From Aminobacter aminovorans (GTDB lineage: Bacteria; Pseudomonadota; Alphaproteobacteria; Rhizobiales; Rhizobiaceae), in assembly GCF_900445235.1 (NCBI RefSeq), contig NZ_UFSM01000001.1, positions 4,665,501 to 4,729,500 of the forward strand: a DNA stretch of 64,000 bases, written 5' to 3'. The notes beneath the pieces are model-generated. The model made no database searches, was not told the origin of the DNA, and saw only the letters and a program-made list of their open reading frames with translations. Positions 1-64,000 of the stretch are shown here, piece after piece. The position numbers were made by a program, and so were the translations under genes. Position 1 is the stretch's first letter. The number at the start of each line of letters is the position of its first letter.

Positions 1-2936
1 TCATTGAGCACGCTGGCGACGCCATGTTCGGAAAGCCCGACGAGATAGTCGCGCGCGGCGCGCTGGCTCTCGATGGCGAACAGCGAATAGAACGGCTTGC
101 CGGTGACCTCGTCGCTGTCGAAACCGAACAGGGCCTCGGCCGGACGGCTGATCGAACGGATAGCGCCGTCGCGGTCGATCAGCACGACGCCATCTGTGGC
201 GGTGTCGATGATCGTGCGCATTTCGGCGAGGCGCTCTTCGAGTTCGGCCACCTGCTCGACGGCACCTTCGACATCATCGTCAGCGCTGATGCGTCGGACG
301 ACCAGCATCAGCGCCTTGCCGTCCTGCCAAGGCACCGAGCGCAGCACCGCCTCGATGGGGAACTCCTCGCCGTCGCGGGTCTTCAATCTGAGATCGTGGT
401 CGGAACCGGGCTCGTCACCATAGCTCTCGGCGAACAGGGCATCGAGGCCGCCTGCCCGCGCCAGATCGTCGACCGAGCCGTAGCCGGTCAGGTCGAGGAA
501 CTCGGCATTGGCGTAATGCAGCACGTCGCCGGCATGGATCAGCACCGGCACCGGCAGCTGTTCCAGGATAGGCGCATCGACATGCGTATCGCGTCCGGCG
601 GCGAAGGACGGAATGACGTCTTCGGCACGTAGTGGCGGCTTTTCCGGCTGCTCGCGTTCGATCTCGATCTGCTCGACGACGGGCTCGACAGGCCGCACTG
701 ACGAAAGCGACACGATTTCCGCGCTCTCGAAGGGAGTCGGTAGGGCCACGTCCCTCGTCGCCGGTTCCTCGGCAACTTTCGCCCCGAGCGGCTCCGGCTC
801 TCCGGCTGTACGCGCGGACTCGGGGGCCTCTGCTGCTGTCGGCTCATGCTCGGCCGTTTCCGCAGCCGCCGCTTCCGCATAGGCGGCGATCTCGGCCGAG
901 GCGGCCTCACCGTTATTTTCCGAAATGGGCTTCTCCGCTGCCGAGGCCTCGACTGTCTCGCCGGCTGCGGCCTGCTGCCTTGCCGCGACGATCTCGTGTG
1001 CCCGCTTGAGCTTTTCGCCGATCTCGCGGAAGGCGCTGCGCTCGGTGCTGGAAAGGCCCTTGCCGTTGGCAGGCTCCTCGTTCGCTGTCAGCCGATGCTC
1101 GGCCAGGCGGATCACCTTGTCGGAATAGCGCCGATCATGCCTGCGATCGATCTCCAGGGCCGGCACTTCGCCCGCAAAGGGGTCGTCTATGTTGCTTGGT
1201 TCTGCAGCACGGCTGGGCTCGACAGGACGAGGTTCTGCAAGCTCGATCTCAGCGTCTCCAGCTTCTGGCGCCGTCACGGCTGGTTCACCACCTGGGAGCC
1301 CTGAAGCGGTCGGTTCGACCGCAACGGGTTCTGCAGTTGTTGGTTCGACGGCAACCGGTGCTGCAGCGGACCGGTCCTCGCCCACGCCAGCCTGCTGCCC
1401 GACATGTTCCGGATGCTTGCCGTTGGGAACCAGCGCCAGCCCGATGCGCTCGTGGTCGACGACGGCCTCGCCGGGTCGTGCTACGCCAAAGCCGCGAAAA
1501 CCTTCGAAGCTGCGGTCGCGGCCATAGACCGGCAATGCGGCAAGGTCGACCGGGATACGCCTGTCGGTGCCGGCAACCGGCCAGAGCACCGAGCGGCCGG
1601 ACCACGTGTCACGGCGTTGCAAAAGACCTGCGATCTCACCTGACGGGTCGAGCTCGAAGGTGGTCGAGACATCCTGAAAACGGCGGCCGACGACGTCCGC
1701 CGCATGGTCGCCGACAACGGCCGCGAATTCAGGCGAAATGGCGCTGAAACGGCCTTCTGCGTCGGTGCGCCAGACAAAGCGGACAGGTGCAGTCGAACGG
1801 TCCGGTGCCGGCCTTGATGGCGCTGGCTGCGACGGCGCGGGCTTTGCGGCCACAGGTGCTTCAGTTGCCACAGCAGCCTTTTCCGAAGCCTGCAGAACGT
1901 CAGCCGATTTGGCAACCGACTCTGGCGAGGATGTCGTCTGTGCGACCTGCTCTGGCGGCGTAACCGGCTGGACAACCGCCTCCGCCTCGGAGACCGGCGC
2001 GTCAACATCAACCATGGTAGGCTTTTCGGCTACCGCTTCAAACTCAGCATCGACAGGCCCCACAACAGCCCTGTCGGCCATCGCCGCCCGAACGGTGGCG
2101 CCGGCCCGGCTTTCGCGCTCCTCGGGGCTGAAATACCAATGGTCGTGCTCGGCATGGTCCTGAGATGGCGCCGTTGCTGATGCAGTCGTCTGGCTGCCTT
2201 TCGGCTCACCCTTCAATGCATCGGTGCTGGCGATGGCGACGTCCAGTCCCTCGCCAGCCGCCGCATCTTCCATTGCTTCAAGGCGTTCGTCGACAACAAC
2301 CAGCAGGTGGCGTGCCGGCTCGTCGGTAAGCCGCGCCAGGCCGGCGGGCAGATAACCGCCGGTCGCGGGGATCGCCCGCTTGATGATGCGGTCGCGCTCG
2401 CGGCCAACTGCCGATACCAGCCCGGCCAGTGTCGAAGGCGCGATGCCGAGCCTGGCAAAGCCTTCGGTTGCGGCCTCGACCTCGCCATGGGCGTCGAGAA
2501 AGGCCAGGAAATGCCCTTGCTCGGTGAATCCGCTGATGGCGTTGGCAGCGATGTCCCTAGCCCCACGGGCGCCGGCGGGCACGGCGAGCATGATCGCGGG
2601 CGCGCCGTCCGGCAACCGGACCGAACTGGCGACAAAGGCAACGGCGTTGCTCGTCAGCCCCGATGCCACGCGCACCATGATGGAGCGGTCGCGACCGATT
2701 TCGGGAAAGCCCGACGTCGCAGCGATCTGGCGGCGGGCAATCGGCCCGAGGCGCGCCGGCGCGCCGATCACCGCGTCGATGTCGTCATAGCCGAGCACGA
2801 CAGCGCCGGGACCATTGGCCCAGAGCACGTCCTCGAGATCGACCGACAGCACGACGATAGCGTCCCCGGCAGCGAAACGCTGCCTGACACGATCAACGAC
2901 TGCGACGTCGATAAAGGAATAAGCTGCTGACGGCAT
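1..2936 (-). CDS. PdhS-like multi-PAS sensor histidine kinase, C-terminus outside window
   Basis: Open frame of 978 codons with no stop before the window edge, so only the N-terminal sensory part is seen; a kinase core would lie beyond position 1. An in-frame TGA directly precedes the ATG at 2936, which fixes the start. The N-terminus (MPSAAYSFIDVAVVDRVRQR, then VLWANGPGAVVLGYDD) resembles PdhS-type cell-cycle kinases (PleC/DivJ relatives that act on DivK) as I remember them. A PAS-like stretch lies near residue 385 (VRFVWRTDAEGRFSAISPEF), preceded by a long Ala/Pro/Glu/Val-rich low-complexity part. Two more PAS units lie near residues 790-890 (VLHYANAEFLDLTGYG) and 905-978 (IDTATDGVVLIDRDGAIRSI), joined by a short helix. 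No transmembrane segment is evident, so it is probably cytosolic and pole-associated. The family assignment rests on the N-terminal pattern because the catalytic domain is missing here. Confidence 0.75.
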   Translation of the reverse strand, partial: MPSAAYSFIDVAVVDRVRQRFAAGDAIVVLSVDLEDVLWANGPGAVVLGYDDIDAVIGAPARLGPIARRQIAATSGFPEIGRDRSIMVRVASGLTSNAVAFVASSVRLPDGAPAIMLAVPAGARGARDIAANAISGFTEQGHFLAFLDAHGEVEAATEGFARLGIAPSTLAGLVSAVGRERDRIIKRAIPATGGYLPAGLARLTDEPARHLLVVVDERLEAMEDAAAGEGLDVAIASTDALKGEPKGSQTTASATAPSQDHAEHDHWYFSPEERESRAGATVRAAMADRAVVGPVDAEFEAVAEKPTMVDVDAPVSEAEAVVQPVTPPEQVAQTTSSPESVAKSADVLQASEKAAVATEAPVAAKPAPSQPAPSRPAPDRSTAPVRFVWRTDAEGRFSAISPEFAAVVGDHAADVVGRRFQDVSTTFELDPSGEIAGLLQRRDTWSGRSVLWPVAGTDRRIPVDLAALPVYGRDRSFEGFRGFGVARPGEAVVDHERIGLALVPNGKHPEHVGQQAGVGEDRSAAAPVAVEPTTAEPVAVEPTASGLPGGEPAVTAPEAGDAEIELAEPRPVEPSRAAEPSNIDDPFAGEVPALEIDRRHDRRYSDKVIRLAEHRLTANEEPANGKGLSSTERSAFREIGEKLKRAHEIVAARQQAAAGETVEASAAEKPISENNGEAASAEIAAYAEAAAAETAEHEPTAAEAPESARTAGEPEPLGAKVAEEPATRDVALPTPFESAEIVSLSSVRPVEPVVEQIEIEREQPEKPPLRAEDVIPSFAAGRDTHVDAPILEQLPVPVLIHAGDVLHYANAEFLDLTGYGSVDDLARAGGLDALFAESYGDEPGSDHDLRLKTRDGEEFPIEAVLRSVPWQDGKALMLVVRRISADDDVEGAVEQVAELEERLAEMRTIIDTATDGVVLIDRDGAIRSISRPAEALFGFDSDEVTGKPFYSLFAIESQRAARDYLVGLSEHGVASVLN

Positions 2937-3073
2937 TCACATGTCCCGCAAGGCGCGCATTCTCACAATTAACGCTTTGTTAATAAAAGCCGTCATCGCC
3001 AAGGTCTAGCAAACAGCTGTCATAGAGCGAGATTATTCTCGTCACGTGGTTAACCCGCGCCAGCCTGAAAATG

Positions 3074-3121
3074 GTGCACTGCAACATAGATATTGCAATG
3101 CACAATCGAATGCCCTATATG
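3074..3121 (+). promoter_or_regulatory. Phasin promoter with 11-bp inverted repeat over the -35 (PhaR-like operator)
   Basis: GTGCACTGCAA (3074-3084) and TTGCAATGCAC (3093-3103) are inverted copies matching at 10 of 11 positions, separated by 8 bp. A -35-like TTGCAA (3093-3098) and a -10-like TATATG (3116-3121) are 17 bp apart, so the right arm covers the -35. PhaR, the polyhydroxybutyrate-responsive repressor, binds TGCA-rich sites before phasin genes in related bacteria. Naming PhaR is inference. Confidence 0.55.
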
Positions 3122-3179
3122 AGACATGCGAATAAACGAGACGGGTGACACCACCCCGTCCAGTCCACAGGGTGAGACA

Positions 3180-3638
3180 ATGTCCAAGACCAAGACCGCA
3201 GAATTCGCAGACAACATTGAAATGCCGAGCTTCGACGTTTCCAAGGCCACCGACCAGTTCCGCGTCATCGCCGAAAAGGGCGTCGAGCAGTCCAAGGAAG
3301 CCTACACCAAGCTCAAGACCGGTGCCGAAGAAGCCCAGAAGACCATCGAGACCAGCTACGAGACCGCCCGCAGCGTGACCAACGAGCTGTCGCTCAAGGC
3401 GATCGCCGCGCTCCGCACCAATGCCGAGGCCGGTTTCTCGCACCTCGAAGCTCTCGCCGGCGCCAAGACGCTCTCCGAGATCGTCGAGCTGCAGACCTCC
3501 TACCTGCGCAGCCGCGTCGAGCAGACCGTAGAGCAGGCCAAGGAATTCCAGGCCGTTGCCTCGAAGGCCGCCGAAGACGTTTCGAAGCCGGTCAAGACCG
3601 CCTTCGAAAAGGCGCTGAAAGACCTCAAGGCTGCTTAG
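3180..3638 (+). CDS. Phasin family protein (PHB granule-associated)
   Basis: A 152-residue, almost wholly helical protein without signal peptide or membrane segment. It begins MSKTKTAEFADNIEMPSFDV and continues with the amphipathic phasin helix pattern (residues about 20-130, for example TDQFRVIAEKGVEQSKEAY and TLSEIVELQTSYLRSRVEQ). Phasins coat polyhydroxyalkanoate granules and control their number and size. The ATG at 3180 is chosen because AGGGTGAG lies 4-11 bases upstream; an in-frame ATG at 3126 would sit almost at the predicted transcription start and has no ribosome site. Upstream is an operator-like inverted repeat and downstream a small RNA with anti-Shine-Dalgarno loops, both consistent with tight control of phasin dosage. 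Confidence 0.9.
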   Translation: MSKTKTAEFADNIEMPSFDVSKATDQFRVIAEKGVEQSKEAYTKLKTGAEEAQKTIETSYETARSVTNELSLKAIAALRTNAEAGFSHLEALAGAKTLSEIVELQTSYLRSRVEQTVEQAKEFQAVASKAAEDVSKPVKTAFEKALKDLKAA

Positions 3639-3743
3639 TGCATGACCCCGAAAATCGACTTCGATTTTCGGAAAGGATCATGCACCAATTCAAAAGTGTT
3701 ACAGCGTCCTTTGCGCGTCGAAGAGTACGCGCGGCGCTGTAAC
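3638..3743. repeat. Composite palindromic intergenic repeat
   Basis: Two nested hairpins follow the phasin stop. In the first, GTGCATGA (3638-3645) pairs with TCATGCAC (3678-3685) and CCGAAAATCGA (3648-3658) with TCGATTTTCGG (3661-3671). In the second, GTTACAGCG (3698-3706) pairs with CGCTGTAAC (3735-3743). The first arm starts on the G of the phasin TAG. I recognise both shapes as common intergenic palindromes in Mesorhizobium-type genomes. It may also protect the 3' end of the phasin mRNA. Confidence 0.65.
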
Positions 3744-3760
3744 AGCGCCTGAACAAGATA

Positions 3761-3870
3761 CCCGGCGGGCGGTTCCTCCTCCCTCTGCCTGCCGGGCGAA
3801 GCGGCCAGCACCTCCTCCCGCTGGTCACATAAAGGAAAAGGCCGGCACCTCCTCCCGCCGGCCTTTTTCT
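3761..3870 (+). ncRNA. Cuckoo/CcsR/MmgR-like small RNA with three CCUCCUCCC loops
   Basis: Three consecutive hairpins each expose CCTCCTCCC in the loop. Hairpin 1 has stem 3761-3770/3787-3796 (10 pairs, one G-U) and motif 3775-3783. Hairpin 2 has stem 3803-3809/3820-3826 and motif 3811-3819. Hairpin 3 has stem GGCCGGC 3840-3846/GCCGGCC 3857-3863 and motif 3848-3856, followed by TTTTTCTTTTTT, so it also serves as an intrinsic terminator. CCUCCUCCC is complementary to GGGAGGAGG, i.e. to ribosome binding sites. The architecture matches alphaproteobacterial CcsR/cuckoo RNAs and recalls MmgR of Sinorhizobium, which limits phasin and PHB. No clear dedicated promoter is seen; processing from the phasin transcript is possible. 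Confidence 0.75.
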
Positions 3871-3953
3871 TTTTTCGACGGCCACGGATGGCCTGAATTC
3901 AAGGACTTCCCACAGCCAGCGCAAATCGCCGCAGTGGAATATGCGCAAAGCTC

Positions 3954-3982
3954 TTGAAATGCGTCCGAAGAGTCCGTATTGA
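3954..3982 (+). promoter_or_regulatory. Predicted tRNA-His promoter
   Basis: TTGAAA (3954-3959) and TATTGA (3977-3982) are separated by 17 bp, placing a start of transcription about 10 bases before the mature tRNA. The -10 is imperfect. Confidence 0.4.
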
Positions 3983-4000
3983 CGCCGCACCAACAGGTAC

Positions 4001-4077
4001 GCGGTTGTAGCTCAGTTGGTTAGAGCGCCGGATTGTGGATCCGGAGGTCGGTGGTTCGAGCCCACCCAACCGTACCA
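4001..4077 (+). tRNA. tRNA-His (GTG)
   Basis: A full cloverleaf is visible: acceptor arm GCGGTTG pairs with CAACCGT, the D-arm includes AGCTCAGTTGGTTAGAGC, the anticodon stem CCGGA/TCCGG holds loop TTGTGGA (anticodon GTG), and T-stem GGTGG/CCACC is followed by encoded CCA. Position 73 is A and pair 1-72 is G-U; no extra G pairs with a C73. Loss of the G-1:C73 identity pair is known for a clade of alphaproteobacteria that includes Rhizobiales. Confidence 0.97.
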
Positions 4078-4192
4078 ACTTCTCCCCTAAAACAGCATCA
4101 AGTATCGATCACAGACTGCACGGCCTTGCGGATGGTGCAGCCGAATTCCGGCCCGATCGTCTGCTGAAATCGCGAATCAAAGGACCTTGCCC

Positions 4193-4486
4193 ATGATCGA
4201 CCTGCGCGTTGCAGCCGGCATTGCCACGACGATCATCATCCTCGCCGGATGCCAGAAAGGGCCTGCGGCGGGACAGCCGACATCGGGAACCTGCAATCGC
4301 ACTGCTGCAGAATCACTTGCCGGCAAGGACCGGCTCGCCGACGACGAGGTGAAGCGTCTCACCGGTGCGACGATCGTTCGCCAGCACAAGCCCGGCGACC
4401 CGGCGACGATGGATTTCCGCCAGGAGCGCGTCACCGTCGAAACCGATCCGGTGACCGGCAAGATCGTCCGCGCGTTTTGCGGCTGA
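4193..4486 (+). CDS. I78-family peptidase inhibitor-like lipoprotein
   Basis: A 97-residue protein with a short signal peptide ending in a lipobox (IIILAGCQ, Cys about 20), so probably membrane-anchored and periplasmic. The body carries the I78 (elastase inhibitor-like) signature: CNRTAAESLAGKDRL, LTGATIVRQHKPGDPATMDF and the ending VTGKIVRAFCG. Such proteins are thought to block serine proteases. AAAGGA at 4179-4184 is 8 bases before the ATG at 4193, which is therefore preferred over a TTG six bases upstream. It stands alone after tRNA-His. Confidence 0.75.
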   Translation: MIDLRVAAGIATTIIILAGCQKGPAAGQPTSGTCNRTAAESLAGKDRLADDEVKRLTGATIVRQHKPGDPATMDFRQERVTVETDPVTGKIVRAFCG

Positions 4487-4584
4487 CCTCGAACCCGAAC
4501 GCTGGCAACCGGCCACGCTTGATACGAAATTCCTGGATCTTTCAAACTGCGCGACATCGGCTGGTCGGCCTGGGGACCCCGTAG

Positions 4585-4821
4585 GCCTGCTGGCACCCGG
4601 CGCAGACTGGCCGGCGACGAACCCTTCGCCGACGAGACAGCTACCTGATCGAGGCAGCGCCCGGGCTTAGGAACGACTGGTCCGTGGGGAAGGTTGGGGG
4701 TGAGGACTATCTGCTGTCGAGTGCCAGCGACCACATGGGTCTATCACAGGTTTCCAGGGTCGCGGCGGACGCAACAGCCAAGGCTGTTGCCAACTACCTG
4801 CGCAACCTGGACCGTAGCTAG
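4585..4821 (+). pseudogene. Possible decayed coding remnant
   Basis: The 438-base stretch 4487-4924 holds no complete gene. In one plus frame after a TAG at 4582-4584 there is an open stretch of 78 codons with coding-like composition, for example YLIEAAPGLRNDW, GGEDYLLSSASDHMGLSQ and ATAKAVANYLRNLDRS before TAG at 4819-4821. It has no convincing start codon or ribosome site. I do not recognise the family. It may be the end of an eroded gene, or chance. Confidence 0.25.
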
Positions 4822-4860
4822 CGGTGCGAACAGAACCCACGGCATAAGTAGAAACCGCAA

Positions 4861-4894
4861 GACGGCGCGCTTCGGATGAAGCGCGCCGTCTTTG
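4861..4894. terminator. Strong hairpin, probable terminator
   Basis: GACGGCGCGCTTC (4861-4873) and GAAGCGCGCCGTC (4878-4890) form a perfect 13-bp stem with a 4-base loop, followed on the plus strand by TTTGTT. It lies between the remnant on the plus strand and the end of the convergent minus gene (stop 4925), so it may serve both. Confidence 0.65.
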
Positions 4895-4924
4895 TTGACC
4901 CTGACGGGACGAAACTTGAGGTAC

Positions 4925-5236
4925 TTACTGGCAGGGCGCCAGATAGGTCACCGGCTTGCCGTAGCGGTCGTACATCGGCCGGCCACGATTGTCGTACTGG
5001 TGGTAGCGGCATTCGCCGGGCGCCGTTCCGGCGCCGATCATCGCGCCGGCGAGGCCGCCGATGACAGCGCCCGCAACCGTGGCGCCGGTGTTGCCGCCGA
5101 TGGCCTGGCCAACGAGGGCACCGCCCACGGCACCTACGGCACCGCCGCCAACGGCGCGTTCCTGCGGGGTGTTACAGGCCGTAGCGGCCAATGCGACGAA
5201 AGACAAAGCTGCAGCTGTGGCTAGAAAACGCGTCAT
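4925..5236 (-). CDS. Glycine-zipper lipoprotein-like protein
   Basis: A 103-residue exported protein. The N-terminal hydrophobic segment ends in a weak lipobox (LAATACNTP, Cys about 21). It is followed by a glycine-zipper stretch (residues about 29-70) with repeated GxxxG steps such as GAVGGALVGQAIGGNTG and AGAVIGGLAGAMIG. The tail CRYHQYDNRGRPMYDRYGK is typical of short alphaproteobacterial YMGG-like envelope proteins. AGGAGTAGGG precedes the ATG at 5236, which is preferred over the TTG three bases upstream. The role is probably structural in the envelope; the exact function is unknown. Confidence 0.75.
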   Translation of the reverse strand: MTRFLATAAALSFVALAATACNTPQERAVGGGAVGAVGGALVGQAIGGNTGATVAGAVIGGLAGAMIGAGTAPGECRYHQYDNRGRPMYDRYGKPVTYLAPCQ

Positions 5237-5401
5237 CAACCCTACTCCTTGAAACTATCGCCACGACGCTATCATGGCGACTTTTGCTTATCCAGTGGCA
5301 TACCCTTGGAAACTCTGGCCTTTTCGGCCGATCCAGGGTCCTTTCCTTATGCTCGGCATAGCTGATCGCCGCCGTTGCCGGCAACGGACCAGAACGCCAG
5401 T

Positions 5402-6220
5402 TCACCCTCGCTGCGCTGCCTGTTCGTCACGCAGGCGCTGGACCTCGCGCCGCTTGTTGACCAGCGAGGCGGCAATGACACCGCAGGCGACGATGGCGAT
5501 CAGGATTGTACAGGCGGCGTTGATCTCGGGCGTCACGCCGAGGCGCACCTGGCTGTAGATCTTCATCGGCAAGGTGGTAGCGCCCGGCCCCGAGGTGAAG
5601 CTCGAAATCACCAGGTCGTCGATCGACAGCGTGAAGGCCAGCATCCAGCCGGAAATGATCGCCGGCAGGATGACCGGCAAGGTGATCTGGAAGAAGGTTT
5701 TGACAGGCGGCGCGCCGAGATCCATCGCCGCTTCCTCGAGCGAGCGATCGAAGGTGACAAGCCGCGACTGCACCACGACAGCGACGAAGCACATCGAGAA
5801 GGTGATGTGGGCAAGCGTGAGCGTGAAGAAGCCGCGATCCAGGCCCACGGCGACGAACAATAGTAGCAGCGACAGGCCGGTGATGACCTCCGGCATGACC
5901 AGCGGCGCGAACACCATGCCCGAAAACAGCACCCTGCCCCTGAAGCGCGTATAGCGGGTCAGCGCCAATGCGGCGAGCGTGCCGAGAATGGTCGCCATCG
6001 TTGCCGAGATCAGGCCGACGCGGATGGTCACCCAGGCCGCGTCCATCAGACCCTGATTGTGGAAGAGCGAGACATACCATTTGGTCGAGAAGCCGCCCCA
6101 GACGGTGACGAGCTTCGATTCGTTGAAGGAAAAGACGACCAGCAGCACGATGGGCAGATAGAGGAAGGCAAAGCCCAGCACGATGGCCGTGATGTTGAAG
6201 CGGCTCCAGCTCGAGTTCAT
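5402..6220 (-). CDS. potI: Putrescine ABC transporter permease PotI
   Basis: A 272-residue inner-membrane permease with about six hydrophobic segments. It has the cytoplasmic EAA loop that docks on the ATPase (EEAAMDLGAPPVKTFFQITL, near residue 185). Similarity to PotI/PotC is clear from the N-terminus (VLLVVFSFNESKLVTVWGGF) and from SIDDLVISSFTSGPGATTLP near the C-terminus. It is the last gene of potF-potG-potH-potI, one base after potH, and forms the heterodimeric channel with PotH. Confidence 0.93.
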   Translation of the reverse strand: MNSSWSRFNITAIVLGFAFLYLPIVLLVVFSFNESKLVTVWGGFSTKWYVSLFHNQGLMDAAWVTIRVGLISATMATILGTLAALALTRYTRFRGRVLFSGMVFAPLVMPEVITGLSLLLLFVAVGLDRGFFTLTLAHITFSMCFVAVVVQSRLVTFDRSLEEAAMDLGAPPVKTFFQITLPVILPAIISGWMLAFTLSIDDLVISSFTSGPGATTLPMKIYSQVRLGVTPEINAACTILIAIVACGVIAASLVNKRREVQRLRDEQAAQRG

Positions 6221-6221
6221 C

Positions 6222-7133
6222 TCAGCGCCCCTGTTCCTGGGCGCGTGCCTGCGCCTGCTGGAAGAACATGATGGGTACGACCAGCAGCAGAAGCAGGATC
6301 ACCGCCACCGCAGAGGAAACCGGCCAGTCGCGGTTGGCGAAGAACTCGTTCCACAGCGTCTTGCCGATCATCAGCGTCTGCGAACCGCCGAGAAGGTCGG
6401 GGATGACGAACTCGCCGACAGCCGGGATGAACACCAGCAGGCAACCGGCGATGACGCCAGGCAGCGACAGCGGGAAGGTGATCTTCCAGAAAGCGGTAGC
6501 TGGCGGGCAGCCGAGGTCCTGCGCCGCCTCGATCAGCGAATAGTCCATCTTCTCCAGCGCCGAATAGAGCGGCAGGATCATGAACGGCAGGTAGGAATAG
6601 ACGATGCCGATGAAGATCGCCGTGTGCGTGTTGAGTATCACCAGCGGCTGGTCGATGACGCCGGTGGCAAGCAGCAGCTGGTTGAGCAGGCCCTCGGGCT
6701 TGAGGATGCCGATCCAGGCGTAGACCCGGATCAGGAAGCTGGTCCAGAACGGCAGGATCACCAGCATCAGCAAGGTCGGACGGATGGTCGCCGGCGCGCG
6801 CGCCATGCCATAAGCGATGGGATAGCCGACAAGCAGCGCGAGAAACGTCGAAATCCCGGCGATGATGACGCTTGAGACATAGGCGTTGAAGTAGAGCGCG
6901 TCCTGCGTCAGCCAGAGGTAGTTGTCGAAGCTGAACTCGCCAATCTGCGACATCAGGCCGGACATGCCGTCCGAAAGCCCGAGCACGGGCGTATAGGGCG
7001 GCATGGCGATTGCCGTCGTCGACAGCGAGATCTTGAAGACGATGAAGAACGGAATGAGGAAGAAGAACAGCAGCCAGAGATAGGGGATGAGGATGACGAG
7101 GCGGTCGGTGATGGCGGAGAGCGGGTGTTTCAT
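6222..7133 (-). CDS. potH: Putrescine ABC transporter permease PotH
   Basis: A 303-residue permease with about six membrane segments, starting with a cytoplasmic MKHPLSAITDRL and a strong first helix. The EAA motif reads EAAQDLGCPPATAFWKITF. Other PotH-type stretches are LPFWTSFLIRVYAWIGIL and LLGGSQTLMIGKTLWNEFF. It pairs with PotI to form the putrescine channel. It starts eight bases after potG ends, so the genes are surely co-transcribed. Confidence 0.93.
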   Translation of the reverse strand: MKHPLSAITDRLVILIPYLWLLFFFLIPFFIVFKISLSTTAIAMPPYTPVLGLSDGMSGLMSQIGEFSFDNYLWLTQDALYFNAYVSSVIIAGISTFLALLVGYPIAYGMARAPATIRPTLLMLVILPFWTSFLIRVYAWIGILKPEGLLNQLLLATGVIDQPLVILNTHTAIFIGIVYSYLPFMILPLYSALEKMDYSLIEAAQDLGCPPATAFWKITFPLSLPGVIAGCLLVFIPAVGEFVIPDLLGGSQTLMIGKTLWNEFFANRDWPVSSAVAVILLLLLVVPIMFFQQAQARAQEQGR

Positions 7134-7141
7134 CTCCCCAC

Positions 7142-8281
7142 CTATCGCGTCAGAACGACGCCGGCGTCGTTTCGGAATGAGATCCAGGCCTTGTCGTCCC
7201 AGCTCAGCGGGTCCTCGGTGGCGCGCGTCGCGTTGAGCGAGCTCGCCTTGACCACCTGGCCGTTGCCGAGTTGGACGTGGAAGATGGTCATGTCGCCAAG
7301 ATAGGCGATGTCATAGATTTCGCCTTCCATGACATTGTCGCCGGTTTCCGGCTTCTTCGACGAGACCTTGATCTTTTCGGGCCGGATGGCGAAGGCGACC
7401 TCGCTGCCGGCGGCAGCGTCACCGGCATTGGCCGTGCGGATGGTGACACCATTGGCGCTGGCGATTGTCGCGCCCGCGCCGTCGCGGTCGGCGACCTTGC
7501 CTTCGAACATGTTGATGTTGCCGACGAAGTCGGCGACGAAGCGCGAGCCCGGCGCTTCATAGACCTCGGCCGGTGTCGCCACCTGCATCACTTCGCCCTT
7601 GTCGAGAATGGCGATGCGGTCGGCCATCGTCATGGCCTCTTCCTGGTCGTGGGTGACGACGACGAAGGTCAGGCCCAGCGTCTGCTGCAGGTCCATCAGT
7701 TCGAACTGGGTTTCCTCACGCAGCTTCTTGTCGAGCGCGCCGAGCGGTTCATCGAGCAAAAGCACCTTGGGCCGCTTGGCCACTGCGCGGGCCAGTGCGA
7801 CGCGCTGGCGCTGGCCACCCGAAAGCTGGTGCGGCTTGCGTTTGGCGAACTGGCTGAGCTTGACCAGCTTGAGCATCTCGGCAACGCGGGTGTCGATATC
7901 GGCTTTGGGCATGCCGTCCTGCTTGAGGCCGAAGGCGATGTTCTGCTCGACCGTCATGTGCGGGAACAGCGCGTAGGACTGGAACATCATATTGACCGGC
8001 CGCCGGTAGGGCGGGATGCCGCGCAGGTCCTGACCATCGAGCATGATCTGGCCGGAGGTCGGTTCTTCGAAGCCGGCCAGCATGCGCAGCAGCGTCGACT
8101 TTCCGCAGCCCGAGGCGCCAAGCAGCGCGAAGAACTCGCGCTCGTAGATCGACAGAGACAGGTTGTTGACGGCGGTGAAGTCGCCGAACCTCTTGGTGAC
8201 GTCCTTGAATTGAATGTAGGGCTTGGCGTCTGGCTTGTTCCAGGGAGCAAACTCCCTGCGGATATTGCCGAGCGATTTCAT
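7142..8281 (-). CDS. potG: Putrescine ABC transporter ATPase PotG
   Basis: A 379-residue ATPase of the spermidine/putrescine type. The Walker A loop is GASGCGKSTLL, the signature LSGGQRQRVALARAVAKRP, the Walker B VLLLDEPLGALD and the switch histidine VVVTHDQEEAM. The C-terminal third (from about residue 285) is a TOBE-like beta domain. GAGAGGGAA just before the ATG at 8281 is a good ribosome site. The gene follows potF across a 65-base gap that holds a stable hairpin. Confidence 0.95.
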   Translation of the reverse strand: MKSLGNIRREFAPWNKPDAKPYIQFKDVTKRFGDFTAVNNLSLSIYEREFFALLGASGCGKSTLLRMLAGFEEPTSGQIMLDGQDLRGIPPYRRPVNMMFQSYALFPHMTVEQNIAFGLKQDGMPKADIDTRVAEMLKLVKLSQFAKRKPHQLSGGQRQRVALARAVAKRPKVLLLDEPLGALDKKLREETQFELMDLQQTLGLTFVVVTHDQEEAMTMADRIAILDKGEVMQVATPAEVYEAPGSRFVADFVGNINMFEGKVADRDGAGATIASANGVTIRTANAGDAAAGSEVAFAIRPEKIKVSSKKPETGDNVMEGEIYDIAYLGDMTIFHVQLGNGQVVKASSLNATRATEDPLSWDDKAWISFRNDAGVVLTR

Positions 8282-8311
8282 TTCCCTCTCCCACCTGCCC
8301 CTGATGCGAAA

Positions 8312-8332
8312 CCCGGCGCCGATGGCGCCGGG
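8312..8332 (-). promoter_or_regulatory. Intercistronic hairpin between potF and potG
   Basis: CCCGGCGCC (8312-8320) and GGCGCCGGG (8324-8332) form a perfect 9-bp stem with a 3-base loop and no T-run on the minus strand. After the binding-protein gene it probably stabilises the potF message and lowers downstream expression, as in many ABC operons. Confidence 0.55.
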
Positions 8333-8346
8333 CTCGTATGGCTGAA

Positions 8347-9447
8347 TTATTGTCCGGTGACGATCTTGGTCCAGCTGCGGGTCACCGCGCGCTGGGTCTT
8401 GGGATCGTAAGGCGGCACGGTGAAGAGCTTGGCGAGCGTCGCTTCGTCAGGATAGATCGCCGTATCGCTGGTGATCTCCTTGTCGATGAACTGCTGCGAT
8501 GCCTTGTTGCCGTTGGCGTAGAAGATGTAGTTCGAGGCCTTGGCCGCGACTTCCGGCTTCAGCATGTAGTTGATGAACTCGTGCGCCTCGGCGACATGCT
8601 GGGCATCGGCCGGGATCGCCATCTGGTCGAACCACATCTCGGCACCTTCCTTGGGGATGACGTAGTCGACGACGACGCCCTGATCCGCCTCCGCGGCGCG
8701 GTCGCGCGCCTGGAAGACGTCACCCGACCAGCCGACGGCCAGGCAGATGTCGCCATTGGCGAGCGCGTTGATGTATTCCGACGAATGGAACTTGCGGATC
8801 GACGGCCGCACCGCGAGCAAGGTCTCTTCCGCCTTGGACAGGTCGCCGAGTTCGGTCGACTGCGGCTTGAGCCCGAGATAATTCAGCGTGGTCGGGAAGA
8901 TGTCGGTTGGCGAATCCAGCACGTACACGCCGCAATCGGCCAGCTTGGCCAGTTGTTCCGGCTTGAAGACCACGTCCCAGCTGTCGATCTTGTCGATGCC
9001 GAGCGCTTCCTTGATCTTCTTCTGGTTATAGCCGATGCCCACCGTGCCCCACATGTAGTTGACCGAGTATTCGTTGCCCGGATCGTAGGCGGCGGTACGC
9101 GAGCTGACCACGTCCCAGACGTTCACCAGGTTGGGCAGCTTGGACTTGTCGAGCTTCTGGTAGACACCGGCCTGGATCTGGCGCGCCAGGAAGGGGCTGG
9201 CCGTCGGCACCACGACGTCGTAGCCGCTGCCACCGGCGAGCAGCTTGGTTTCAAGAATCTCATTCGAATCGTAGACGTCATAGACGACCTTGATGCCGGT
9301 CTCCTTGGTGAAGTCTTCGATGATCGTCGAGTCGATGTAATCGGACCAGTTATAGACGTTGACGACCCGCTCCTGGGCGCCGGCGGGGATTGTAAACACG
9401 GCGATAAGGGCTGACGCGGCGGTCAGCCAAAGCGCTCTACGGTTCAT
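8347..9447 (-). CDS. potF: Putrescine-binding periplasmic protein PotF
   Basis: A 366-residue periplasmic binding protein. It has a clear signal peptide (MNRRALWLTAASALIAVFTI, cleavage after PAGA or soon after), then the PotD/PotF fold starting VNVYNWSDYIDSTIIEDFTK. Family stretches include SGYDVVVPTASPFLARQIQ, VNYMWGTVGIGYNQKKI and MPADAQ-like segments near residue 270. The ATG at 9447 follows GGAGACTGCC, and the hydrophobic signal starts right there; a GTG/ATG further upstream would only add a charged leader. First gene of potFGHI; ligand specificity for putrescine is by family resemblance. Confidence 0.92.
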   Translation of the reverse strand: MNRRALWLTAASALIAVFTIPAGAQERVVNVYNWSDYIDSTIIEDFTKETGIKVVYDVYDSNEILETKLLAGGSGYDVVVPTASPFLARQIQAGVYQKLDKSKLPNLVNVWDVVSSRTAAYDPGNEYSVNYMWGTVGIGYNQKKIKEALGIDKIDSWDVVFKPEQLAKLADCGVYVLDSPTDIFPTTLNYLGLKPQSTELGDLSKAEETLLAVRPSIRKFHSSEYINALANGDICLAVGWSGDVFQARDRAAEADQGVVVDYVIPKEGAEMWFDQMAIPADAQHVAEAHEFINYMLKPEVAAKASNYIFYANGNKASQQFIDKEITSDTAIYPDEATLAKLFTVPPYDPKTQRAVTRSWTKIVTGQ

Positions 9448-9687
9448 GGCAGTCTCCTTTTGCGGACGCACCCGTCCCGGCGCATCCTGGTCCTGTACAA
9501 AAATCGAGTGTTGAAGGTAGCGCGCTCCCGCCAGCTCGCGGCTCGGCGCAAACGTTACGGCGATTTACATCTGCGGACACCGAAGCCCCGGCAGTGGAAC
9601 CTGGCAAGATACGCCTGTATTTTTGTTACCCTCGGGGTCAGCCTGCCCGCCGGACGGTAGTATTGTCAATGGTAAACAGTGGATTGC

Positions 9688-10644
9688 TCAATCCGGCATC
9701 GGCATGCCGGTGACGCCGGGTCTTTGCGGTTGCGCCTGGCGCCTGAATTCGAGCCCCAGATGCACAAGCAAAGCAACGAAAATAACAGCACCTCCGGCAA
9801 TGGTGCGAAGCGACGGCACTTCGGAATGAACGAGCCAGACCCAGATCGGCCCCAGCATCGGCTCGAACGTGCCGATCAGGGCGGCAACGGCGGCCGGGAT
9901 CAATCTTGCCCCGGTCGCAAAGAAGGCGAGGCCCAGCCCGAGATTGACGACGCCGAAGGCAAACAGGAACCCCATTTCGCGTGGCGTGACGGCAAAGGCA
10001 GAGGCCTGCGAGGCGGCAAAGGCTGCTGCGATCATGGTGCCCAGGCATGTGGCCGGCGTCATGCGCACATGCGAGAACCGGCGGGTGATGACGGTGGCGA
10101 TCGAAAACACCACCGCAATCAGCAAGGCGAGGCCGTCGCCGACAGGCGAAACCTGGCCGGTGAGCGACTCGGAGACCATGATCGCCACCCCCAGTATCAC
10201 CGCCAGGATCGCCACCCATGTCGCCAGCGCCACCCGCTCGCGAAAAAGCACCCAAGCAAAGAGCGCCGCCAGCAGAGGCACGCCGGCCTGCATCAGCAGC
10301 ACGTTGGCAACGGTGGTGTAGGCAAGGGCAATAACGAATGACGTCGAGGCGGTGGCAAAGCAGATGGCAACCAGCAGCCCGGGCAAGCCCATGCCACCGA
10401 ACAGCTGCAGCGTTCCGCGCAGGCCGTCGCGCCAGGCCATGAAGGCCAGAAGGAAAGCGGCGGCCCAGAACGAGCGCCAGAACACCACGGTCCAGATGTC
10501 GTCGATCTCGATGAAGCGCCCGATGGCGCCGCCGAGGCTCCACATCAACGCCGACAGGAACACCAGGGCTATGCCCAAACGCTCGTCCCGCCGCGAAACC
10601 TGCAGCGCATTGGCGTTGGAAAGCGGGACTGCCGGGTCTGTCAT
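9688..10644 (-). CDS. EamA/DMT-family transporter
   Basis: A 318-residue membrane protein with ten predicted helices in two EamA repeats. The first repeat starts LGIALVFLSALMWSLGG and the second around DGLALLIAVVFSIATVITRR. Proline and glycine stretches such as AYTTVANVLLMQAGVPLLAAL and ALIGTFEPMLGPIWVW are typical of the drug/metabolite exporter superfamily. The ATG at 10644 is preferred over a TTG at 10686. Substrate unknown; amino acid or metabolite efflux is usual. It stands alone. Confidence 0.85.
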   Translation of the reverse strand: MTDPAVPLSNANALQVSRRDERLGIALVFLSALMWSLGGAIGRFIEIDDIWTVVFWRSFWAAAFLLAFMAWRDGLRGTLQLFGGMGLPGLLVAICFATASTSFVIALAYTTVANVLLMQAGVPLLAALFAWVLFRERVALATWVAILAVILGVAIMVSESLTGQVSPVGDGLALLIAVVFSIATVITRRFSHVRMTPATCLGTMIAAAFAASQASAFAVTPREMGFLFAFGVVNLGLGLAFFATGARLIPAAVAALIGTFEPMLGPIWVWLVHSEVPSLRTIAGGAVIFVALLVHLGLEFRRQAQPQRPGVTGMPMPD

Positions 10645-10833
10645 GGCCTCAGTATCGATGACGTCGGGGCGACTGGATATGCTCAAAACGACTTGAAGCG
10701 GTCCAATTCGCTACCGCATCAACTCAGACGAAGCGAGGTCCAGCCCATGGCGATGGTTGTGGCAACCTAAGCCCCTGCAAACGATCACCGGCGGCAGTGT
10801 CGACGGACAATTTCACTGCGTGCGAATTTCCGC

Positions 10834-10864
10834 TTGACCTAAATATTAGTTGAGGTTTTACAGA
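10834..10864 (+). promoter_or_regulatory. SoxR-like operator within a 19-bp-spaced promoter
   Basis: The 18-bp dyad CCTAAATATTAGTTGAGG (10838-10855) follows the SoxR pattern CCTnAAnnnnnnTTnAGG. It lies between a -35 TTGACC (10834-10839) and a -10-like TACAGA (10859-10864), 19 bp apart; the overlong spacer is the hallmark of MerR/SoxR-activated promoters. It precedes the FMN reductase/MFS pair. No soxR gene is in the window. Confidence 0.6.
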
Positions 10865-10904
10865 AGCGGCTCCGACACGAAAAACAATATGGAGCTACCC
10901 GAAC

Positions 10905-11453
10905 ATGCCCCCGAAAATCAAGCTCGCCATCATCTATGGCAGCGCCCGCGAGGGCCGATTCTGCGATACCGTCGTCAACTGGGTCACTGCCGAGGTTGCG
11001 GGTCACCAGCAATTCACGATCGAGCTTGTCGATCCGCGCGACCTCGGCAGAAATCGCGCTGAGGTGGCCCGCCGCCTCGGCGACGCCGACGCCTTCATGG
11101 TGGTGACGCCGGAGTACAATCACGGCTACACCGCCGACCTCAAGGCGCTTATCGACGCGCACAGCATCCAGTGGCAGGCCAAGCCGCTGGCATTCGTCTC
11201 CTATGGCGGCATTTCGGGCGGGTTGCGGGCGATCGAACAGTTGCGCCTGGTGTTTGCCGAACTGCATGTCGTGGCAATCCGCGACACGGTCAGTTTCGCC
11301 AGCGCCTGGAGCAAGTTCGATCGCAACGGCACGCTGATGGACCCGCACGCCTCGCGCAAGGCGATGTCGGCGCTGCTTGCTCGCCTGCAATGGTGGGCGA
11401 TCAATCTGCGCGAGGCACGCGCCAACACGCCATATCTGGAGGTGGCCGCATGA
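10905..11453 (+). CDS. NADPH-dependent FMN reductase family protein
   Basis: A 182-residue flavodoxin-fold oxidoreductase. The phosphate loop IYGSAREGRFCD (residues 9-20), the flavin loop VVTPEYNHGYTADLKALID (about 66-84) and SYGGISGGLRAIEQLR (about 99-114) are the three FMN-binding motifs of the family. GGAG lies 10 bases before the ATG. Its TGA overlaps the ATG of the MFS gene (ATGA), so the two are translated together. Behind a SoxR-like box it is likely a quinone or redox-cycling drug reductase that pairs with efflux; this role is inferred. Confidence 0.88.
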   Translation: MPPKIKLAIIYGSAREGRFCDTVVNWVTAEVAGHQQFTIELVDPRDLGRNRAEVARRLGDADAFMVVTPEYNHGYTADLKALIDAHSIQWQAKPLAFVSYGGISGGLRAIEQLRLVFAELHVVAIRDTVSFASAWSKFDRNGTLMDPHASRKAMSALLARLQWWAINLREARANTPYLEVAA

Positions 11454-12691
11454 ACGCGCTGCAACAGGTTCGTGTCGCGGAAGCGGCTGCTGCACCCGAC
11501 CGGCTTGCCGGCCGCAACGTAACATTGCTTCTGATCAGCACGCTGACGATCATGTCGGGCGCAACGATTTCGCCGTCGCTGCCGGCGATCGAAAGCCATT
11601 TCGCCGGCAGTCCAGACGTCGAAATTCTGACAAGGCTCGTGCTGACGCTGCCAGCGCTGTCCATTGTCATCTGCGCCTCATTCGCCGGCGGGCTGGCCGA
11701 CCGCTTCGGCCGCCGGCCGCTGTTGATCGTTGCAGCGCTGCTCTATGGGCTGGGCGGTATGTCGGGGCTTTTGGCGGAGAGCCTGCCCACACTTCTCGTC
11801 GGACGCGCGCTGCTCGGCATTGCTGTTGCCGGCATCATGACGACGGCAACAGCGCTTGTCGGCGACTATTTCAGCGGACCGGCGCGTGATCGCTTCATGG
11901 GGTATCAGTCGGCATTCGTCGGCTTCGGCGGGCTGATCTTCCTGACCGGAGGCGGCATGCTCGCAGAACTGCACTGGCGTGCGCCCTTCGCCGTCTACGG
12001 CCTGTCGCTGCTGCTGATCCCGGCAGTCATCGCCTTCATCGACGAGCCGGTCCGCAGCCGCTTGCCGTCGTCGACCATTTCCACCCGAGCCTCGGCGGGC
12101 ACGGCATGGCTTGCAGTCTTCACCGTTTACATCGCGGCCATGCTCAACAGCGTCGCATTTTACCTGCTGCCGACCCAATTGCCGTTCCATCTCAATGCCA
12201 TGGGCATCGGTTCGCCGACGCTGGCTGGCCTTGCGATCGGGCTCAGCAGCCTGATCGGCGCGGTTGCCGCACTGGCCTATGCGCGCCTTCGCGCCAGCCT
12301 TGGCGTAATCGGCGTGTTCGGCCTCGCCTTTGGTTTGATGGCGACAGGCTACATCCTGCTGGGACTGGCGAACGCGCTGGTCATGGTCCTGCTGGCCGCC
12401 GCGGTGGTCGGCCTGGGCCTCGGCATCATGATGCCCAACATCGCGGCTGCGGCAATGGCGGCCGCGGCGCCCGAAGTGCGCGGACGTGTTGCAGGCGGCA
12501 TGACCGCCAGCATCTTCGCCGGGCATTTCATCTCGCCCTTCGCCAGCCAGCCGATGATCGCGGCATTCGGCTTTGCCAACACTTATCTCTATGCCGGGCT
12601 CGCTGTCGGCAGCATCGCTGTGCTCGGCGGAGCATCCGCAATCCTCCGCGCAAGCACCGACAGGTCAAACAGGGCGGGCCTCAAAGGCTAG
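11450..12691 (+). CDS. MFS efflux transporter
   Basis: A 413-residue major facilitator with 12 predicted helices. Motif A between helices 2 and 3 reads GGLADRFGRRPLL, and the N-half carries STLTIMSGATISPSLPAIE, typical of drug/proton antiporters. The start is the ATG overlapping the upstream TGA. The frame stays open upstream, but that part is inside the reductase gene. It is co-transcribed with the FMN reductase, so export of a redox-active compound is a reasonable guess. Confidence 0.87.
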   Translation: MNALQQVRVAEAAAAPDRLAGRNVTLLLISTLTIMSGATISPSLPAIESHFAGSPDVEILTRLVLTLPALSIVICASFAGGLADRFGRRPLLIVAALLYGLGGMSGLLAESLPTLLVGRALLGIAVAGIMTTATALVGDYFSGPARDRFMGYQSAFVGFGGLIFLTGGGMLAELHWRAPFAVYGLSLLLIPAVIAFIDEPVRSRLPSSTISTRASAGTAWLAVFTVYIAAMLNSVAFYLLPTQLPFHLNAMGIGSPTLAGLAIGLSSLIGAVAALAYARLRASLGVIGVFGLAFGLMATGYILLGLANALVMVLLAAAVVGLGLGIMMPNIAAAAMAAAAPEVRGRVAGGMTASIFAGHFISPFASQPMIAAFGFANTYLYAGLAVGSIAVLGGASAILRASTDRSNRAGLKG

Positions 12692-12707
12692 AGGCCCACC
12701 CTGCCTC

Positions 12708-13584
12708 CTACTTGGCCTGTTTTGCCAGCTTCAGCACTTCCGACAGAACGGCATCGTCGCCTGAAACATAGCTGGCGAAAGTCTGGGCGACTGGAACCGT
12801 GGGCAGCAGGGAACCTGCGGCGGTGCCGTAGAAATAGTTCGGCAGGAAACAGATGGTCAGCTGCGACAGCCGGCAGCCGTTTTCCCAGTCGTGGTAGGCG
12901 GTGGTGTCTCGGAACGCGACCTGGAGTTGGGCATGACCGTCGTGCCGCCCTCGCCCCACATCTGGCCGGCATCTCCCATTTCCTCGCCGACCAGCACGGC
13001 GCGCGCGCCGGCGTAGTACTTCAGCCGTGATGCGATGCTGATCGCCGCCGAGAAGGTATTGCCGCTGGTCAGGATGAAGATGCGGCCATTGGCTACGACC
13101 TCCGGCAGCAGGCGCGAAAAATCGGTGGCAAGCATGTAGTTGCCGCCCGGGCTGAACCTCAGGTCAACGACGGCATGCCTGATCTTGCGCTTGCCGGCCT
13201 CGGCAAGCACGTTGGCCAAATAGTCGGCCATCGGCGCCCCGTCCGCATCGCGGAACCGGTTGAGCTGGAGGTAGAGGATATCGTCGCCTCGAGGTAGCTG
13301 TGCCACGCGTTCTGATCAGGACGCGAGAGGTAGGGCGGCGTGACGCCTTCCAAAACATGGACCCAATGGGCGTCACTATTGTCAGTGGCAACCGGGCTGA
13401 GATCGCGCTTCGGCCACACGGTTCTCGTCGATGGCTCACCTTTATCCAGTTCGACTGCAAGCGTGCGCTCGATCTCGGTGCCGTCGGCCTTGCGGAAGCG
13501 AAACGCGCTCTCGTCCGCCTTGGCGGCGAGCTTGGACGCGTGGAGCAGTTCGGGCGAAATCATGAAATTCGGCGGGCCGGGCAT
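12708..13584 (-). pseudogene. S41-like peptidase gene broken by two frameshifts
   Basis: Three consecutive frames together make one protein-like sequence. The first is 13584 to about 13297 (MPGPPNFMISPELLHASKL up to NAWHSYL), the second to about 12932 (PRGDDILYLQLNRFRD, HAVVDLRFSPGGNYML, IFILTSGNTFSAAISIASRL), the third to the stop at 12708 (QVAFRDTTAYHDWENGC to LKLAKQAK). The middle part is the S41/tail-specific protease core, with the usual serine position in NTFSAAI. Each switch equals loss of one base. The N-terminus also looks short. Either a pseudogene or base-calling errors. Confidence 0.65.
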
Positions 13585-13812
13585 CAGAACTACTCATGTG
13601 AACCTCCAAACACTGGGGCGCCCGGTCTCGGTGAGCACATGGGGCGGCGCACGCGACCTTCAATTACATGCCAAGTCAACCACGCGTCGTGGCCCAACGG
13701 GGTGAAACGGATCGGCAAGGTTTGTCCCGGATAAAGCCGGGCAAACTCTGGATCTGCGCGTCGCGCCTTCCGAAAACGACCCGAGTTTCGGCCGACGCGC
13801 AAGGAACCCTTC

Positions 13813-15870
13813 ATGCTGACCGTACTCAACTGCCTCGTCACCGCCCACGACTACCGTTTTGTCGCCGCCGCCCTGGCCATCTGCGCGCTCGGCTGCGTGG
13901 TGTCGATGCGCCTGTTCGCCCGCGCCCGTAACGTCAGGCGTGCCAAGCACGCGGCTTTCGTCGTCATGGCTGGCCTCGCCGGCGGCATGACGATCTGGAC
14001 GACACATTTCCTGGCGATGCTGGGCTTCATCCCCGATGTCGAGCACGGCTTCGAACCCAACTTCACCGTGCTGTCGCTGGCCTTCGCCATCGCCACCTCG
14101 ATGGCCGGCTTCCTCATCGCCGCCAGCCGGGAACGCGACTGGATGATCGAGGCCGGCGGCGCAGTCATCGGCGCCGGCATCGCGTTGATGCATTTCACCG
14201 GCATGCGCGGTTTCGTGGTCGCCGGAACGATCAGCTACGATCCGTCCTTCGTAGCCTTTTCCATCGCAGCGGGTGCAGCACTCGGCATGCTGGCAACCAA
14301 CCGCGTGGCGCGCGGAACCAGCCGCGACAGCCAGTATGCCGGCATGGCCGCGCTGATCCTGGGCATCGGCATGATGCACTTCACCGCCATGGGTGCGGTG
14401 CAGATCACGCCCGACCCGCGTGTGGTGGTCCCCAGCCAGATGATGACCGACAGCGTGCTGGCGATCCTGGTTGTCCTGGTGACAGTACTCGTGGTGATGC
14501 TCGGCGCGGTGACCCATCTCGCCGAGGAGCAGGGCCAGCAGGACGCCGTCGCCCACTTCCGGCACCTGGCCATGCATGATCCGCTGACCGGCTTGCCCAA
14601 CCGCGCCGCCGTTCGTGACGAACTGCCGATGCGCCTGAAGCAGGCGGGCGGCACCTCGCTGGCACTCATTGCGATCGATCTCAATCGCTTCAAGGAAATC
14701 AACGACGTCTACGGCCATGCAGCCGGCGACGCAGTGCTGGTCCAGACCACGGCGAGGATGCGCGCAGCGCTGATCGACGGCGAGTTCTTCGCCCGTATCG
14801 GCGGCGACGAGTTCATCGCGGTAAAGCCGTTCACCCGTGCAAACGAGGTCGAGGAATTCGCGGCGCGCATCAGCGATGCCTTCTCGCGCCCCAACGAACT
14901 GGGCAAGGGCCGCTTCTCGACCAGCGCCAGCATCGGCATTTCGGTCTATCCCAAGGACGGCGACAGCGTCGACGAACTGACGACACGCGCCGACCTCGCC
15001 ATGTACCGTTCCAAGAAGCTGCAGGACGGCACCTGGTGCTGGTATGACGCCGACGCCGACGAGGACGGTCGACGCCGCGGCCAGATCGCCATCGGCCTGC
15101 GTAGCGCCATCGCCGATGGTGCGCTGCGCCTGGTCTACCAGCCGCAAATCTCGATGAAGAAGCGCCAGTTGCTCGGCTTCGAAGCGCTGCTGCGCTGGTC
15201 CAGCCCGCAGCTCGGCGAGGTCTCGCCTGCCGACTTCATTCCGGTCGCCGAGCAGACCGGCATCATCGTCGAGATCGGCGACTGGGTGCTGATGCAGGCA
15301 TGCCATGAGGCGACGCAGTGGCCGGCGCCCACAGGCGTTGCGGTCAATGTTTCGCCGGTCCAGCTGATGCGTCCCAATTTCGCCGAACGGCTGACCGAAA
15401 TCCTTGATGAGACGGGACTGGAGCCAACGCGGCTCGAGATCGAGATCACCGAAACCATGCTGATCGACAATCCGGGCCAGGCCCTGCTCGTGCTGCGCAA
15501 GATCAAGGCGCTCGGGGTCCGCGTCGCCATGGACGATTTCGGCACCGGCTACTCGTCCCTGTCGACGCTGTTTTCCTTCCCCTTCGACAAGATCAAGGTC
15601 GATCGCAGCTTCCTCAACGCACTTGGCCGTCAGGCGCAGGCCACCAGCGTCATCGAAACGGTCATCGAACTCGGCCACAAGCTGTCGATCCCGGTTCTGG
15701 CCGAGGGCGTCGAGACGGATTTCCAGGCGGCGTTCCTCAAGGACCGACGCTGCGACGAAGCACAGGGTTTTCTCTATGGCAGGCCCGTGGACTCCACCAC
15801 CGCACATGCACTCGCTCAGTCGGGCACCTGGCAGGACGACAACGCAGCGCTCGGCAAGCTGAGCGCCTGA
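13813..15870 (+). CDS. MHYT-GGDEF-EAL cyclic-di-GMP signalling protein
   Basis: A 685-residue inner-membrane protein. The N-terminal 240 residues form about seven membrane helices with three MHYT-type motifs (THFLAML, MHFTGM, MHFTAM), a proposed metal-based gas sensor. The GGDEF domain has an intact active site (RIGGDEF, G330-F334) but no RxxD inhibitory site in front of it. The EAL domain keeps the catalytic residues: EALLRW at E457, NVSPVQ, EITETML, MDDFGTGYSSLS, KIKVDRSF and EGVET. It may make and degrade c-di-GMP; intact EAL residues suggest at least phosphodiesterase activity. AAGGAA lies 6-12 bases before the ATG. Confidence 0.95.
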   Translation: MLTVLNCLVTAHDYRFVAAALAICALGCVVSMRLFARARNVRRAKHAAFVVMAGLAGGMTIWTTHFLAMLGFIPDVEHGFEPNFTVLSLAFAIATSMAGFLIAASRERDWMIEAGGAVIGAGIALMHFTGMRGFVVAGTISYDPSFVAFSIAAGAALGMLATNRVARGTSRDSQYAGMAALILGIGMMHFTAMGAVQITPDPRVVVPSQMMTDSVLAILVVLVTVLVVMLGAVTHLAEEQGQQDAVAHFRHLAMHDPLTGLPNRAAVRDELPMRLKQAGGTSLALIAIDLNRFKEINDVYGHAAGDAVLVQTTARMRAALIDGEFFARIGGDEFIAVKPFTRANEVEEFAARISDAFSRPNELGKGRFSTSASIGISVYPKDGDSVDELTTRADLAMYRSKKLQDGTWCWYDADADEDGRRRGQIAIGLRSAIADGALRLVYQPQISMKKRQLLGFEALLRWSSPQLGEVSPADFIPVAEQTGIIVEIGDWVLMQACHEATQWPAPTGVAVNVSPVQLMRPNFAERLTEILDETGLEPTRLEIEITETMLIDNPGQALLVLRKIKALGVRVAMDDFGTGYSSLSTLFSFPFDKIKVDRSFLNALGRQAQATSVIETVIELGHKLSIPVLAEGVETDFQAAFLKDRRCDEAQGFLYGRPVDSTTAHALAQSGTWQDDNAALGKLSA

Positions 15871-15878
15871 TCCGGCGC

Positions 15879-17321
15879 TTACTGGAAATCGAAGGCGGAC
15901 AGGCCAGTCACCATCTCGTCGAGGCCTAGCGGCCTGGTGATCGGCGGTTCGGCCCGAGACAGGCAGCCCGAGCGCTCGCACAGCCGGCAGGCGGGGCCGA
16001 CGGGGGTCGCCGGCACCACACCCGGCTTGGCGCCAACGGCAAGCGCCGGAAGGGCAGCGCCATAGACGATCTCGTCACGGAAGGCGATGTCGCAGCCGAG
16101 CAGGATCGCGGTGCGCCTGGGGCGCTCGCTGAAGGCGCCCTGCGGCCCTTCGAGCGTGCGCGCTACGCACAGAAACTCGGCGCCGTCGGGCATTTCCACC
16201 GCCTCGACGAAGATCTGGCCCGGCTGGGTGAAGGCGGCATGGACCGGCAGCTTCGGACAGCCGCCACCGAAACGGCTCTGCGGAAAACCTTGCGCGCCGG
16301 CCTTGCGGAAGCGGTTGCCGGCATTGTCGACCTCGAGCATGAAGAACGGCACCGCGGCGCTGCCTGAGCGCTGCAGCATGGTCAGCCGGTTGGCCGCCTG
16401 CTCGAACGACACGCCGAAGCGCGAACGCAGCACATCGACATCATAGCGGGCGCGCTGGGCAGCCGAATGGAACGCCTGGTAAGGCATCATCAGCGCATGC
16501 GCGGCGTAGCGGCCAAGCTCGAAGCGGGCGAGGCGCTTGGCTTCATCGGAGGAGAGTTTCAGCGCCTGGATTTCGGCGGCGACCGCCACCTGCATGCGGA
16601 TCAGGCTCGCCTCCATCGCCACTTCGCGCAGTTGGTCGAAGGGTGACAGCCGCTCGGACAGGAACAGACGCTGCGAATGGCGGTCATAGCGGCGCCGCCA
16701 GTTGGGCATGGTCGCGACAGGCAGCACCTTGACGACGATGCCATGTTCGCGCCTGAGCCAACCCTTCAACGCGCCGAACAAATCGTCGCCGGGATCGAGC
16801 AGCGAGGTGAAGGCTTCGGCTTCTTCTTCCAGCGAGGTGAAGTGGTTGGGCCGGCGCTCGAACACCTCGTGGACTTCGTCAATTGGCAGGCGGGCGCCCG
16901 ACAGGGCCGTCGTATGGCCCTCGCGCGCCAACAGTTCAGTGAGGTCGGACAGGCGCTCGGCCTGCTCGCGATAGGCGCGGAACAGTTTGATCACCGCAGC
17001 CGCCGCATTCGGTGCCGCCTCGGCGATCTCGACCAGTTCCTGATCACCGGGGAGTTCGCCTGACAGCAGCGGATCGGCGAAGACCTCACGCAGGGCTGCG
17101 ATCGAGCCCCTTGCTTCGCCCTGCAACTCGTCGGGATCGACCTTGTAGACCGAGGCCAGCTTGAGGATCAGCTGTACCGTCAGTGGGCGCTGGTTGCGCT
17201 CGATGAGGTTGAGATAGGACGGCGAGATGCCGAGTCCCTCGGCCATCGCCGTCTGGGTCAGGCCCTTCTGGTTGCGGATGCGCCTGATACGCGGTCCGGC
17301 GAAGATTTTCTGCTCGGCCAT
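15879..17321 (-). CDS. ScfR/RamB-like XRE regulator with IrrE-like and DUF2083 domains
   Basis: A 480-residue regulator. Residues 8-65 are an XRE helix-turn-helix ([37 protein letters not shown]). The middle (about 150-330) resembles the ImmA/IrrE-type segment. The C-terminus is a DUF2083-like domain with a cysteine-rich [12 protein letters not shown]. Relatives sense short-chain acyl-CoA and control acetate or propionate genes (RamB, MldR, PrpC-linked). Divergent transcription from aceA, with TTTACA repeats between them, suggests it regulates isocitrate lyase and itself. Confidence 0.85.
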
Positions 17322-17325
17322 GTCT

Positions 17326-17396
17326 TTTACACCGAATTTACAACGAAAGGAGGGGAATTACCCTACCCTTCCTTTTACATTCTTTACAAATTTACA
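17326..17396. promoter_or_regulatory. Five direct TTTACA repeats between regulator and aceA
   Basis: TTTACA occurs at 17326, 17337, 17374, 17383 and 17391, all in the same orientation, within 71 bp next to the regulator start. The last three follow one another at 8-9 bp steps. They are candidate binding sites for the adjacent ScfR/RamB-like protein, acting on its own promoter and on aceA. The rest of 17397-17565 shows nothing else clear. Confidence 0.5.
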
Positions 17397-17565
17397 GCGA
17401 CGTCCTGTCAAACGCAACACAGGTTTTCCCTATTATCTGCCGTATTTCGTTGAATTTTCTGGCTGCTTCGGCGCTGCAATGTCAAACAAGTCACATAGAA
17501 ATCGCCGCAACGAACCCAAGACGCGGTGGCCGCCCCCAGACCAAAGTGACCAGACGGAGTCGACA

Positions 17566-18855
<1,290 letters not shown>

Positions 18856-18871
18856 GCCTGGCTCAAGTTAA

Positions 18872-18894
18872 CCCGGAGGCACAAGGCCTCCGGG
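18872..18894 (+). promoter_or_regulatory. Hairpin after aceA
   Basis: CCCGGAGGC (18872-18880) and GCCTCCGGG (18886-18894) form a 9-bp stem with a 5-base loop and no T-run. It probably stabilises the aceA 3' end rather than terminating, because a small gene with its own AGGAG site follows. Confidence 0.45.
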
Positions 18895-18949
18895 CACCGC
18901 CAGAGGCAACGCCCGATAGGGCAAAGGCAACCCACCGAGGAGAACCACA

Positions 18950-19192
18950 ATGGCACCGCGTACCCGTGTCAAGGAACGAGCCGAAGAACAGGCCACCACC
19001 ATGAGCGCCGACCAGCAGGCCGTGATCCGCATCGTCGCCAACGACCTGCACCGCCTCAACCAGTCGGTCATGAAGGCAGTCGAGGCCGGCGTGTCGGTGG
19101 AATTGGTCCGCTCGGCCCGTCACCATGGCGGCGACGGCAACTGGGGCGACCTGTTGATCCCTGTCATCGTGACCCAGCAGCCGCACGGCTGA
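18950..19192 (+). CDS. Small conserved hypothetical protein downstream of aceA
   Basis: An 80-residue soluble protein (MAPRTRVKERAEEQATTM and on to LLIPVIVTQQPHG). AGGAG lies 10-14 bases before the ATG. It is mostly helical (AVIRIVANDLHRLNQSVMKA), ending in a beta-like hydrophobic strand, without signal or membrane segment. It is 94 bases after aceA and before a strong terminator, so it may be co-transcribed with aceA. Function unknown. Confidence 0.7.
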   Translation: MAPRTRVKERAEEQATTMSADQQAVIRIVANDLHRLNQSVMKAVEAGVSVELVRSARHHGGDGNWGDLLIPVIVTQQPHG

Positions 19193-19216
19193 CAAGCATT
19201 CCCTCTGCCCCCACGG

Positions 19217-19257
19217 ATCCCGTCCGCAGCCCCTGCTGCGGGCGGGATTTGTCTTTT
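19217..19257 (+). terminator. Rho-independent terminator of the aceA unit
   Basis: ATCCCGTCCGCAGC (19217-19230) pairs with GCTGCGGGCGGGAT (19235-19248) with one T-G pair and a 4-base loop, then TTTGTCTTTT. Confidence 0.85.
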
Positions 19258-19425
19258 GAGCTATTGCTCGCTGGACTACGGCCCATCTGTCGAATTTCTA
19301 TCGCCTAAGACTAAAGTCCAATGCTTCTTCCAGCGTATTACTTGACACTCCCCCCAGTTGACGCGAACGTAAGGGACCGAACGCAACCCCTATTGAACAG
19401 ACGCCCTCAGCTGTCGGCTAAGCCA

Positions 19426-19872
19426 ATGAAATGGAATGACCCAGATTCGGGCGGCAGTCCGGATGAGCGTGCGCGCACCCTTGATGGCGGCGAAGCAGAC
19501 CTTACCAAAGTGCTTGTCGTTGGCCGTTCTCCGATCAACCGCGTCGTCGTTGCCAAAATCGTCGAACGCTCGGGGTTGAAGACGATTTCGGAAGCACCTG
19601 ATACGGCGATGGCGATGCTGCGCACCATGGCGCCAGGCACGATCATCCTCGACGGCGGCAGCGACAACAAGGATTGCGACGGGCTGATGCAGTCGATCCT
19701 GTCGCTGAGGCTGGCCTCGGGCAACAACCTGCCGTCGGTGATCCTGCTGTCCAACCGCCCCGGCACGCCGGAAAGCCTGTCGCTGTCGAGCGCCGTCGAC
19801 ATCGTGGTGGCCAAGCCGATCACGCCTGAGCGGCTGCAGCCGGTCGTCGAAAAGCTGCTGGGCCGCTGCTAG
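19426..19872 (+). CDS. Stand-alone receiver-like protein with altered acidic pocket
   Basis: A 148-residue protein made of one receiver domain (about 28-146). Beta-1 reads TKVLVVGRSPINRVVV, where the usual acidic pair is replaced by Gly33-Arg34. The phosphoacceptor position is present (IILDGGSD, Asp76), as is the conserved lysine (VVAKPITPERL, Lys130). No output domain follows. Without the metal-binding acids, normal phosphorylation is doubtful, so it may work as a pseudo-receiver. The ATG at 19426 is chosen because the domain and a short acidic linker start there; an in-frame ATG at 19321 is possible. Neither has a strong ribosome site. Confidence 0.7.
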   Translation: MKWNDPDSGGSPDERARTLDGGEADLTKVLVVGRSPINRVVVAKIVERSGLKTISEAPDTAMAMLRTMAPGTIILDGGSDNKDCDGLMQSILSLRLASGNNLPSVILLSNRPGTPESLSLSSAVDIVVAKPITPERLQPVVEKLLGRC

Positions 19873-19875
19873 GCG

Positions 19876-20586
19876 TCAGCCGAGACTTTTCAGCAGCTCC
19901 GACAGCTCGCCGAGATGCTGGAGCTTGCGGAAGCGTTCTGCCGCCGTCGGCTCGTCGACATGCTCATAGGTCCAGGTCAGGTCGTGGGGAATGTAGACTC
20001 CCCAGCTTCCAGCTTCGATCGCCGGCACGACATCGGATTTGAGCGAATTGCCGATCATCATGCTGCGCGCGGCCCCATCGCCATGGCGGGCGAAGATGCG
20101 CTCATAGGTCGGGCGCGACTTGTCGCTGACGATCTCGACGGCATTGAAAAAGTCGCCGAGGCCCGATTGCGCCAGCTTGCGCTCCTGATCGAACAGATCG
20201 CCCTTGGTGATCAACACCAGGCGATAACGACCGGCCAGGGCCTCCAGCGTGTCATGGACATGCGGCAGTGTCTCGATCGGATGGCTCAGCATCTCGCGGC
20301 CGGCCGCCAGGATCTTCTCGATCACCGAGGCTGGAACCCGGCCCTCCGTCACCTCGATCGCGGTCTCGATCATCGAAAGGGTAAAACCCTTGATGCCGAA
20401 GCCATAGGTACCGAGGTTGCGCTTTTCCGCCTCCAGCAGGCGCGACTTCAACTGCTCTGCCTCGCCATGCTCGGCGAGCAATTCGGCAAAATGCCTTTCC
20501 GTCATGCGGAAGAACTGTTCGTTCTGCCAGAGCGTGTCGTCGGCATCGAATCCGATGGTGGTGAGGGCGGGCAAAGCAGATGTCAT
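19876..20586 (-). CDS. HAD-family hydrolase
   Basis: A 236-residue haloacid dehalogenase-type hydrolase. Motif I is GFDADDTLWQNEQ (nucleophile Asp at about 14), motif II LVLITKGD, motif III lysine in VSDKSRPTYERIF, and motif IV is MMIGNSLKSDVVPAIEAG. The cap is helical and sits between motifs I and II (C1 type). Substrate unknown; a phosphometabolite is likely. It lies tail-to-tail with the receiver gene and divergent from the puuA-like gene. Confidence 0.88.
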   Translation of the reverse strand: MTSALPALTTIGFDADDTLWQNEQFFRMTERHFAELLAEHGEAEQLKSRLLEAEKRNLGTYGFGIKGFTLSMIETAIEVTEGRVPASVIEKILAAGREMLSHPIETLPHVHDTLEALAGRYRLVLITKGDLFDQERKLAQSGLGDFFNAVEIVSDKSRPTYERIFARHGDGAARSMMIGNSLKSDVVPAIEAGSWGVYIPHDLTWTYEHVDEPTAAERFRKLQHLGELSELLKSLG

Positions 20587-20723
20587 CGCGGATCTCTAGG
20601 CCGAAAATCGCACTGAAACCAGCTGATTTCAGCTCGAACCAAAGCAGAATCGCCTGACAGCCCCCCTTTTCTTATTTCATGGCGCCCGGCTATACTCGGC
20701 AATCTGCAACGACAATCTGGTGA

Positions 20724-22160
20724 ATGATGCCGCCTGCAAAGAAGGAAGTCCGTCCGACCACTCGGGGGGCTCGCGCCCGCACGCCCGCATTTGTGAAAAA
20801 CAAGCGTGGTGTGAAGAACTGGAAGGAAGCCTCCGAATGGCTCGAATGGCGCGGTATCGAGGACATAGAGTGCATCACGCCTGACCAGGCCGGCGTTGCC
20901 CGCGGCAAGATGATGCCGTCGAGCAAGTTCACCTCCAACACCTCGCTGGCCTTGCCTTCGGCGCCGTTCATGATGACGATCTCAGGTGTCTACCCCGAGG
21001 ACGGCAACGGCTTCGAATATCCCGAGGACGACGGCGACCTCAAGCTGGTGCCTGACCTGTCGACGCTGTCGGTCGTGCCGTGGGAGGACGATCCGACCGC
21101 CCAGGTGATCTGCGATCTCGTCCACCAGGACGGCCGTCCTGTCGAGTTCACGCCGCGCAACGTGCTGAAGCGCGTGGCTGCGGCTTATGACAAGATCGGT
21201 CTCAGACCCGTTGTCGCGCCCGAAATCGAATTCTACCTCGTCCGCAAGAACCCCGATCCGGATTATCCGCTGACCCCGCCCGTCGGGCGCTCAGGCCGCC
21301 CGATCGGCGGCGGTGCTGGCTATTCGATCGCCGGCGTCAACGAATTCGACGAACTCATCGACGACATCTACCATTTCTCCGAGGCGCAGGGCCTGGAGAT
21401 CGACACGCTGATCCACGAGGAAGGCGCCGGCCAACTAGAGATCAACCTGCGCCACGGCGACCCGATCGAGCTCGCCGACCAGGTGTTCCTTTTCAAACGC
21501 ACGATCCGCGAGGCGGCGCTGAAGCACGATACCTACGCCACCTTCATGGCCAAGCCGATCCAGGGCCAGCCGGGCTCGGCGATGCACATCCACCAGTCGA
21601 TCATCGACAAGAAGTCCGGCAAGAACATCTTCACCGGCGAGGATGGCACGGAGACCGACGCGTTCTTCCATTTCATCGGTGGCATGCAGAAGCATGTGCC
21701 GAATGCGCTGGTGATGCTGGCGCCCTATGTGAACTCCTACCGACGGCTGACGCAGGCGGCATCGGCGCCGGTCAACAACAAGTGGGGCTACGACAACCGT
21801 ACAACGGCCTTCCGCGTGCCGCGGTCGGATCCCGCTGGGCGGCGTGTCGAAAACCGCATACCGTCATCGGATGCCAACCCCTATCTGGCACTGGCGGCGT
21901 CGCTCGCTTGCGGGCTGATCGGCATGAACAACAAGCTGCCGGCCGAGCCCCCGGTCCTGACCACAGCCAACGAGGATGAGATCGATCTGCCGCGCGGTCT
22001 GCTCGAGGCCGTCGACCTGTTCGAAAGCGATGACGAACTGGCAACCATGCTGGGCAAGTCCTTCGCCTCGACCTACGCAGCGATCAAGCGCGCCGAGTTC
22101 GAAACCTTCATGGAAGTGATCAGCCCGTGGGAGCGGGAATATCTGTTGCTGAACGTCTGA
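20724..22160 (+). CDS. puuA: Glutamine synthetase family protein, probable gamma-glutamylputrescine synthetase
   Basis: A 478-residue enzyme of the glutamine synthetase fold. The N-terminal beta-grasp part carries ITPDQAGVARGKMMPSSKF. The catalytic part has APEIEFYLV (metal-binding Glu), EEGAGQLEINLRHGD, GSAMHIHQSI (ATP/metal His), NKWGYDNRTTAFRVPRSDPA and RIPSSDANPYLALAA. It starts with a basic extension (MMPPAKKEVRPTTRGARART). It would join putrescine or another amine to glutamate with ATP. The next gene is a matching FAD oxidase, which supports the Puu pathway assignment. Confidence 0.85.
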   Translation: MMPPAKKEVRPTTRGARARTPAFVKNKRGVKNWKEASEWLEWRGIEDIECITPDQAGVARGKMMPSSKFTSNTSLALPSAPFMMTISGVYPEDGNGFEYPEDDGDLKLVPDLSTLSVVPWEDDPTAQVICDLVHQDGRPVEFTPRNVLKRVAAAYDKIGLRPVVAPEIEFYLVRKNPDPDYPLTPPVGRSGRPIGGGAGYSIAGVNEFDELIDDIYHFSEAQGLEIDTLIHEEGAGQLEINLRHGDPIELADQVFLFKRTIREAALKHDTYATFMAKPIQGQPGSAMHIHQSIIDKKSGKNIFTGEDGTETDAFFHFIGGMQKHVPNALVMLAPYVNSYRRLTQAASAPVNNKWGYDNRTTAFRVPRSDPAGRRVENRIPSSDANPYLALAASLACGLIGMNNKLPAEPPVLTTANEDEIDLPRGLLEAVDLFESDDELATMLGKSFASTYAAIKRAEFETFMEVISPWEREYLLLNV

Positions 22161-22190
22161 AGAAGCAAACGAATAGAGCTTAGCGAACAG

Positions 22191-22251
22191 AAAGGGGCTC
22201 CGCCCCTTTCACTACTCACTACTCGCTATCGCTCCTCGTTATTCGCTCCCT
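22191..22251. repeat. Hairpin plus pyrimidine heptad array between puuA and puuB
   Basis: AAAGGGG (22191-22197) pairs with CCCCTTT (22203-22209). It is followed by six imperfect 7-base units (22210-22251) of the form CACTACT, CACTACT, CGCTATC, GCTCCTC, GTTATTC, GCTCCCT. It may be an intergenic repeat family member; a terminator is doubtful as no T-run follows. Confidence 0.45.
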
Positions 22252-22277
22252 GAAATTTCCGGAGCCCTCTCCGCATC

Positions 22278-23564
22278 ATGACCTACAACTCCCCCATCTC
22301 TCCCGGCCTGTCCTGGTACGAAGATACCGCCGGGCCGCGACCTGAATACCCTGCCCTCGACGGTAACAGGCTGGCAGATGTCGTCATCATCGGCGGCGGC
22401 TTCACCGGGCTTTCGGCGGCGACGCATCTGGCCAAGGCCGGCACCAATGTCATTTTGATCGAGGCGCATCGCTTCGGCGACGGTGCTTCGGGGCGCAATG
22501 GCGGCCAACTCGGCACCGGCCAGCGCGCCTGGGCCGAAGAGCTTGAAGGCGAGCTTGGCTTCACCCGCGCCAAGGCATTGTTCGACCTGGCCGAGGAAGC
22601 CAAGGCGCACCTGCTCGATTTCACTGCTGCCAACGGTATCGACATCGACTACATGCCCGGCCAGATGTCGGTGGCGCACAAGCCGCGCTACGTCGACGAC
22701 TACAAGGCTCATGCCGAGATCATGGCCAGCCGCTTCGACTATCCGCATGTCAGCTTCATGGACGCGAGCGAAACCGCCGAGCGGCTCGGCTCGACGCATT
22801 ACTACGGCGGCACCCGCGACATCGGCACCGGCCACATCCATCCGCTCAAGCTGGTGATCGGCACCGCGCGCGTGGCGGCCTCTGCCGGCGCCCACATCTT
22901 CGAGAATACGCCATCGACCGGCATCACGTCGCAGGGTGGCAAAGTGCAGGTGAAAACGCCGCGCGGCACAATCACGGCGCAGAAATGCCTGATCGCGGTC
23001 AACGCCTATGGCGGCAAGCTGGAGCCGGTGAGTGCCGCCCATATCATGCCGATCGGCTCTTTCATCGGCGCCACGGTGCCGCTGGGCGCGGATTCGAAGG
23101 TGATTCCCGGCGGCGAGTCTGTCGACGATTCCCGCTTCGTCGTGCGCTACTTCCGCAAGTCGCGGGATGGGCGGCTGCTGTTCGGCGGGCGCGAGATCTA
23201 CGGCGTCAACGACCCCAAGGACATCCACATCCACATCCGCAAGCAGATCACCGAGATCTATCCCGAGCTGAAGGATGTCGAGATCACCCATGGCTGGGGC
23301 GGCTACGTCGGCATCACCGTGCCGCGCAAGCCGTTCGTGCGCGAGGTGCTGCCGAATGTCATCTCGATGGGCGGTTATTCCGGCCACGGCGTCATGCTGT
23401 CGAATTTCTTCGGCAAGCTCTATGCCGAAACGGTGGCCGGCAATCGCGACAGGCTAAAGCTGATCGAGGAGTTGAAGATACCGCCCTTCCCCGGCGGCCG
23501 GCGTTTCCGCACGCCGCTTCTGTTCCTCGCCCTCAACTGGTTCGCACTGAGGGACAGGATATAG
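22278..23564 (+). CDS. puuB: FAD-dependent amine oxidoreductase, probable gamma-glutamylputrescine oxidase
   Basis: A 428-residue DAO-fold flavoprotein. The dinucleotide motif is DVVIIGGGFTGLSAATHLAK (residues about 34-53), followed by the second FAD contact GASGRNGGQLGTGQR. The C-terminal GGYSGHGVMLSNFFGKLYAE is the substrate/FAD cap typical of PuuB/OrdL. It would oxidise gamma-glutamylputrescine to the aldehyde with hydrogen peroxide. It lies 117 bases after puuA on the same strand. PuuC/PuuD-type genes are not in the window. Confidence 0.87.
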   Translation: MTYNSPISPGLSWYEDTAGPRPEYPALDGNRLADVVIIGGGFTGLSAATHLAKAGTNVILIEAHRFGDGASGRNGGQLGTGQRAWAEELEGELGFTRAKALFDLAEEAKAHLLDFTAANGIDIDYMPGQMSVAHKPRYVDDYKAHAEIMASRFDYPHVSFMDASETAERLGSTHYYGGTRDIGTGHIHPLKLVIGTARVAASAGAHIFENTPSTGITSQGGKVQVKTPRGTITAQKCLIAVNAYGGKLEPVSAAHIMPIGSFIGATVPLGADSKVIPGGESVDDSRFVVRYFRKSRDGRLLFGGREIYGVNDPKDIHIHIRKQITEIYPELKDVEITHGWGGYVGITVPRKPFVREVLPNVISMGGYSGHGVMLSNFFGKLYAETVAGNRDRLKLIEELKIPPFPGGRRFRTPLLFLALNWFALRDRI

Positions 23565-23567
23565 CGC

Positions 23568-23726
23568 ATGGCGGACGAACTGGTCGATCGCATCTACGAA
23601 GCGGCCTTCGTCCCGGAACTCTGGTCGTCGGCGCTTGAGGCGATGATCGCCGCCACCGGCCCGGCTTCCGGCGGCATGCTGGTGTCCGACGGCGCGAACC
23701 GCCGTCACAACGCCGCCAACCGTTGA
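23568..23726 (+). pseudogene. Truncated LuxR-family regulator remnant
   Basis: A 52-codon ORF starts 4 bases after the oxidase stop: MADELVDRIYEAAFVPELWS, then SALEAMIAATGPASGGMLVS, then a few codons to TGA. This is the N-terminus of a LuxR-type helix-turn-helix regulator family that I recognise from Rhizobiales. The rest of the sensor domain and the DNA-binding domain are missing, and the next gene (minus strand) ends at 23781. It is probably a deletion remnant. Confidence 0.6.
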
Positions 23727-23780
23727 GGTCAAGTCCAAATCATGAGTCTCGTCGGCGTCACAGGGCGACTGCCGTGCAGC

Positions 23781-25256
23781 TTAGCTGACCGGCCTTGCGT
23801 CATCCGGATTCACGCCTGATGCCGTCGACTGCCACAGCGGCAACTGCAACCTGATGCGGGCGCCGCGCCAAGGACCAACCAGGATTTCGACGCCGCCGCC
23901 ATGCAGTCGGGCGATCTCGCGGGCAAGGTTGAGCCCGAGGCCGGCGCCGCTGTTGCGCGGGCGCAGGCGATAGAACGGCTGGAAGACGCGCTCATGCTCG
24001 TCGTCGGGAATGCCGGGGCCCTCGTCGTGAATTTCCAGCCCGCCCTTGGCGTCAACCACTACCGAAATGATGCCCTCGCCGCCGCCATGGTCGATGGCGT
24101 TGCGCAGAAGATTGGTCACAGCCTGCTGGATTTGCGACGGCTGGATGTTGACCAGCACGCTCGACGCCGCCGGCTCGAAGGAAAAGTCGTAACCGGCGGA
24201 AAGCGCCAGCGGCGCAAAATCGGCGGCGAGATGGCGTGCGAATTCGACGAGGTCGACGACCTCGCGGGCGCCGGCCGATTGGTCGAGCACCTGACGGTCG
24301 AGCAGTTGCTGCGCCAGATGCGACAGGCGCTCGATGTCCTTCAGCAGGCGCGCGCTTTCGGGATCTTCGCGCAACAGTTCGGCGCGGGTGCGCAGGATGG
24401 CGATCGGCGTGCGCAGTTCGTGCGCCGCATCGGTGAGGAACCGATTGCGCTGGTCGTAACCCTGGCCGAGGCGCGACAGCGCATGGTTGAATGCCTGCAC
24501 CATCGGCTCGATTTCGGTCGGCACATTGGCGGTCGGCAGTTGCACGCCGCGGTTGTCGATGTCGATACGGCCGGCCTGCCTGGCCGTCGCGACAAGGCCG
24601 GCGAGCGCCCGGCGGACCACCGTCGGCGTGACGACAAGGGTCGTCCCGCCCATGACGATGAAGAAGGGCGCGAGAAACGACACGATGATCAGCGCAACCG
24701 TGGGACCGATCTTCATCCACTCGATCTGTCCGTCAGCGTTGCGGGTTCCGTCGAGACTGAGCTGGAATGTGACATCGACGCCGTTCGTCTCGGTGCGGGA
24801 CAGAACTGTCGACGTAAGGATTTGTACCGCTCCGGCGGCGGTTTGCCGATTGGCCAGAATAGAATCGGGCCGAACGTCATAAACCGGGAAATGCAGGAAT
24901 GCGTACTCGATGCCCCACGGAATTCTAAGGTCTTCCCCGGCATAGGCGTCCGGGACCTTACCCAGTCGCATGGTCTTGCCCGCCTCGTCACGAACGACCA
25001 GCCAGAGATTGGGGTAATTCTTCCGCGCCTCGAGCATCTCCTTGGTGTCGCGCAAGAAGAGGTTACCACTCGCATCCCTGGCAACGGCTCCGGATACAGC
25101 CTCCACGGCGGTTTCGTTGTCACTGAGCAGGCGCGGCTCGAGCAGGAACAGCACCAGCCAGATGAGACCGACGAAGGTGAACAAGGTCGCGGCCTGCAGC
25201 AGGATCAGCCTGCGCACGAGCAGCCACTGCAGCGAAACAGGACGCAGCTTCTTCAT
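23781..25256 (-). CDS. Two-component sensor histidine kinase
   Basis: A 491-residue membrane kinase. There is a first helix at about residues 15-37 (LLQAATLFTFVGLIWLVLFL), a periplasmic sensor to about 185, and a second helix (VALIIVSFLAPFFIVMG). Then comes HAMP, DHp with His279 (DAAHELRTPIAILRTRAE) and the ATPase boxes NLLRNAIDHGGG, DEGPGIPDDE and GAGLGLNLAREIARLHGG. Its start overlaps the response regulator stop (ATGA at 25253-25256), so the pair is co-translated. Signal unknown. Confidence 0.93.
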   Translation of the reverse strand: MKKLRPVSLQWLLVRRLILLQAATLFTFVGLIWLVLFLLEPRLLSDNETAVEAVSGAVARDASGNLFLRDTKEMLEARKNYPNLWLVVRDEAGKTMRLGKVPDAYAGEDLRIPWGIEYAFLHFPVYDVRPDSILANRQTAAGAVQILTSTVLSRTETNGVDVTFQLSLDGTRNADGQIEWMKIGPTVALIIVSFLAPFFIVMGGTTLVVTPTVVRRALAGLVATARQAGRIDIDNRGVQLPTANVPTEIEPMVQAFNHALSRLGQGYDQRNRFLTDAAHELRTPIAILRTRAELLREDPESARLLKDIERLSHLAQQLLDRQVLDQSAGAREVVDLVEFARHLAADFAPLALSAGYDFSFEPAASSVLVNIQPSQIQQAVTNLLRNAIDHGGGEGIISVVVDAKGGLEIHDEGPGIPDDEHERVFQPFYRLRPRNSGAGLGLNLAREIARLHGGGVEILVGPWRGARIRLQLPLWQSTASGVNPDDARPVS

Positions 25257-25927
25257 GCCACGGCGCGCAGGAGGTAGCCGAGATTGCGGATCGCCCTGAT
25301 CTCGACCCCGGCAGAGACATCGTCGAGCTTGCGGCGCAAGCGCGAGACGTGAGAATCGAGCGCGTTGGAACCGATCTCGTCGTCCATGGCGTAGACCGAT
25401 TCTTCAAGCGTCGCGCGCAGGACGGTGCGGCCGGGCCGGCGCAGCAGCGCTTCCAGTGCCAGCTGCTCACGCCGCAAAAGCTCCAGAGGCTTGTCGCCGA
25501 CACTCGCCTCACGGTGGTGGAAATCATAGGTGAGCCGGCCGATCACCGTCTGCTCGGATCGCAACGCGACTGGGCGACGGTGCAGCGCACGCAACCGCGC
25601 CATCAGCTCTTCCATGGCAAAGGGCTTGACCAGATAGTCGTCTGCGCCGGCGTCGAGACCGGCGACACGATCATTGAGGCCGCTGAGCGCGGTCAGCATC
25701 AGAATCGGCGCATCGACACGTAGCGCGCGCAGCTTGGGGATCAGGTCGAGACCTTCGCCATCCGGCACGCGGCGATCGAGCACGATGGCGTCGTAAGGCC
25801 CGAACTCGGCCGCCGCCTCGGCGTCCGCAAGCGTGGCGACGTGATCGACGATGACGTTGCGACGTGCCAGCGCCGACTTCAGCACCGAAGCCATCTCCGG
25901 CTCGTCCTCGAGCAGCAAAATGCGCAT
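25253..25927 (-). CDS. OmpR/PhoB-type response regulator
   Basis: A 224-residue regulator. The receiver has the acidic pair in LLLEDEPEM, phosphoacceptor Asp51 (IVLDRRVPDGEG) and the lysine in DDYLVKPFAMEEL. The C-terminal winged helix (about 125-222) includes SNALDSHVSRLRRKLDD and AIRNLGYLLRAVA. The ATG at 25927 follows GAGGGAAT; the upstream extension to 25996 lacks receiver features. Partner of the overlapping kinase gene. Confidence 0.93.
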   Translation of the reverse strand: MRILLLEDEPEMASVLKSALARRNVIVDHVATLADAEAAAEFGPYDAIVLDRRVPDGEGLDLIPKLRALRVDAPILMLTALSGLNDRVAGLDAGADDYLVKPFAMEELMARLRALHRRPVALRSEQTVIGRLTYDFHHREASVGDKPLELLRREQLALEALLRRPGRTVLRATLEESVYAMDDEIGSNALDSHVSRLRRKLDDVSAGVEIRAIRNLGYLLRAVA

Positions 25928-26008
25928 GCACGTATTCCCTCGATCAGTCCTCGGGCCCGTGCCGAAACCGGTGACGGCATTGGCTGCCACCGGCACGGCC
26001 TCAAGCGA

Positions 26009-26392
26009 CTATTCGCATTCCAGCTTCGGCTTGCGGAAGTTGGTGATGTACCAGCGACCTTCGGACCTGGTGGCGTAGAATGTGTAGAAGCACTCCTGCT
26101 CCTCGACATAGCCGGGAGTGGTCGTCTCCTCATAGCGCGTGCCGCGCCTGGTGTCGCGATACTCGCCACTGGTCGAGCCGGCAACTGCGTTTGTCGATAT
26201 CTTGCTCCACTGATAGGCGCGCTGTCCGCGGCCGAGTTCGATCACCGACGTAGGCGGACCGTAGTCGATGATGACCGACTCGAGCGGCTGGCCGATATAG
26301 CCCTTCATGACGTCCGACTGGCAGCCGGCCAGGAAGACGGCGGCGGCGATGGCAAGTGTGCCGACAGCGCGGCGTGCAGTGCTGAGAGACAT
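26009..26392 (-). CDS. Hypothetical lipoprotein
   Basis: A 127-residue protein with a signal peptide and lipobox (AAAVFLAGCQ, Cys about 24), so likely anchored in the envelope. The mature part starts SDVMKGYIGQPLESVIIDYG, resembling the BamE-like/SmpA-type small lipoprotein layout in which a short helix precedes beta strands (GRWYITNFRKPKLECE at the end). The family is uncertain. It lies upstream of the two-component operon on the same strand and divergent from the sigma factor. Confidence 0.65.
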   Translation of the reverse strand: MSLSTARRAVGTLAIAAAVFLAGCQSDVMKGYIGQPLESVIIDYGPPTSVIELGRGQRAYQWSKISTNAVAGSTSGEYRDTRRGTRYEETTTPGYVEEQECFYTFYATRSEGRWYITNFRKPKLECE

Positions 26393-26576
26393 GTGTGATC
26401 CCAGGTTGTGGATGATGTTTCCGGGCAGCTACGCCGCCAAGATTGCATCTACATTGCAGCAGCCCGGGTGATCGCAGCCGGCATCGGGAATCTCTCTTGT
26501 CCTCGGAATTTAAACCTGATTAAAAGATGCAACTTTTAGCGGTGACGGCCTGTCATCGCCCTTGGGCGGTCAATCC

Positions 26577-27080
26577 ATGGCATCGACAACAAGCGCGATC
26601 GAGCAGCTTTTCGTGACCGAGCGCTCACGTCTGCGGCGGTTGATCGCGCGCATCGTCGGCAGCCGCCAGGACGCCGAAGACGTCATCCAGGACACCTATC
26701 TCAGGCTCGGCGACCGCGACCTTACGCCTGCCGACCGCGGCCTGGTGGTCAGTGCCGCCAAGAACCTCGCGCTCGACCACAAGCGCGGCCATGCGGTCCG
26801 TACGAACTTCACCCAGAACGTCTTGCCAGAACAGATGACGCGACAGGCAGCCCAGCCCGAAGAGATCGTGGCGGCGCGACAGGACCTTGCCGATTTTCTC
26901 GGCGCCATCAACACGCTGCCGCAGCGCAGGGCGCAGATCTTCCTGCTCGCCCGGGTCGACGGCATGCCTTACGCGCAGATCGCCAAGGCGCTTAACATTT
27001 CCCTGAGCACGGTGGAAAAGGAGATGGCTAGCGCGCTGGCCTTCTGTCACCAGTGGCAGCGCAAACGCGAAATCTCGTGA
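26577..27080 (+). CDS. FecI-type ECF sigma factor
   Basis: A 167-residue extracytoplasmic-function sigma factor. Region 2 has the core-binding DAEDVIQDTYLRLGDRDL, and region 4 the recognition helix in MPYAQIAKALNISLSTVEKE. The ATG at 26577 is preferred over a TTG at 26562; neither has a strong ribosome site. With the FecR-like protein and TonB receptor that follow, it forms a cell-surface signalling unit in which occupied receptor releases the sigma factor for RNA polymerase. Confidence 0.9.
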   Translation: MASTTSAIEQLFVTERSRLRRLIARIVGSRQDAEDVIQDTYLRLGDRDLTPADRGLVVSAAKNLALDHKRGHAVRTNFTQNVLPEQMTRQAAQPEEIVAARQDLADFLGAINTLPQRRAQIFLLARVDGMPYAQIAKALNISLSTVEKEMASALAFCHQWQRKREIS

Positions 27081-27150
27081 GGGATATGCGCAGCTGAATC
27101 GTTCTCTGTATAAGGGCACGATTGCCCATCGAGGGAACGTCGAGCTTCGT

Positions 27151-28128
27151 ATGTCCGAGAACTCAAGGTCAGCCGAGATCAGCGACCAGGCCATCCGCGA
27201 AGCGGCGGAGTGGTTCGCTCGCCTGCAAAGCACTGGGGTCACCGATGCGGACCGGTCGGCGTTCCGGGCCTGGCTGGCCATGGACCGCGCCAATCACGAC
27301 GCCTTCAGTAAGACCAAGAAGCTGTGGCACGAACTCGCCGTGCCGGCGCGGATCGCCGGCCGGGACAGCTGGCATCGCCGGGGGCTTTATCGCCCGACGC
27401 TCGCGCAGCGCGCGGTCAAGACAGGGGCAGCACTTTCGTTCGCCTTCCTCATGTTGGGCTCGGTTGCCCTGTGGCGTGATGCCGGCTTGGTCGACCGGGC
27501 TTTTGCCGAACACGCGACGTCCCCTGGCGAGCACATGCAAGTGGTGCTGCCGGACGGTTCGACCGCCTATCTCGACGGCGACAGCGCCCTCGACACCGAC
27601 TTCAAGGGCCAGGATCGGTCGGTCGCCATCCTGCGCGGGCGCGTCTGGTTCGACGTCGTAAGAGATGAATCCAAGCCTTTCCGCGTCACGGTGAACGAGG
27701 TGGAAGTCAGGGTTCTCGGCACCGCCTTCGCGGTCGAGGACGAGGCCAGCGAGGTCAAGGTCACGGTGGAACGCGGGCTTGTCGCGATTGCAGCGCCCGG
27801 TCTCGCCGGCGAACAGCTGACTGCCGGAGAGGCACTATCGGTTGCCCCCGGTCAAGGCGCGTCGAGGATCACGGTCGACGCCGATACGGAGCTGGCCTGG
27901 CGACGCGGCCTGATCGTGATGAACCACACGCCGCTGGCAAAGGTCATCGACGAACTTGGCCGCATATCGGCCGGACGCATCATCGTTCGCGACGAGAGCC
28001 TGCGCGACCTGCGCCTGTCTGGCGTCTTCAAGGCGGACGAGCCTGAGACCATCCTCGCGGCCCTTCACTCGACGCTCGGCCTCCGGACGTTTCGTGTGCC
28101 TGGCATCGCCACCGTCATCTATCGCTAG
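27151..28128 (+). CDS. FecR-like anti-sigma/sigma regulator
   Basis: A 325-residue inner-membrane regulator. The N-terminal cytosolic domain (about 12-60: AIREAAEWFARLQSTG, FRAWLAMDRANHDAFSKTKK) binds the sigma factor. One membrane helix lies near 92-110 (GAALSFAFLMLGSVALW). The periplasmic FecR domain follows (VVLPDGSTAYLDGDSAL, VEVRVLGTAFAVEDEASEV). The C-terminus (IDELGRISAGRIIVRDESLR) is a secretin/TonB-short-like domain that would contact the receptor. Middle gene of the trio. Confidence 0.9.
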   Translation: MSENSRSAEISDQAIREAAEWFARLQSTGVTDADRSAFRAWLAMDRANHDAFSKTKKLWHELAVPARIAGRDSWHRRGLYRPTLAQRAVKTGAALSFAFLMLGSVALWRDAGLVDRAFAEHATSPGEHMQVVLPDGSTAYLDGDSALDTDFKGQDRSVAILRGRVWFDVVRDESKPFRVTVNEVEVRVLGTAFAVEDEASEVKVTVERGLVAIAAPGLAGEQLTAGEALSVAPGQGASRITVDADTELAWRRGLIVMNHTPLAKVIDELGRISAGRIIVRDESLRDLRLSGVFKADEPETILAALHSTLGLRTFRVPGIATVIYR

Positions 28129-28227
28129 AGTCCAGCCTCGAGATTCTTTTACGGTTTCGCCGACCGTCAGTCGTTCCCTTGATGTGGGGCCGGACGGCTC
28201 CGACGAATAACCGGGGACGATCCGAGA

Positions 28228-30900
28228 ATGTCTGGAATGAGGACCGCGCTGGCCTTTGGCAGCGCATCGATGCTGGCGATTGTGGCGAGTTCCGCGTTTC
28301 CGATCATGGCAATCGCGCAAACAACCCAAACCGAGGCGCGTGCCGGCAGCCATGACTTCAACATCCCGGCAAAATCCTTGCTCGCAGCGCTTGCCGACTA
28401 TACGGCGGCCACCGGCATTCAGGTCGTCAGGCCGAGCGGTGCCCCGATCTCCGGGCGGTCCGGCGCGGTAGTGGGCCGGCTCTCTCCGGCAAGTGCGCTG
28501 GCGCGGCTGCTCGGCCCGAGCGGCCTGGAGTTCCAGTTCGTCGATGCCAGGACGGTCAGCATCCGTGCGAAGACAGGCAACGAGGCGGCGCTGCCCGTCA
28601 CCAACGGCTCGCTCGTGCTCGATGTCATAAGGGTTGATGGCGGCGGCGGCGCCCCGGTCTACGAGCCATACGAGACGGCTGCCCCGACCGCCTACATCCC
28701 GCAGGAAACCATCGATCGCTTCCGCGGCAGCAGCCCGGCCGACATGCTGCGCGGGACGCCGGGCGTGATGTCGGGCGAAGCCCGCAACGGTGCTGGTGCC
28801 ATCGACGTCAACATTCGCGGCATGCAGGGCATGGGCCGCGTCGCCGTCACCGTCGACGGCGCCAGCAACGCAGTAACCATCTATCAGGGCTACCAGGGCG
28901 TCTCCAACCGCACCTTCGTCGACCCGGACCTGCTCGGCGGCATCAGCATCGCCAAGGGATCGGACGCAGCCTCCAACGGCATCGCCGGATCGGTGGCGAT
29001 GCGGACGTTGGAAGCGCGCGACATCATCAAGGACGGCAAGAATTTCGGCGTGCGCCTGAAGGGCGGTTTCGGCACCAACACGTCGAACCCGCCTCCGGTG
29101 GATACGATAGGCGGTTACGAATGGCCGAGCATACCGTGGGCAGCCCCCCAGATCCCTGTCGCCAGTACTGCAGGCATGGAGCGCCCGAGCTTGCTCAAGC
29201 CGACCAGCGGCTCCGGCAGCGCGGTGGTCGCGTACAGCGAGGGAGACGTCGACCTGATAGCAGGTTATGCCTATCGCAAGCAGGGCAACTACCATGCCGG
29301 GACCAATGGTCCTGCGGCGCAGCCGGTGGCAAAGGGACCAACACCATTCTGCTTCGACAACGGCATCTGCCTGCCCTCGAGCCCATGGACAAACTACTAC
29401 GACAATGAAGGCATTACCGGTTATCGCGCCGGCGAGGAGGTGCTGAACACCCAGCTCGAAACCAAATCCTGGATCGGCAAAGGGACCTTTCGCTTTGGCG
29501 ACGGACAGAGCGTCGAACTCGGCTACACCGGCTTCCGCAGCGAGGCCGGCGACTTGCTGGCCTCGCGACTGACAAGCAAGCGCGGTCAGCCGACGCAAGC
29601 GGCGCAAACCACCGGCACGACACTCGACACTGGAACCGTACGCTACAAATGGAAGCCGGAGGAGAACGAGCTCGTCGACCTCAAGGCCAATCTCTGGCTG
29701 ACCCGCCTCGACTTGCGCAACTCCAGGCGCGATGGTTGGCCTGCTCCGCGTCCAGGTGATCCCCGCGTCGGTTCTGACTCTTTGTTGTGGGGGGCCGACG
29801 CCACCAATGCATCCAAACTCTCCACCGGATACGGTGCCGTCGACCTGACTTATGGGCTGTCCTATCTCGGTGAGGATACCCAACCCACCGACTACACACG
29901 TTCCCTGAAGGGCTGGCTCAACCTGCGCGACGGACGTAGGCAGGAGGCTGCGGTCTTCGTCAAGGGATCGTGGGAAGCGACCGACTGGCTGACCCTCAAT
30001 GGCGGCCTGCGCTACCAGCATTATTGGGCGCAGGACCGCAGCACCGGTCCACACCAAGGCATAGGTTTTGTCTACGGCAGCAGCAGCAGCAAAGGCGGCT
30101 TCAGCCCGTCCATCGGCGTCACGCTGGAGCCGATCGAGGGCAGCCAGTTCTACGTCAACTATTCCAACGCGATGCGTTCCCCGAGCATCATCGAGACGAC
30201 GACCGCCTTCACCATGAACATCAACTCCAATGTGAGGCCGGAGCGTTCGAGCAACTGGGAGATCGGCACAAACCTGCGCCGGGACAATGTGTTTACCGGT
30301 GACGATAGTGCCATGCTCAAGTTCGGATACTTCGACTGGTCGGTGAAGGACTACATCGCGCGAGAATGGCACACCACCTCGGGTTCGTCCGGCATGCGCA
30401 TCCACAACATCGACAGCGCGCATTTCGCCGGCCTGGAACTCTCTGGCCGCTACGAGATCGGCGCCTTCACGGCGGAGCTCGCTGCTAACTACTACACCGA
30501 CGTGCAGTTCTGCCGAACGGCGTCCACCTGCGGGAACAAGTCGCTCTATGCAGACTACGCCACCAACCAGGTGCCGCCGCGCTATTCGGTCGACCTGACG
30601 CTGACGCAGAAGCTGATGGATGACGCGCTGACCATTGGCGGCAGAGTTTCGCATGTCGGGCGGCGCGCCGTCGGCCACGGCGACGTCACCGCCCAGGGTG
30701 CGTCGCAGTTCATCGCGCTGGTCAACTGGAAGCCCTACACGCTGGTCGACGTGTTCGCCGAATACAAGTTCAACGAAAACCTGACCGGCACCGTCCGCAT
30801 CCAGAACCTGACCGACACCTATTACGTCGATCCGCTGAGCCTCGTGGTGCAGCCGGGACCCGGCCGCACGTTCTACGGCTCGCTGACCGCCAGCTTCTAG
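28228..30900 (+). CDS. TonB-dependent receptor with N-terminal signalling (STN) domain, possibly heme type
   Basis: An 890-residue outer-membrane receptor. Signal peptide to about residue 32, then an STN signalling domain (about 41-120: HDFNIPAKSLLAALADYTA, GRLSPASALARLLGPSGL). A plug follows (about 155-280: DMLRGTPGVMSGEARNGAG, DVNIRGMQGMGRVAVTVDG). The beta-barrel ends in FYGSLTASF with terminal Phe. The segment FYVNYSNAMRSPSIIETT followed by NSNVRPERSSNWEIG aligns with the FRAP/NPNL region of heme and hemophore receptors, so heme is a reasonable but unproven ligand. A GC-rich hairpin (30908-30924) separates it from the convergent gene. No hemophore or ABC importer is next to it. Confidence 0.88.
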   Translation: MSGMRTALAFGSASMLAIVASSAFPIMAIAQTTQTEARAGSHDFNIPAKSLLAALADYTAATGIQVVRPSGAPISGRSGAVVGRLSPASALARLLGPSGLEFQFVDARTVSIRAKTGNEAALPVTNGSLVLDVIRVDGGGGAPVYEPYETAAPTAYIPQETIDRFRGSSPADMLRGTPGVMSGEARNGAGAIDVNIRGMQGMGRVAVTVDGASNAVTIYQGYQGVSNRTFVDPDLLGGISIAKGSDAASNGIAGSVAMRTLEARDIIKDGKNFGVRLKGGFGTNTSNPPPVDTIGGYEWPSIPWAAPQIPVASTAGMERPSLLKPTSGSGSAVVAYSEGDVDLIAGYAYRKQGNYHAGTNGPAAQPVAKGPTPFCFDNGICLPSSPWTNYYDNEGITGYRAGEEVLNTQLETKSWIGKGTFRFGDGQSVELGYTGFRSEAGDLLASRLTSKRGQPTQAAQTTGTTLDTGTVRYKWKPEENELVDLKANLWLTRLDLRNSRRDGWPAPRPGDPRVGSDSLLWGADATNASKLSTGYGAVDLTYGLSYLGEDTQPTDYTRSLKGWLNLRDGRRQEAAVFVKGSWEATDWLTLNGGLRYQHYWAQDRSTGPHQGIGFVYGSSSSKGGFSPSIGVTLEPIEGSQFYVNYSNAMRSPSIIETTTAFTMNINSNVRPERSSNWEIGTNLRRDNVFTGDDSAMLKFGYFDWSVKDYIAREWHTTSGSSGMRIHNIDSAHFAGLELSGRYEIGAFTAELAANYYTDVQFCRTASTCGNKSLYADYATNQVPPRYSVDLTLTQKLMDDALTIGGRVSHVGRRAVGHGDVTAQGASQFIALVNWKPYTLVDVFAEYKFNENLTGTVRIQNLTDTYYVDPLSLVVQPGPGRTFYGSLTASF

Positions 30901-30939
30901 GCGGGGGCCCGCTTGCCAAGCGGGGGCTAGGCAGGCGGG

Positions 30940-32064
30940 CTACACCTTCCTGACGATGACGCTGCCGGCGGAGTAACCGGCACCGAAAGAGCAGATGACG
31001 CCGAGGCTGCCTGATGGCAGGTCGTTGGAGAATTTCGAAAACGCGATGATCGAGCCGGCCGACGAGGTGTTGGCGTAGTCCTGCAGCACGTTGGGCTGCT
31101 CTTCGCGGGTCGGCTCGCGGCCAAGCACGCGCGAGCCGATCAGGTCGTTCATGCCCTTGTTGGCCTGGTGCAGCCACAGCCGCGACAGATCGGCAGGCGC
31201 GATGCCTTGTTCGGCGAGATGGGAGAGCATCAGTTCTGCGACCATCGGCACCACCTGCTTGAAGACCTTGCGACCCTCCTGGTGGAACTGCATATCGCGC
31301 CGATCAGCCATGTGGCCCTCGCGGGTGCGGCGCAGGAAGCCGTTGTTGTTGCGGATGTTGTTGGAGAACTCGGTCAGGCAACGCGTCGCCAGCACCTCAT
31401 AGGCGTTGTCCGCCTTCACCTCGTCGGCGCGCTGCAGCACGACGGCGGTGCAGACATCACCAAAGATGAAGTGGCAGTCGCGGTCGCGCCATTCCTGGTG
31501 GCCGGAGGTGATCTCGGGATTGACCATCAGGATGGCGCGGGCCGAGCCGGTGCGGATCATGTCAGCGGCAAGCTGGATGCCGAAGGTCGCCGAGGAACAG
31601 GCGACGTTCATGTCGAAGGCAAAACCCTTGATGCCGAGCGCCTGCTGCACCTCGATGGCAACCGCCGGATAGGCGCGCTCGTGGTTGGAGGCAGCACAGA
31701 TGACGGCGTCGATGTCGGCGGCAGTCAGGCCTGCCTTCTTCAGCGCCTCATCGGCCGCCTTGACCGAGATCTCTGCCATCAGCGACAGTTCGTCCTCAGT
31801 GCGCTCGGGCAGCACAGGGTGCATGATGCCTGGATCGAGAATGCCGAACTTGGAGACGACATGGCGGCGCTCGATGCCGGATGCCTTGACGATGAACTCT
31901 TCCGACGACATCGCCATCGACGCGCGCTCGCCGGCTTCGATGGCGTCGGCGTGCAGCTTGTTCTGGCGGTGGGCATACTCGTTGTAGGAGGCCACCAACT
32001 CGGCGTTGGTGATGACTTCCTCCGGCGTGAAGATGCCGGTACCGCTGATCGCAACCCTGTGCAT
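30940..32064 (-). CDS. Beta-ketoacyl-ACP synthase III family protein
   Basis: A 374-residue thiolase-fold enzyme. The Cys-His-Asn triad is intact: NVACSSATFG (Cys156), LWLHQANKGMN (His299) and LQDYANTSSAGS (Asn332). The length and the insert near residues 25-60 (NEYAHRQNKLHADAIEAGER) fit the longer FabH-like group acting on medium acyl chains rather than housekeeping FabH. The end is SFGAGYSAGSVIVRKV. An SDR reductase gene lies 109 bases upstream on the same strand, so the two may act in one lipid or polyketide step. Confidence 0.87.
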   Translation of the reverse strand: MHRVAISGTGIFTPEEVITNAELVASYNEYAHRQNKLHADAIEAGERASMAMSSEEFIVKASGIERRHVVSKFGILDPGIMHPVLPERTEDELSLMAEISVKAADEALKKAGLTAADIDAVICAASNHERAYPAVAIEVQQALGIKGFAFDMNVACSSATFGIQLAADMIRTGSARAILMVNPEITSGHQEWRDRDCHFIFGDVCTAVVLQRADEVKADNAYEVLATRCLTEFSNNIRNNNGFLRRTREGHMADRRDMQFHQEGRKVFKQVVPMVAELMLSHLAEQGIAPADLSRLWLHQANKGMNDLIGSRVLGREPTREEQPNVLQDYANTSSAGSIIAFSKFSNDLPSGSLGVICSFGAGYSAGSVIVRKV

Positions 32065-32173
32065 GGCGTTTCCCGTTGGTTTTGAGCCATTGGAATAGGG
32101 TTCAGGCAGCGTCGGTCAAGCTTTGCGACCACAATTTCAGGTCGAACGCGCGGTTACCTCGCGGCAGAAGCGC

Positions 32174-32926
32174 TCAAATGCAGCGCCCGCCGTCGACTTC
32201 CATGGCAACGCCGGTGATCAGCGAGGCTTCGTCAGAGACGAGGAACAGAGCGGCGTTGGCGATGTCGAGGGGTGTTGAGAAGCGGCCGAGCGGGATCGAA
32301 GCCTTGAACTTCTCGCGGATTTCCGGCGTGTCCTTGCCCATGAACTTTTCCAGCATCCCGGTCTCACCGGCGACCGGGCACAGGCAGTTGACGCGGATGT
32401 TCTTCGGCGCCAGTTCCACCGCCATCGACTTGGTGGCGGTGATCGCCCAGCCCTTGGAGGCGTTGTACCAGGTCAGCCCAGGACGCGGCCTGAGGCCAGC
32501 GGTGGAAGCGGTGGTCAGGATCGAACCGCCGCCCTGGCGCTCCATGATCGGCACCACGGCGCGGGCGGCGTGGTAGATCGCCTTCATGTTGACGGCGGTG
32601 ATCAGGTCGAAGACATCTTCCTCGACATCGACAAGGTCGCCGTTGCGATGGGTGTAGCCGGCATTGTTGACCATGATGTCGATGCGGCCAAAAGCGCTCT
32701 TGGCGGCATAGACCAGTTCGTCGAATTCGGCGCGTTGCGACACGTCGGTGGTGACTGCGATTGCGCCGTCGCCGATCTCGGATGCAACCCGCTCGGCTTC
32801 CCTGGCATTCAGATCGGCGACGACGATCTTGGCGCCCTCTTCGGCAAAACGCCTGGCCATGCCCTCGCCGAAACCGGCAGCACCGCCGGTGATGATCGCG
32901 ACCTTGTCCTTCAGCCTGTCCGCCAC
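32174..32926 (-). CDS. Short-chain dehydrogenase/reductase
   Basis: A 250-residue classical SDR. The cofactor motif is ITGGAAGFGEGMARRF, with an Asp-containing second strand (KIVVADLNAREA, suggesting NAD), NNAGYT, the catalytic Ser in LTTASTAGLRP and the Tyr-Lys pair in TWYNASKGWAITATKS. The end is ASLITGVAMEVDGGRCI. The GTG at 32926 is chosen because AAGGGA lies 6-11 bases before it and homologues start there; an upstream ATG at 33040 adds an unrelated extension. Probably in one transcript with the KAS III gene. Confidence 0.9.
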   Translation of the reverse strand: MADRLKDKVAIITGGAAGFGEGMARRFAEEGAKIVVADLNAREAERVASEIGDGAIAVTTDVSQRAEFDELVYAAKSAFGRIDIMVNNAGYTHRNGDLVDVEEDVFDLITAVNMKAIYHAARAVVPIMERQGGGSILTTASTAGLRPRPGLTWYNASKGWAITATKSMAVELAPKNIRVNCLCPVAGETGMLEKFMGKDTPEIREKFKASIPLGRFSTPLDIANAALFLVSDEASLITGVAMEVDGGRCI

Positions 32927-33084
32927 GTTACGTCCCTTCGAATCGAACACCGTCACCAGTCTCTCATCGAAAACGAAAACGCTGCCATCAGCAACTGACA
33001 AACGACTGCCGCCAGACACCCCGCTTGCGGCTCTGTTCAAATAATTCTAAAGTAAAGATCAGCCTCTGAGTGGGGGACGCAAAC

Positions 33085-34431
33085 ATGAAACTTCGTTTCT
33101 TATTTGCATTGTTTTCAGCAAGCGCAGGTCTGTTCATCGGTTTCCAGCAAGCAGCAAATGCCGCCTGCGTCGTGCCGAGCTATAACCAGAAGCGCGGCAT
33201 ACCGCCTGGCTTCACCGAAGCGCAAGGCTTCAAGGGCCGTTTCGACTTCCCCGCAAGCACCAGTGAACCGCTGCCGACCTTCCTGTCGATCGACTTCACC
33301 CAGGATTGGCGCGCCTACATCCAGGCGGTGCTCGACTATTCGCTCGAAGGCAATATCGCCGTCGACTTCGACGTCGCCAACAACAATGTGCGCAACTGGT
33401 ACCATGCGCTGTGGATGCATCCGGGCAATTCGGGACGGGAGTTCCTGCACGGCCTGACCAAGGAGCGCGCGACCGATCCGGAACAGCTGGCCGAAGGTGT
33501 GACCAAGTCTTTCGACACCTGGGCGGTAGGCTTCTACAACGCGCTAGGGGCAACGACCTTCGCCAAAGTGTGGAGCGATTTGTGCAGCCCCAGGATCGAC
33601 GACATCTACTTTCCCATCGGCACGACGTCGTTCAAACTGCTGTTCACCACCGCCACGGCAGCGGACATCCCCTATCTCGCCGGCGCGCCCGAATGGGACG
33701 GCGACATCGGCCGTGCGCCCAACCGCATCGGCAAGCTGCGCCTCTACCAGATCGACATTGCCGTGCGCGATCCGCGCTCGCTGCAGACCGGATGGGTGTT
33801 CGGCACCTTCGTCTATCAGGGCAGCGAACCCGGCACCGACCCATGGAAAAAGCTGGTGCCGGTCGGCTTGAGCTGGGGCAACGACCGCTTCGTGCCGCCG
33901 CCAGGGCAATTGCGCCAGAACGTGCTCAACGAAACGCTCGAAGGCAAGATCTACGGCTGGGCCGCGCGCAAGGAGCTTGGCTGGGGCGGGCGCGTCAACG
34001 GGCCGGCCGACAACCAGATCAGCTCGTGCGTGTCCTGCCACGGTTCGGCGCAATATCCGCGCAGCGACGATTTCGGCAACCTGCCACGGCAACCGGCAAT
34101 GCCGATCGATTACCAGCGCCGACTGCTGGAGTATTTTCGCGACGTCTTCGCCGGCGGTGCGTTCGACGGCGAGGCGCGCTACTTCGGCACGCAGACGGCT
34201 GTCTTGGCACGGCCGCTCGATTATTCGCTGCAGCTGCAGGCCGGCATCGAGCGCATGTGCGCAACAGTTACCGCGCGCGAAGCACCGTTCAACGACGACA
34301 CGGTCCCCACCCCGCCGGTTTGCCCCGCACCCCCTGCTATCGTGGCTGGTGGCCCGGAAAGCATGTCGGCCGGGCCGGCGCTTGCCGACCGCGACGACAC
34401 GATCGACGCGCTGCTGGAGCCGATCAGGTAG
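33085..34431 (+). CDS. Periplasmic c-type heme protein of unknown family
   Basis: A 448-residue exported protein with a signal peptide (MKLRFLFALFSASAGLFIGF, cleavage near ANA-AC). The only recognised motif is one heme c site, SSCVSCHGSAQYP, with Cys315, Cys318 and His319. A large N-terminal domain of about 300 residues precedes it, rich in Trp/Tyr (NNVRNWYHALWMHPGNSGRE, DPWKKLVPVGLSWGNDRF). The C-terminus is acidic and Pro-rich. GGGGGA lies before the ATG. It stands alone. Function unknown; a single-heme redox or sensor role is possible. Confidence 0.75.
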   Translation: MKLRFLFALFSASAGLFIGFQQAANAACVVPSYNQKRGIPPGFTEAQGFKGRFDFPASTSEPLPTFLSIDFTQDWRAYIQAVLDYSLEGNIAVDFDVANNNVRNWYHALWMHPGNSGREFLHGLTKERATDPEQLAEGVTKSFDTWAVGFYNALGATTFAKVWSDLCSPRIDDIYFPIGTTSFKLLFTTATAADIPYLAGAPEWDGDIGRAPNRIGKLRLYQIDIAVRDPRSLQTGWVFGTFVYQGSEPGTDPWKKLVPVGLSWGNDRFVPPPGQLRQNVLNETLEGKIYGWAARKELGWGGRVNGPADNQISSCVSCHGSAQYPRSDDFGNLPRQPAMPIDYQRRLLEYFRDVFAGGAFDGEARYFGTQTAVLARPLDYSLQLQAGIERMCATVTAREAPFNDDTVPTPPVCPAPPAIVAGGPESMSAGPALADRDDTIDALLEPIR

Positions 34432-34665
34432 AGCCAGAGCTGAGCCACTTCCCAGCCATTGCCAAGAATGCGCATCAGCATCCGGCGGCCGGTCCGCGTC
34501 TCACGCCATCAAACGACAGATATCCGGCTGGCGCTCCGGCCTCGTCTGGACCACTATCAAATCTTCGCGTGTGACACCGTGGCAGTGGCTTTGGGGCTAG
34601 TGCTTTTAAATCGATTAGCATATATCAGGCGTCGACATCACGACCGTCTTGAAAACGGATAGAAC

Positions 34666-36135
34666 ATGACCAGCCAGATCATCCCCGTCGATCCTTTCGA
34701 CTTCATCATTTTCGGGGGCACCGGCGACCTGTCGGAACGCAAGCTCTTGCCGGCGCTCTATCATCGCCAGCGCGACCACCAGTTTTCCGAGCCGACCCGC
34801 ATCATCGGCGCGTCGCGCACCAAGATGGACGACAAGGAATTCCGCGCCTTCGCCAGGAAGGCGATTTCGGATCATGTGAAGCCTGAATACATCGAGGAAA
34901 AGGAACTCGCGACCTTCCTCGACAGGCTGAGCTACGTCACCATCGACGCCAAATCGGGCGACGGTTTTGCCGAACTCAAGAAGTCGCTTGCCGACAGTAA
35001 GCGCATCCGCGTCTTCTATCTCGCGGTAGCGCCCAGCCTGTTCGGCGACATCTCCGACCACCTCAAGGCGAACAAGCTGGTCACCCCGGATTCGCGCATC
35101 GTCGTGGAAAAACCGATCGGCCGCGACCTCGAGTCGGCCAAGGCGCTGAACGACATCATCGGCGACGACTTCGGCGAGCACCAGATTTTCCGCATCGACC
35201 ACTATCTCGGCAAGGAGACGGTGCAGAACCTGATGGCGCTGCGCTTCGCCAACGCGCTCTACGAGCCGCTGTGGAACTCCGCGCACATAGACCACGTGCA
35301 GATCACTGTGGCCGAGACAGTCGGCCTGGAAGATCGCGTCACCTATTACGACAAGGCGGGCGCGCTGCGCGACATGGTGCAGAATCACATGCTGCAGCTG
35401 CTCTGCCTGGTTGCCATGGAGGCCCCGGCCTCTATGGAGGCCAATGCGGTGCGTGACGAAAAGCTCAAGGTTCTCAATGCGCTGAAGCGTGTCAACGGCA
35501 ACGAGGCGCCCAAGCAGACTGTGCGCGGCCAGTATCGCGCCGGCGCATCGGCCGGTGGTCCGGTCAAAGGCTACGTCGAGGAACTCGGCGCCGAGAGCAA
35601 CACCGAGACCTTCGTCGCCATCAAGGCCGAGATCGCCAACTGGCGTTGGGCCGGCGTGCCGTTCTATCTGCGCACCGGCAAGCGGCTGGCCTCGCGTGTC
35701 TCCGAGATCGTCATCGAATTCAAGCCGATCCCGCACTCGATCTTCGGCGAGAGCGCCGGACCGATCTTCAACAACCAGCTGGTCATCCGCCTGCAGCCTG
35801 ACGAGGGCGTCAAGCAGTTCATCATGATCAAGGATCCGGGTCCCGGCGGCATGCGCCTGCGCCAGATCCCGCTCGACATGAGCTTCGCCCAGTCCTTCGA
35901 CGGACGCGCCCCGGATGCCTATGAGCGGCTGATCATGGATGTCGTACGTGGCAACCAGACGCTGTTTATGCGCCGCGACGAGGTCGAGGCGGCATGGAAG
36001 TGGATCGATCCGATCCAGCATGCCTGGGAAGGCAGCCGCCAGGAAGCCCAGGGTTATACCGCCGGCACCTGGGGTCCGTCCGCGTCGATCGCGCTGATCG
36101 AGCGCGACGGCCGTACCTGGCACGAGAGCAATTGA
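34666..36135 (+). CDS. zwf: Glucose-6-phosphate 1-dehydrogenase
   Basis: A 489-residue enzyme oxidising glucose 6-phosphate to 6-phosphogluconolactone with NADP+. The cofactor motif is IIFGGTGDLSERKLLPALYH, and the substrate/active site is RIDHYLGKETVQNLMALRF (Arg176-Lys183 and on). Another signature is VPFYLRTGKRLASRVSEIVI. First gene of zwf-pgl-edd, entry to the Entner-Doudoroff pathway. The upstream gap 34432-34665 has no gene; it contains the palindrome AATCGATT (34608-34615) near TATATC, a possible LacI-type operator. Confidence 0.98.
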   Translation: MTSQIIPVDPFDFIIFGGTGDLSERKLLPALYHRQRDHQFSEPTRIIGASRTKMDDKEFRAFARKAISDHVKPEYIEEKELATFLDRLSYVTIDAKSGDGFAELKKSLADSKRIRVFYLAVAPSLFGDISDHLKANKLVTPDSRIVVEKPIGRDLESAKALNDIIGDDFGEHQIFRIDHYLGKETVQNLMALRFANALYEPLWNSAHIDHVQITVAETVGLEDRVTYYDKAGALRDMVQNHMLQLLCLVAMEAPASMEANAVRDEKLKVLNALKRVNGNEAPKQTVRGQYRAGASAGGPVKGYVEELGAESNTETFVAIKAEIANWRWAGVPFYLRTGKRLASRVSEIVIEFKPIPHSIFGESAGPIFNNQLVIRLQPDEGVKQFIMIKDPGPGGMRLRQIPLDMSFAQSFDGRAPDAYERLIMDVVRGNQTLFMRRDEVEAAWKWIDPIQHAWEGSRQEAQGYTAGTWGPSASIALIERDGRTWHESN

Positions 36136-36140
36136 GCGCC

Positions 36141-36836
36141 ATGGCAGCACCTCGCTGGAACGCATTCGAGACGCGGGACGAACTGGCGTCAGCCCTCGCC
36201 GCCAGGGTGGCTGATACGCTGAAAGCGGCGATCGCCCGCCGCGGCGTGGCTTTCCTCGCCGTCTCAGGCGGCACCACGCCTGGCCGCTTCTTCGCCGCTC
36301 TGTCGAAGGAAGCGCTCGACTGGAGCAAGGTCACGGTGACGCTTGTCGACGAGCGTTTCGTGCCGGAGAGTTCGCCACGCTCGAACGCCGCACTGGCCAA
36401 GGCCAACCTGTTGCAGAACGCGGCATCCGCCGCCCGTTTCGCGCCGCTGTTTCATGAGGCAGCGACGGTCGAGAAGGGCGCCGATCTCGCGGACTCCGCG
36501 CTGAGGGCCCTGCCCTGGCCGCTGGACGTGTCAATTCTCGGCATGGGTGGCGACGGCCACACGGCCTCGTTCTTTCCCGACGCAGCCGGGCTGGACGCGC
36601 TGCTCGACCCGGCTTCGTCCCGGCTGGCGATGCCGGTTCATGCCGACAGTGCCGGCGAACCGCGGCTGACATTGACGCTGCCTGCATTGGTAAGCGCCGC
36701 GCTGGTCGTCGTCCATATCGAAGGTGCTGAGAAGCGCCGCGTCATCGAGGCGGCACTGGCTTCCGACAAGGCCTTGCCGATCCGCACCGTGATCGACCGA
36801 GCGCCGCGCGCCACCGAGATCTACTGGGCACCCTGA
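36141..36836 (+). CDS. pgl: 6-phosphogluconolactonase
   Basis: A 231-residue enzyme of the NagB/DevB fold, hydrolysing 6-phosphogluconolactone. Signatures are [36 protein letters not shown] and [18 protein letters not shown] (catalytic region). It starts 6 bases after the zwf stop, hence translational coupling. The end [12 protein letters not shown] is typical. Confidence 0.96.
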
Positions 36837-36985
36837 TCGGCGCCCGGCCGCGCCGAGCTCCTCCAGGGGCCGCGGCGCCGCGAATGCCGAAATCGAGCAT
36901 GGTCCGGCGCAATAGCGCCGTCTGCCGGTCCATGCCAGCCCGAAGCTCCTCCCGGTTCGGGCACCGCGTTGAAAGGACTGAGGCC

Positions 36986-38809
<1,824 letters not shown>

Positions 38810-38850
38810 TCCGCTTGAAGCTGAGGCTCTACCCCGGGTCGAGCCTCTCG

Positions 38851-39201
38851 CTACTTCACCGCCTCGCATGACAGCGTCGCCGGCGCGTCCTCGCCCTTGG
38901 TCAGGTCGTAGAGATCGGCGTTGTCGCCCTTGGTCCACCAAATAAACTGCTGACCGGCATATCTGGCGCCGCTGGCGCTAAGAACGGTAACGGCCACGAC
39001 CGTCTGATCGCCGAGCGTGAGCACAACAAGCGAATTGTCGCCGGCGTTGACGTATTCGGCCTTCACCGTCTGGTCGCCGCATTTGTAATCGACCGCGTTG
39101 TGCTCGACCTTTGCATCGCCCGGCAGTTCCAGCGTCACGGTCGAAGCCATTGCCGCTCTGGTCGCGGCAGCAAGGATGATCGCGGTGAGGCTCAAGCGCA
39201 T
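38851..39201 (-). CDS. MliC/PliC-type lysozyme inhibitor-like periplasmic protein
   Basis: A 116-residue exported protein with a signal peptide (MRLSLTAIILAAATRAAMAS). The mature part has the MliC pattern: VDYKCGDQTVKAEYVNAGDN, VTVLSASGARYAGQQFIWW and TLSCEAVK at the end; the two Cys may form a disulphide. The family blocks c-type lysozymes, protecting peptidoglycan. No lipobox is seen, so it is soluble (PliC-like). The ATG at 39201 follows AGGAG. It lies downstream of the ABC-F gene on the same strand. Confidence 0.8.
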   Translation of the reverse strand: MRLSLTAIILAAATRAAMASTVTLELPGDAKVEHNAVDYKCGDQTVKAEYVNAGDNSLVVLTLGDQTVVAVTVLSASGARYAGQQFIWWTKGDNADLYDLTKGEDAPATLSCEAVK

Positions 39202-39247
39202 GATGGACTCCTGAATCGCTCGTCTTGTGAACGATAGCATGGCGGAC

Positions 39248-39283
39248 AGACCTGCCGAAGCCGAGGCCTCGGCAGGTCTTTTT
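39248..39283 (+). terminator. Intrinsic terminator without an obvious plus-strand gene
   Basis: AGACCTGCCGA (39248-39258) and TCGGCAGGTCT (39269-39279) form a perfect 11-bp stem with a 10-base loop, then a T-run on the plus strand. On the minus strand, the direction of both neighbours, the hairpin has only an A-run before it. It may end a plus-strand RNA or serve edd read-through. Confidence 0.6.
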
Positions 39284-39342
39284 GCGCATCAGAGGCTAGA
39301 GCCTTCCGCTTTTCTTCGAATTGCGGAACCTCTCCATCTTTT

Positions 39343-39394
39343 GTTTTTGCGCAATTCCGGACGGAAAACTGCTGTACACTTTTCCTGGAATTGC
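39343..39394. repeat. Palindromic intergenic repeat
   Basis: GCAATTCC (39351-39358) pairs with GGAATTGC (39387-39394), and inside it GGAAAA with TTTTCC. A T-rich flank precedes it. I recognise this layout as a common short intergenic palindrome in Mesorhizobium-like genomes. Its right arm ends one base before the ABC-F stop codon complement. Confidence 0.6.
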
Positions 39395-39395
39395 T

Positions 39396-40925
39396 CTAAG
39401 CGCCGTTCTGCGCCACATCGGCAAAGAAGCCTTCCGGGCTCTCCACTTCGACCAGCCGCTTCTTTTCGATCAGCCAGAAGCGGTTGCCAACGGCGCGGAC
39501 GAAGCTGCGGTCGTGCGAGACGAGCAGGCAGCTCGCCTCGTGCTTCAGCAGTTCGTCCTCCAGGGCCTCCTGCCCGTCAATGTCGAGGTGGTTGGTCGGC
39601 TCGTCGAGCAGGTAGAAGTTCGGGTTGGTCAGCCGCAGAACCAGCATTCCCAGCCGCGCCTTCTGGCCGCCGGACAAGCGGCCGATCGGATTGGCCTGCA
39701 TCTCGACGGTCAGGCCGGCGCCGGCGAGCAAGGTGCGGGCCCGCTGCTCGCCAAGCTCGAATCTGCGCGTCAGCATCGACAGCGGCGCATCGCTGTCCCT
39801 GAGATCGGACAGCCCCTGGTCGCCATAGCCCAGCACCAGCGAGGGCGTGGCCTTGACCACGTCCCTGGCATTTTCCGGCGCGCCGATGGCTTGCCTGACC
39901 ATGTTGACCAGCCGCGTCTTGCCGGTGCCGTTGCGGCCCAGCAGGACGACGCGATCGCCCTGGCGAAGCCATAGCTTGCCGGTACGAAACAGCAGCGTTC
40001 CATCAGGCGTGGTGACCGGCGCATCGTCGAAGGTGACCAGCACCTTGGCGTGCGTGCCACGGTTGGCGAGCCTGATGGCGCCGGCCGAACGCTCCAGATG
40101 GGCCGGCCTCGCCGCATCCTCCAGCCGCTCGGCCCTCTCCTTCAACTGCTTGGTCTTCACCACCAGCAGGTCACTGCCCGAGTTGATGCCGATGTTGTTG
40201 AGCTTGGCCGCCTGGCGGCGCAATTGCTGCGCGGTCTTCATGTCCTTTTCGAAGCGGCGCGCTTCCGATGCATCGATCTCGTCAAGCGCTTCCCGCGCCC
40301 TGGAATAGGGCAGCGAGAAGACCTGCGAGTTATCAGGCCTGAGGAAAAGCGTCCGGTTGGTTACCGCATCGAGGAAAGCGCGATCATGGCTGCAGATCAC
40401 CACCGGCACGTCGCGCGGCAGCGCATTCAGCCAGTTCTCAAGCTGGGCGATGCGTACGAGATCGAGATGGTTGGTCGGCTCGTCGAGCAGCAGCATGTCC
40501 GGCTCGGTCACCCAGACACGGGCGAGCATTGCCAGCCGCTGCCAGCCACCGCTCAGTTTCGACAGTGGCCGCTGCCGCATCTCCTCAGGCACATCGAGAT
40601 CGTCGAGCACGATGTCGACGCGCCAGCTCTCGCTTTCTGCCTGGTCAGCGGGAAGTGCTCTGAGGACGGCGTCATGGAATGCCATGTCGATCAGGCTTGC
40701 CGGCACGTCTTGCTCGACATGGCCGACCCGCAGGCCGCGTGCCCGGGTGATGTCGCCTGACGTCGGCTCGAAAGCGCCTGTAATCGAGCGCAGCAAGGTG
40801 GACTTGCCGCGGCCATTGGCGGCGACGATGCCGAGGCGGTCGCCCGGCTCGATGGAAAGGTTGAGATTGGAGAAGAGCGGAGCACCGAGCGTTACGCCGA
40901 GCGACCTCAGATTGATCAAAGCCAT
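39396..40925 (-). CDS. ABC-F family ribosome-associated ATPase
   Basis: A 509-residue protein of two fused ABC domains without membrane segments. Domain 1 has IVAANGRGKSTLLRS, LSGGWQRLAMLARV and MLLLDEPTNHLDL. Domain 2 has LLGRNGTGKTRLVNM, LSGGQKARLGMLVLRL and YLLDEPTNHLDIDGQE. A charged linker (about 210-270, RRFEKDMKTAQQLRRQAAKL) is the ribosome-contacting part. ABC-F proteins rescue ribosomes stalled by antibiotics or by awkward peptides. The ATG at 40925 has only a weak ribosome site and is preceded by a structured leader with its own small ORF, which suggests drug-induced expression. Confidence 0.92.
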   Translation of the reverse strand: MALINLRSLGVTLGAPLFSNLNLSIEPGDRLGIVAANGRGKSTLLRSITGAFEPTSGDITRARGLRVGHVEQDVPASLIDMAFHDAVLRALPADQAESESWRVDIVLDDLDVPEEMRQRPLSKLSGGWQRLAMLARVWVTEPDMLLLDEPTNHLDLVRIAQLENWLNALPRDVPVVICSHDRAFLDAVTNRTLFLRPDNSQVFSLPYSRAREALDEIDASEARRFEKDMKTAQQLRRQAAKLNNIGINSGSDLLVVKTKQLKERAERLEDAARPAHLERSAGAIRLANRGTHAKVLVTFDDAPVTTPDGTLLFRTGKLWLRQGDRVVLLGRNGTGKTRLVNMVRQAIGAPENARDVVKATPSLVLGYGDQGLSDLRDSDAPLSMLTRRFELGEQRARTLLAGAGLTVEMQANPIGRLSGGQKARLGMLVLRLTNPNFYLLDEPTNHLDIDGQEALEDELLKHEASCLLVSHDRSFVRAVGNRFWLIEKKRLVEVESPEGFFADVAQNGA

Positions 40926-40943
40926 ATCAGTTCTCTGGTCTGG

Positions 40944-41041
40944 CCGGACCTTGGCCCGCATCCGATCTTGCGGGATGCATTTGGGGCACCGGGTCCGGTG
41001 TTTATCCAGATGCGGCAGAGCATGAAGCTCGACGCCGCATC
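40944..41041 (-). promoter_or_regulatory. Structured 5' leader of the ABC-F gene (three hairpins)
   Basis: Between the leader ORF and the ABC-F ATG are nested stems: CCGGACC (40944-40950) with GGTCCGG (40992-40998); inside it CCCGCA (40955-40960) with TGCGGG (40969-40974); and upstream GATGCGGC (41009-41016) with GCCGCATC (41034-41041). The innermost pair sits about 20-50 bases before the start codon, so it could hide the ribosome site. The 455-base gap 40926-41380 is otherwise explained by the leader ORF, its promoter and the tandem repeats. Confidence 0.55.
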
Positions 41042-41151
41042 ACCACGAAGGGCAGACCGGGAGAGAGATACGCAACATTGGATACCACATCGTACAGTCC
41101 AAAAATCAAAACTGATCGTTGGGGTCGATGCGGTTGGCGCGTCGTCCGGGG

Positions 41152-41223
41152 TCAGCCCTGCAAACGCATCTGCAGGGCGTGGACAGGGCCGCGCTGACGG
41201 TGGTGACGAAAAAACGTGTACAC
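41152..41223 (-). CDS. Putative 23-residue leader peptide of the ABC-F gene
   Basis: A GTG-started ORF of 23 codons plus TGA. AGGAGGG lies only a few bases upstream, a far better ribosome site than that of the ABC-F gene itself. The peptide starts (M)YTFFRHHRQRG and ends ALQMRLQG. It contains Arg-Gln-Arg, a +X+ motif of the kind at which macrolide-bound ribosomes stall in Erm leaders. Its last codons form a perfect hairpin, 41155-41162 with 41171-41178. Stalling on the peptide would expose different downstream structures. Function is inferred from layout. Confidence 0.6.
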   Translation of the reverse strand: MYTFFRHHRQRGPVHALQMRLQG

Positions 41224-41256
41224 GCAGCCCTCCTTTGTTGTTCGAGTTGCGCGCTC

Positions 41257-41285
41257 TAGATAGCCGCGACCTCGTTCCGTTGCAA
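41257..41285 (-). promoter_or_regulatory. Promoter of the ABC-F leader
   Basis: Read on the minus strand, TTGCAA (41285-41280), a 17-base spacer and TATCTA (41262-41257) form a good sigma-70 promoter. The start of transcription would be near 41250, about 27 bases before the leader GTG. Confidence 0.6.
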
Positions 41286-41409
41286 GCCTACTGCATCGTC
41301 AGTTCGCTGCGCTCCAGCCTACTGCATCGTCAGTTCGCTGCGCTCCAGCCTATTGGATCGTCAGTTCGCTGCGCTCCGGCCTATTGGATCGTCAGCTCGC
41401 TGCGCTCGC
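41286..41409. repeat. Four tandem 31-bp repeats copying the 3' end of the VWA gene
   Basis: Units start at 41286, 41317, 41348 and 41379. The last one is the coding end of the von Willebrand gene (codons for ERSELTIQ and its TAG); the other three repeat this sequence, stop codon included, beyond the gene. Units differ at a few positions (GCATC/GGATC, CTCCA/CTCCG). There are no spacers, so it is not a CRISPR. It looks like slippage duplication. Confidence 0.85.
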
Positions 41410-43036
41410 CGGCCTTGACGGTTGCCGAGCCTTCTTTCTTGCCTGCGTCGCCGCGATCGACCTCGACGACATAGTCACCTGCCGGCAAGGTCGTCTGGTG
41501 CTTCTGGTCATAGGCGTAGCCGAAGCCCTGGCGATTGCCCTGGATGTCCTTCTTGGCCGCGAAGACGCGGATTTCCTTGGCGCCGGGCGCATCGATCGCT
41601 AGCACGCCGGCACCGAGCACGGCGGTCACCTCACCACTCTCACCGACCCGGACATTGAAAGGCTGCTCGGCCTCGGCCTGGTCCATGCGCGCCACCAGGA
41701 CATAGTCGCCGGCAGGCAGATCGAACTTGTTGCCCGGCCCATAGCCATAGGTGACCTGATCGCGCGTGCCGTCGATCTTCTTCCTGGCCTTGTAGACCCG
41801 GACGTCGAGCCCCCCGGCATCGACCTTGTCGCCGCCCTCGGCGTAGAGCGCATTGGCCACGACATGGCCGACGCCGACTATGATGTCCTTTTCGACGGTC
41901 TGGCCGGCGGCGAGCTGGATCGTCTCATTGGCCTCACCCTGGCCGATGGTGACCTTCAGCTTGGTTTCGCCGGCGGGCAGCACCACCTTGGTCTGGCCGT
42001 AATAGGTCGCCGGGTGGTCGCCGCCGGGGAAGTCGAGCACGACGGCGGCACCATCGACGATGTCGGCGCCTTCGCTCGGGCGCGGCCGGACAACAAGCGT
42101 ACCGGCATTGAGAACGAAAAGCGGCTTGTAGGCCTGGCCTGCCTCCACCTTCAGCGGCTGCTCGACGGCTGCTTCTCCGAGCGTCGCGCGGATGACATAG
42201 GCGCCGGCTTCAAGCGATCCCTTGTAATTGTTGTATTCGGTGGTCAGGCGTTCGCCCTTGGAGCCGTCGGCATTGGCCTTGTAGATCTCCCAGGCATTGC
42301 CGGCGTCCTTCAGCGGCGCTCCGCCCTCGGCCAGCGTCAGCTCAGGAATGAAGTTGAACTCCGGCTTGGCCGGCTCCGGCGCAGGCGCCGGTTCCGGGGC
42401 CGGTGTGGGTGCCGGCGCGGCAACCGTCTGCACCAGTGCGTCTTCCAGCCCCTTGGCGTCGGTCGCCTGAATGTACTTGCCGCCGGTGTTTTCGGCGAGG
42501 CAAGCGACCTGCCTGCCCTCCTCCGCCGTCAGGCCGAAGCCGACGACATGGGCGGTGAAATCGACACCCGACTTCTCGAGCTCCTTGCCCAGCGCGCAAG
42601 GATCGGCGTTGCAGGTCTCCAGCCCGTCGGTGATGAGAATGACGGTTGCCTTTTCCTCGGTATGTTTCAGGTCCTCGGCCGCCTGCTTGACGGCGGCTGA
42701 CAACGGCGTCTTGCCGAGGAATTTCATGCTGTCGGCAGCGGCGGTGATGGCCGATGCCGAGCCCGACGCCGGCGGCACGATCAATTCGATGTCGGAGCAG
42801 CTGCCCTTTTCGCGGTGGCCATAGGCCATCAGCCCAAGTTCGGTGTCGGCGGGAATTGTGGTCAGCACCGAACGCAGTGCCTCGCGGGCGATTTCCAGCT
42901 TGGGCTTGCCGTCGATCTGGCCCCACATCGAGCCGGAGGCATCGAGCACGATGATGGTTCGGTCGGCGGCGTCAGCGGTTGCCAATCCCGACAGCATGAA
43001 GACGGACGCCAGGATGCCTCGTGTAAACGCCTTCAT
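41381..43036 (-). CDS. Exported von Willebrand factor A protein with C-terminal beta repeats
   Basis: A 551-residue periplasmic or surface protein. Signal peptide (MKAFTRGILASVFMLSGLAT, cleavage near ADA-AD). The VWA domain (about 26-200) has the metal site IIVLDASGSMWGQIDG and ITDGLETCNADPCALG. A Pro/Ala hinge (about 205-230) follows. The remaining 320 residues hold four related beta modules, marked by LEAGAYVIRATLG, LPAGETKLKVTIG, LPAGDYVLVARMD and LPAGDYVVEVDRG. The ATG at 43036 follows GAGGG. Role unknown, perhaps envelope adhesion or assembly. Its 3' end is tandemly duplicated downstream. Confidence 0.85.
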   Translation of the reverse strand: MKAFTRGILASVFMLSGLATADAADRTIIVLDASGSMWGQIDGKPKLEIAREALRSVLTTIPADTELGLMAYGHREKGSCSDIELIVPPASGSASAITAAADSMKFLGKTPLSAAVKQAAEDLKHTEEKATVILITDGLETCNADPCALGKELEKSGVDFTAHVVGFGLTAEEGRQVACLAENTGGKYIQATDAKGLEDALVQTVAAPAPTPAPEPAPAPEPAKPEFNFIPELTLAEGGAPLKDAGNAWEIYKANADGSKGERLTTEYNNYKGSLEAGAYVIRATLGEAAVEQPLKVEAGQAYKPLFVLNAGTLVVRPRPSEGADIVDGAAVVLDFPGGDHPATYYGQTKVVLPAGETKLKVTIGQGEANETIQLAAGQTVEKDIIVGVGHVVANALYAEGGDKVDAGGLDVRVYKARKKIDGTRDQVTYGYGPGNKFDLPAGDYVLVARMDQAEAEQPFNVRVGESGEVTAVLGAGVLAIDAPGAKEIRVFAAKKDIQGNRQGFGYAYDQKHQTTLPAGDYVVEVDRGDAGKKEGSATVKAGERSELTIQ

Positions 43037-43109
43037 GCTGCCCTCACCGATTCTGTTTGAATGCAGCGAAGCTAAACAAGGGCCATTGGGCTGACAACCC
43101 TGAGGCCGA

Positions 43110-44072
43110 TCAATAGGTGGTGCGGCGCTCTTCGCTCGGCGGACGGCCGAACTGCAGCCGGTAGCTCTGAGCGAAATAAGAATGCGAGGTGAAGCCGGTG
43201 GCGATCGCAACGTCGAGGATCGGCAAATTGGTCTGGCGCAGCAATTCGCGGGCGCGCTCGAGTCTCAGCCGCATGTAGTAACGGCCCGGCGTCACGTTGA
43301 GATGGCGCAGGAAAAGGCGCTCGACCTGGCGGACCGACAGGCCTGCCGTCTTTGCCAGTTGCACCGCCGACAGCGGTTCGTCGAGATGGTCGGCCATCAA
43401 TTCGACGATACGCTTCAGCTTGTCCGACTTGCCGGTCAGGTCGCGTTCGGGGCCGACCCGCTGGCGATCGCCGGCCGAACGGATGCGCTCGTGCTGGAAC
43501 TGGTTGGCGACCTCATTGGCGAGGTTGGCGCCGAAGTCGCGCTTGATGATCTCGAGCATCAGGTCGATCGAGGTGGTGACGCCGGCACAGGTGTAGCGCT
43601 TGCGGTCGATCTCGAAGACGTTGTTGGTGCACTCGATCTCAGGGAACTTCTCCATGAAGCCGGCACGGTTTTCCCAGTGGATGGTGCAGCGGTAGCCGTC
43701 GAGCTGGCCGGCTTCAGCCAGCAGGTAGGAGCCGACCGAAAGCGCGCCCAAGGCCGCACCGCGCCGGCCCCAGGAGCGAAGCGCGCCGAGCACCTTGCTC
43801 TTGCCGGCAAATTCGGTGGCGACGCCGACACAGACGAACATGATGTCGACCGCCGGCACGTCGGTGACCGAATAGTCGACCTTGAGCGGCAGGCCATTGG
43901 AGGCAATCACCGCCTCGCCGTCGGCCGACACCGTGGTCCAGCCATAGACATCGCGGCCAAGCAGGCGGTTGGCCGACCGACAGGTGTCGATAGCGGCGAC
44001 CAGCGAGAACATTGAGAACTTGTCGACCAGCAGGAAAGCGAACTGGCGACCTTCGGGGTGGGGCTCTGACAT
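43110..44072 (-). CDS. GlxA-type AraC-family transcriptional regulator
   Basis: A 320-residue regulator. The N-terminal DJ-1/PfpI-like domain (about 8-190: FAFLLVDKFSMFSLVAAIDT, GRRGAALGALSVGSYLLAEA, RYTCAGVTTSIDLMLEII) binds a ligand. The C-terminal AraC domain (about 215-315) has two helix-turn-helix motifs: LSAVQLAKTAGLSVRQVERL and ILDVAIATGFTSHSYFAQSY. Relatives control amine, carnitine or glycine betaine use (GbdR/CdhR). The ATG at 44072 is chosen because the fold starts there. Target unknown. Confidence 0.88.
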   Translation of the reverse strand: MSEPHPEGRQFAFLLVDKFSMFSLVAAIDTCRSANRLLGRDVYGWTTVSADGEAVIASNGLPLKVDYSVTDVPAVDIMFVCVGVATEFAGKSKVLGALRSWGRRGAALGALSVGSYLLAEAGQLDGYRCTIHWENRAGFMEKFPEIECTNNVFEIDRKRYTCAGVTTSIDLMLEIIKRDFGANLANEVANQFQHERIRSAGDRQRVGPERDLTGKSDKLKRIVELMADHLDEPLSAVQLAKTAGLSVRQVERLFLRHLNVTPGRYYMRLRLERARELLRQTNLPILDVAIATGFTSHSYFAQSYRLQFGRPPSEERRTTY

Positions 44073-44143
44073 CGCGACCAAATCTACAGAACGCACCGAG
44101 TTGAGCAAGGAAGCGGCGCCGGTTTCAACAACGCCGCGATCAT

Positions 44144-45040
44144 TCAAAAGCCCGGCTGTTCGAGGCCGGCGTGGCGGTAAGCCGACACCAGCGTGTTGGC
44201 CATCAACATGGCGATGGTCATCGGCCCGACGCCGCCGGGAACCGGCGTGATGGCACCGGCGCTCTTTTCGGCCGAGGGGAATTCGACATCGCCGACCAGC
44301 CTGGACTTGCCTTCGCCCTTGTCGGGCGCCGGGATGCGATTGATGCCGACGTCGATGACGGTGGCGCCTGGCTTGACCCAATCGCCCTTCACCATCTCCG
44401 GCCGGCCGACGGCTGCGACCAGAATGTCGGCGGTGCGGCACAGAGCCGGCAGGTCCTTGGTGCGGCTGTGCGCGATGGTTACGGTGGCATTGGCGGCGAG
44501 CAGCAGATTGGCCATCGGCTTGCCGACGATGTTGGAGCGACCGACGACGACGGCATTGAGGCCGGACAGGTCCTTTCCGTGCTTGCGTTCGATCAGCAGC
44601 ATCGAGCCAAACGGCGTGCATGGCACCAGTGCCGTGTCGAGCTCGCCGGTGGCAAGCTTGCCGACATTGATGAAGTGGAAGCCGTCGACATCCTTGTCGG
44701 GCGCGATCGTCTGGATGATCTTGCCGGCGTCGATATGGCCGGGTAGCGGCAGCTGGACGAGAATGCCGTGGATGGCCGGATCGACGTTGAGCGTTTCCAC
44801 AAGCGCGACAAGATCGGCTTCGGAGGTATCAGCCGCAAGCGTGTGCTGGAGCGAATGGAAGCCGCATTCCTTGGCAGTGCGCGACTTGTTGGCGACATAG
44901 ACCTTGCTTGCCGGATCTTCGCCGACGATGACCACCGCCAGTCCCGGCGTCACGCCATGCTCGGCAAGCCTGGCTGCCGATTTCTTGACGCCTTCGACGA
45001 CCTCGGCTGCGACACTCTTTCCGTCAATGATCTCAGCCAT
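44144..45040 (-). CDS. folD: Bifunctional methylenetetrahydrofolate dehydrogenase/cyclohydrolase
   Basis: A 298-residue cytosolic enzyme interconverting methylene-, methenyl- and formyl-tetrahydrofolate with NADP+. Signatures: [20 protein letters not shown] (catalytic Tyr and Lys), [46 protein letters not shown] and [19 protein letters not shown]. The start [19 protein letters not shown] is standard. It lies upstream of the GlxA-type regulator on the same strand. Confidence 0.97.
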
Positions 45041-45151
45041 GGCTCACTCCGTCTGCAGCATGCTTCGGCCGGCATTGTCATCAAATTTTCGACCTGCAAC
45101 CTCGCCATTGCGGCGTCCGGTGCCGTAAACTCGAAACCGCCGGGAAGAATT

Positions 45152-47458
45152 TCAGAAGTATCGGCGTGAGCGCCGCTCCCTGAGCAGGTTCAACTCCTTG
45201 CGAACCTCGCGCAGGCTTGCGCTGATCTCGTCGATCTGGCTCTGCGGAGCGGGCGCCTCGGCCTGGGGAGTTGGCTGTGGCGCGGAGTAATATTCCGGCG
45301 GCCGCTGCCGATAGGACGGACGAAACTGCGGCGGCGCTGCGTAGTCCGGTTGTTGCAGCGGCGGCTCGGCATAGCGGGGCTGCGGTTGTGGCGCATAGGA
45401 CGGTGCGAAGCCTTCTTGCGGCGCCTGGTACCCAGGCTGCTGCTGCATGGGCTGTGTCTGCGATGACAGCGGCAGCTGCGAGGCATTCATGACCGGATCG
45501 GCGCCAGTGGAGGAAACAGGGCTCGTCACCGATGGCATGACCGGCGCCGTGTCGGCTCCTGGAGCATGTGGCTCACCGCGATTGTCCGGCTGGTTGTTCG
45601 CGGTTGCCTGTTCGCGAAGCGCATCGGGTTTCACGCGGCTGCGCCGCCTCGCCGTGTTGCGCAGGCTCTGCAGGGCCCCACGCATGGCGCCCAAGCCGAC
45701 GCCCGAGGCGAAGCCGAGCAGCATGCCGCCCAACGCGATCGTCATGCGCGACGGTCCTGTCGACTGCAGCGGCGGCGATGCGTCCGAAATGATGGTCACA
45801 TTGCCCGAATTGATGTCCCTCTGCTCGCCGGTCTCACGCGCCCGAAGCAGGGTCGCTTCGTAGACGGCACGCTTGGCGGCAACGTCGCGGTCAAGCTCGC
45901 GCAGCGTGACCATCTCGCTGCCGACATCGCTCTGGCGCACCTTGAGCTGGGCAAGGCGCGCTGCGAGTTCCTGTTCCGTCTGGACCGCGCGCTTGAGTTC
46001 GACCTGAATGGAGCCGGCGACCCGGCGCAGTTCGTTGGCGATCCGCTCGCGTGCTCCGCTGAGCTGGGCCTCGACGGCGAGACGCTCCGGATGGCGCGGG
46101 CCAAGCCTGACTGCGGCCCGGTCGGCATCCTGGGTCAGCGCCGCATATTGCGCGCGCAATTCGGTGATCGCCGGCGAGCCGATCGCTTCGGGCAAGGCGC
46201 CCGCCAGCACGGAATCGACACCAAGGTCGCGGGTCGAGGCAGCGCGCGCGTTGAGTTCGAGCGTGCGCGCCCGTGCCGCGGTCAGTTGGTCGTTGACGCG
46301 CTGGATCTCGTCGTCGGTGATCAGGCGCCCTTGCGGATTGATAAGCTCGTTCTCGGCCTTGAACGCCTCGACCTTGCGCTCGGCCGTCTCAACCGACTTG
46401 CGCAGCTCGTCGAGGCGGCGGGTCAGCTCGTCGGTCGCGCGCCCGGCAGTGCCGGCCTGCAACTCGCCGAAGGTCTGGATGAACACCTGAGTCATCGTGT
46501 TGGCGATGAGCGCCGATTTTTCGGGATCCTCCGTCTTCGCCCCGACCGAAATGACGAACGTGTTGACGTCCCGCTGGATGGTCAACGCCTCATAAAGGTG
46601 TTCCGCAGCAAGCGAATGCCGGCGCCCGGGATCGTCGCCTGTCGGCTGGTTGGAGGAGATCAGCGAACGCACGAAGCCGCCAATGCTGAAACCGCCACCC
46701 GCCTTGCCGTTGAACTCCGGATCCTCGGCCAGATTGAGCTTGTCGACGACCTTGGTCAGCACCGAACCGGAGGTCAGTCTGCGCACCTGGGTTTCGACCA
46801 CCGCCAGCGTCGCATCCGAGGGCAGGTCGCCGACGGTCAGTTCCTTGTCGGAAAGCCTGAGGTTGCGCGGATCGACGATCATCTCGGTCCACGCTTCGTA
46901 TTTCTTGGGCGTCGACAGAGCGAGCGCCACACCGAGCAGCGCGCCGGCGAGTGTCGTCGAGGCGATCAGCAGTTTCGAACGGGTGATGCCGCCGATGACC
47001 GCCATCGGGTCGATCAGCGGCTGCCAGCGGACATCGTCGTGGCCACCATGCTGGTCGGATGCCGCGGCCAGCGCCTCCGGCATGGCCGCAAGCGGCTCCG
47101 GCGCGAACGAGCCGAGTGCCCTGTCGCGCCAGTTGCCAATCATCGACAACTGAGCCGGTGTCCGCGTGTCGCTTGGGAATTCGGGCGCGGCCGGCGCCGG
47201 CTGCTGGCCAACCGGCTGCGCTTCTGGTGCCGACGGCTTTTCGGCCAACTGCTCGCGGGCAGCGCGTTCGGCCTCGCGCCTGTAGCGCGCCATGCGGTGG
47301 CGGGTCGCGGGGTCCTGGAAATCCTCCTTGTGGCCGTCGTCTTCCGAAGACATCGACAGCACAGACGAGCCGCGCGGCTTCGGAAGGGCGTCGTCCCGGT
47401 CCAGCGCAAGCAACGAGCGCTTGCGCCTCCAGTCCTCGCGGTTTCCAGATTCGGCCAT
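45152..47458 (-). CDS. GumC/ExoP-like exopolysaccharide chain-length (Wzz-type) protein
   Basis: A 768-residue inner-membrane protein. A long hydrophilic N-terminus (about 1-155) precedes membrane helix 1 (KLLIASTTLAGALLGVALAL). The periplasmic part has the Wzz start YEAWTEMIVDPRNLRL and a long coiled coil (about 330-560, for example LTRRLDELRKSVETAERKVE). Helix 2 is TIALGGMLLGFASGVGLGAM near 590. The C-terminal 170 residues are Pro/Gln-rich (GYQAPQEGFAPSYAPQPQPR) and end in a basic helix. No Walker ATP site is seen, so the tyrosine-kinase part of ExoP-type proteins is absent. It sets polymer length and works with the flippase and ligase nearby. Confidence 0.85.
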   Translation of the reverse strand: MAESGNREDWRRKRSLLALDRDDALPKPRGSSVLSMSSEDDGHKEDFQDPATRHRMARYRREAERAAREQLAEKPSAPEAQPVGQQPAPAAPEFPSDTRTPAQLSMIGNWRDRALGSFAPEPLAAMPEALAAASDQHGGHDDVRWQPLIDPMAVIGGITRSKLLIASTTLAGALLGVALALSTPKKYEAWTEMIVDPRNLRLSDKELTVGDLPSDATLAVVETQVRRLTSGSVLTKVVDKLNLAEDPEFNGKAGGGFSIGGFVRSLISSNQPTGDDPGRRHSLAAEHLYEALTIQRDVNTFVISVGAKTEDPEKSALIANTMTQVFIQTFGELQAGTAGRATDELTRRLDELRKSVETAERKVEAFKAENELINPQGRLITDDEIQRVNDQLTAARARTLELNARAASTRDLGVDSVLAGALPEAIGSPAITELRAQYAALTQDADRAAVRLGPRHPERLAVEAQLSGARERIANELRRVAGSIQVELKRAVQTEQELAARLAQLKVRQSDVGSEMVTLRELDRDVAAKRAVYEATLLRARETGEQRDINSGNVTIISDASPPLQSTGPSRMTIALGGMLLGFASGVGLGAMRGALQSLRNTARRRSRVKPDALREQATANNQPDNRGEPHAPGADTAPVMPSVTSPVSSTGADPVMNASQLPLSSQTQPMQQQPGYQAPQEGFAPSYAPQPQPRYAEPPLQQPDYAAPPQFRPSYRQRPPEYYSAPQPTPQAEAPAPQSQIDEISASLREVRKELNLLRERRSRRYF

Positions 47459-47621
47459 GGTTCGGCAACTTCCAAAGGTCTAGTCCGGATCACCTGTCCG
47501 GTCGTTAACCCACGCTAAAGAGACATGGGTAACAAAACGTTAATTCCTGCTTTGCGGCAGTATATAGAGGTTCATCGCAGAACCGCACATTAAGCTTTGG
47601 CTCTTATCGTTCAACTGGATC

Positions 47622-48917
47622 ATGACCAAGGCGAACGACATATCGCGCACGACGTTGCGCCAGCGGATCGGCAGTTTCGTCGTGCAGCGGCAAGCAGTCC
47701 TGCGCGACTACTTCTCGGCGGTCAGCGGCTCGATGGGCCGGCTGGTCTTTTCGCTGATATATTTCATCGCCCTCGCCAACACGCTCTCGATCGCCGATTT
47801 CGGCCTGTTCGCTACAGCGTCGGCCGCCGGCGTCATGCTGTCGCGAACGCTGGCCTTTGGTTTCATCTCGGCGCTCTACCGCACGGCAACGATCCGGCCG
47901 CGGCTGATCGGCAGCTATACCGCGGGCTTCCTGATGCTCGCCGCGCTGTCGTTGCCCGTGCTCGTCGCCGCTTCGACGCTGACATGGTTCCTGTTCTTTT
48001 CGACATCCATGCCGGCCGCCATCTTTGGCGCGGTCATCTTTGCCGAGGCGCTGTTGTGGCGTCCGGTCGAAGTGGCGATGATCGTCAACAATGGCCTCGG
48101 CCGTTTCGGCCGCGCGGCGGTGCTGGCGATCCTGACAGCCGCGATCAAGGCCGCCGCCGCCACCCTGTTCGTCTTCTGGCCAAGTCACACGGTCGAAGCC
48201 TGGTCTGGGTTCTACATCGCCTCGAACATCGTATCGCTGGTCCTGGCCTTTGGCTTCTTCTACCCCCGCCAAAGGCTCAGGCTGACGCCCGATCTCTACT
48301 GGCGGCGGCTGTCGGACTCGATCTATGTCGCCGGCGCCGAGGTGCTGTTCTATCTGCAGATGGAGTTCGACAAGCTGCTGGTGCTGGCCATGGGCGGTCC
48401 GCATCTCGCCGGCATCTATGCCATCGTCATGCGGCTGGTCGATCTGACCGCCATCCCGATCCGCACCTTCTCGATGATGCTGGTCCAGCGCATGATGCGC
48501 ATGCCCGAGATGCTCGCCAGGCTGAAGGTCAAGATCGGCATCGAGGCCGGCATCCTTGTCGTCTCGACCTCGGCACTGCTGTTTCTCGCCGTGGTGCTGT
48601 ATTTTTACCCCAACTTCCTCGGCCGCAATGTTGCCGAGGCAGCCCCGCTGGTCGGGCTGGCCCTGTTCGTGCCGGCTTTGCGCAATCTCGTCGAGTATCA
48701 CGCCGAGCTTTTGTTTGCGCGCGGACAGACGCTGATCCGCGCCGCCAACCTCGCCATGCTGGCGGGCCTCAAGGCAGCCTTGCTGTCACTTTTGCTGATG
48801 CGTCTCGCCGACACCGAAACGCTGGTGTGGATGCTGAACGGCATGTTCGCATTGCTCTATCTGGCGTCGGCCACCGTCACCTACTCGGCGTTGCGGCGGC
48901 CGGCCAAGGCAATCTAA
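47622..48917 (+). CDS. Polysaccharide flippase-like membrane protein (Wzx type)
   Basis: A 431-residue protein with about 12 hydrophobic helices, starting MTKANDISRTTLRQRIGSFV. Helical stretches such as GRLVFSLIYFIALANTLSIA and IYVAGAEVLFYLQMEFDKLL are typical of the MATE-like Wzx/PST exporters. It would flip lipid-linked oligosaccharide units across the inner membrane. It is divergent from the GumC-like gene, sharing a 163-base promoter gap in which no clear operator is seen. Confidence 0.82.
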   Translation: MTKANDISRTTLRQRIGSFVVQRQAVLRDYFSAVSGSMGRLVFSLIYFIALANTLSIADFGLFATASAAGVMLSRTLAFGFISALYRTATIRPRLIGSYTAGFLMLAALSLPVLVAASTLTWFLFFSTSMPAAIFGAVIFAEALLWRPVEVAMIVNNGLGRFGRAAVLAILTAAIKAAAATLFVFWPSHTVEAWSGFYIASNIVSLVLAFGFFYPRQRLRLTPDLYWRRLSDSIYVAGAEVLFYLQMEFDKLLVLAMGGPHLAGIYAIVMRLVDLTAIPIRTFSMMLVQRMMRMPEMLARLKVKIGIEAGILVVSTSALLFLAVVLYFYPNFLGRNVAEAAPLVGLALFVPALRNLVEYHAELLFARGQTLIRAANLAMLAGLKAALLSLLLMRLADTETLVWMLNGMFALLYLASATVTYSALRRPAKAI

Positions 48918-48920
48918 ACC

Positions 48921-49811
48921 TCAGGCGGCGACAAGCCTGCGGATGCGGCCGAGATCGGTGCCGATGAAGGACTGCATGCCAATCGCCACCTGCTCAGGCG
49001 ACATGTCGGCTACAAAGGCCTCGAACTGCGCGTCGGTCAGCGGCGTGCCGGTCCAGTGGACCCGGCAAAACTCTTCCGAGCCGACATAATGTCCGGCGCC
49101 ACCAGCGACCTCGTCGACGAAGCGACCGTAAATCATGCATTCGGAGAATTTGCGCCGGGCGCACACCGCCTCGACCCAGTGCCGACGACTGACCTGCTCG
49201 ATACGGGCGATCATGTCGCGCACCGATGATCGGCGCCAGGCGATCAGTGTCGAGATGTAATCGTGCGGCGAAATCTCAGGCGCGGCGATACCGAGCACGA
49301 CAGCAGCGTTGGTCGACCAGATGCGCTGGTTGTCGTGGCCTGTTTTCAGCAAGGCGCCGTCGCGCCGGAACAGTCTGAGCTTGCCGTCCCGCCAGAACCG
49401 GGCGCAATCGAACGACCTGAGGAAGGCGACGTCGGAATCGACATAGACAAGCGTTTCCTGCTCGATTCTTTCGGCGATCGCCATGCGCCGCAATTGCTGC
49501 ACATGCCAGCCGCGCAACGGCGGCGCCTTGAGGCTCAGCCAGATACGCCGCTTGAACAGGCTCGTCGGGTCGGGAATGTCGCGCAGCCAGGACGGCAAAA
49601 GTTCTCGCTCGTCGATGACCGTACGGCGCCTGCCTGCAAGCTGCCGGAACAAGGCGACGTCGCGGTGCTCGACCAGCAAATAGTGGTGCGAGGCGCCGGT
49701 GACATGGCGGTCGACGGTCTCGCACAGCAGGCGGCAGCGTTCGAAATCGGCGGCGTAGCTCGCCGTGATCAGTGCCGCGTCCGGGACCGGAGACATCGCC
49801 TTGGCGTTCAA
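48921..49811 (-). CDS. Glycosyltransferase-like protein (DUF6492 type), TTG start
   Basis: A 296-residue soluble protein. It has DxD-containing YVDSDVAFLRSFDCARFW (nucleotide-sugar/metal site), TASYAADFERCRLLCETVD near the start and KTGHDNQRIWSTNAAVVLG, as in DUF6492 proteins of polysaccharide clusters. GGAGGAG lies 7 bases before TTG at 49811, and this TTG overlaps the upstream TGA (TTGA), so TTG is preferred to the ATG at 49796, which has no proper spacing. It is therefore coupled to the wecG-like gene. Confidence 0.72.
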   Translation of the reverse strand: MNAKAMSPVPDAALITASYAADFERCRLLCETVDRHVTGASHHYLLVEHRDVALFRQLAGRRRTVIDERELLPSWLRDIPDPTSLFKRRIWLSLKAPPLRGWHVQQLRRMAIAERIEQETLVYVDSDVAFLRSFDCARFWRDGKLRLFRRDGALLKTGHDNQRIWSTNAAVVLGIAAPEISPHDYISTLIAWRRSSVRDMIARIEQVSRRHWVEAVCARRKFSECMIYGRFVDEVAGGAGHYVGSEEFCRVHWTGTPLTDAQFEAFVADMSPEQVAIGMQSFIGTDLGRIRRLVAA

Positions 49812-50578
49812 GAGCGTTCTCCTCCGCCAAGCTTCTGGCGCAGCACGCGAAACAGGAACAGCGGATTGCCGACGACATAGCGCCGCCACAGCCGGCCCGG
49901 CTCGATAAGCAGGCGGAACAGCCATTCGAGGCGAAGCCGGCGCATCCATGCCGGCGCGCGCGGGACCGAGCCGCTAAGGAAGTCGAGCAGCGCGCCGACG
50001 GCGATCGGCAATGTGCAATGTTCAGGACGCATATGCCGCGCGATCCACATTTCCTGGCGCGGCACGCCCATGGCGACAAGCAGGATATCGGGGCGCAGGC
50101 TGCCGATGGCGGCGACGATCCCGGGCTCTTGCTCAGCCGTGAAGAAGCCGTCGTGAACCACGACGATCTTGTGCTGCGGGGCAATCTGGCTGAGGCGCGC
50201 GGCCGCCCGTTCGGCATTGGCGCGCTTGGCGCCGAGCAGAGCCACGGTCAGCGGCTCGTCACTCGCCTTCAAAAGGTCCGGCACGAAATCCGTGCCGTTG
50301 AGATTGTCGGGAAACGGCGCGCCATAGAGCCAACGCGCGGCAATGTCGACGCCGATGCCGTCGGCGAGCACCAGGAAATCGTTCAGCACCGCGGCAAAAT
50401 CCTTGTCGGAACAAGCGATGTTGGCGTTGTGGGCGTTGAGGAAGCTGACCTTGGTGAAGATCCTGTCCCTGATCATCTGCGCCAGCAACGAGATCGCCTC
50501 GTCGCGCCGCAAGCTGGCGACCCGGATGCCGAGGATGCTGCGGTAGGGTGCGGCCACTTCTGAAATCGTCATGCTCAC
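49808..50578 (-). CDS. WecG/TagA/CpsF family glycosyltransferase
   Basis: A 256-residue GT26 enzyme. Motifs: KVSFLNAHNANIACSDKDF, LVLADGIGVDIAARWLYG, VALLGAKRANAERAAARL, RPDILLVAMGVPRQEMWIA and AVGALLDFLSGSVPRAPAWM. The family adds ManNAc(A)-type sugars to lipid-linked units. It starts with GTG at 50578 overlapping the upstream TGA (GTGA), or with the ATG at 50572. It lies in the minus-strand unit glycosyltransferase-wecG-DUF6492. Confidence 0.92.
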   Translation of the reverse strand: MSMTISEVAAPYRSILGIRVASLRRDEAISLLAQMIRDRIFTKVSFLNAHNANIACSDKDFAAVLNDFLVLADGIGVDIAARWLYGAPFPDNLNGTDFVPDLLKASDEPLTVALLGAKRANAERAAARLSQIAPQHKIVVVHDGFFTAEQEPGIVAAIGSLRPDILLVAMGVPRQEMWIARHMRPEHCTLPIAVGALLDFLSGSVPRAPAWMRRLRLEWLFRLLIEPGRLWRRYVVGNPLFLFRVLRQKLGGGERS

Positions 50579-51750
50579 GCCGCCACCTCGTGTGCGCCTG
50601 CGCCGAGCCTGGCGAGGCCACCTGCCACGGCCAGGTCGAGAGCGGCGATCTGCCGGCGATGGAAATCCGAACCGTCGACATCCGCGATCTTCTGCTCGAC
50701 GGTTCGTTCAAGCGCCCTGGCGAACGCTATGGGATCGTCGGTCATGGTGCAATTGGCCGGCTTGTAGGCGATGCCGCGCAGCGAATGCGCTGTTGCCACC
50801 GACGGCAGGCCGAGCTCGAACGTCTCGATCGTCTTGAGCTGGACGCCGCTGCCCGACGTGCTGACGAGCGGGATGACGGCAGCACTGCGCACGAAGTCCT
50901 GGGCATCGGGCACGCGCCCGACAAATTTGACGCCCGGATGGGGCGAGGACACGCCAGCCGGAACACTGCCGGCGATGTGGATGCGGAAATCGGTGCGCAG
51001 ATGCGGCACGACCTTGCCGAGGAACCAGTCGAGGCCGATGCGGTTCGGCTCCCAGGTCCAGGTGCCGATGAGTGCTGCATCGCAGTCGATGTCGCGCTTG
51101 CCCTGGCGTGCCGGAGGCTGTGACCGGGTGACCAAAGGCAGCGCCACCGAACGCGTGTCGGAGGCAACGCCGAGTTCGGCGCGATCCTCTTCGGCGAGCG
51201 TGAAGACGAAACGGGCATTGCGGCACAGACGCTTTTCAATGACTTCGAGCAGTCTTGCCTCGCGGCGAAACAGCAGGCGCTGAAAGGCGCCGTTTGCGGC
51301 GCGGGAATTCTCGGCTGCTGAGCGGAACTCGACATTATGCGCGACGAAGATCGAGGGCCGGTCCTGAAACATGCGCTCGAACGCAGCAGCCATCTGGACC
51401 GAATTGAGGATGTAGCCGTCGAACGGCCCCGCCGCTTCGATCGCTTGACGCACCGTCTCATCGGAGACGACGCGCAGCTTGGCCGAGGCGAATGTCAGCC
51501 CGGACGCGACCGCGCCCGCTAGCCAGCCAAGCTTGCGCGGCAAGGGCGCGGCATCGGTGCGCACGTCGAGCGAACCGAGCAGGACGGTGTTTTCAGGGTC
51601 GGAGGGCGGCTTGCCCGGCCAGCCGAAGCCAAGCACCGTCACGCGCACGCCGGCCCGGCGCAGCGCATCGATGATCGCCTGGTTGGCGATCTCGTAGCCC
51701 GACGAGAGTGCTCCGTCAGGCACGATGGATGTGGCAAACAGCAGATGCAT
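50575..51750 (-). CDS. Glycosyltransferase (GT-B, family 1/4-like)
   Basis: A 391-residue cytosolic GT-B enzyme. The N-terminal half starts MHLLFATSIVPDGALSSGYE and contains SIFVAHNVEFRSAA. The C-terminal half has the donor-binding pattern DAALIGTWTWEPNRIGLDWF, GVKFVGRVPDAQDF and IPLVSTSGSGVQLKTIETF ending in GLPSVATAHSLRGI. The ATG at 51750 follows AGGAA; an ATG 30 bases upstream has no site. First gene of its operon, divergent from the GT2 gene. Confidence 0.87.
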   Translation of the reverse strand: MHLLFATSIVPDGALSSGYEIANQAIIDALRRAGVRVTVLGFGWPGKPPSDPENTVLLGSLDVRTDAAPLPRKLGWLAGAVASGLTFASAKLRVVSDETVRQAIEAAGPFDGYILNSVQMAAAFERMFQDRPSIFVAHNVEFRSAAENSRAANGAFQRLLFRREARLLEVIEKRLCRNARFVFTLAEEDRAELGVASDTRSVALPLVTRSQPPARQGKRDIDCDAALIGTWTWEPNRIGLDWFLGKVVPHLRTDFRIHIAGSVPAGVSSPHPGVKFVGRVPDAQDFVRSAAVIPLVSTSGSGVQLKTIETFELGLPSVATAHSLRGIAYKPANCTMTDDPIAFARALERTVEQKIADVDGSDFHRRQIAALDLAVAGGLARLGAGAHEVAA

Positions 51751-51918
51751 CACGACAAGTTCCTGCCTATGCCCTAACAAAGCGCGGTGAAGTCTTCATT
51801 AAGCAATTTCAGCTGCTTGTGGAACCTGCCTGACAATCCGCAGTTCGTTCCCGGCGTGTTTAACTGACCGTTATGGCGCCCGTGATAGCCAAGAGGCATC
51901 AATAACCGGCGGCTTCTC

Positions 51919-52917
51919 ATGAATGCTATACCTCCGCTCAAGTCCGTGACCATTGCCGGCACTTCGCCTGCATTGGCTGTGGACGACGTCGAGGTGGTTG
52001 TCACGCTGCCAACCTTTCGCCGGCCGCAGCAAGTGCTGGCAACGCTCGATTCGCTTGCCAAACAAAAGACCACGCGCAGGTTCGCCGTCATCGTCATGGA
52101 GAATGACGACGAAGGCAATGAAGGCATGCGCGCTGCCTTGCCGCTGTTTGAAAGTGGAGCGATGACCGGGCTGGTCATCGTCGCGCATGAACGCGGCAAT
52201 TGCAGCGCCTACAATGCCGGGTGGCACACCGCCCTGCTGCGCTTTCCGAATTTCACCCGGCTGCTGGTCATCGACGACGACGAACTGGCCGATCCCTTGT
52301 GGCTCGAAACCATGTGCCTGGCTGCCGAACGCCTCGGCGTCGACATCGTCGGCGGGCCACAGGTGCCTGTCTTCGCCGATCCGGCGCATCAGGCCTGGGC
52401 GACGCATCCGGTCTTTGCTCCGCCCTACGCCGTTACCGGCCAAGTCGGCGCTCTCTATTCCTCGGGCAACCTGCTGGTCAGCCGCAACGTTCTCCTGGCC
52501 ATGGGCCCGCCCCATCTCGACCTGCGTTTCAATTTCATGGGCGGCGGCGATTCGGATTTCCTGAGCCGCTCGGCACAGAGAGGCTTCAAGCTCGGCTGGT
52601 GTGCGGAAGCGAAACTGTTCGAGACCGTTCCGGCACGGCGCACCGAGGCCGACTGGATCCGGGCGCGCGGCCTGCGCAACGGGGTCATCTCGACGCTCGT
52701 CGCCAAGAAGAAACATGCCGGCACGCCGTTTGCCAACACCCGCGTCTTCCTGAAAAGCCTGGCGCTGCTTGGCGCCTCGCCATTGCGTGCGATGAAGCGC
52801 CTTGTCGAGACCGGCTCGCCATCGGTCGCCCTGTACCCGATCCATGTGGCACTTGGCCGTGTGATGGCCGAGTTTGGTTATGCCAATGAGCAGTATCGTC
52901 AGCCCGAGAAGAACTGA
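51919..52917 (+). CDS. Family 2 glycosyltransferase
   Basis: A 332-residue GT-A enzyme. It has VEVVVTLPTFRRPQQVLATL (nucleotide binding), ERGNCSAYNAGWHTAL and the metal DxD in LLVIDDDELADPLW, then FNFMGGGDSDFLSRSAQRG, which matches the acceptor-side ED motif region. It likely adds one sugar of the repeat unit at the inner membrane. It overlaps the next gene by 32 bases if that starts at 52886. Confidence 0.88.
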   Translation: MNAIPPLKSVTIAGTSPALAVDDVEVVVTLPTFRRPQQVLATLDSLAKQKTTRRFAVIVMENDDEGNEGMRAALPLFESGAMTGLVIVAHERGNCSAYNAGWHTALLRFPNFTRLLVIDDDELADPLWLETMCLAAERLGVDIVGGPQVPVFADPAHQAWATHPVFAPPYAVTGQVGALYSSGNLLVSRNVLLAMGPPHLDLRFNFMGGGDSDFLSRSAQRGFKLGWCAEAKLFETVPARRTEADWIRARGLRNGVISTLVAKKKHAGTPFANTRVFLKSLALLGASPLRAMKRLVETGSPSVALYPIHVALGRVMAEFGYANEQYRQPEKN

Positions 52918-54199
52918 CACGGCGCCGCTGACGGCGGCGTTCACGGCATCGGGCGTCGCCACCGCGGTCGCGGCGTTGGTGCTGACCATCGTCATCGTCT
53001 CGTTCAGGCCGTTCCAGCCGGCGGGTGCCGGCGCCGTCGAAGGCGGCGACATCGTCAACCAGCTCGGCTTCGGCTCGGTCGGCGCCTTCGCCATCTTCGC
53101 GCTCGCCACCATGGCCAACCCGGCCCGGCTTCGCGCCATTGCCGGACTGCCCTGGTTCGTCTTGCTGTGCTTCTTCCTGATATCGGTCGGCGAAGCCGCC
53201 GACCCAGCCGGAGCGTTCCGGGCGGCAAGTTTCACCATCATCGGCATCCTCGCCATGGCGACCGTGCTCGCCTTGCCGCGCGATGGCGACTCCTTTTCGA
53301 CTGTGCTGGTTTTCGCCGGCTTCGTCGTCGTCGGGCTGAGTTACGCCGGCGTCATCCTCTATCCCAGTGTAGCGATCCATGGTGCCGACGGCTTCGAGCC
53401 CGAGCATGCCGGCTTGTGGCGCGGCGCCTTCAGCCACAAGAACATCGCCGCGCCCGTCATGGCCTGCTTCAGCTTCGCAGGCATCTATCTGATCCGCCGA
53501 CACTGGCGCTGGTCGGGCTACATCCTGCTTGCCATGTCAATGTTCTTCATGATCCACACCGGCTCGAAGACCACGGCCGGGCTGGTCCCGCTGTCGATCA
53601 TGCTGGTGCTTTTGCCCGGAACGGTCGGCATGCGGCTTGGCACGCCGATGCTGTTTGCGCTAACCGTCGTCGGCACAGCGCTGGCCACGCTCGGCATCGT
53701 TTTCATCGAGCCGCTGAAACAGCTGGCCACGCACCATTTCCCCGAGCTCACGTATACCGGGCGCACCACAGTCTGGGCCTTTGCCGGCGAGATGATCGCC
53801 AAGAAGCCGTGGTTCGGATACGGCTATGAAAGCTTCTGGCGCACACCGCTGGTGACTGGCATCGGCCACGCCTACGACCAGGGCTGGGACATCCGCTTCA
53901 TCGTGCACGGCCATAACGGCTACATCGACATCGCGGTGACCATGGGTCTGCCCGCGCTTGCCGTCGCCGTCTATGTCTTCCTGATCGCGCCGCTGCGCGA
54001 CTACATGCGTATCCCGCTCTACAAGGAAAACGTCTTCCTCGGCGATTTCTTCATGATGGTGGTGCTGTTCACCGCGCTCAATGCCTTCCTCGAAAGCTTC
54101 TTCTTCCGCCGCATCGACCCGGTCTGGATGTTCTTCGTCTTCGGTGTCCTGGGGCTGCGGATGGTCTCGCGCATGGTCATCCGCAAGAGCACCGGCTGA
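52886..54199 (+). CDS. O-antigen ligase/polymerase-like protein (Wzy/WaaL fold)
   Basis: A 437-residue membrane protein with about 11 helices. The large loop region contains HAGLWRGAFSHKNIAAPVMA and YTGRTTVWAFAGEMIAKKPW followed by GYGYESFW, the pattern of Wzy_C/O-antigen ligase proteins, and HGHNGYIDIAVTMGLPALAV. It would polymerise or ligate the glycan. Start choice is uncertain: ATG at 52886 is taken, with ATG at 52880 and TTG at 52874 also possible; all lie inside the preceding gene. Confidence 0.85.
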   Translation: MSSIVSPRRTDTAPLTAAFTASGVATAVAALVLTIVIVSFRPFQPAGAGAVEGGDIVNQLGFGSVGAFAIFALATMANPARLRAIAGLPWFVLLCFFLISVGEAADPAGAFRAASFTIIGILAMATVLALPRDGDSFSTVLVFAGFVVVGLSYAGVILYPSVAIHGADGFEPEHAGLWRGAFSHKNIAAPVMACFSFAGIYLIRRHWRWSGYILLAMSMFFMIHTGSKTTAGLVPLSIMLVLLPGTVGMRLGTPMLFALTVVGTALATLGIVFIEPLKQLATHHFPELTYTGRTTVWAFAGEMIAKKPWFGYGYESFWRTPLVTGIGHAYDQGWDIRFIVHGHNGYIDIAVTMGLPALAVAVYVFLIAPLRDYMRIPLYKENVFLGDFFMMVVLFTALNAFLESFFFRRIDPVWMFFVFGVLGLRMVSRMVIRKSTG

Positions 54200-54244
54200 C
54201 AAAACCCGCTTGATCCGCCCCGGTGGCCAAGCCATTCTCATGCC

Positions 54245-55360
54245 ATGGCCCCCCTGGTTTCACGACGCCGGATGCTCGCCCAGACGCTGGGCCTCGGCAT
54301 CGCCTCGCTGCTTGCAACTCCCGCGGCGCGCGGCGCCAATCGCCCGAAAACCGACGCGACGTTCCTGTTTGCCGCCGATATCCACGCCTGCCGCATGGCG
54401 AGCGGTCTGAGCCCGAATTGCCAGGCCGAAGGCAAGACCGACCAGAACCTGCGTCGGCATATCGCGGCGCTGAACGAGGTCGGTGAATTTGCATGGCCGC
54501 GCGAAATCGGCGGCGCAGCAAGCGGCCTGGCGAGTGCCGGCCAGAGGATCGGCCGCCCGCTCGGCCTCGTCGTCGGCGGAGACATGACCGACGATGGCGG
54601 CGGCCAGGTGACCCAGCCGCATGAAGGCACCCAGCTCCTCCAGTTCAGCCAGCGCTACCAGGAAGGTGCCGGTCCGGACCGTGTGCATGTGCCTGTCTAT
54701 GTCGGGCTCGGCAACCATGACCTCGACCAGGACGGCCCGCCACCGCATGTCGACTGGTACCGGCGCGAGATGCGCGACTATGTCGAGGTCAACCACCGCC
54801 CAAGCGTGTTCTTCAAACCGCCGGTGCCGGCGGCCATCTACGATGCGCTGTCCGACTGCTATTCCTGGGACTGGGGCGGGCTGCACCTGGTGCAGACGCA
54901 TCGCTTTGCAGGCGACACATCAAAGGGAGCGGTGAGCGCGCTCGACTGGCTGAAGCGGGACCTCGACGACAATGCCGGCGACGGACGGCCGGTGATCCTG
55001 TTCCAGCACTATGGCTGGGATGCGTTTTCGACCGAACGCTGGGACCCGGACGCCCACACATTCGACGAAGCCGGCAGCGGCAAGCCGCACTGGTGGAGCG
55101 ACGACGACCGGCGCGCGCTCCTTTCGGCCATCGCCGGCCACAACGTGATCGGCGTCTTCCACGGCCACCAGCACGAGACGACGATGATCTACAGCCGCGA
55201 CGGGCTCGACCTGTTCAAGCCGAAGGCGGCCTTCATGGGTGGCTTCGCCCTTGTACGCGTCACCGACGCCTTCATGGACGTGGTGCTTGCCGAGGCCGGC
55301 CCGCATGGCGGCGTCACCTTCACCAATGCCTTCAGCAAGGTGCTGGACCACACACGCTGA
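54245..55360 (+). CDS. Exported metallophosphoesterase
   Basis: A 371-residue enzyme. The N-terminus has an Arg-rich signal (SRRRMLAQTLGLGIASLLAT), possibly Tat-type. All calcineurin-like metal motifs are present: FLFAADIHACR, VVGGDMTDDG, YVGLGNHDLDQDG, VILFQHYGWDAF and VFHGHQHETTM. The substrate is unknown; sequence layout recalls bacterial PIP/phospholipid-type phosphoesterases. It follows the ligase gene by 45 bases, perhaps in the same unit. Confidence 0.88.
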   Translation: MAPLVSRRRMLAQTLGLGIASLLATPAARGANRPKTDATFLFAADIHACRMASGLSPNCQAEGKTDQNLRRHIAALNEVGEFAWPREIGGAASGLASAGQRIGRPLGLVVGGDMTDDGGGQVTQPHEGTQLLQFSQRYQEGAGPDRVHVPVYVGLGNHDLDQDGPPPHVDWYRREMRDYVEVNHRPSVFFKPPVPAAIYDALSDCYSWDWGGLHLVQTHRFAGDTSKGAVSALDWLKRDLDDNAGDGRPVILFQHYGWDAFSTERWDPDAHTFDEAGSGKPHWWSDDDRRALLSAIAGHNVIGVFHGHQHETTMIYSRDGLDLFKPKAAFMGGFALVRVTDAFMDVVLAEAGPHGGVTFTNAFSKVLDHTR

Positions 55361-55425
55361 AGTGGCGTTGCACCCTTCCGCCTGGCTCAAAGACGGTCTA
55401 TGTCAGTTCTGTTCGGAGGCTTTGC

Positions 55426-56241
55426 ATGACCATCAGACTGATCCTCGCCGGCTGCGGCAACATGGGCTACGCCATGCTCACGGGCTGGCTCAACTCGGGC
55501 AAGCTCGCGCCCGAGGAAACATTAGTTGTCGAACCCAATGCGGAGCTTCGCGCCCGCGCTGCCGATCTCGGCAGCCGCGTCGCTTCGGAAGTCGGTGGCA
55601 TTCCCGCCGATGCGGATCCCGGGATCGTGGTCATCGCCGTCAAGCCGCAGGTCATCCGCGAGGTCACCTCTGGCTATCGGCGCTTCGGCAACGGCAAGGC
55701 GACCTTCGTCTCGGTCGCCGCAGGCACGCCCGTCGCGACCTTCGCCGACATCCTCGGTAGCCACACGCCGATCACGCGCTGCATGCCCAATACGCCGGCG
55801 GCGATCGGCAAAGGCATGATGGTGGTCTATTCCAACGAGCACGTTACCGAAGCGGCCAAGGAGGTTGTCGGCGACCTTTTGTCGGCCAGCGGCGAAGTCG
55901 CCACCATCGCCGACGAAGGCTTGATGGACGCCGTCACCGCGGTGTCCGGTTCGGGCCCGGCCTACATCTTCCATTTCATCGAATGCCTGACGGCAGCGGC
56001 TGAGAACGCCGGCCTGCCGCCGAAGACGGCGGCCCTTCTTGCCATGCAGACCGTCTATGGCGCGGCGAGCCTCGCCGCCGAAAGCCGCGAAGACCCGGCC
56101 GTTCTGCGCCGCCAGGTAACCAGCCCGAACGGCACGACGGCAGCGGCGCTGGGCGTGCTGATGGGCGAGGATCGCCTCAAGAACCTGCTCACCGAAGCTG
56201 TCGAAGCGGCCCGGCTGCGCTCGATCGAACTCGGCAAATAA
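55426..56241 (+). CDS. proC: Pyrroline-5-carboxylate reductase
   Basis: A 271-residue enzyme making proline from pyrroline-5-carboxylate with NAD(P)H. The Rossmann start is ILAGCGNMGYAMLTGW. Others: VVIAVKPQVIREV, RCMPNTPAAIGKGMMV, VSGSGPAYIFHFIECLTAAA and RRQVTSPNGTTAAALGVL. GGAGG lies before the ATG at 55426. Its TAA is directly followed by the stop of the convergent ModE-like gene, with no spacer at all. Confidence 0.97.
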   Translation: MTIRLILAGCGNMGYAMLTGWLNSGKLAPEETLVVEPNAELRARAADLGSRVASEVGGIPADADPGIVVIAVKPQVIREVTSGYRRFGNGKATFVSVAAGTPVATFADILGSHTPITRCMPNTPAAIGKGMMVVYSNEHVTEAAKEVVGDLLSASGEVATIADEGLMDAVTAVSGSGPAYIFHFIECLTAAAENAGLPPKTAALLAMQTVYGAASLAAESREDPAVLRRQVTSPNGTTAAALGVLMGEDRLKNLLTEAVEAARLRSIELGK

Positions 56242-56583
56242 TCACTTCGCGTCAGCCTCGGCCTGCAGCGCCTCGACATACGGCGCTGCCGCCGCGTGGA
56301 CCGCGCGCTCCATGTCGCGGAACCGGCGCACGACATCTTCGCCGACAGGTGTAAGCTCTGCGCCGCCGCCATGCTTGCCACCGGTCTTGGCGGCCACCAG
56401 CGGCTTGCCGAACATGTCCTTCATCTCTTCGACAAGGTCCCAGGCGCGCTTGTAGGACATCTCCATCGCGCGGGCCGCAGCCGAGATCGAGCCTGTGGCG
56501 GCGATCTGCTCGAGAAGTTCGACCTTGCCTGGACCGAGACGTCCCGTCGGGTCGAGATAAAGTCGCAAGGTCAGAGATGGCAT
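56242..56583 (-). CDS. ModE-like winged-helix regulator lacking Mo-binding domain
   Basis: A 113-residue protein containing only the ModE DNA-binding part (LLEQIAATGSISAAARAMEM, SYKRAWDLVEEMKDMFGKPL, GGAELTPVGEDVVRRFRDME). The C-terminal molbindin domains that sense molybdate in E. coli ModE are missing. It is the last gene of modA-modB-modC, 13 bases after modC, so it probably controls this operon through the Mo-box before modA. Confidence 0.85.
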   Translation of the reverse strand: MPSLTLRLYLDPTGRLGPGKVELLEQIAATGSISAAARAMEMSYKRAWDLVEEMKDMFGKPLVAAKTGGKHGGGAELTPVGEDVVRRFRDMERAVHAAAAPYVEALQAEADAK

Positions 56584-56596
56584 CGGCTCGCTCCAG

Positions 56597-57712
56597 TCAG
56601 TCGCTGGTTATCACAAGCGGTACCCCTGGAGAAAGATTGGCGCGGTCGAAAGCAACTGTCTTGATGACGGCGAACACCTCGCGCCCGACAGCAAGCTGCA
56701 GCGTCTCGAATGACTGGCGGGTGATGCGCGACATCAGCATGTCGCCATGGCAGTCGAGCCTGAGATCGACCTGGGTACCGTCGACCTGGCTGATATCGGC
56801 AATATGGCCGGCAAGGATGTTGAGTGCACTCAGCCCCTTCGGCCGCTCGGTCGCGATCATCACGTCGCGGGCGCGGATGCGGACGCGCACCGCGGCACCA
56901 ATCGGCCGGTCGATGCGGGGAACGCGCATTTCACCCGCACCAGCGCCAAGCACTGTCATGCCGAAGGCTGCGTCATGGCCGAGCACCTTCATGTCGAGCA
57001 CGGCACCGCCCTCGCCCACCTCTTCCGGCGGCAACAGGTCGAGCCGGCGCATGATCTCGCCGGTCGGGCCAGAGGCGGCCAACTTGCCATTGGCCATCAC
57101 GACGATGTCGGTGGCAAGCCGCGCCACCTCTGCAATGGAATGGCTGACATAGACGATCGGGATCTTCGTCTCGTCACGCAAACGTTCGAGATAGGGCATG
57201 ATCTCAGACTTGCGCGCGTCGTCGAGCGAGGCCAGCGGCTCGTCCATGAGCAGCAGCTTCGGACTGGCCAGCAGTGCCCGGCCGATGGCAACCCGCTGCT
57301 TTTCGCCGCCCGACAGCAGCGCCGGACGCCGCGCCAGCAAATGGCCTATACCGAGCATCTCGACGACCCGCTCCAACTCCGCATAACGCTCCCCCTGTGG
57401 CGTGAACCAGCGACCGTAGAGCAGGTTCGAGCGCACGCTGAGATGCGGAAACAGCCGTGCATCCTGGAAGACAAAACCGACGCGGCGCCTATGGACGGGC
57501 ACGAAGCTGCGCTGTGCGGTGTCGACCAGCGTCCGCCCGTCGATGACGATGCGCCCGCTGTCGGGCCGTATCAGTCCGGCGATGATGTTGATGAGCGAGG
57601 TCTTGCCCGACCCCGACGGACCGAACAAGGCGGTCAGGCGGCCGGCACTTTCAAAGCCAGCCTCGAGGTCGAACGCGCCGAGGCGATGGTGGATGTCGAC
57701 GAGCAGCATCAT
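56597..57712 (-). CDS. modC: Molybdate ABC transporter ATPase
   Basis: A 371-residue ATPase. Walker A FGPSGSGKTSLINIIAG, signature LLSGGEKQRVAIGRALL, Walker B LLLMDEPLASLDDARK, switch IVYVSHSIAEVARL. The C-terminal part (about 290-365) is a TOBE/molbindin domain (GLSALNILAGHIADISQVDG). It starts at the ATG overlapping the modB TGA (57709-57712). The open frame reaches further upstream, but only through modB. Confidence 0.95.
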   Translation of the reverse strand: MMLLVDIHHRLGAFDLEAGFESAGRLTALFGPSGSGKTSLINIIAGLIRPDSGRIVIDGRTLVDTAQRSFVPVHRRRVGFVFQDARLFPHLSVRSNLLYGRWFTPQGERYAELERVVEMLGIGHLLARRPALLSGGEKQRVAIGRALLASPKLLLMDEPLASLDDARKSEIMPYLERLRDETKIPIVYVSHSIAEVARLATDIVVMANGKLAASGPTGEIMRRLDLLPPEEVGEGGAVLDMKVLGHDAAFGMTVLGAGAGEMRVPRIDRPIGAAVRVRIRARDVMIATERPKGLSALNILAGHIADISQVDGTQVDLRLDCHGDMLMSRITRQSFETLQLAVGREVFAVIKTVAFDRANLSPGVPLVITSD

Positions 57713-58401
57713 CCGGCATCCAGGCGCTGGCCGATGCGGCGGGCGAAGATTTCGGAGACGACCAGCGCGATCATCGAAATGGCGATCGAGATCAGCGTCA
57801 GACGCATGGCGCCCGCATCGCCGCCGGGCACCTGGGTGAAGGTGTAGATCGCGGACGGCAACGTCTGGGTCTCGCCGGGAATGTTGGAGACGAAGGTGAT
57901 GGTGGCGCCGAATTCGCCCATCGCCTTGGCAAACGACAGGATCATGCCGGCAACGACCCCGGGCAGTATCAGCGGCAGGGTCACCGTCGCAAACACCCAG
58001 AGCGGGCCGGCGCCGAGCGTGCCGGCCGCCGATTCGAGACGCCGGTCGACGGCTTCGATCGACAGGCGGATGGCCCGCACCATCAAAGGAAAACCCATGA
58101 TCGCGCAGGCAAGGGCCGCACCGGTCCAGCGGAACGAGAAGACGATGCCGAAATACTGATCGAGCAAAGAGCCGATCGGTCCGCGGCGTCCGAAGCTCAA
58201 CAACAGCAAATAACCCGTGACGACAGGGGGCAGCACCAGCGGCAGATGGACGACGCCGTTGAGCAGCGACTTGCCCCAGAAATTGCCACGCGCCAGCAAC
58301 ATGGCAATGGCAATGCCGAATGGCAGGCTGGCAGCCATCGCCCACAGCCCGACCTTGATCGACAGGTGGACCGCATTCCATTCGTCAGGAGTGAGGTCCA
58401 T
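57709..58401 (-). CDS. modB: Molybdate ABC transporter permease
   Basis: A 230-residue permease with about five to six helices. ModB-type stretches: NGVVHLPLVLPPVVTGYLLL, RRGPIGSLLDQYFGI, LESAAGTLGAGPLWVFATVT (EAA-like loop) and AKAMGEFGATITFVSNIPGE. Two ATGs (58404 and 58401) lie behind GGGGA; 58401 has the better spacing. Middle gene of modABC. Confidence 0.94.
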   Translation of the reverse strand: MDLTPDEWNAVHLSIKVGLWAMAASLPFGIAIAMLLARGNFWGKSLLNGVVHLPLVLPPVVTGYLLLLSFGRRGPIGSLLDQYFGIVFSFRWTGAALACAIMGFPLMVRAIRLSIEAVDRRLESAAGTLGAGPLWVFATVTLPLILPGVVAGMILSFAKAMGEFGATITFVSNIPGETQTLPSAIYTFTQVPGGDAGAMRLTLISIAISMIALVVSEIFARRIGQRLDAG

Positions 58402-58504
58402 CATTCCCCGCTCGCATTCCCTCAAAAAGTCCGTCCCACCCCGCGATGCGAGATGGGACGACATTCACAAAAACAGAGCCTAGCCGATAGGGGTAAACCA
58501 GTCG

Positions 58505-59305
58505 CTATTGGACCGGCGCCAGCACGGTGAAGCCCTGGGCCACGAAAAGCTCCTTGGCCTTGGCGGACTGAAGATATTTCACATACGCTTCCGCGTCTGC
58601 GTTCTTCGAGCCCGCCGTCACGCCAACCGGATAGACGATGGGAGGATGCGTCTCTTCCGGGAAAATGCCGACGATCTTGACGCCCGGCTCGGCCGTGGCG
58701 TCGGTCTGGTAGACGATGCCGAGCGGAGCTTCGCCCGTCGACACCAGCTTGAGGGCGGCGCGCACGTTTTCTGCCTGGGCGATGTTGCCTTCGACCGAGG
58801 CCCAGACGCCGAGCTTCTCGAGCGCGGCCTTGCCATATTTGCCGGCGGGCACGGCCTTGACGTCGCCCATGGCGAGGCGACCTTCGCCGAGCAGTCCGGC
58901 GAGGTCGAAATTCGCCGCGATATCGGCCTTGGCAGCCGAATCCTTCGGGGCCACCAGCACGATGCGGTTGCCGAGCAGCTTCACCTCGGAGCCGTCCTTG
59001 ATGAGCTTCTTGTCGGCGAGATACTTCATCCAGTCGAGGTCGGCCGAGATGAACACGTCGGCCGGCGCGCCCTCTTCGATCTGCTTGGCCAGCGCCGAGC
59101 TCGCGGCATAGGAGGCAGTGGCAGACTTGCCGCCCTCGGCCTTCCAGGCCGTATCGACGGCATCGAGCGCGTTCTTGAGGCTGGCTGCCGCAAACACCAC
59201 GACGTCGCCATCAGCCCGCGCGGCAGGCAGGCCGAGCGCCAGCACAGCGGCAAGACCACCAGCCATCGCGGCAAGCCGCACCCCAAAACTCCTACGCGTG
59301 ACCAT
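58505..59305 (-). CDS. modA: Molybdate-binding periplasmic protein
   Basis: A 266-residue binding protein. Signal peptide with an Arg pair (MVTRRSFGVRLAAMAGGLAA) to about residue 31. The mature part has the ModA pattern: VVVFAAASLKNALDAVDTAW, SYAASSALAKQIEEGAPADV, FISADLDWMKYL and GIVYQTDATAEPGVKIVG. The ATG at 59305 follows AAGGAA; the longer frame upstream is not a signal sequence. First gene of modABC plus the ModE-like gene. Confidence 0.94.
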   Translation of the reverse strand: MVTRRSFGVRLAAMAGGLAAVLALGLPAARADGDVVVFAAASLKNALDAVDTAWKAEGGKSATASYAASSALAKQIEEGAPADVFISADLDWMKYLADKKLIKDGSEVKLLGNRIVLVAPKDSAAKADIAANFDLAGLLGEGRLAMGDVKAVPAGKYGKAALEKLGVWASVEGNIAQAENVRAALKLVSTGEAPLGIVYQTDATAEPGVKIVGIFPEETHPPIVYPVGVTAGSKNADAEAYVKYLQSAKAKELFVAQGFTVLAPVQ

Positions 59306-59352
59306 CAGAATTCCTTCCACCATTTGGTCCAGCCCGTCGCGGGCCACGGATT

Positions 59353-59376
59353 CGTTATATTCATACGGATACAACA
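59353..59376 (-). promoter_or_regulatory. Candidate ModE-binding Mo-box before modA
   Basis: CGTTATAT (59353-59360) and ATACAACA (59369-59376) form an imperfect dyad (6 of 8 positions) with an 8-base spacer, the same geometry as the E. coli ModE site (CGcTATAT-N8-ATATAACG). It lies 48 bases before the modA ATG. Confidence 0.5.
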
Positions 59377-59589
59377 CTTGGCAGGCAACTACCCATCCAG
59401 GTGGTTTTGCGCGAAACAGTTCCGTCGTTTCGCCTGAGATCGGCCCGGCCTCTTGCCCTGTTTTCAGGGGAAGACTGGGCCGGCTCTTCATGTCATATGT
59501 CCCCGCGTCAATCGCGAGAGATCTTCAGGGCACGTCCATGCCCGCCTGGTTCGCCTCGCTCCATCCGCACTTGCCAAGAGATCCCCTAC

Positions 59590-60441
59590 ATGGCCGGCAT
59601 ATCGACGTTTGAAATCATCTGGCTTGCTGTTGCGCTGCTCGGCGCCGGCGCCATCACCGGCCTGCTCGCGGGCGTCTTCGGCGTCGGCGGCGGCACCGTC
59701 ATCGTGCCGGTGCTTTACGAGTTGTTCCAGGCCGTCGGCGTGCCGGAGGAGGTGCGCATGCCGCTCTGCGTCGGCACCTCGCTTGCGATCATCATCCCGA
59801 CTTCGATCCGCTCGTTCAATGCGCATCGGACAAAAGGCGCTGTCGACATGGCGATCCTGAAACAGTGGGCGCTTCCCGTGATCATAGGCGTCGCCATGGG
59901 CAGCGTGATCGCGCGTTATGCGCCCGCCGACCTGTTCAAGGCGGTGTTCGTGGTGGTAGCCGGCATTTCGGCGATCCGGCTGCTGTTCGGCAAGGATTCG
60001 TGGCGGCTCGGCCTCGACATGCCGGGCAAGATCGTCATGAACGTCTATGGCTGGGTCATCGGCGTGCTGTCGAGCCTGATGGGCATCGGTGGCGGCCAGC
60101 TCTCCAACCTGTTCATGACCTTCTATGGCCGGCCGATCCACCAGGCGGTGGCGACCTCCTCCGGGCTCGGCGTTCTGATCTCGATCCCGGGCGCGTTGGG
60201 CTACATCTACGCCGGCTGGCCGCGCGCTGCAGAATATCCCGATGTCGCAGCGCTGCAGTTTCCGCTGTCGCTCGGCTATGTCTCGCTCGTCGGACTGATC
60301 CTGTTCGTGCCGACCAGCGTGCTGACCGCACCGCTCGGAGCAAAGCTCGCTCATGCCCTGTCGAAGCGCAAGCTGGAGGTCGCCTTCGGCATCTTCCTGC
60401 TCTTGATCAGCTTGCGCTTCCTTTACAGCCTGATTGGCTGA
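59590..60441 (+). CDS. TauE/SafE family sulfite/anion exporter
   Basis: A 283-residue membrane protein with about eight helices in two repeats. The family glycine motifs are GLLAGVFGVGGGTVIVPVLY and GVLSSLMGIGGGQLSNLFMT. The first helix starts right after MAGISTFEIIW, which supports the ATG at 59590 over a longer frame from 59401. It would export sulfite or an organosulfonate. Alone, followed by a terminator. Confidence 0.88.
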   Translation: MAGISTFEIIWLAVALLGAGAITGLLAGVFGVGGGTVIVPVLYELFQAVGVPEEVRMPLCVGTSLAIIIPTSIRSFNAHRTKGAVDMAILKQWALPVIIGVAMGSVIARYAPADLFKAVFVVVAGISAIRLLFGKDSWRLGLDMPGKIVMNVYGWVIGVLSSLMGIGGGQLSNLFMTFYGRPIHQAVATSSGLGVLISIPGALGYIYAGWPRAAEYPDVAALQFPLSLGYVSLVGLILFVPTSVLTAPLGAKLAHALSKRKLEVAFGIFLLLISLRFLYSLIG

Positions 60442-60453
60442 TCAAACCAAAAT

Positions 60454-60476
60454 GCCCGGCAATGCCGGGCGTTTTC
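60454..60476 (+). terminator. Terminator after the TauE-like gene
   Basis: GCCCGGC (60454-60460), loop AAT, GCCGGGC (60464-60470), then GTTTTC. It also lies before the end of the convergent CoA-transferase gene. Confidence 0.75.
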
Positions 60477-60496
60477 ATGAAGGGTGGGCATAGACC

Positions 60497-61305
60497 TCAA
60501 CCGTCCTTCGATCCTCGCCTCGCGCCGACAGCCGTGCCCTTGTGGGCAGCATCGGTGCGTGCGTTGAGTTCACGCAATGTCTGCAGTTCCAGTTCGGTCG
60601 GCTCGGGCGTCTGCTCGAGCGTATCGGCAAACTTGACAGTCCAGCCGCAGGTCTCCTGCACCTTGTCGCGGCCGACGCCCGGATGCAGCGACACGACGGT
60701 GAATTCCTTGGTGACTGAGTCCGGCTTCCAGACCGCCAGATCGGTGATCAACAGCGTCGGCCCCTTGGTGGCGATACCGAGGCGCTGACGATGGTCGCCG
60801 CCGTCGCCGTGGCCGAAAGAGGTGTAGAAGTCGATCTTTTCGACCATGGCGCGCCTGGACTGCGCCATGGTGATGTAGATCTCCTTGGACGACGTCGCGA
60901 TCTCCGGCGCGCCGCCGCCACCCGGCAGGCGCGTCTGGGATGGGCATAGTCGCCGATGACGGTCGTGTTGATGTTGCCGAACCTGTCGAGCTGGGCTGCA
61001 CCCAGGAAACCGATCGAGATGCGCCCGCCCTGCAGCCAGTAGCGGAACATCTCCGGCACCGAGACGGTGGTGACGGCGGTGTCGCACAATTCGCCATCGC
61101 CGATCGACAGCGGCAACACTTGGGGTGCGGTGCCGATAGTACCGGACTCGTAGATCAGCGTGATATCGGGCGCATGCGTCAGCCTGGCGACGTTGCAGGC
61201 AGCCGACGGCGCACCGATGCCAACGAAGCAGACGTCGTCGCCCTTGAGCGCGCGCGCGGCAGCAATGGTCATCATTTCATTGGGGGTAAAGCCTGTCACG
61301 CTCAT
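60497..61305 (-). pseudogene. CoA-transferase subunit B with one frameshift
   Basis: Two frames make one full-length subunit. The first (61305 to about 60940) starts MSVTGFTPNEMMTIAAARAL and has IYESGTIGTAPQVLPLSIGD with the likely catalytic Glu, ending GDYAHP. The second continues TRLPGGGGAPEIATSSKEIY to RGSKDG at 60497. At the joint the family has HPKTRLPGGGGAPE; here the Lys codon AAG has lost one A (about 60936). Everything else looks intact, so a recent mutation or a base-calling error is likely. Its ATG overlaps the subunit A stop. Confidence 0.8.
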
Positions 61306-62159
61306 GCAACGCTCCTCAGCTGTACGACGCGGGATGCGAAGTCGTCGGCGGTCTTTTCGATGACGTTCTTCTGCATCCAGTCGCGGAAGCGGTCACGGTC
61401 GGCTGATATGTCGTCCCATTCGAGGTAGGACGCGTTGTCCCTCACATAGTATCCATGCGCGTAGGATGGGTGCGCCCCACCCGGCACGACCGAGATCGCC
61501 GTCACCGACCAGTTGGGCAGCACTGTGAGATTTGGGTGCAGGTCGTCGAAATTGTCGACCACCTCCTCAACGGTCACCACAGCGCGCCTGGCGGCAAGGG
61601 CCGCTTCCTTCTGGATGCCGATGATGCCCTCGACCAGCACGTCGCCCTTGCTGTTGGCCTTCTGGGCGTGGATGAAGGTGACGTCGGGCCGAACCGACGG
61701 CACCGCCGCCAACACCTCGCCGGTGAACGGGCAGGTTACCGACCTGATGTTCGGGTTGACGTGGGCGAGATCGGCGCCGCGGTAGCCACGGAAGATGGCG
61801 CAAGGCAGGCCGGCGGCGCCCGCCTCATAGGCATTGGCCATAGCTGCATGGCTGTGCTCCTCGATTTCGAGCGCATGCGGAAAACCGTTCTCGACGGCAT
61901 CGCGCAGGCGGCGGAGCAGGCCGACGCCCGGGTTGCCGGCGTAGGAGAAGATCACCTTCTTCGCCATGCCCATGCCGATCATCTGGTCGTAGATCAGGTC
62001 GGGCGTCATGCGCACCAGCGTCAGGTCCTTCAAGCCCTGGCGGATCGCCTCATGCGCGGCGGCAGTGGGAATGAGATGCGTGAACCCTTCGAAGGCCACG
62101 GTGTCGCCATCGTTGAGATTGTCGGCGACCGCTAGCGACAGTGGGAGGAATTTGGCCAT
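61302..62159 (-). CDS. CoA-transferase subunit A (3-oxoadipate/glutaconate type)
   Basis: A 285-residue family I CoA-transferase subunit. It starts MAKFLPLSLAVADNLNDGDT and has GFTHLIPTAAAHEAIRQG, IFSYAGNPGVGLLRRLRDAV, YRGADLAHVNPNIRSVTCPF and VTFIHAQKANSKGDVLVEGI. It resembles the CatI/GctA group more than SCOT-type PcaI. Works with subunit B (frameshifted here). No other aromatic-degradation genes lie next to it, so the acid substrate cannot be named. Confidence 0.87.
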   Translation of the reverse strand: MAKFLPLSLAVADNLNDGDTVAFEGFTHLIPTAAAHEAIRQGLKDLTLVRMTPDLIYDQMIGMGMAKKVIFSYAGNPGVGLLRRLRDAVENGFPHALEIEEHSHAAMANAYEAGAAGLPCAIFRGYRGADLAHVNPNIRSVTCPFTGEVLAAVPSVRPDVTFIHAQKANSKGDVLVEGIIGIQKEAALAARRAVVTVEEVVDNFDDLHPNLTVLPNWSVTAISVVPGGAHPSYAHGYYVRDNASYLEWDDISADRDRFRDWMQKNVIEKTADDFASRVVQLRSVA

Positions 62160-62385
62160 GGCTTTTCGTCCGTAAAGTCGAAACTTCGCGTTGCGGCTAT
62201 CTGTTTACATTATCTCGCGCGGGTCCGGGCCACGCATTATCGGCATCGATGGCAGCTCTTGCCCGCCTGCACCTTCGCTGTAGTCAGGGACGGCCGACTT
62301 CGCGGCTTTTCGCTGCCAAGCAACGGTCGCGCGGCGCACGCCGGAGACCGGCAGCGCGGATAAGCGATCCTTCGTCGTGCAGTGA

Positions 62386-63222
62386 TCAGGCGGCCTCGGC
62401 GAGGCCGTTGCCCTTGGCGTTCAGCCGAATGACGGCCCTGATCGGCAGGTGATCGGAGGCGATGCGCGCCAGCGCCGTATCATGCGCCTGGAGCTCGGTG
62501 AGCAGGCTGTGCGGCCTTGCCATGACGCGATCGAGTGCCAGTACCGGAAAGCGCGAGGGAAAACTCGGAACGATGGCGTGCATCGGCCCGAAAGCAGGTT
62601 CCAGGCTGCGCAGCGACGAGCGCTTGCCCAGCCGCCATTCGTTGAGGTCGCCGACAAGTACCGTCGGCTTGTCGCTGTGCAGTTCGGCAGCGGTCAGAAG
62701 TGTGCCTGCCTGCAGCTTGCGGGAATGACGCAACAGGCCGAAATGCGCGGCGATGATCCGGAGCGGCCCAGCTTCGAGCTCCAGGTCGACAACCACGGCA
62801 CCGCGTGGCTCCGCCCCCGGCAGCACGATCTGTCGTGCCGAACTGACCGAACCCTTGCGGAACAGCACGACATTGCCATGCCAGCCATGGCTCTTGCGCC
62901 GGCCGGCCAGTGGCACCGGGACGAGCCCGGTCTCGCGCTCGACCGCTTCCAGGTCGAGCAGCCCTGCCCGATCGCCAAAACGCTGGTCGGCTTCCTGCAA
63001 GGCGATCACGTCGGCGCCGATCTCGGAAATGACCTGCATCGTGCGCTGCGGATCGAAGCGGCGGTCGAGCCCGACACATTTGTGGACATTGTAGGAGGCG
63101 ACGACGATTTCGCTGTGCGCGCCGGCCTCGGTGGTCGACAACGGATCGTCCTGCTCCAGCGTCGAGGGCCGGTGCGCGACACCTGCGTCTGCTGAATTCT
63201 CAAAGCCTGGACTGCTAGCCAT
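62386..63222 (-). CDS. Endonuclease/exonuclease/phosphatase family protein
   Basis: A 278-residue EEP-fold hydrolase without a signal peptide. Motifs: VVASYNVHKCVGLDRRFDPQ, ADVIALQEADQRFGD (metal Glu), IAAHFGLLRHSRKLQ, TVLVGDLNEWRLG (GDLN) and ASDHLPIRAVI (catalytic SDH). The first 35 residues are a low-complexity leader. The ATG at 63222 is taken; a GTG lies just before it. It is divergent from the phospholipase D-like gene, a pairing common in proteobacteria. The gap 62160-62385 shows no gene. Confidence 0.88.
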   Translation of the reverse strand: MASSPGFENSADAGVAHRPSTLEQDDPLSTTEAGAHSEIVVASYNVHKCVGLDRRFDPQRTMQVISEIGADVIALQEADQRFGDRAGLLDLEAVERETGLVPVPLAGRRKSHGWHGNVVLFRKGSVSSARQIVLPGAEPRGAVVVDLELEAGPLRIIAAHFGLLRHSRKLQAGTLLTAAELHSDKPTVLVGDLNEWRLGKRSSLRSLEPAFGPMHAIVPSFPSRFPVLALDRVMARPHSLLTELQAHDTALARIASDHLPIRAVIRLNAKGNGLAEAA

Positions 63223-63394
63223 CACTCGTCTGGAATCTCTGGGAAATTCGTGTTCAGTTGCGGCAGGCGTTTTGCCAACAGTAACCTATATGGTCGAGGT
63301 ATTCGAGGTTTACCACATGCGTCACGATGGCCTTCCACCGAAATGCTGTCGTCGGCACATGGTTCCCAATCAAAGCCTGCGGGTCGCCTGACGC

Positions 63395-64000
63395 ATGAAA
63401 CTCGTGGCAGTCGTCATAGCAGTTGTCGGTATCCTGGTCATCGCCTCGCTGCTTGCGGTCTATGCCTATGGCCGCTTCGCCAAACGCGCGCGGGGTGCCG
63501 CTTCCCGCGTATTGCCGACGTCGGACGGCGATACCCAGTTCGACCGGCTGGTCACCCCGCTCCTTGCCGACCACCCCGGACAAAGCGGGCTGGCGCTGCT
63601 TTCCTCCAACCTGCATGCCTTCGCCATCAGGGCCTACACCGCGCGCCACGCACAGCGGAGCCTCGACCTGCAATATTACTACTGGAAGGATGACCTGACC
63701 GGCAGCCTGCTCGCCCGCGAGGTCCTCGGCGCCGCCGACCGTGGCGTACGCGTTCGGCTGATCCTCGACGACATCAACGCCAAGGGCTACGATCCGAACT
63801 ATCTCGCCCTCGACAGCCACCCCAACATCGAGGTCCGCCTGTTCAACCCGAGCTGGGCACGCGCCTTCGGCCTGCAGCGCGGGCTGGAGTTGGTCCTGCG
63901 CGCGGTGCGCACGACGCGGCGCATGCACAACAAGGCCTGGGTTGCCGACGGCAGGCTGGCCATCGTCGGCGGGCGCAATGTCGGTGACGCCTATTTCGAC
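63395..64000 (+). CDS. Phospholipase D-like (cardiolipin synthase type) protein, partial
   Basis: Open for 202 codons to the window edge. An N-terminal membrane helix (MKLVAVVIAVVGILVIASLL) is followed by the first PLD half: QRSLDLQYYYWKDDLTGSLL, VRVRLILDDINAKGYDP and the HKD-type motif starting MHNKAWVADGRLAIVGGRNV, with GDAYFD at the edge. The second HKD motif would lie beyond. It would transfer or cleave phosphatidyl groups at the membrane. Confidence 0.88.
   Translation, partial: MKLVAVVIAVVGILVIASLLAVYAYGRFAKRARGAASRVLPTSDGDTQFDRLVTPLLADHPGQSGLALLSSNLHAFAIRAYTARHAQRSLDLQYYYWKDDLTGSLLAREVLGAADRGVRVRLILDDINAKGYDPNYLALDSHPNIEVRLFNPSWARAFGLQRGLELVLRAVRTTRRMHNKAWVADGRLAIVGGRNVGDAYFD

Follow-up and report, generated by a model that had tools for sequence, protein, structure and literature searches.

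In attenuators of the ermC type, a leader open reading frame (ORF) with a strong Shine-Dalgarno (SD) sequence precedes the regulated gene; helices 1:2 and 3:4 form in the off state, with the SD sequence of the target gene held in 3:4, and segments 2 and 3 pair with each other upon stalling of a ribosome on the leader. The locus described here, upstream of an ABC-F gene of Aminobacter aminovorans, shares with this type a leader ORF that has its own SD sequence, a hairpin 1:2 and a helix 3:4 over the target SD sequence, the alternative helix 2:3 being predicted by modeling. It differs from ermC in its target, which is an ABC-F protein and not a methyltransferase, in its occurrence in Alphaproteobacteria and in its peptide core, H-R-x-R-G-P-V, with a predicted stall at Gly-Pro.

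Other described leaders come close in single respects. According to the accessible portion of a report on vmlR of Bacillus subtilis (PMC9226507), stalling on an upstream ORF (uORF) likewise alters the leader structure of an ABC-F gene, with a stem that sequesters the SD sequence. However, the vmlR uORF has three codons and acts by transcription attenuation at an intrinsic terminator, whereas the leaders studied here mostly have 21 to 28 codons, and a scan of positions 40800 to 41500 of the window (the whole stretch of 64,000 nucleotides [nt] that was analyzed) detected no terminator-like site. The ABC-F gene msrD is also induced via a stalled leader peptide, but that peptide, MsrDL, reads MYLIFM, stalls ribosomes at its own stop codon and acts by transcription attenuation, as far as the available text of PMC10314930 goes. 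In the part of PMC12121999 at hand, toiL-topAI of Escherichia coli provides a Gram-negative uORF on which stalling exposes a buried ribosome-binding site (RBS); unlike here, the target is a toxin-antitoxin system and not an ABC-F gene, and sensing of several drug classes at different positions was proposed. Finally, arrest peptides of the RAPP/RGPP and SecM types, as covered by the available sections of PMC12992588, resemble our leader in having Arg-Gly-Pro near the predicted stall, little N-terminal requirement and a small upstream ORF. These peptides end in R-A/G-P-P or R-A-G-P, cores that are absent here, the window reading R-G-P-V, and the RAPP/RGPP-type examples cited in those sections precede protein-localization genes in place of an ABC-F gene. 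A literature search that covered titles and the starts of abstracts, with most subscription papers and all bioRxiv preprints outside it, returned no ABC-F leader in Alphaproteobacteria, and a text search with the same coverage limits found HHRQRGPV, HRTRGPV, RQRGPV, RTRGPV and ALQMRLQG nowhere.

A sequence-only reading of this DNA had pointed to a promoter with 17-bp spacing, a strong SD sequence, a 23-codon GTG ORF with a perfect hairpin in its last codons and further stems before a poorly initiated ABC-F gene, and all of these elements are indeed present (Table 1). In transcript order, TTGCAA and TATCTA, 17 nt apart, are followed by AAGGAGGG, the GTG ORF, the hairpin and a 226-nt spacer leading to the ABC-F gene. 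A promoter-like pair of this type recurs in 78 of 84 relatives; when upstream DNA was mononucleotide-shuffled in 20 rounds, the mean was 9.25 and the maximum 13. A strict sigma-70 consensus scan of positions 40800 to 41500 found 0 sites, and the promoter call rests on the conservation of this pair. The leader ORF recurs upstream of orthologous ABC-F genes, and a match of at least 5/7 to AAGGAGG precedes the chosen start in 84 of the 86 distinct leaders, the start being chosen by that match. The leader hairpin (41178 to 41155), whose 8-bp stem is perfect, ends at the leader stop codon. The ABC-F start at 40925 is preceded by a weak AGAGAA only, with further stems upstream of it; the ORF could be opened at 40961, and the homologue match starts at 40925. 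The 361-nt strand folds with a z score of -4.59 against 100 dinucleotide shuffles. An Rfam search of positions 40850 to 41500 returned no family at the gathering score, the best match having 19.4 bits versus 100.

The surroundings of the locus yielded three side observations. Immediately before the leader promoter, about four tandem copies of 31 bp (41285 to 41407) repeat the final codons and the stop of a VWA-domain gene (41381 to 43039, minus strand), and the end of the last copy is the start of the -35 hexamer. Just downstream of the ABC-F gene lies a small gene for an MliC-domain (lysozyme inhibitor-like) protein (38851 to 39240, minus strand). Elsewhere, positions 3756 to 3872 of the plus strand match the alphaproteobacterial small RNA family ar14, beside a tRNA gene.

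Table 1. Features of the leader region and the ABC-F gene, with the basis of each assignment
Feature	Positions	Strand	Basis
-35 hexamer TTGCAA	41280..41285	-	Seen in sequence; promoter-like pair in relatives
-10 hexamer TATCTA, 17-nt spacer to -35	41257..41262	-	Same basis as -35
Leader SD sequence AAGGAGGG	41228..41235	-	Seen in sequence; SD matches in relatives
Leader peptide ORF, GTG start, 23 codons, TGA stop: MYTFFRHHRQRGPVHALQMRLQG	41152..41223	-	Sequence and conservation
Gly12-Pro13 codons, predicted stall site	41185..41190	-	Conservation and modeled geometry
Element 1, 5' arm of leader hairpin, GCCCTGCA	41171..41178	-	Compensatory changes; partner permutation
Element 2, 3' arm TGCAGGGC with stop codon and CC	41150..41162	-	Partner is element 1, or element 3 in the Gly-stalled model
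Element 3, anti-RBS CCGGTCTGCCC	41050..41060	-	Modeled partner: element 4 (free or terminating), element 2 (Gly-stalled)
Strand 5' of element 3	41062..41072	-	Off-state minimum-free-energy pairing with 40936-40932 and 40928-40923, including the ABC-F start codon
Element 4, CAGACCAGAG, ABC-F ribosome-binding region	40933..40942	-	Covariation with element 3 in relatives; predicted structure
Extra off-state stem CCGGACC (40998-40992)/GGTCCGG (40950-40944), this genome	40944..40998	-	Predicted pairing
ABC-F ATPase, 509 amino acids, putative regulated gene	39396..40925	-	ORF; homologue and domain matches

The conservation of the leader peptide was then examined. Of 99 loci, 91 passed a core pattern (GGNCCN), giving 86 distinct leaders in which the first two bases of the Gly and Pro codons are fixed by construction; L087, L092, L114, L115 and L120 to L123 were left out of the 86-row counts. 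Run as a check, the comparison of the 86 distinct leaders gave an ORF conserved as protein, with synonymous variation. The peptide is conserved around H-R-(Q/T)-R-G-P-V, with His at position -4 in 64, Arg at -3 in 79, Gln or Thr at -2 in 83 and Arg at -1 in 69 of the 86, and with Val (72 leaders) or Ile (8 leaders) at +2. Third positions are free at the core codons (entropy of 1.79 bits at Arg -3, 1.12 at Gly and 1.68 at Pro), and selection therefore acts on the peptide there. The hairpin codons GCC and CTG, in which third positions do not vary (0 bits), are thus under selection as RNA. The N terminus is variable in sequence and length, with 9 to 22 residues before Gly-Pro (11 in 50/86). The distance from Gly-Pro to the hairpin, which is set by the pattern in the 86 rows, is identical in the eight leaders outside the filter. 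Of 12 divergent leaders to which no Gly-Pro filter had been applied, 10 retain Gly-Pro; the other two are L121 (core GSV) and L123 (core RQPV). Three leaders (L092, L115 and L124) are of a divergent GPR(F/Y/H)AL type; in L092 and L115, a change in the hairpin brings the stop codon directly after GPRxAL, and the hairpin is still kept.

Hairpin 1:2 was compared in 98 rows, namely, 86 preselected rows with at least six pairs, the eight filter failures, and L124, L125, L126 and L129. Over the 8 pairs of the 50 distinct hairpins, 398 of 400 cells hold standard pairs, and two-sided, compensatory changes occur at four pairs (U-A/C-G, G-C/A-U, C-G/U-A and A-U/G-C). Pairing partners were further permuted 5000 times over 40 ABC-F protein clusters, using the 76 of 84 rows with a spacer of at most 160 nt; the window row is absent from this covariation test because its spacer is too long. 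Native 3:4 pairing had a mean of -19.6 kcal/mol compared to -17.5 kcal/mol for permuted partners, with 0 of 5000 permutations as good, and beat the cross mean in 27 of the 40 clusters. Native 1:2 pairing (-16.1 versus -15.6 permuted) was likewise equaled in 0 of 5000. No covariation was detected for 2:3 in the 40 clusters (3697 of 5000 permutations were as good, and 4420 when the whole spacer was used), which we link to element 2 being nearly invariant. When ungapped helices were sought across species anywhere in the spacer, native 3:4 was slightly better than cross pairings (-15.6 versus -14.4 and -14.2) and native 2:3 was no better (-13.3 versus -13.9 and -14.0).

The complementarity of element 3 and the RBS takes several forms: CTGGTCT/AGACCAG in many relatives, GTCTCAT/ATGAGAC or a G-U variant in L104, L106 and L118, and TTTCTTTGATT/AATCAAAGAA in L085. 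The predicted helix 2:3 has 8 of 9 pairs in the window and reaches p ≤ 0.05 in 21 of 84 rows. Element 2 and the RBS each have a best target site within the spacer; these two sites coincide at least in part in 70 of 84 rows, whereas 43.8 would be expected. Sequestration of the ABC-F RBS by element 3, in helices that are mutually exclusive, is supported by these comparisons.

Ribosome positions on the leader were modeled, using 84 of the 86 rows for the row-wise and position models (L014 and L103 are without a usable start). The mean openness of the ABC-F ribosome-binding region over 42 clusters was 0.37 with the P site one or two codons before Gly, 0.43 at Gly, 0.42 to 0.45 over the next five codons and 0.34 to 0.38 beyond. 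Compared with termination, the difference was positive in 30 of 42 clusters for Gly (p = 0.0006; means of 0.43 versus 0.36, a modest difference) and in 31 of 42 for Pro (p = 0.001). Row by row, the Pro-stalled RNA was more open than the terminating RNA in 63 of 84 rows, and it beat shuffles of the released segment at a rank of ≤0.05 in 20 of 84; opening was not predicted for L104, L106 and L118, which have the GTCTCAT-type element 3. In the minimum-energy structures predicted for the window, free and terminating RNA have 41058-41053 paired to 40937-40942, and the start codon is paired to 41070-41072. A ribosome whose P site is on Gly changes this: 41150-41153 and 41155-41158 are then predicted to pair with 41058-41055 and 41053-41050, and 3:4 is lost, two start-codon bases and three binding-region bases being still locally paired after this flip. 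When the P site is on Pro, 3:4 persists and no flip is predicted; relatives such as L076, L066 and L050, in contrast, are predicted to flip in this Pro-stalled state. The modeled structures of the window thus fit the switch, less robustly than those of such relatives. On conservation and modeled geometry, Gly-Pro is the best supported candidate for the stall site.

Among the genomes searched, the leader is near-exclusively linked to one ABC-F orthologue group across Rhizobiales and other Alphaproteobacteria. A DNA search with the leader gave matches in 24 of 151 genomes, including 10/10 of the genus (G000 to G009); the ABC-F gene was seen downstream in 9 of these 10, the contig of G008 stopping before the gene. 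One weak match (L025, E = 4e-4) is without ABC-F, and L014 is cut off at the contig end. On plasmids of Rhizobium, Pararhizobium and Sinorhizobium, the leader lies upstream of an orthologous ABC-F gene in 6/6 places, with the ABC-F match of L036 in two frames. A covariance model built from 28 leaders, the window row included, scored the leaders of orthologous ABC-F genes with E values down to 5e-31. Applied to 397 genomes of the order, it returned 60 strong matches (E ≤ 1e-8), each in a different genome and all 60 upstream of ABC-F; in L095, the ABC-F match is split. In L103 (G242), about 1.4 kb of extra DNA, probably an insertion, separates the leader end near 381 from the ABC-F match at 1942, close to the ABC-F start. 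Of the weak matches to the model, six (L107 to L112, E of 2e-4 to 4e-3) were examined and judged to be due to chance; none of these six has an ABC-F gene.

When the 397 genomes of the order were searched at the protein level, ABC-F was present in 63 of them at an E value of 1e-110 or better, and 59 of these belong to the 60 leader loci (the 60th is L095). The leader accompanies 62 of the 63 ABC-F matches, three of these leaders being divergent and recognized by eye; the lone match at which none was seen by eye has 38% identity. In a sample of 385 genomes of the class, 11 further leaders were detected at an E value of 1e-4 or better. A leader is present at 11 of 12 orthologues in the class that are at least 52% identical (that of the window excluded), one of them recognized by eye (G657). 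The sole case without a visible leader at this identity is the orthologue of G735 (65% identity, locus L128), whose upstream region is AT-rich, and none is visible at six ABC-F relatives with 39 to 43% identity in the class sample. In named genomes, which overlap in species with the other genome sets, the exact pattern gave at least 118 loci; among the matches listed, 117 have ABC-F within 420 nt and the last one is cut off by the locus end (79/80 and 38/38 precede ABC-F). Leader-bearing organisms include Mesorhizobium, Rhizobium, Ensifer, Bradyrhizobium, Bosea, Devosia, Roseomonas, Nisaea and Acidisoma.

The ABC-F product scored 294 bits on the general ribosomal protection-like model NF000355 (cut-off 380). 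None of the named ARE ABC-F families in NCBIfam (Sal, Vga, Msr, Lsa, OptrA and others) was above its cut-off, the best being Sal with 217.8 bits versus 725. Among solved structures, a chain named ExpZ (8buu), which we take to be VmlR2, is the best relative, ahead of human ABCF1, YheS and YbiT. Orthologues are patchy, with 62 in the 397 genomes of the order and, at ≥52% identity, 13 in the class sample of 385; patchy presence across related genomes is treated as a hint of a resistance function by Murina and colleagues, in the available part of PMC6723617. As judged from sequence comparison, a resistance function of this ABC-F group is likely. The genome of the window (G000) also carries five further high-scoring ABC-F-like genes, e.g., at C1:3106724-3108238.

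Taken together, we hold it to be very probable that this locus is a real, conserved, stall-dependent translational attenuator with ermC-type architecture. During normal growth, the leader would be read to its stop codon and hairpin 1:2 would form. In this off state, element 3 would pair with element 4, burying the ABC-F SD sequence and start codon. A ribosome held on Gly-Pro would open element 1 with its leading edge, and the freed element 2 (the 3' arm of the hairpin with the stop codon) would then pair with element 3 and release the ABC-F RBS. The comparative basis of this attenuator, as shown by the genomes compared, is a conserved peptide, a conserved hairpin, a covarying 3:4 and the near-exclusive link to ABC-F; translation of the leader, the stall and 2:3 pairing in the cell are what we infer. 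The signal would most likely be a ribosome-targeting antibiotic against which the ABC-F protein protects.

A possible, though doubtful, alternative to such a drug signal is that R-x-R-G-P-V acts as an intrinsic or semi-intrinsic arrest that is resolved by the ABC-F protein itself, so that low ABC-F activity would lead to stalling and switch the gene on. E. coli ABC-F proteins have reportedly been studied in connection with hard-to-translate sequences, which we counted in favor of such a loop. The Arg-Gly-Pro core resembles RGPP and RAGP, and the variable N terminus of the leader also speaks for it, RAPP and RGPP arresting with various N-terminal sequences in the sections available of PMC12992588. 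The tie of the leader to one ABC-F group within the genomes searched points the same way, as does the finding that MsrD represses its own induction (PMC10314930, in the part available). However, the final Pro of RAPP/RGPP is replaced by Val or Ile in most of the 86 leaders, and so patchy a gene suits accessory resistance better than a housekeeping factor. We would give a similarly tentative place to the broader idea that a Gly-Pro arrest, either intrinsic or brought about by a natural inhibitor of the niche, senses ABC-F activity: the ABC-F protein would resolve precisely this arrest, and the RNA switch would turn unresolved stalls into more ABC-F.

The sequence-only reading had proposed Arg-Gln-Arg, a +X+ motif, as a macrolide arrest site. 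We regard a macrolide sensor that stalls there as rather unlikely. The motif is present in the window, MefAL and ErmDL arrest with macrolides at a +X+ motif according to the accessible text of PMC10314930, and 68 of the 86 distinct leaders, as well as 65 of 80 named-genome leaders among the matches listed, have basic residues at both -3 and -1. In contrast, leaders with HLTYGP or HRTYGP are without the motif, and, unlike at Gly-Pro, no opening of the RBS was modeled with X in the P site (difference from termination of 0.003, 24 of 42 clusters, p = 0.5). The attenuator as such, which that reading had raised as possible, is supported by peptide-level selection, mutually exclusive helices and the sequestered RBS; it is Arg-Gln-Arg as its stall site that was not supported.

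Control by transcription attenuation in place of translation attenuation appears quite unlikely. This mode was described for the ABC-F genes vmlR and msrD (PMC9226507 and PMC10314930, in the parts at hand), but the terminator scan of positions 40800 to 41500 was negative, and the covarying partner of element 3 is the RBS. Rho-dependent termination may act downstream of an untranslated start, as in topAI according to the available text of PMC12121999. That the leader is only an unannotated small-protein gene with incidental stems is hardly credible: peptide-level conservation alone would suit it, but the N terminus and tail are variable, L092 and L115 end directly after GPRxAL, the third positions of the hairpin codons are fixed and 3:4 covaries.

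In the translational attenuator proposed here, ABC-F is probably under stall-dependent control across an orthologue group of Alphaproteobacteria, with a leader peptide core that matches no arrest motif in the literature compared. An uncharacterized ABC-F group, outside the named resistance families, is thereby indicated as probably inducible, and its leader offers a sensor for finding what stalls ribosomes in rhizobia. Moreover, the question of whether ABC-F proteins act on the stalls that induce their own genes is made testable. If self-sensing is true, a ribosome-rescue ATPase would here gauge its own substrate, closing a feedback loop that is conserved over a bacterial class.
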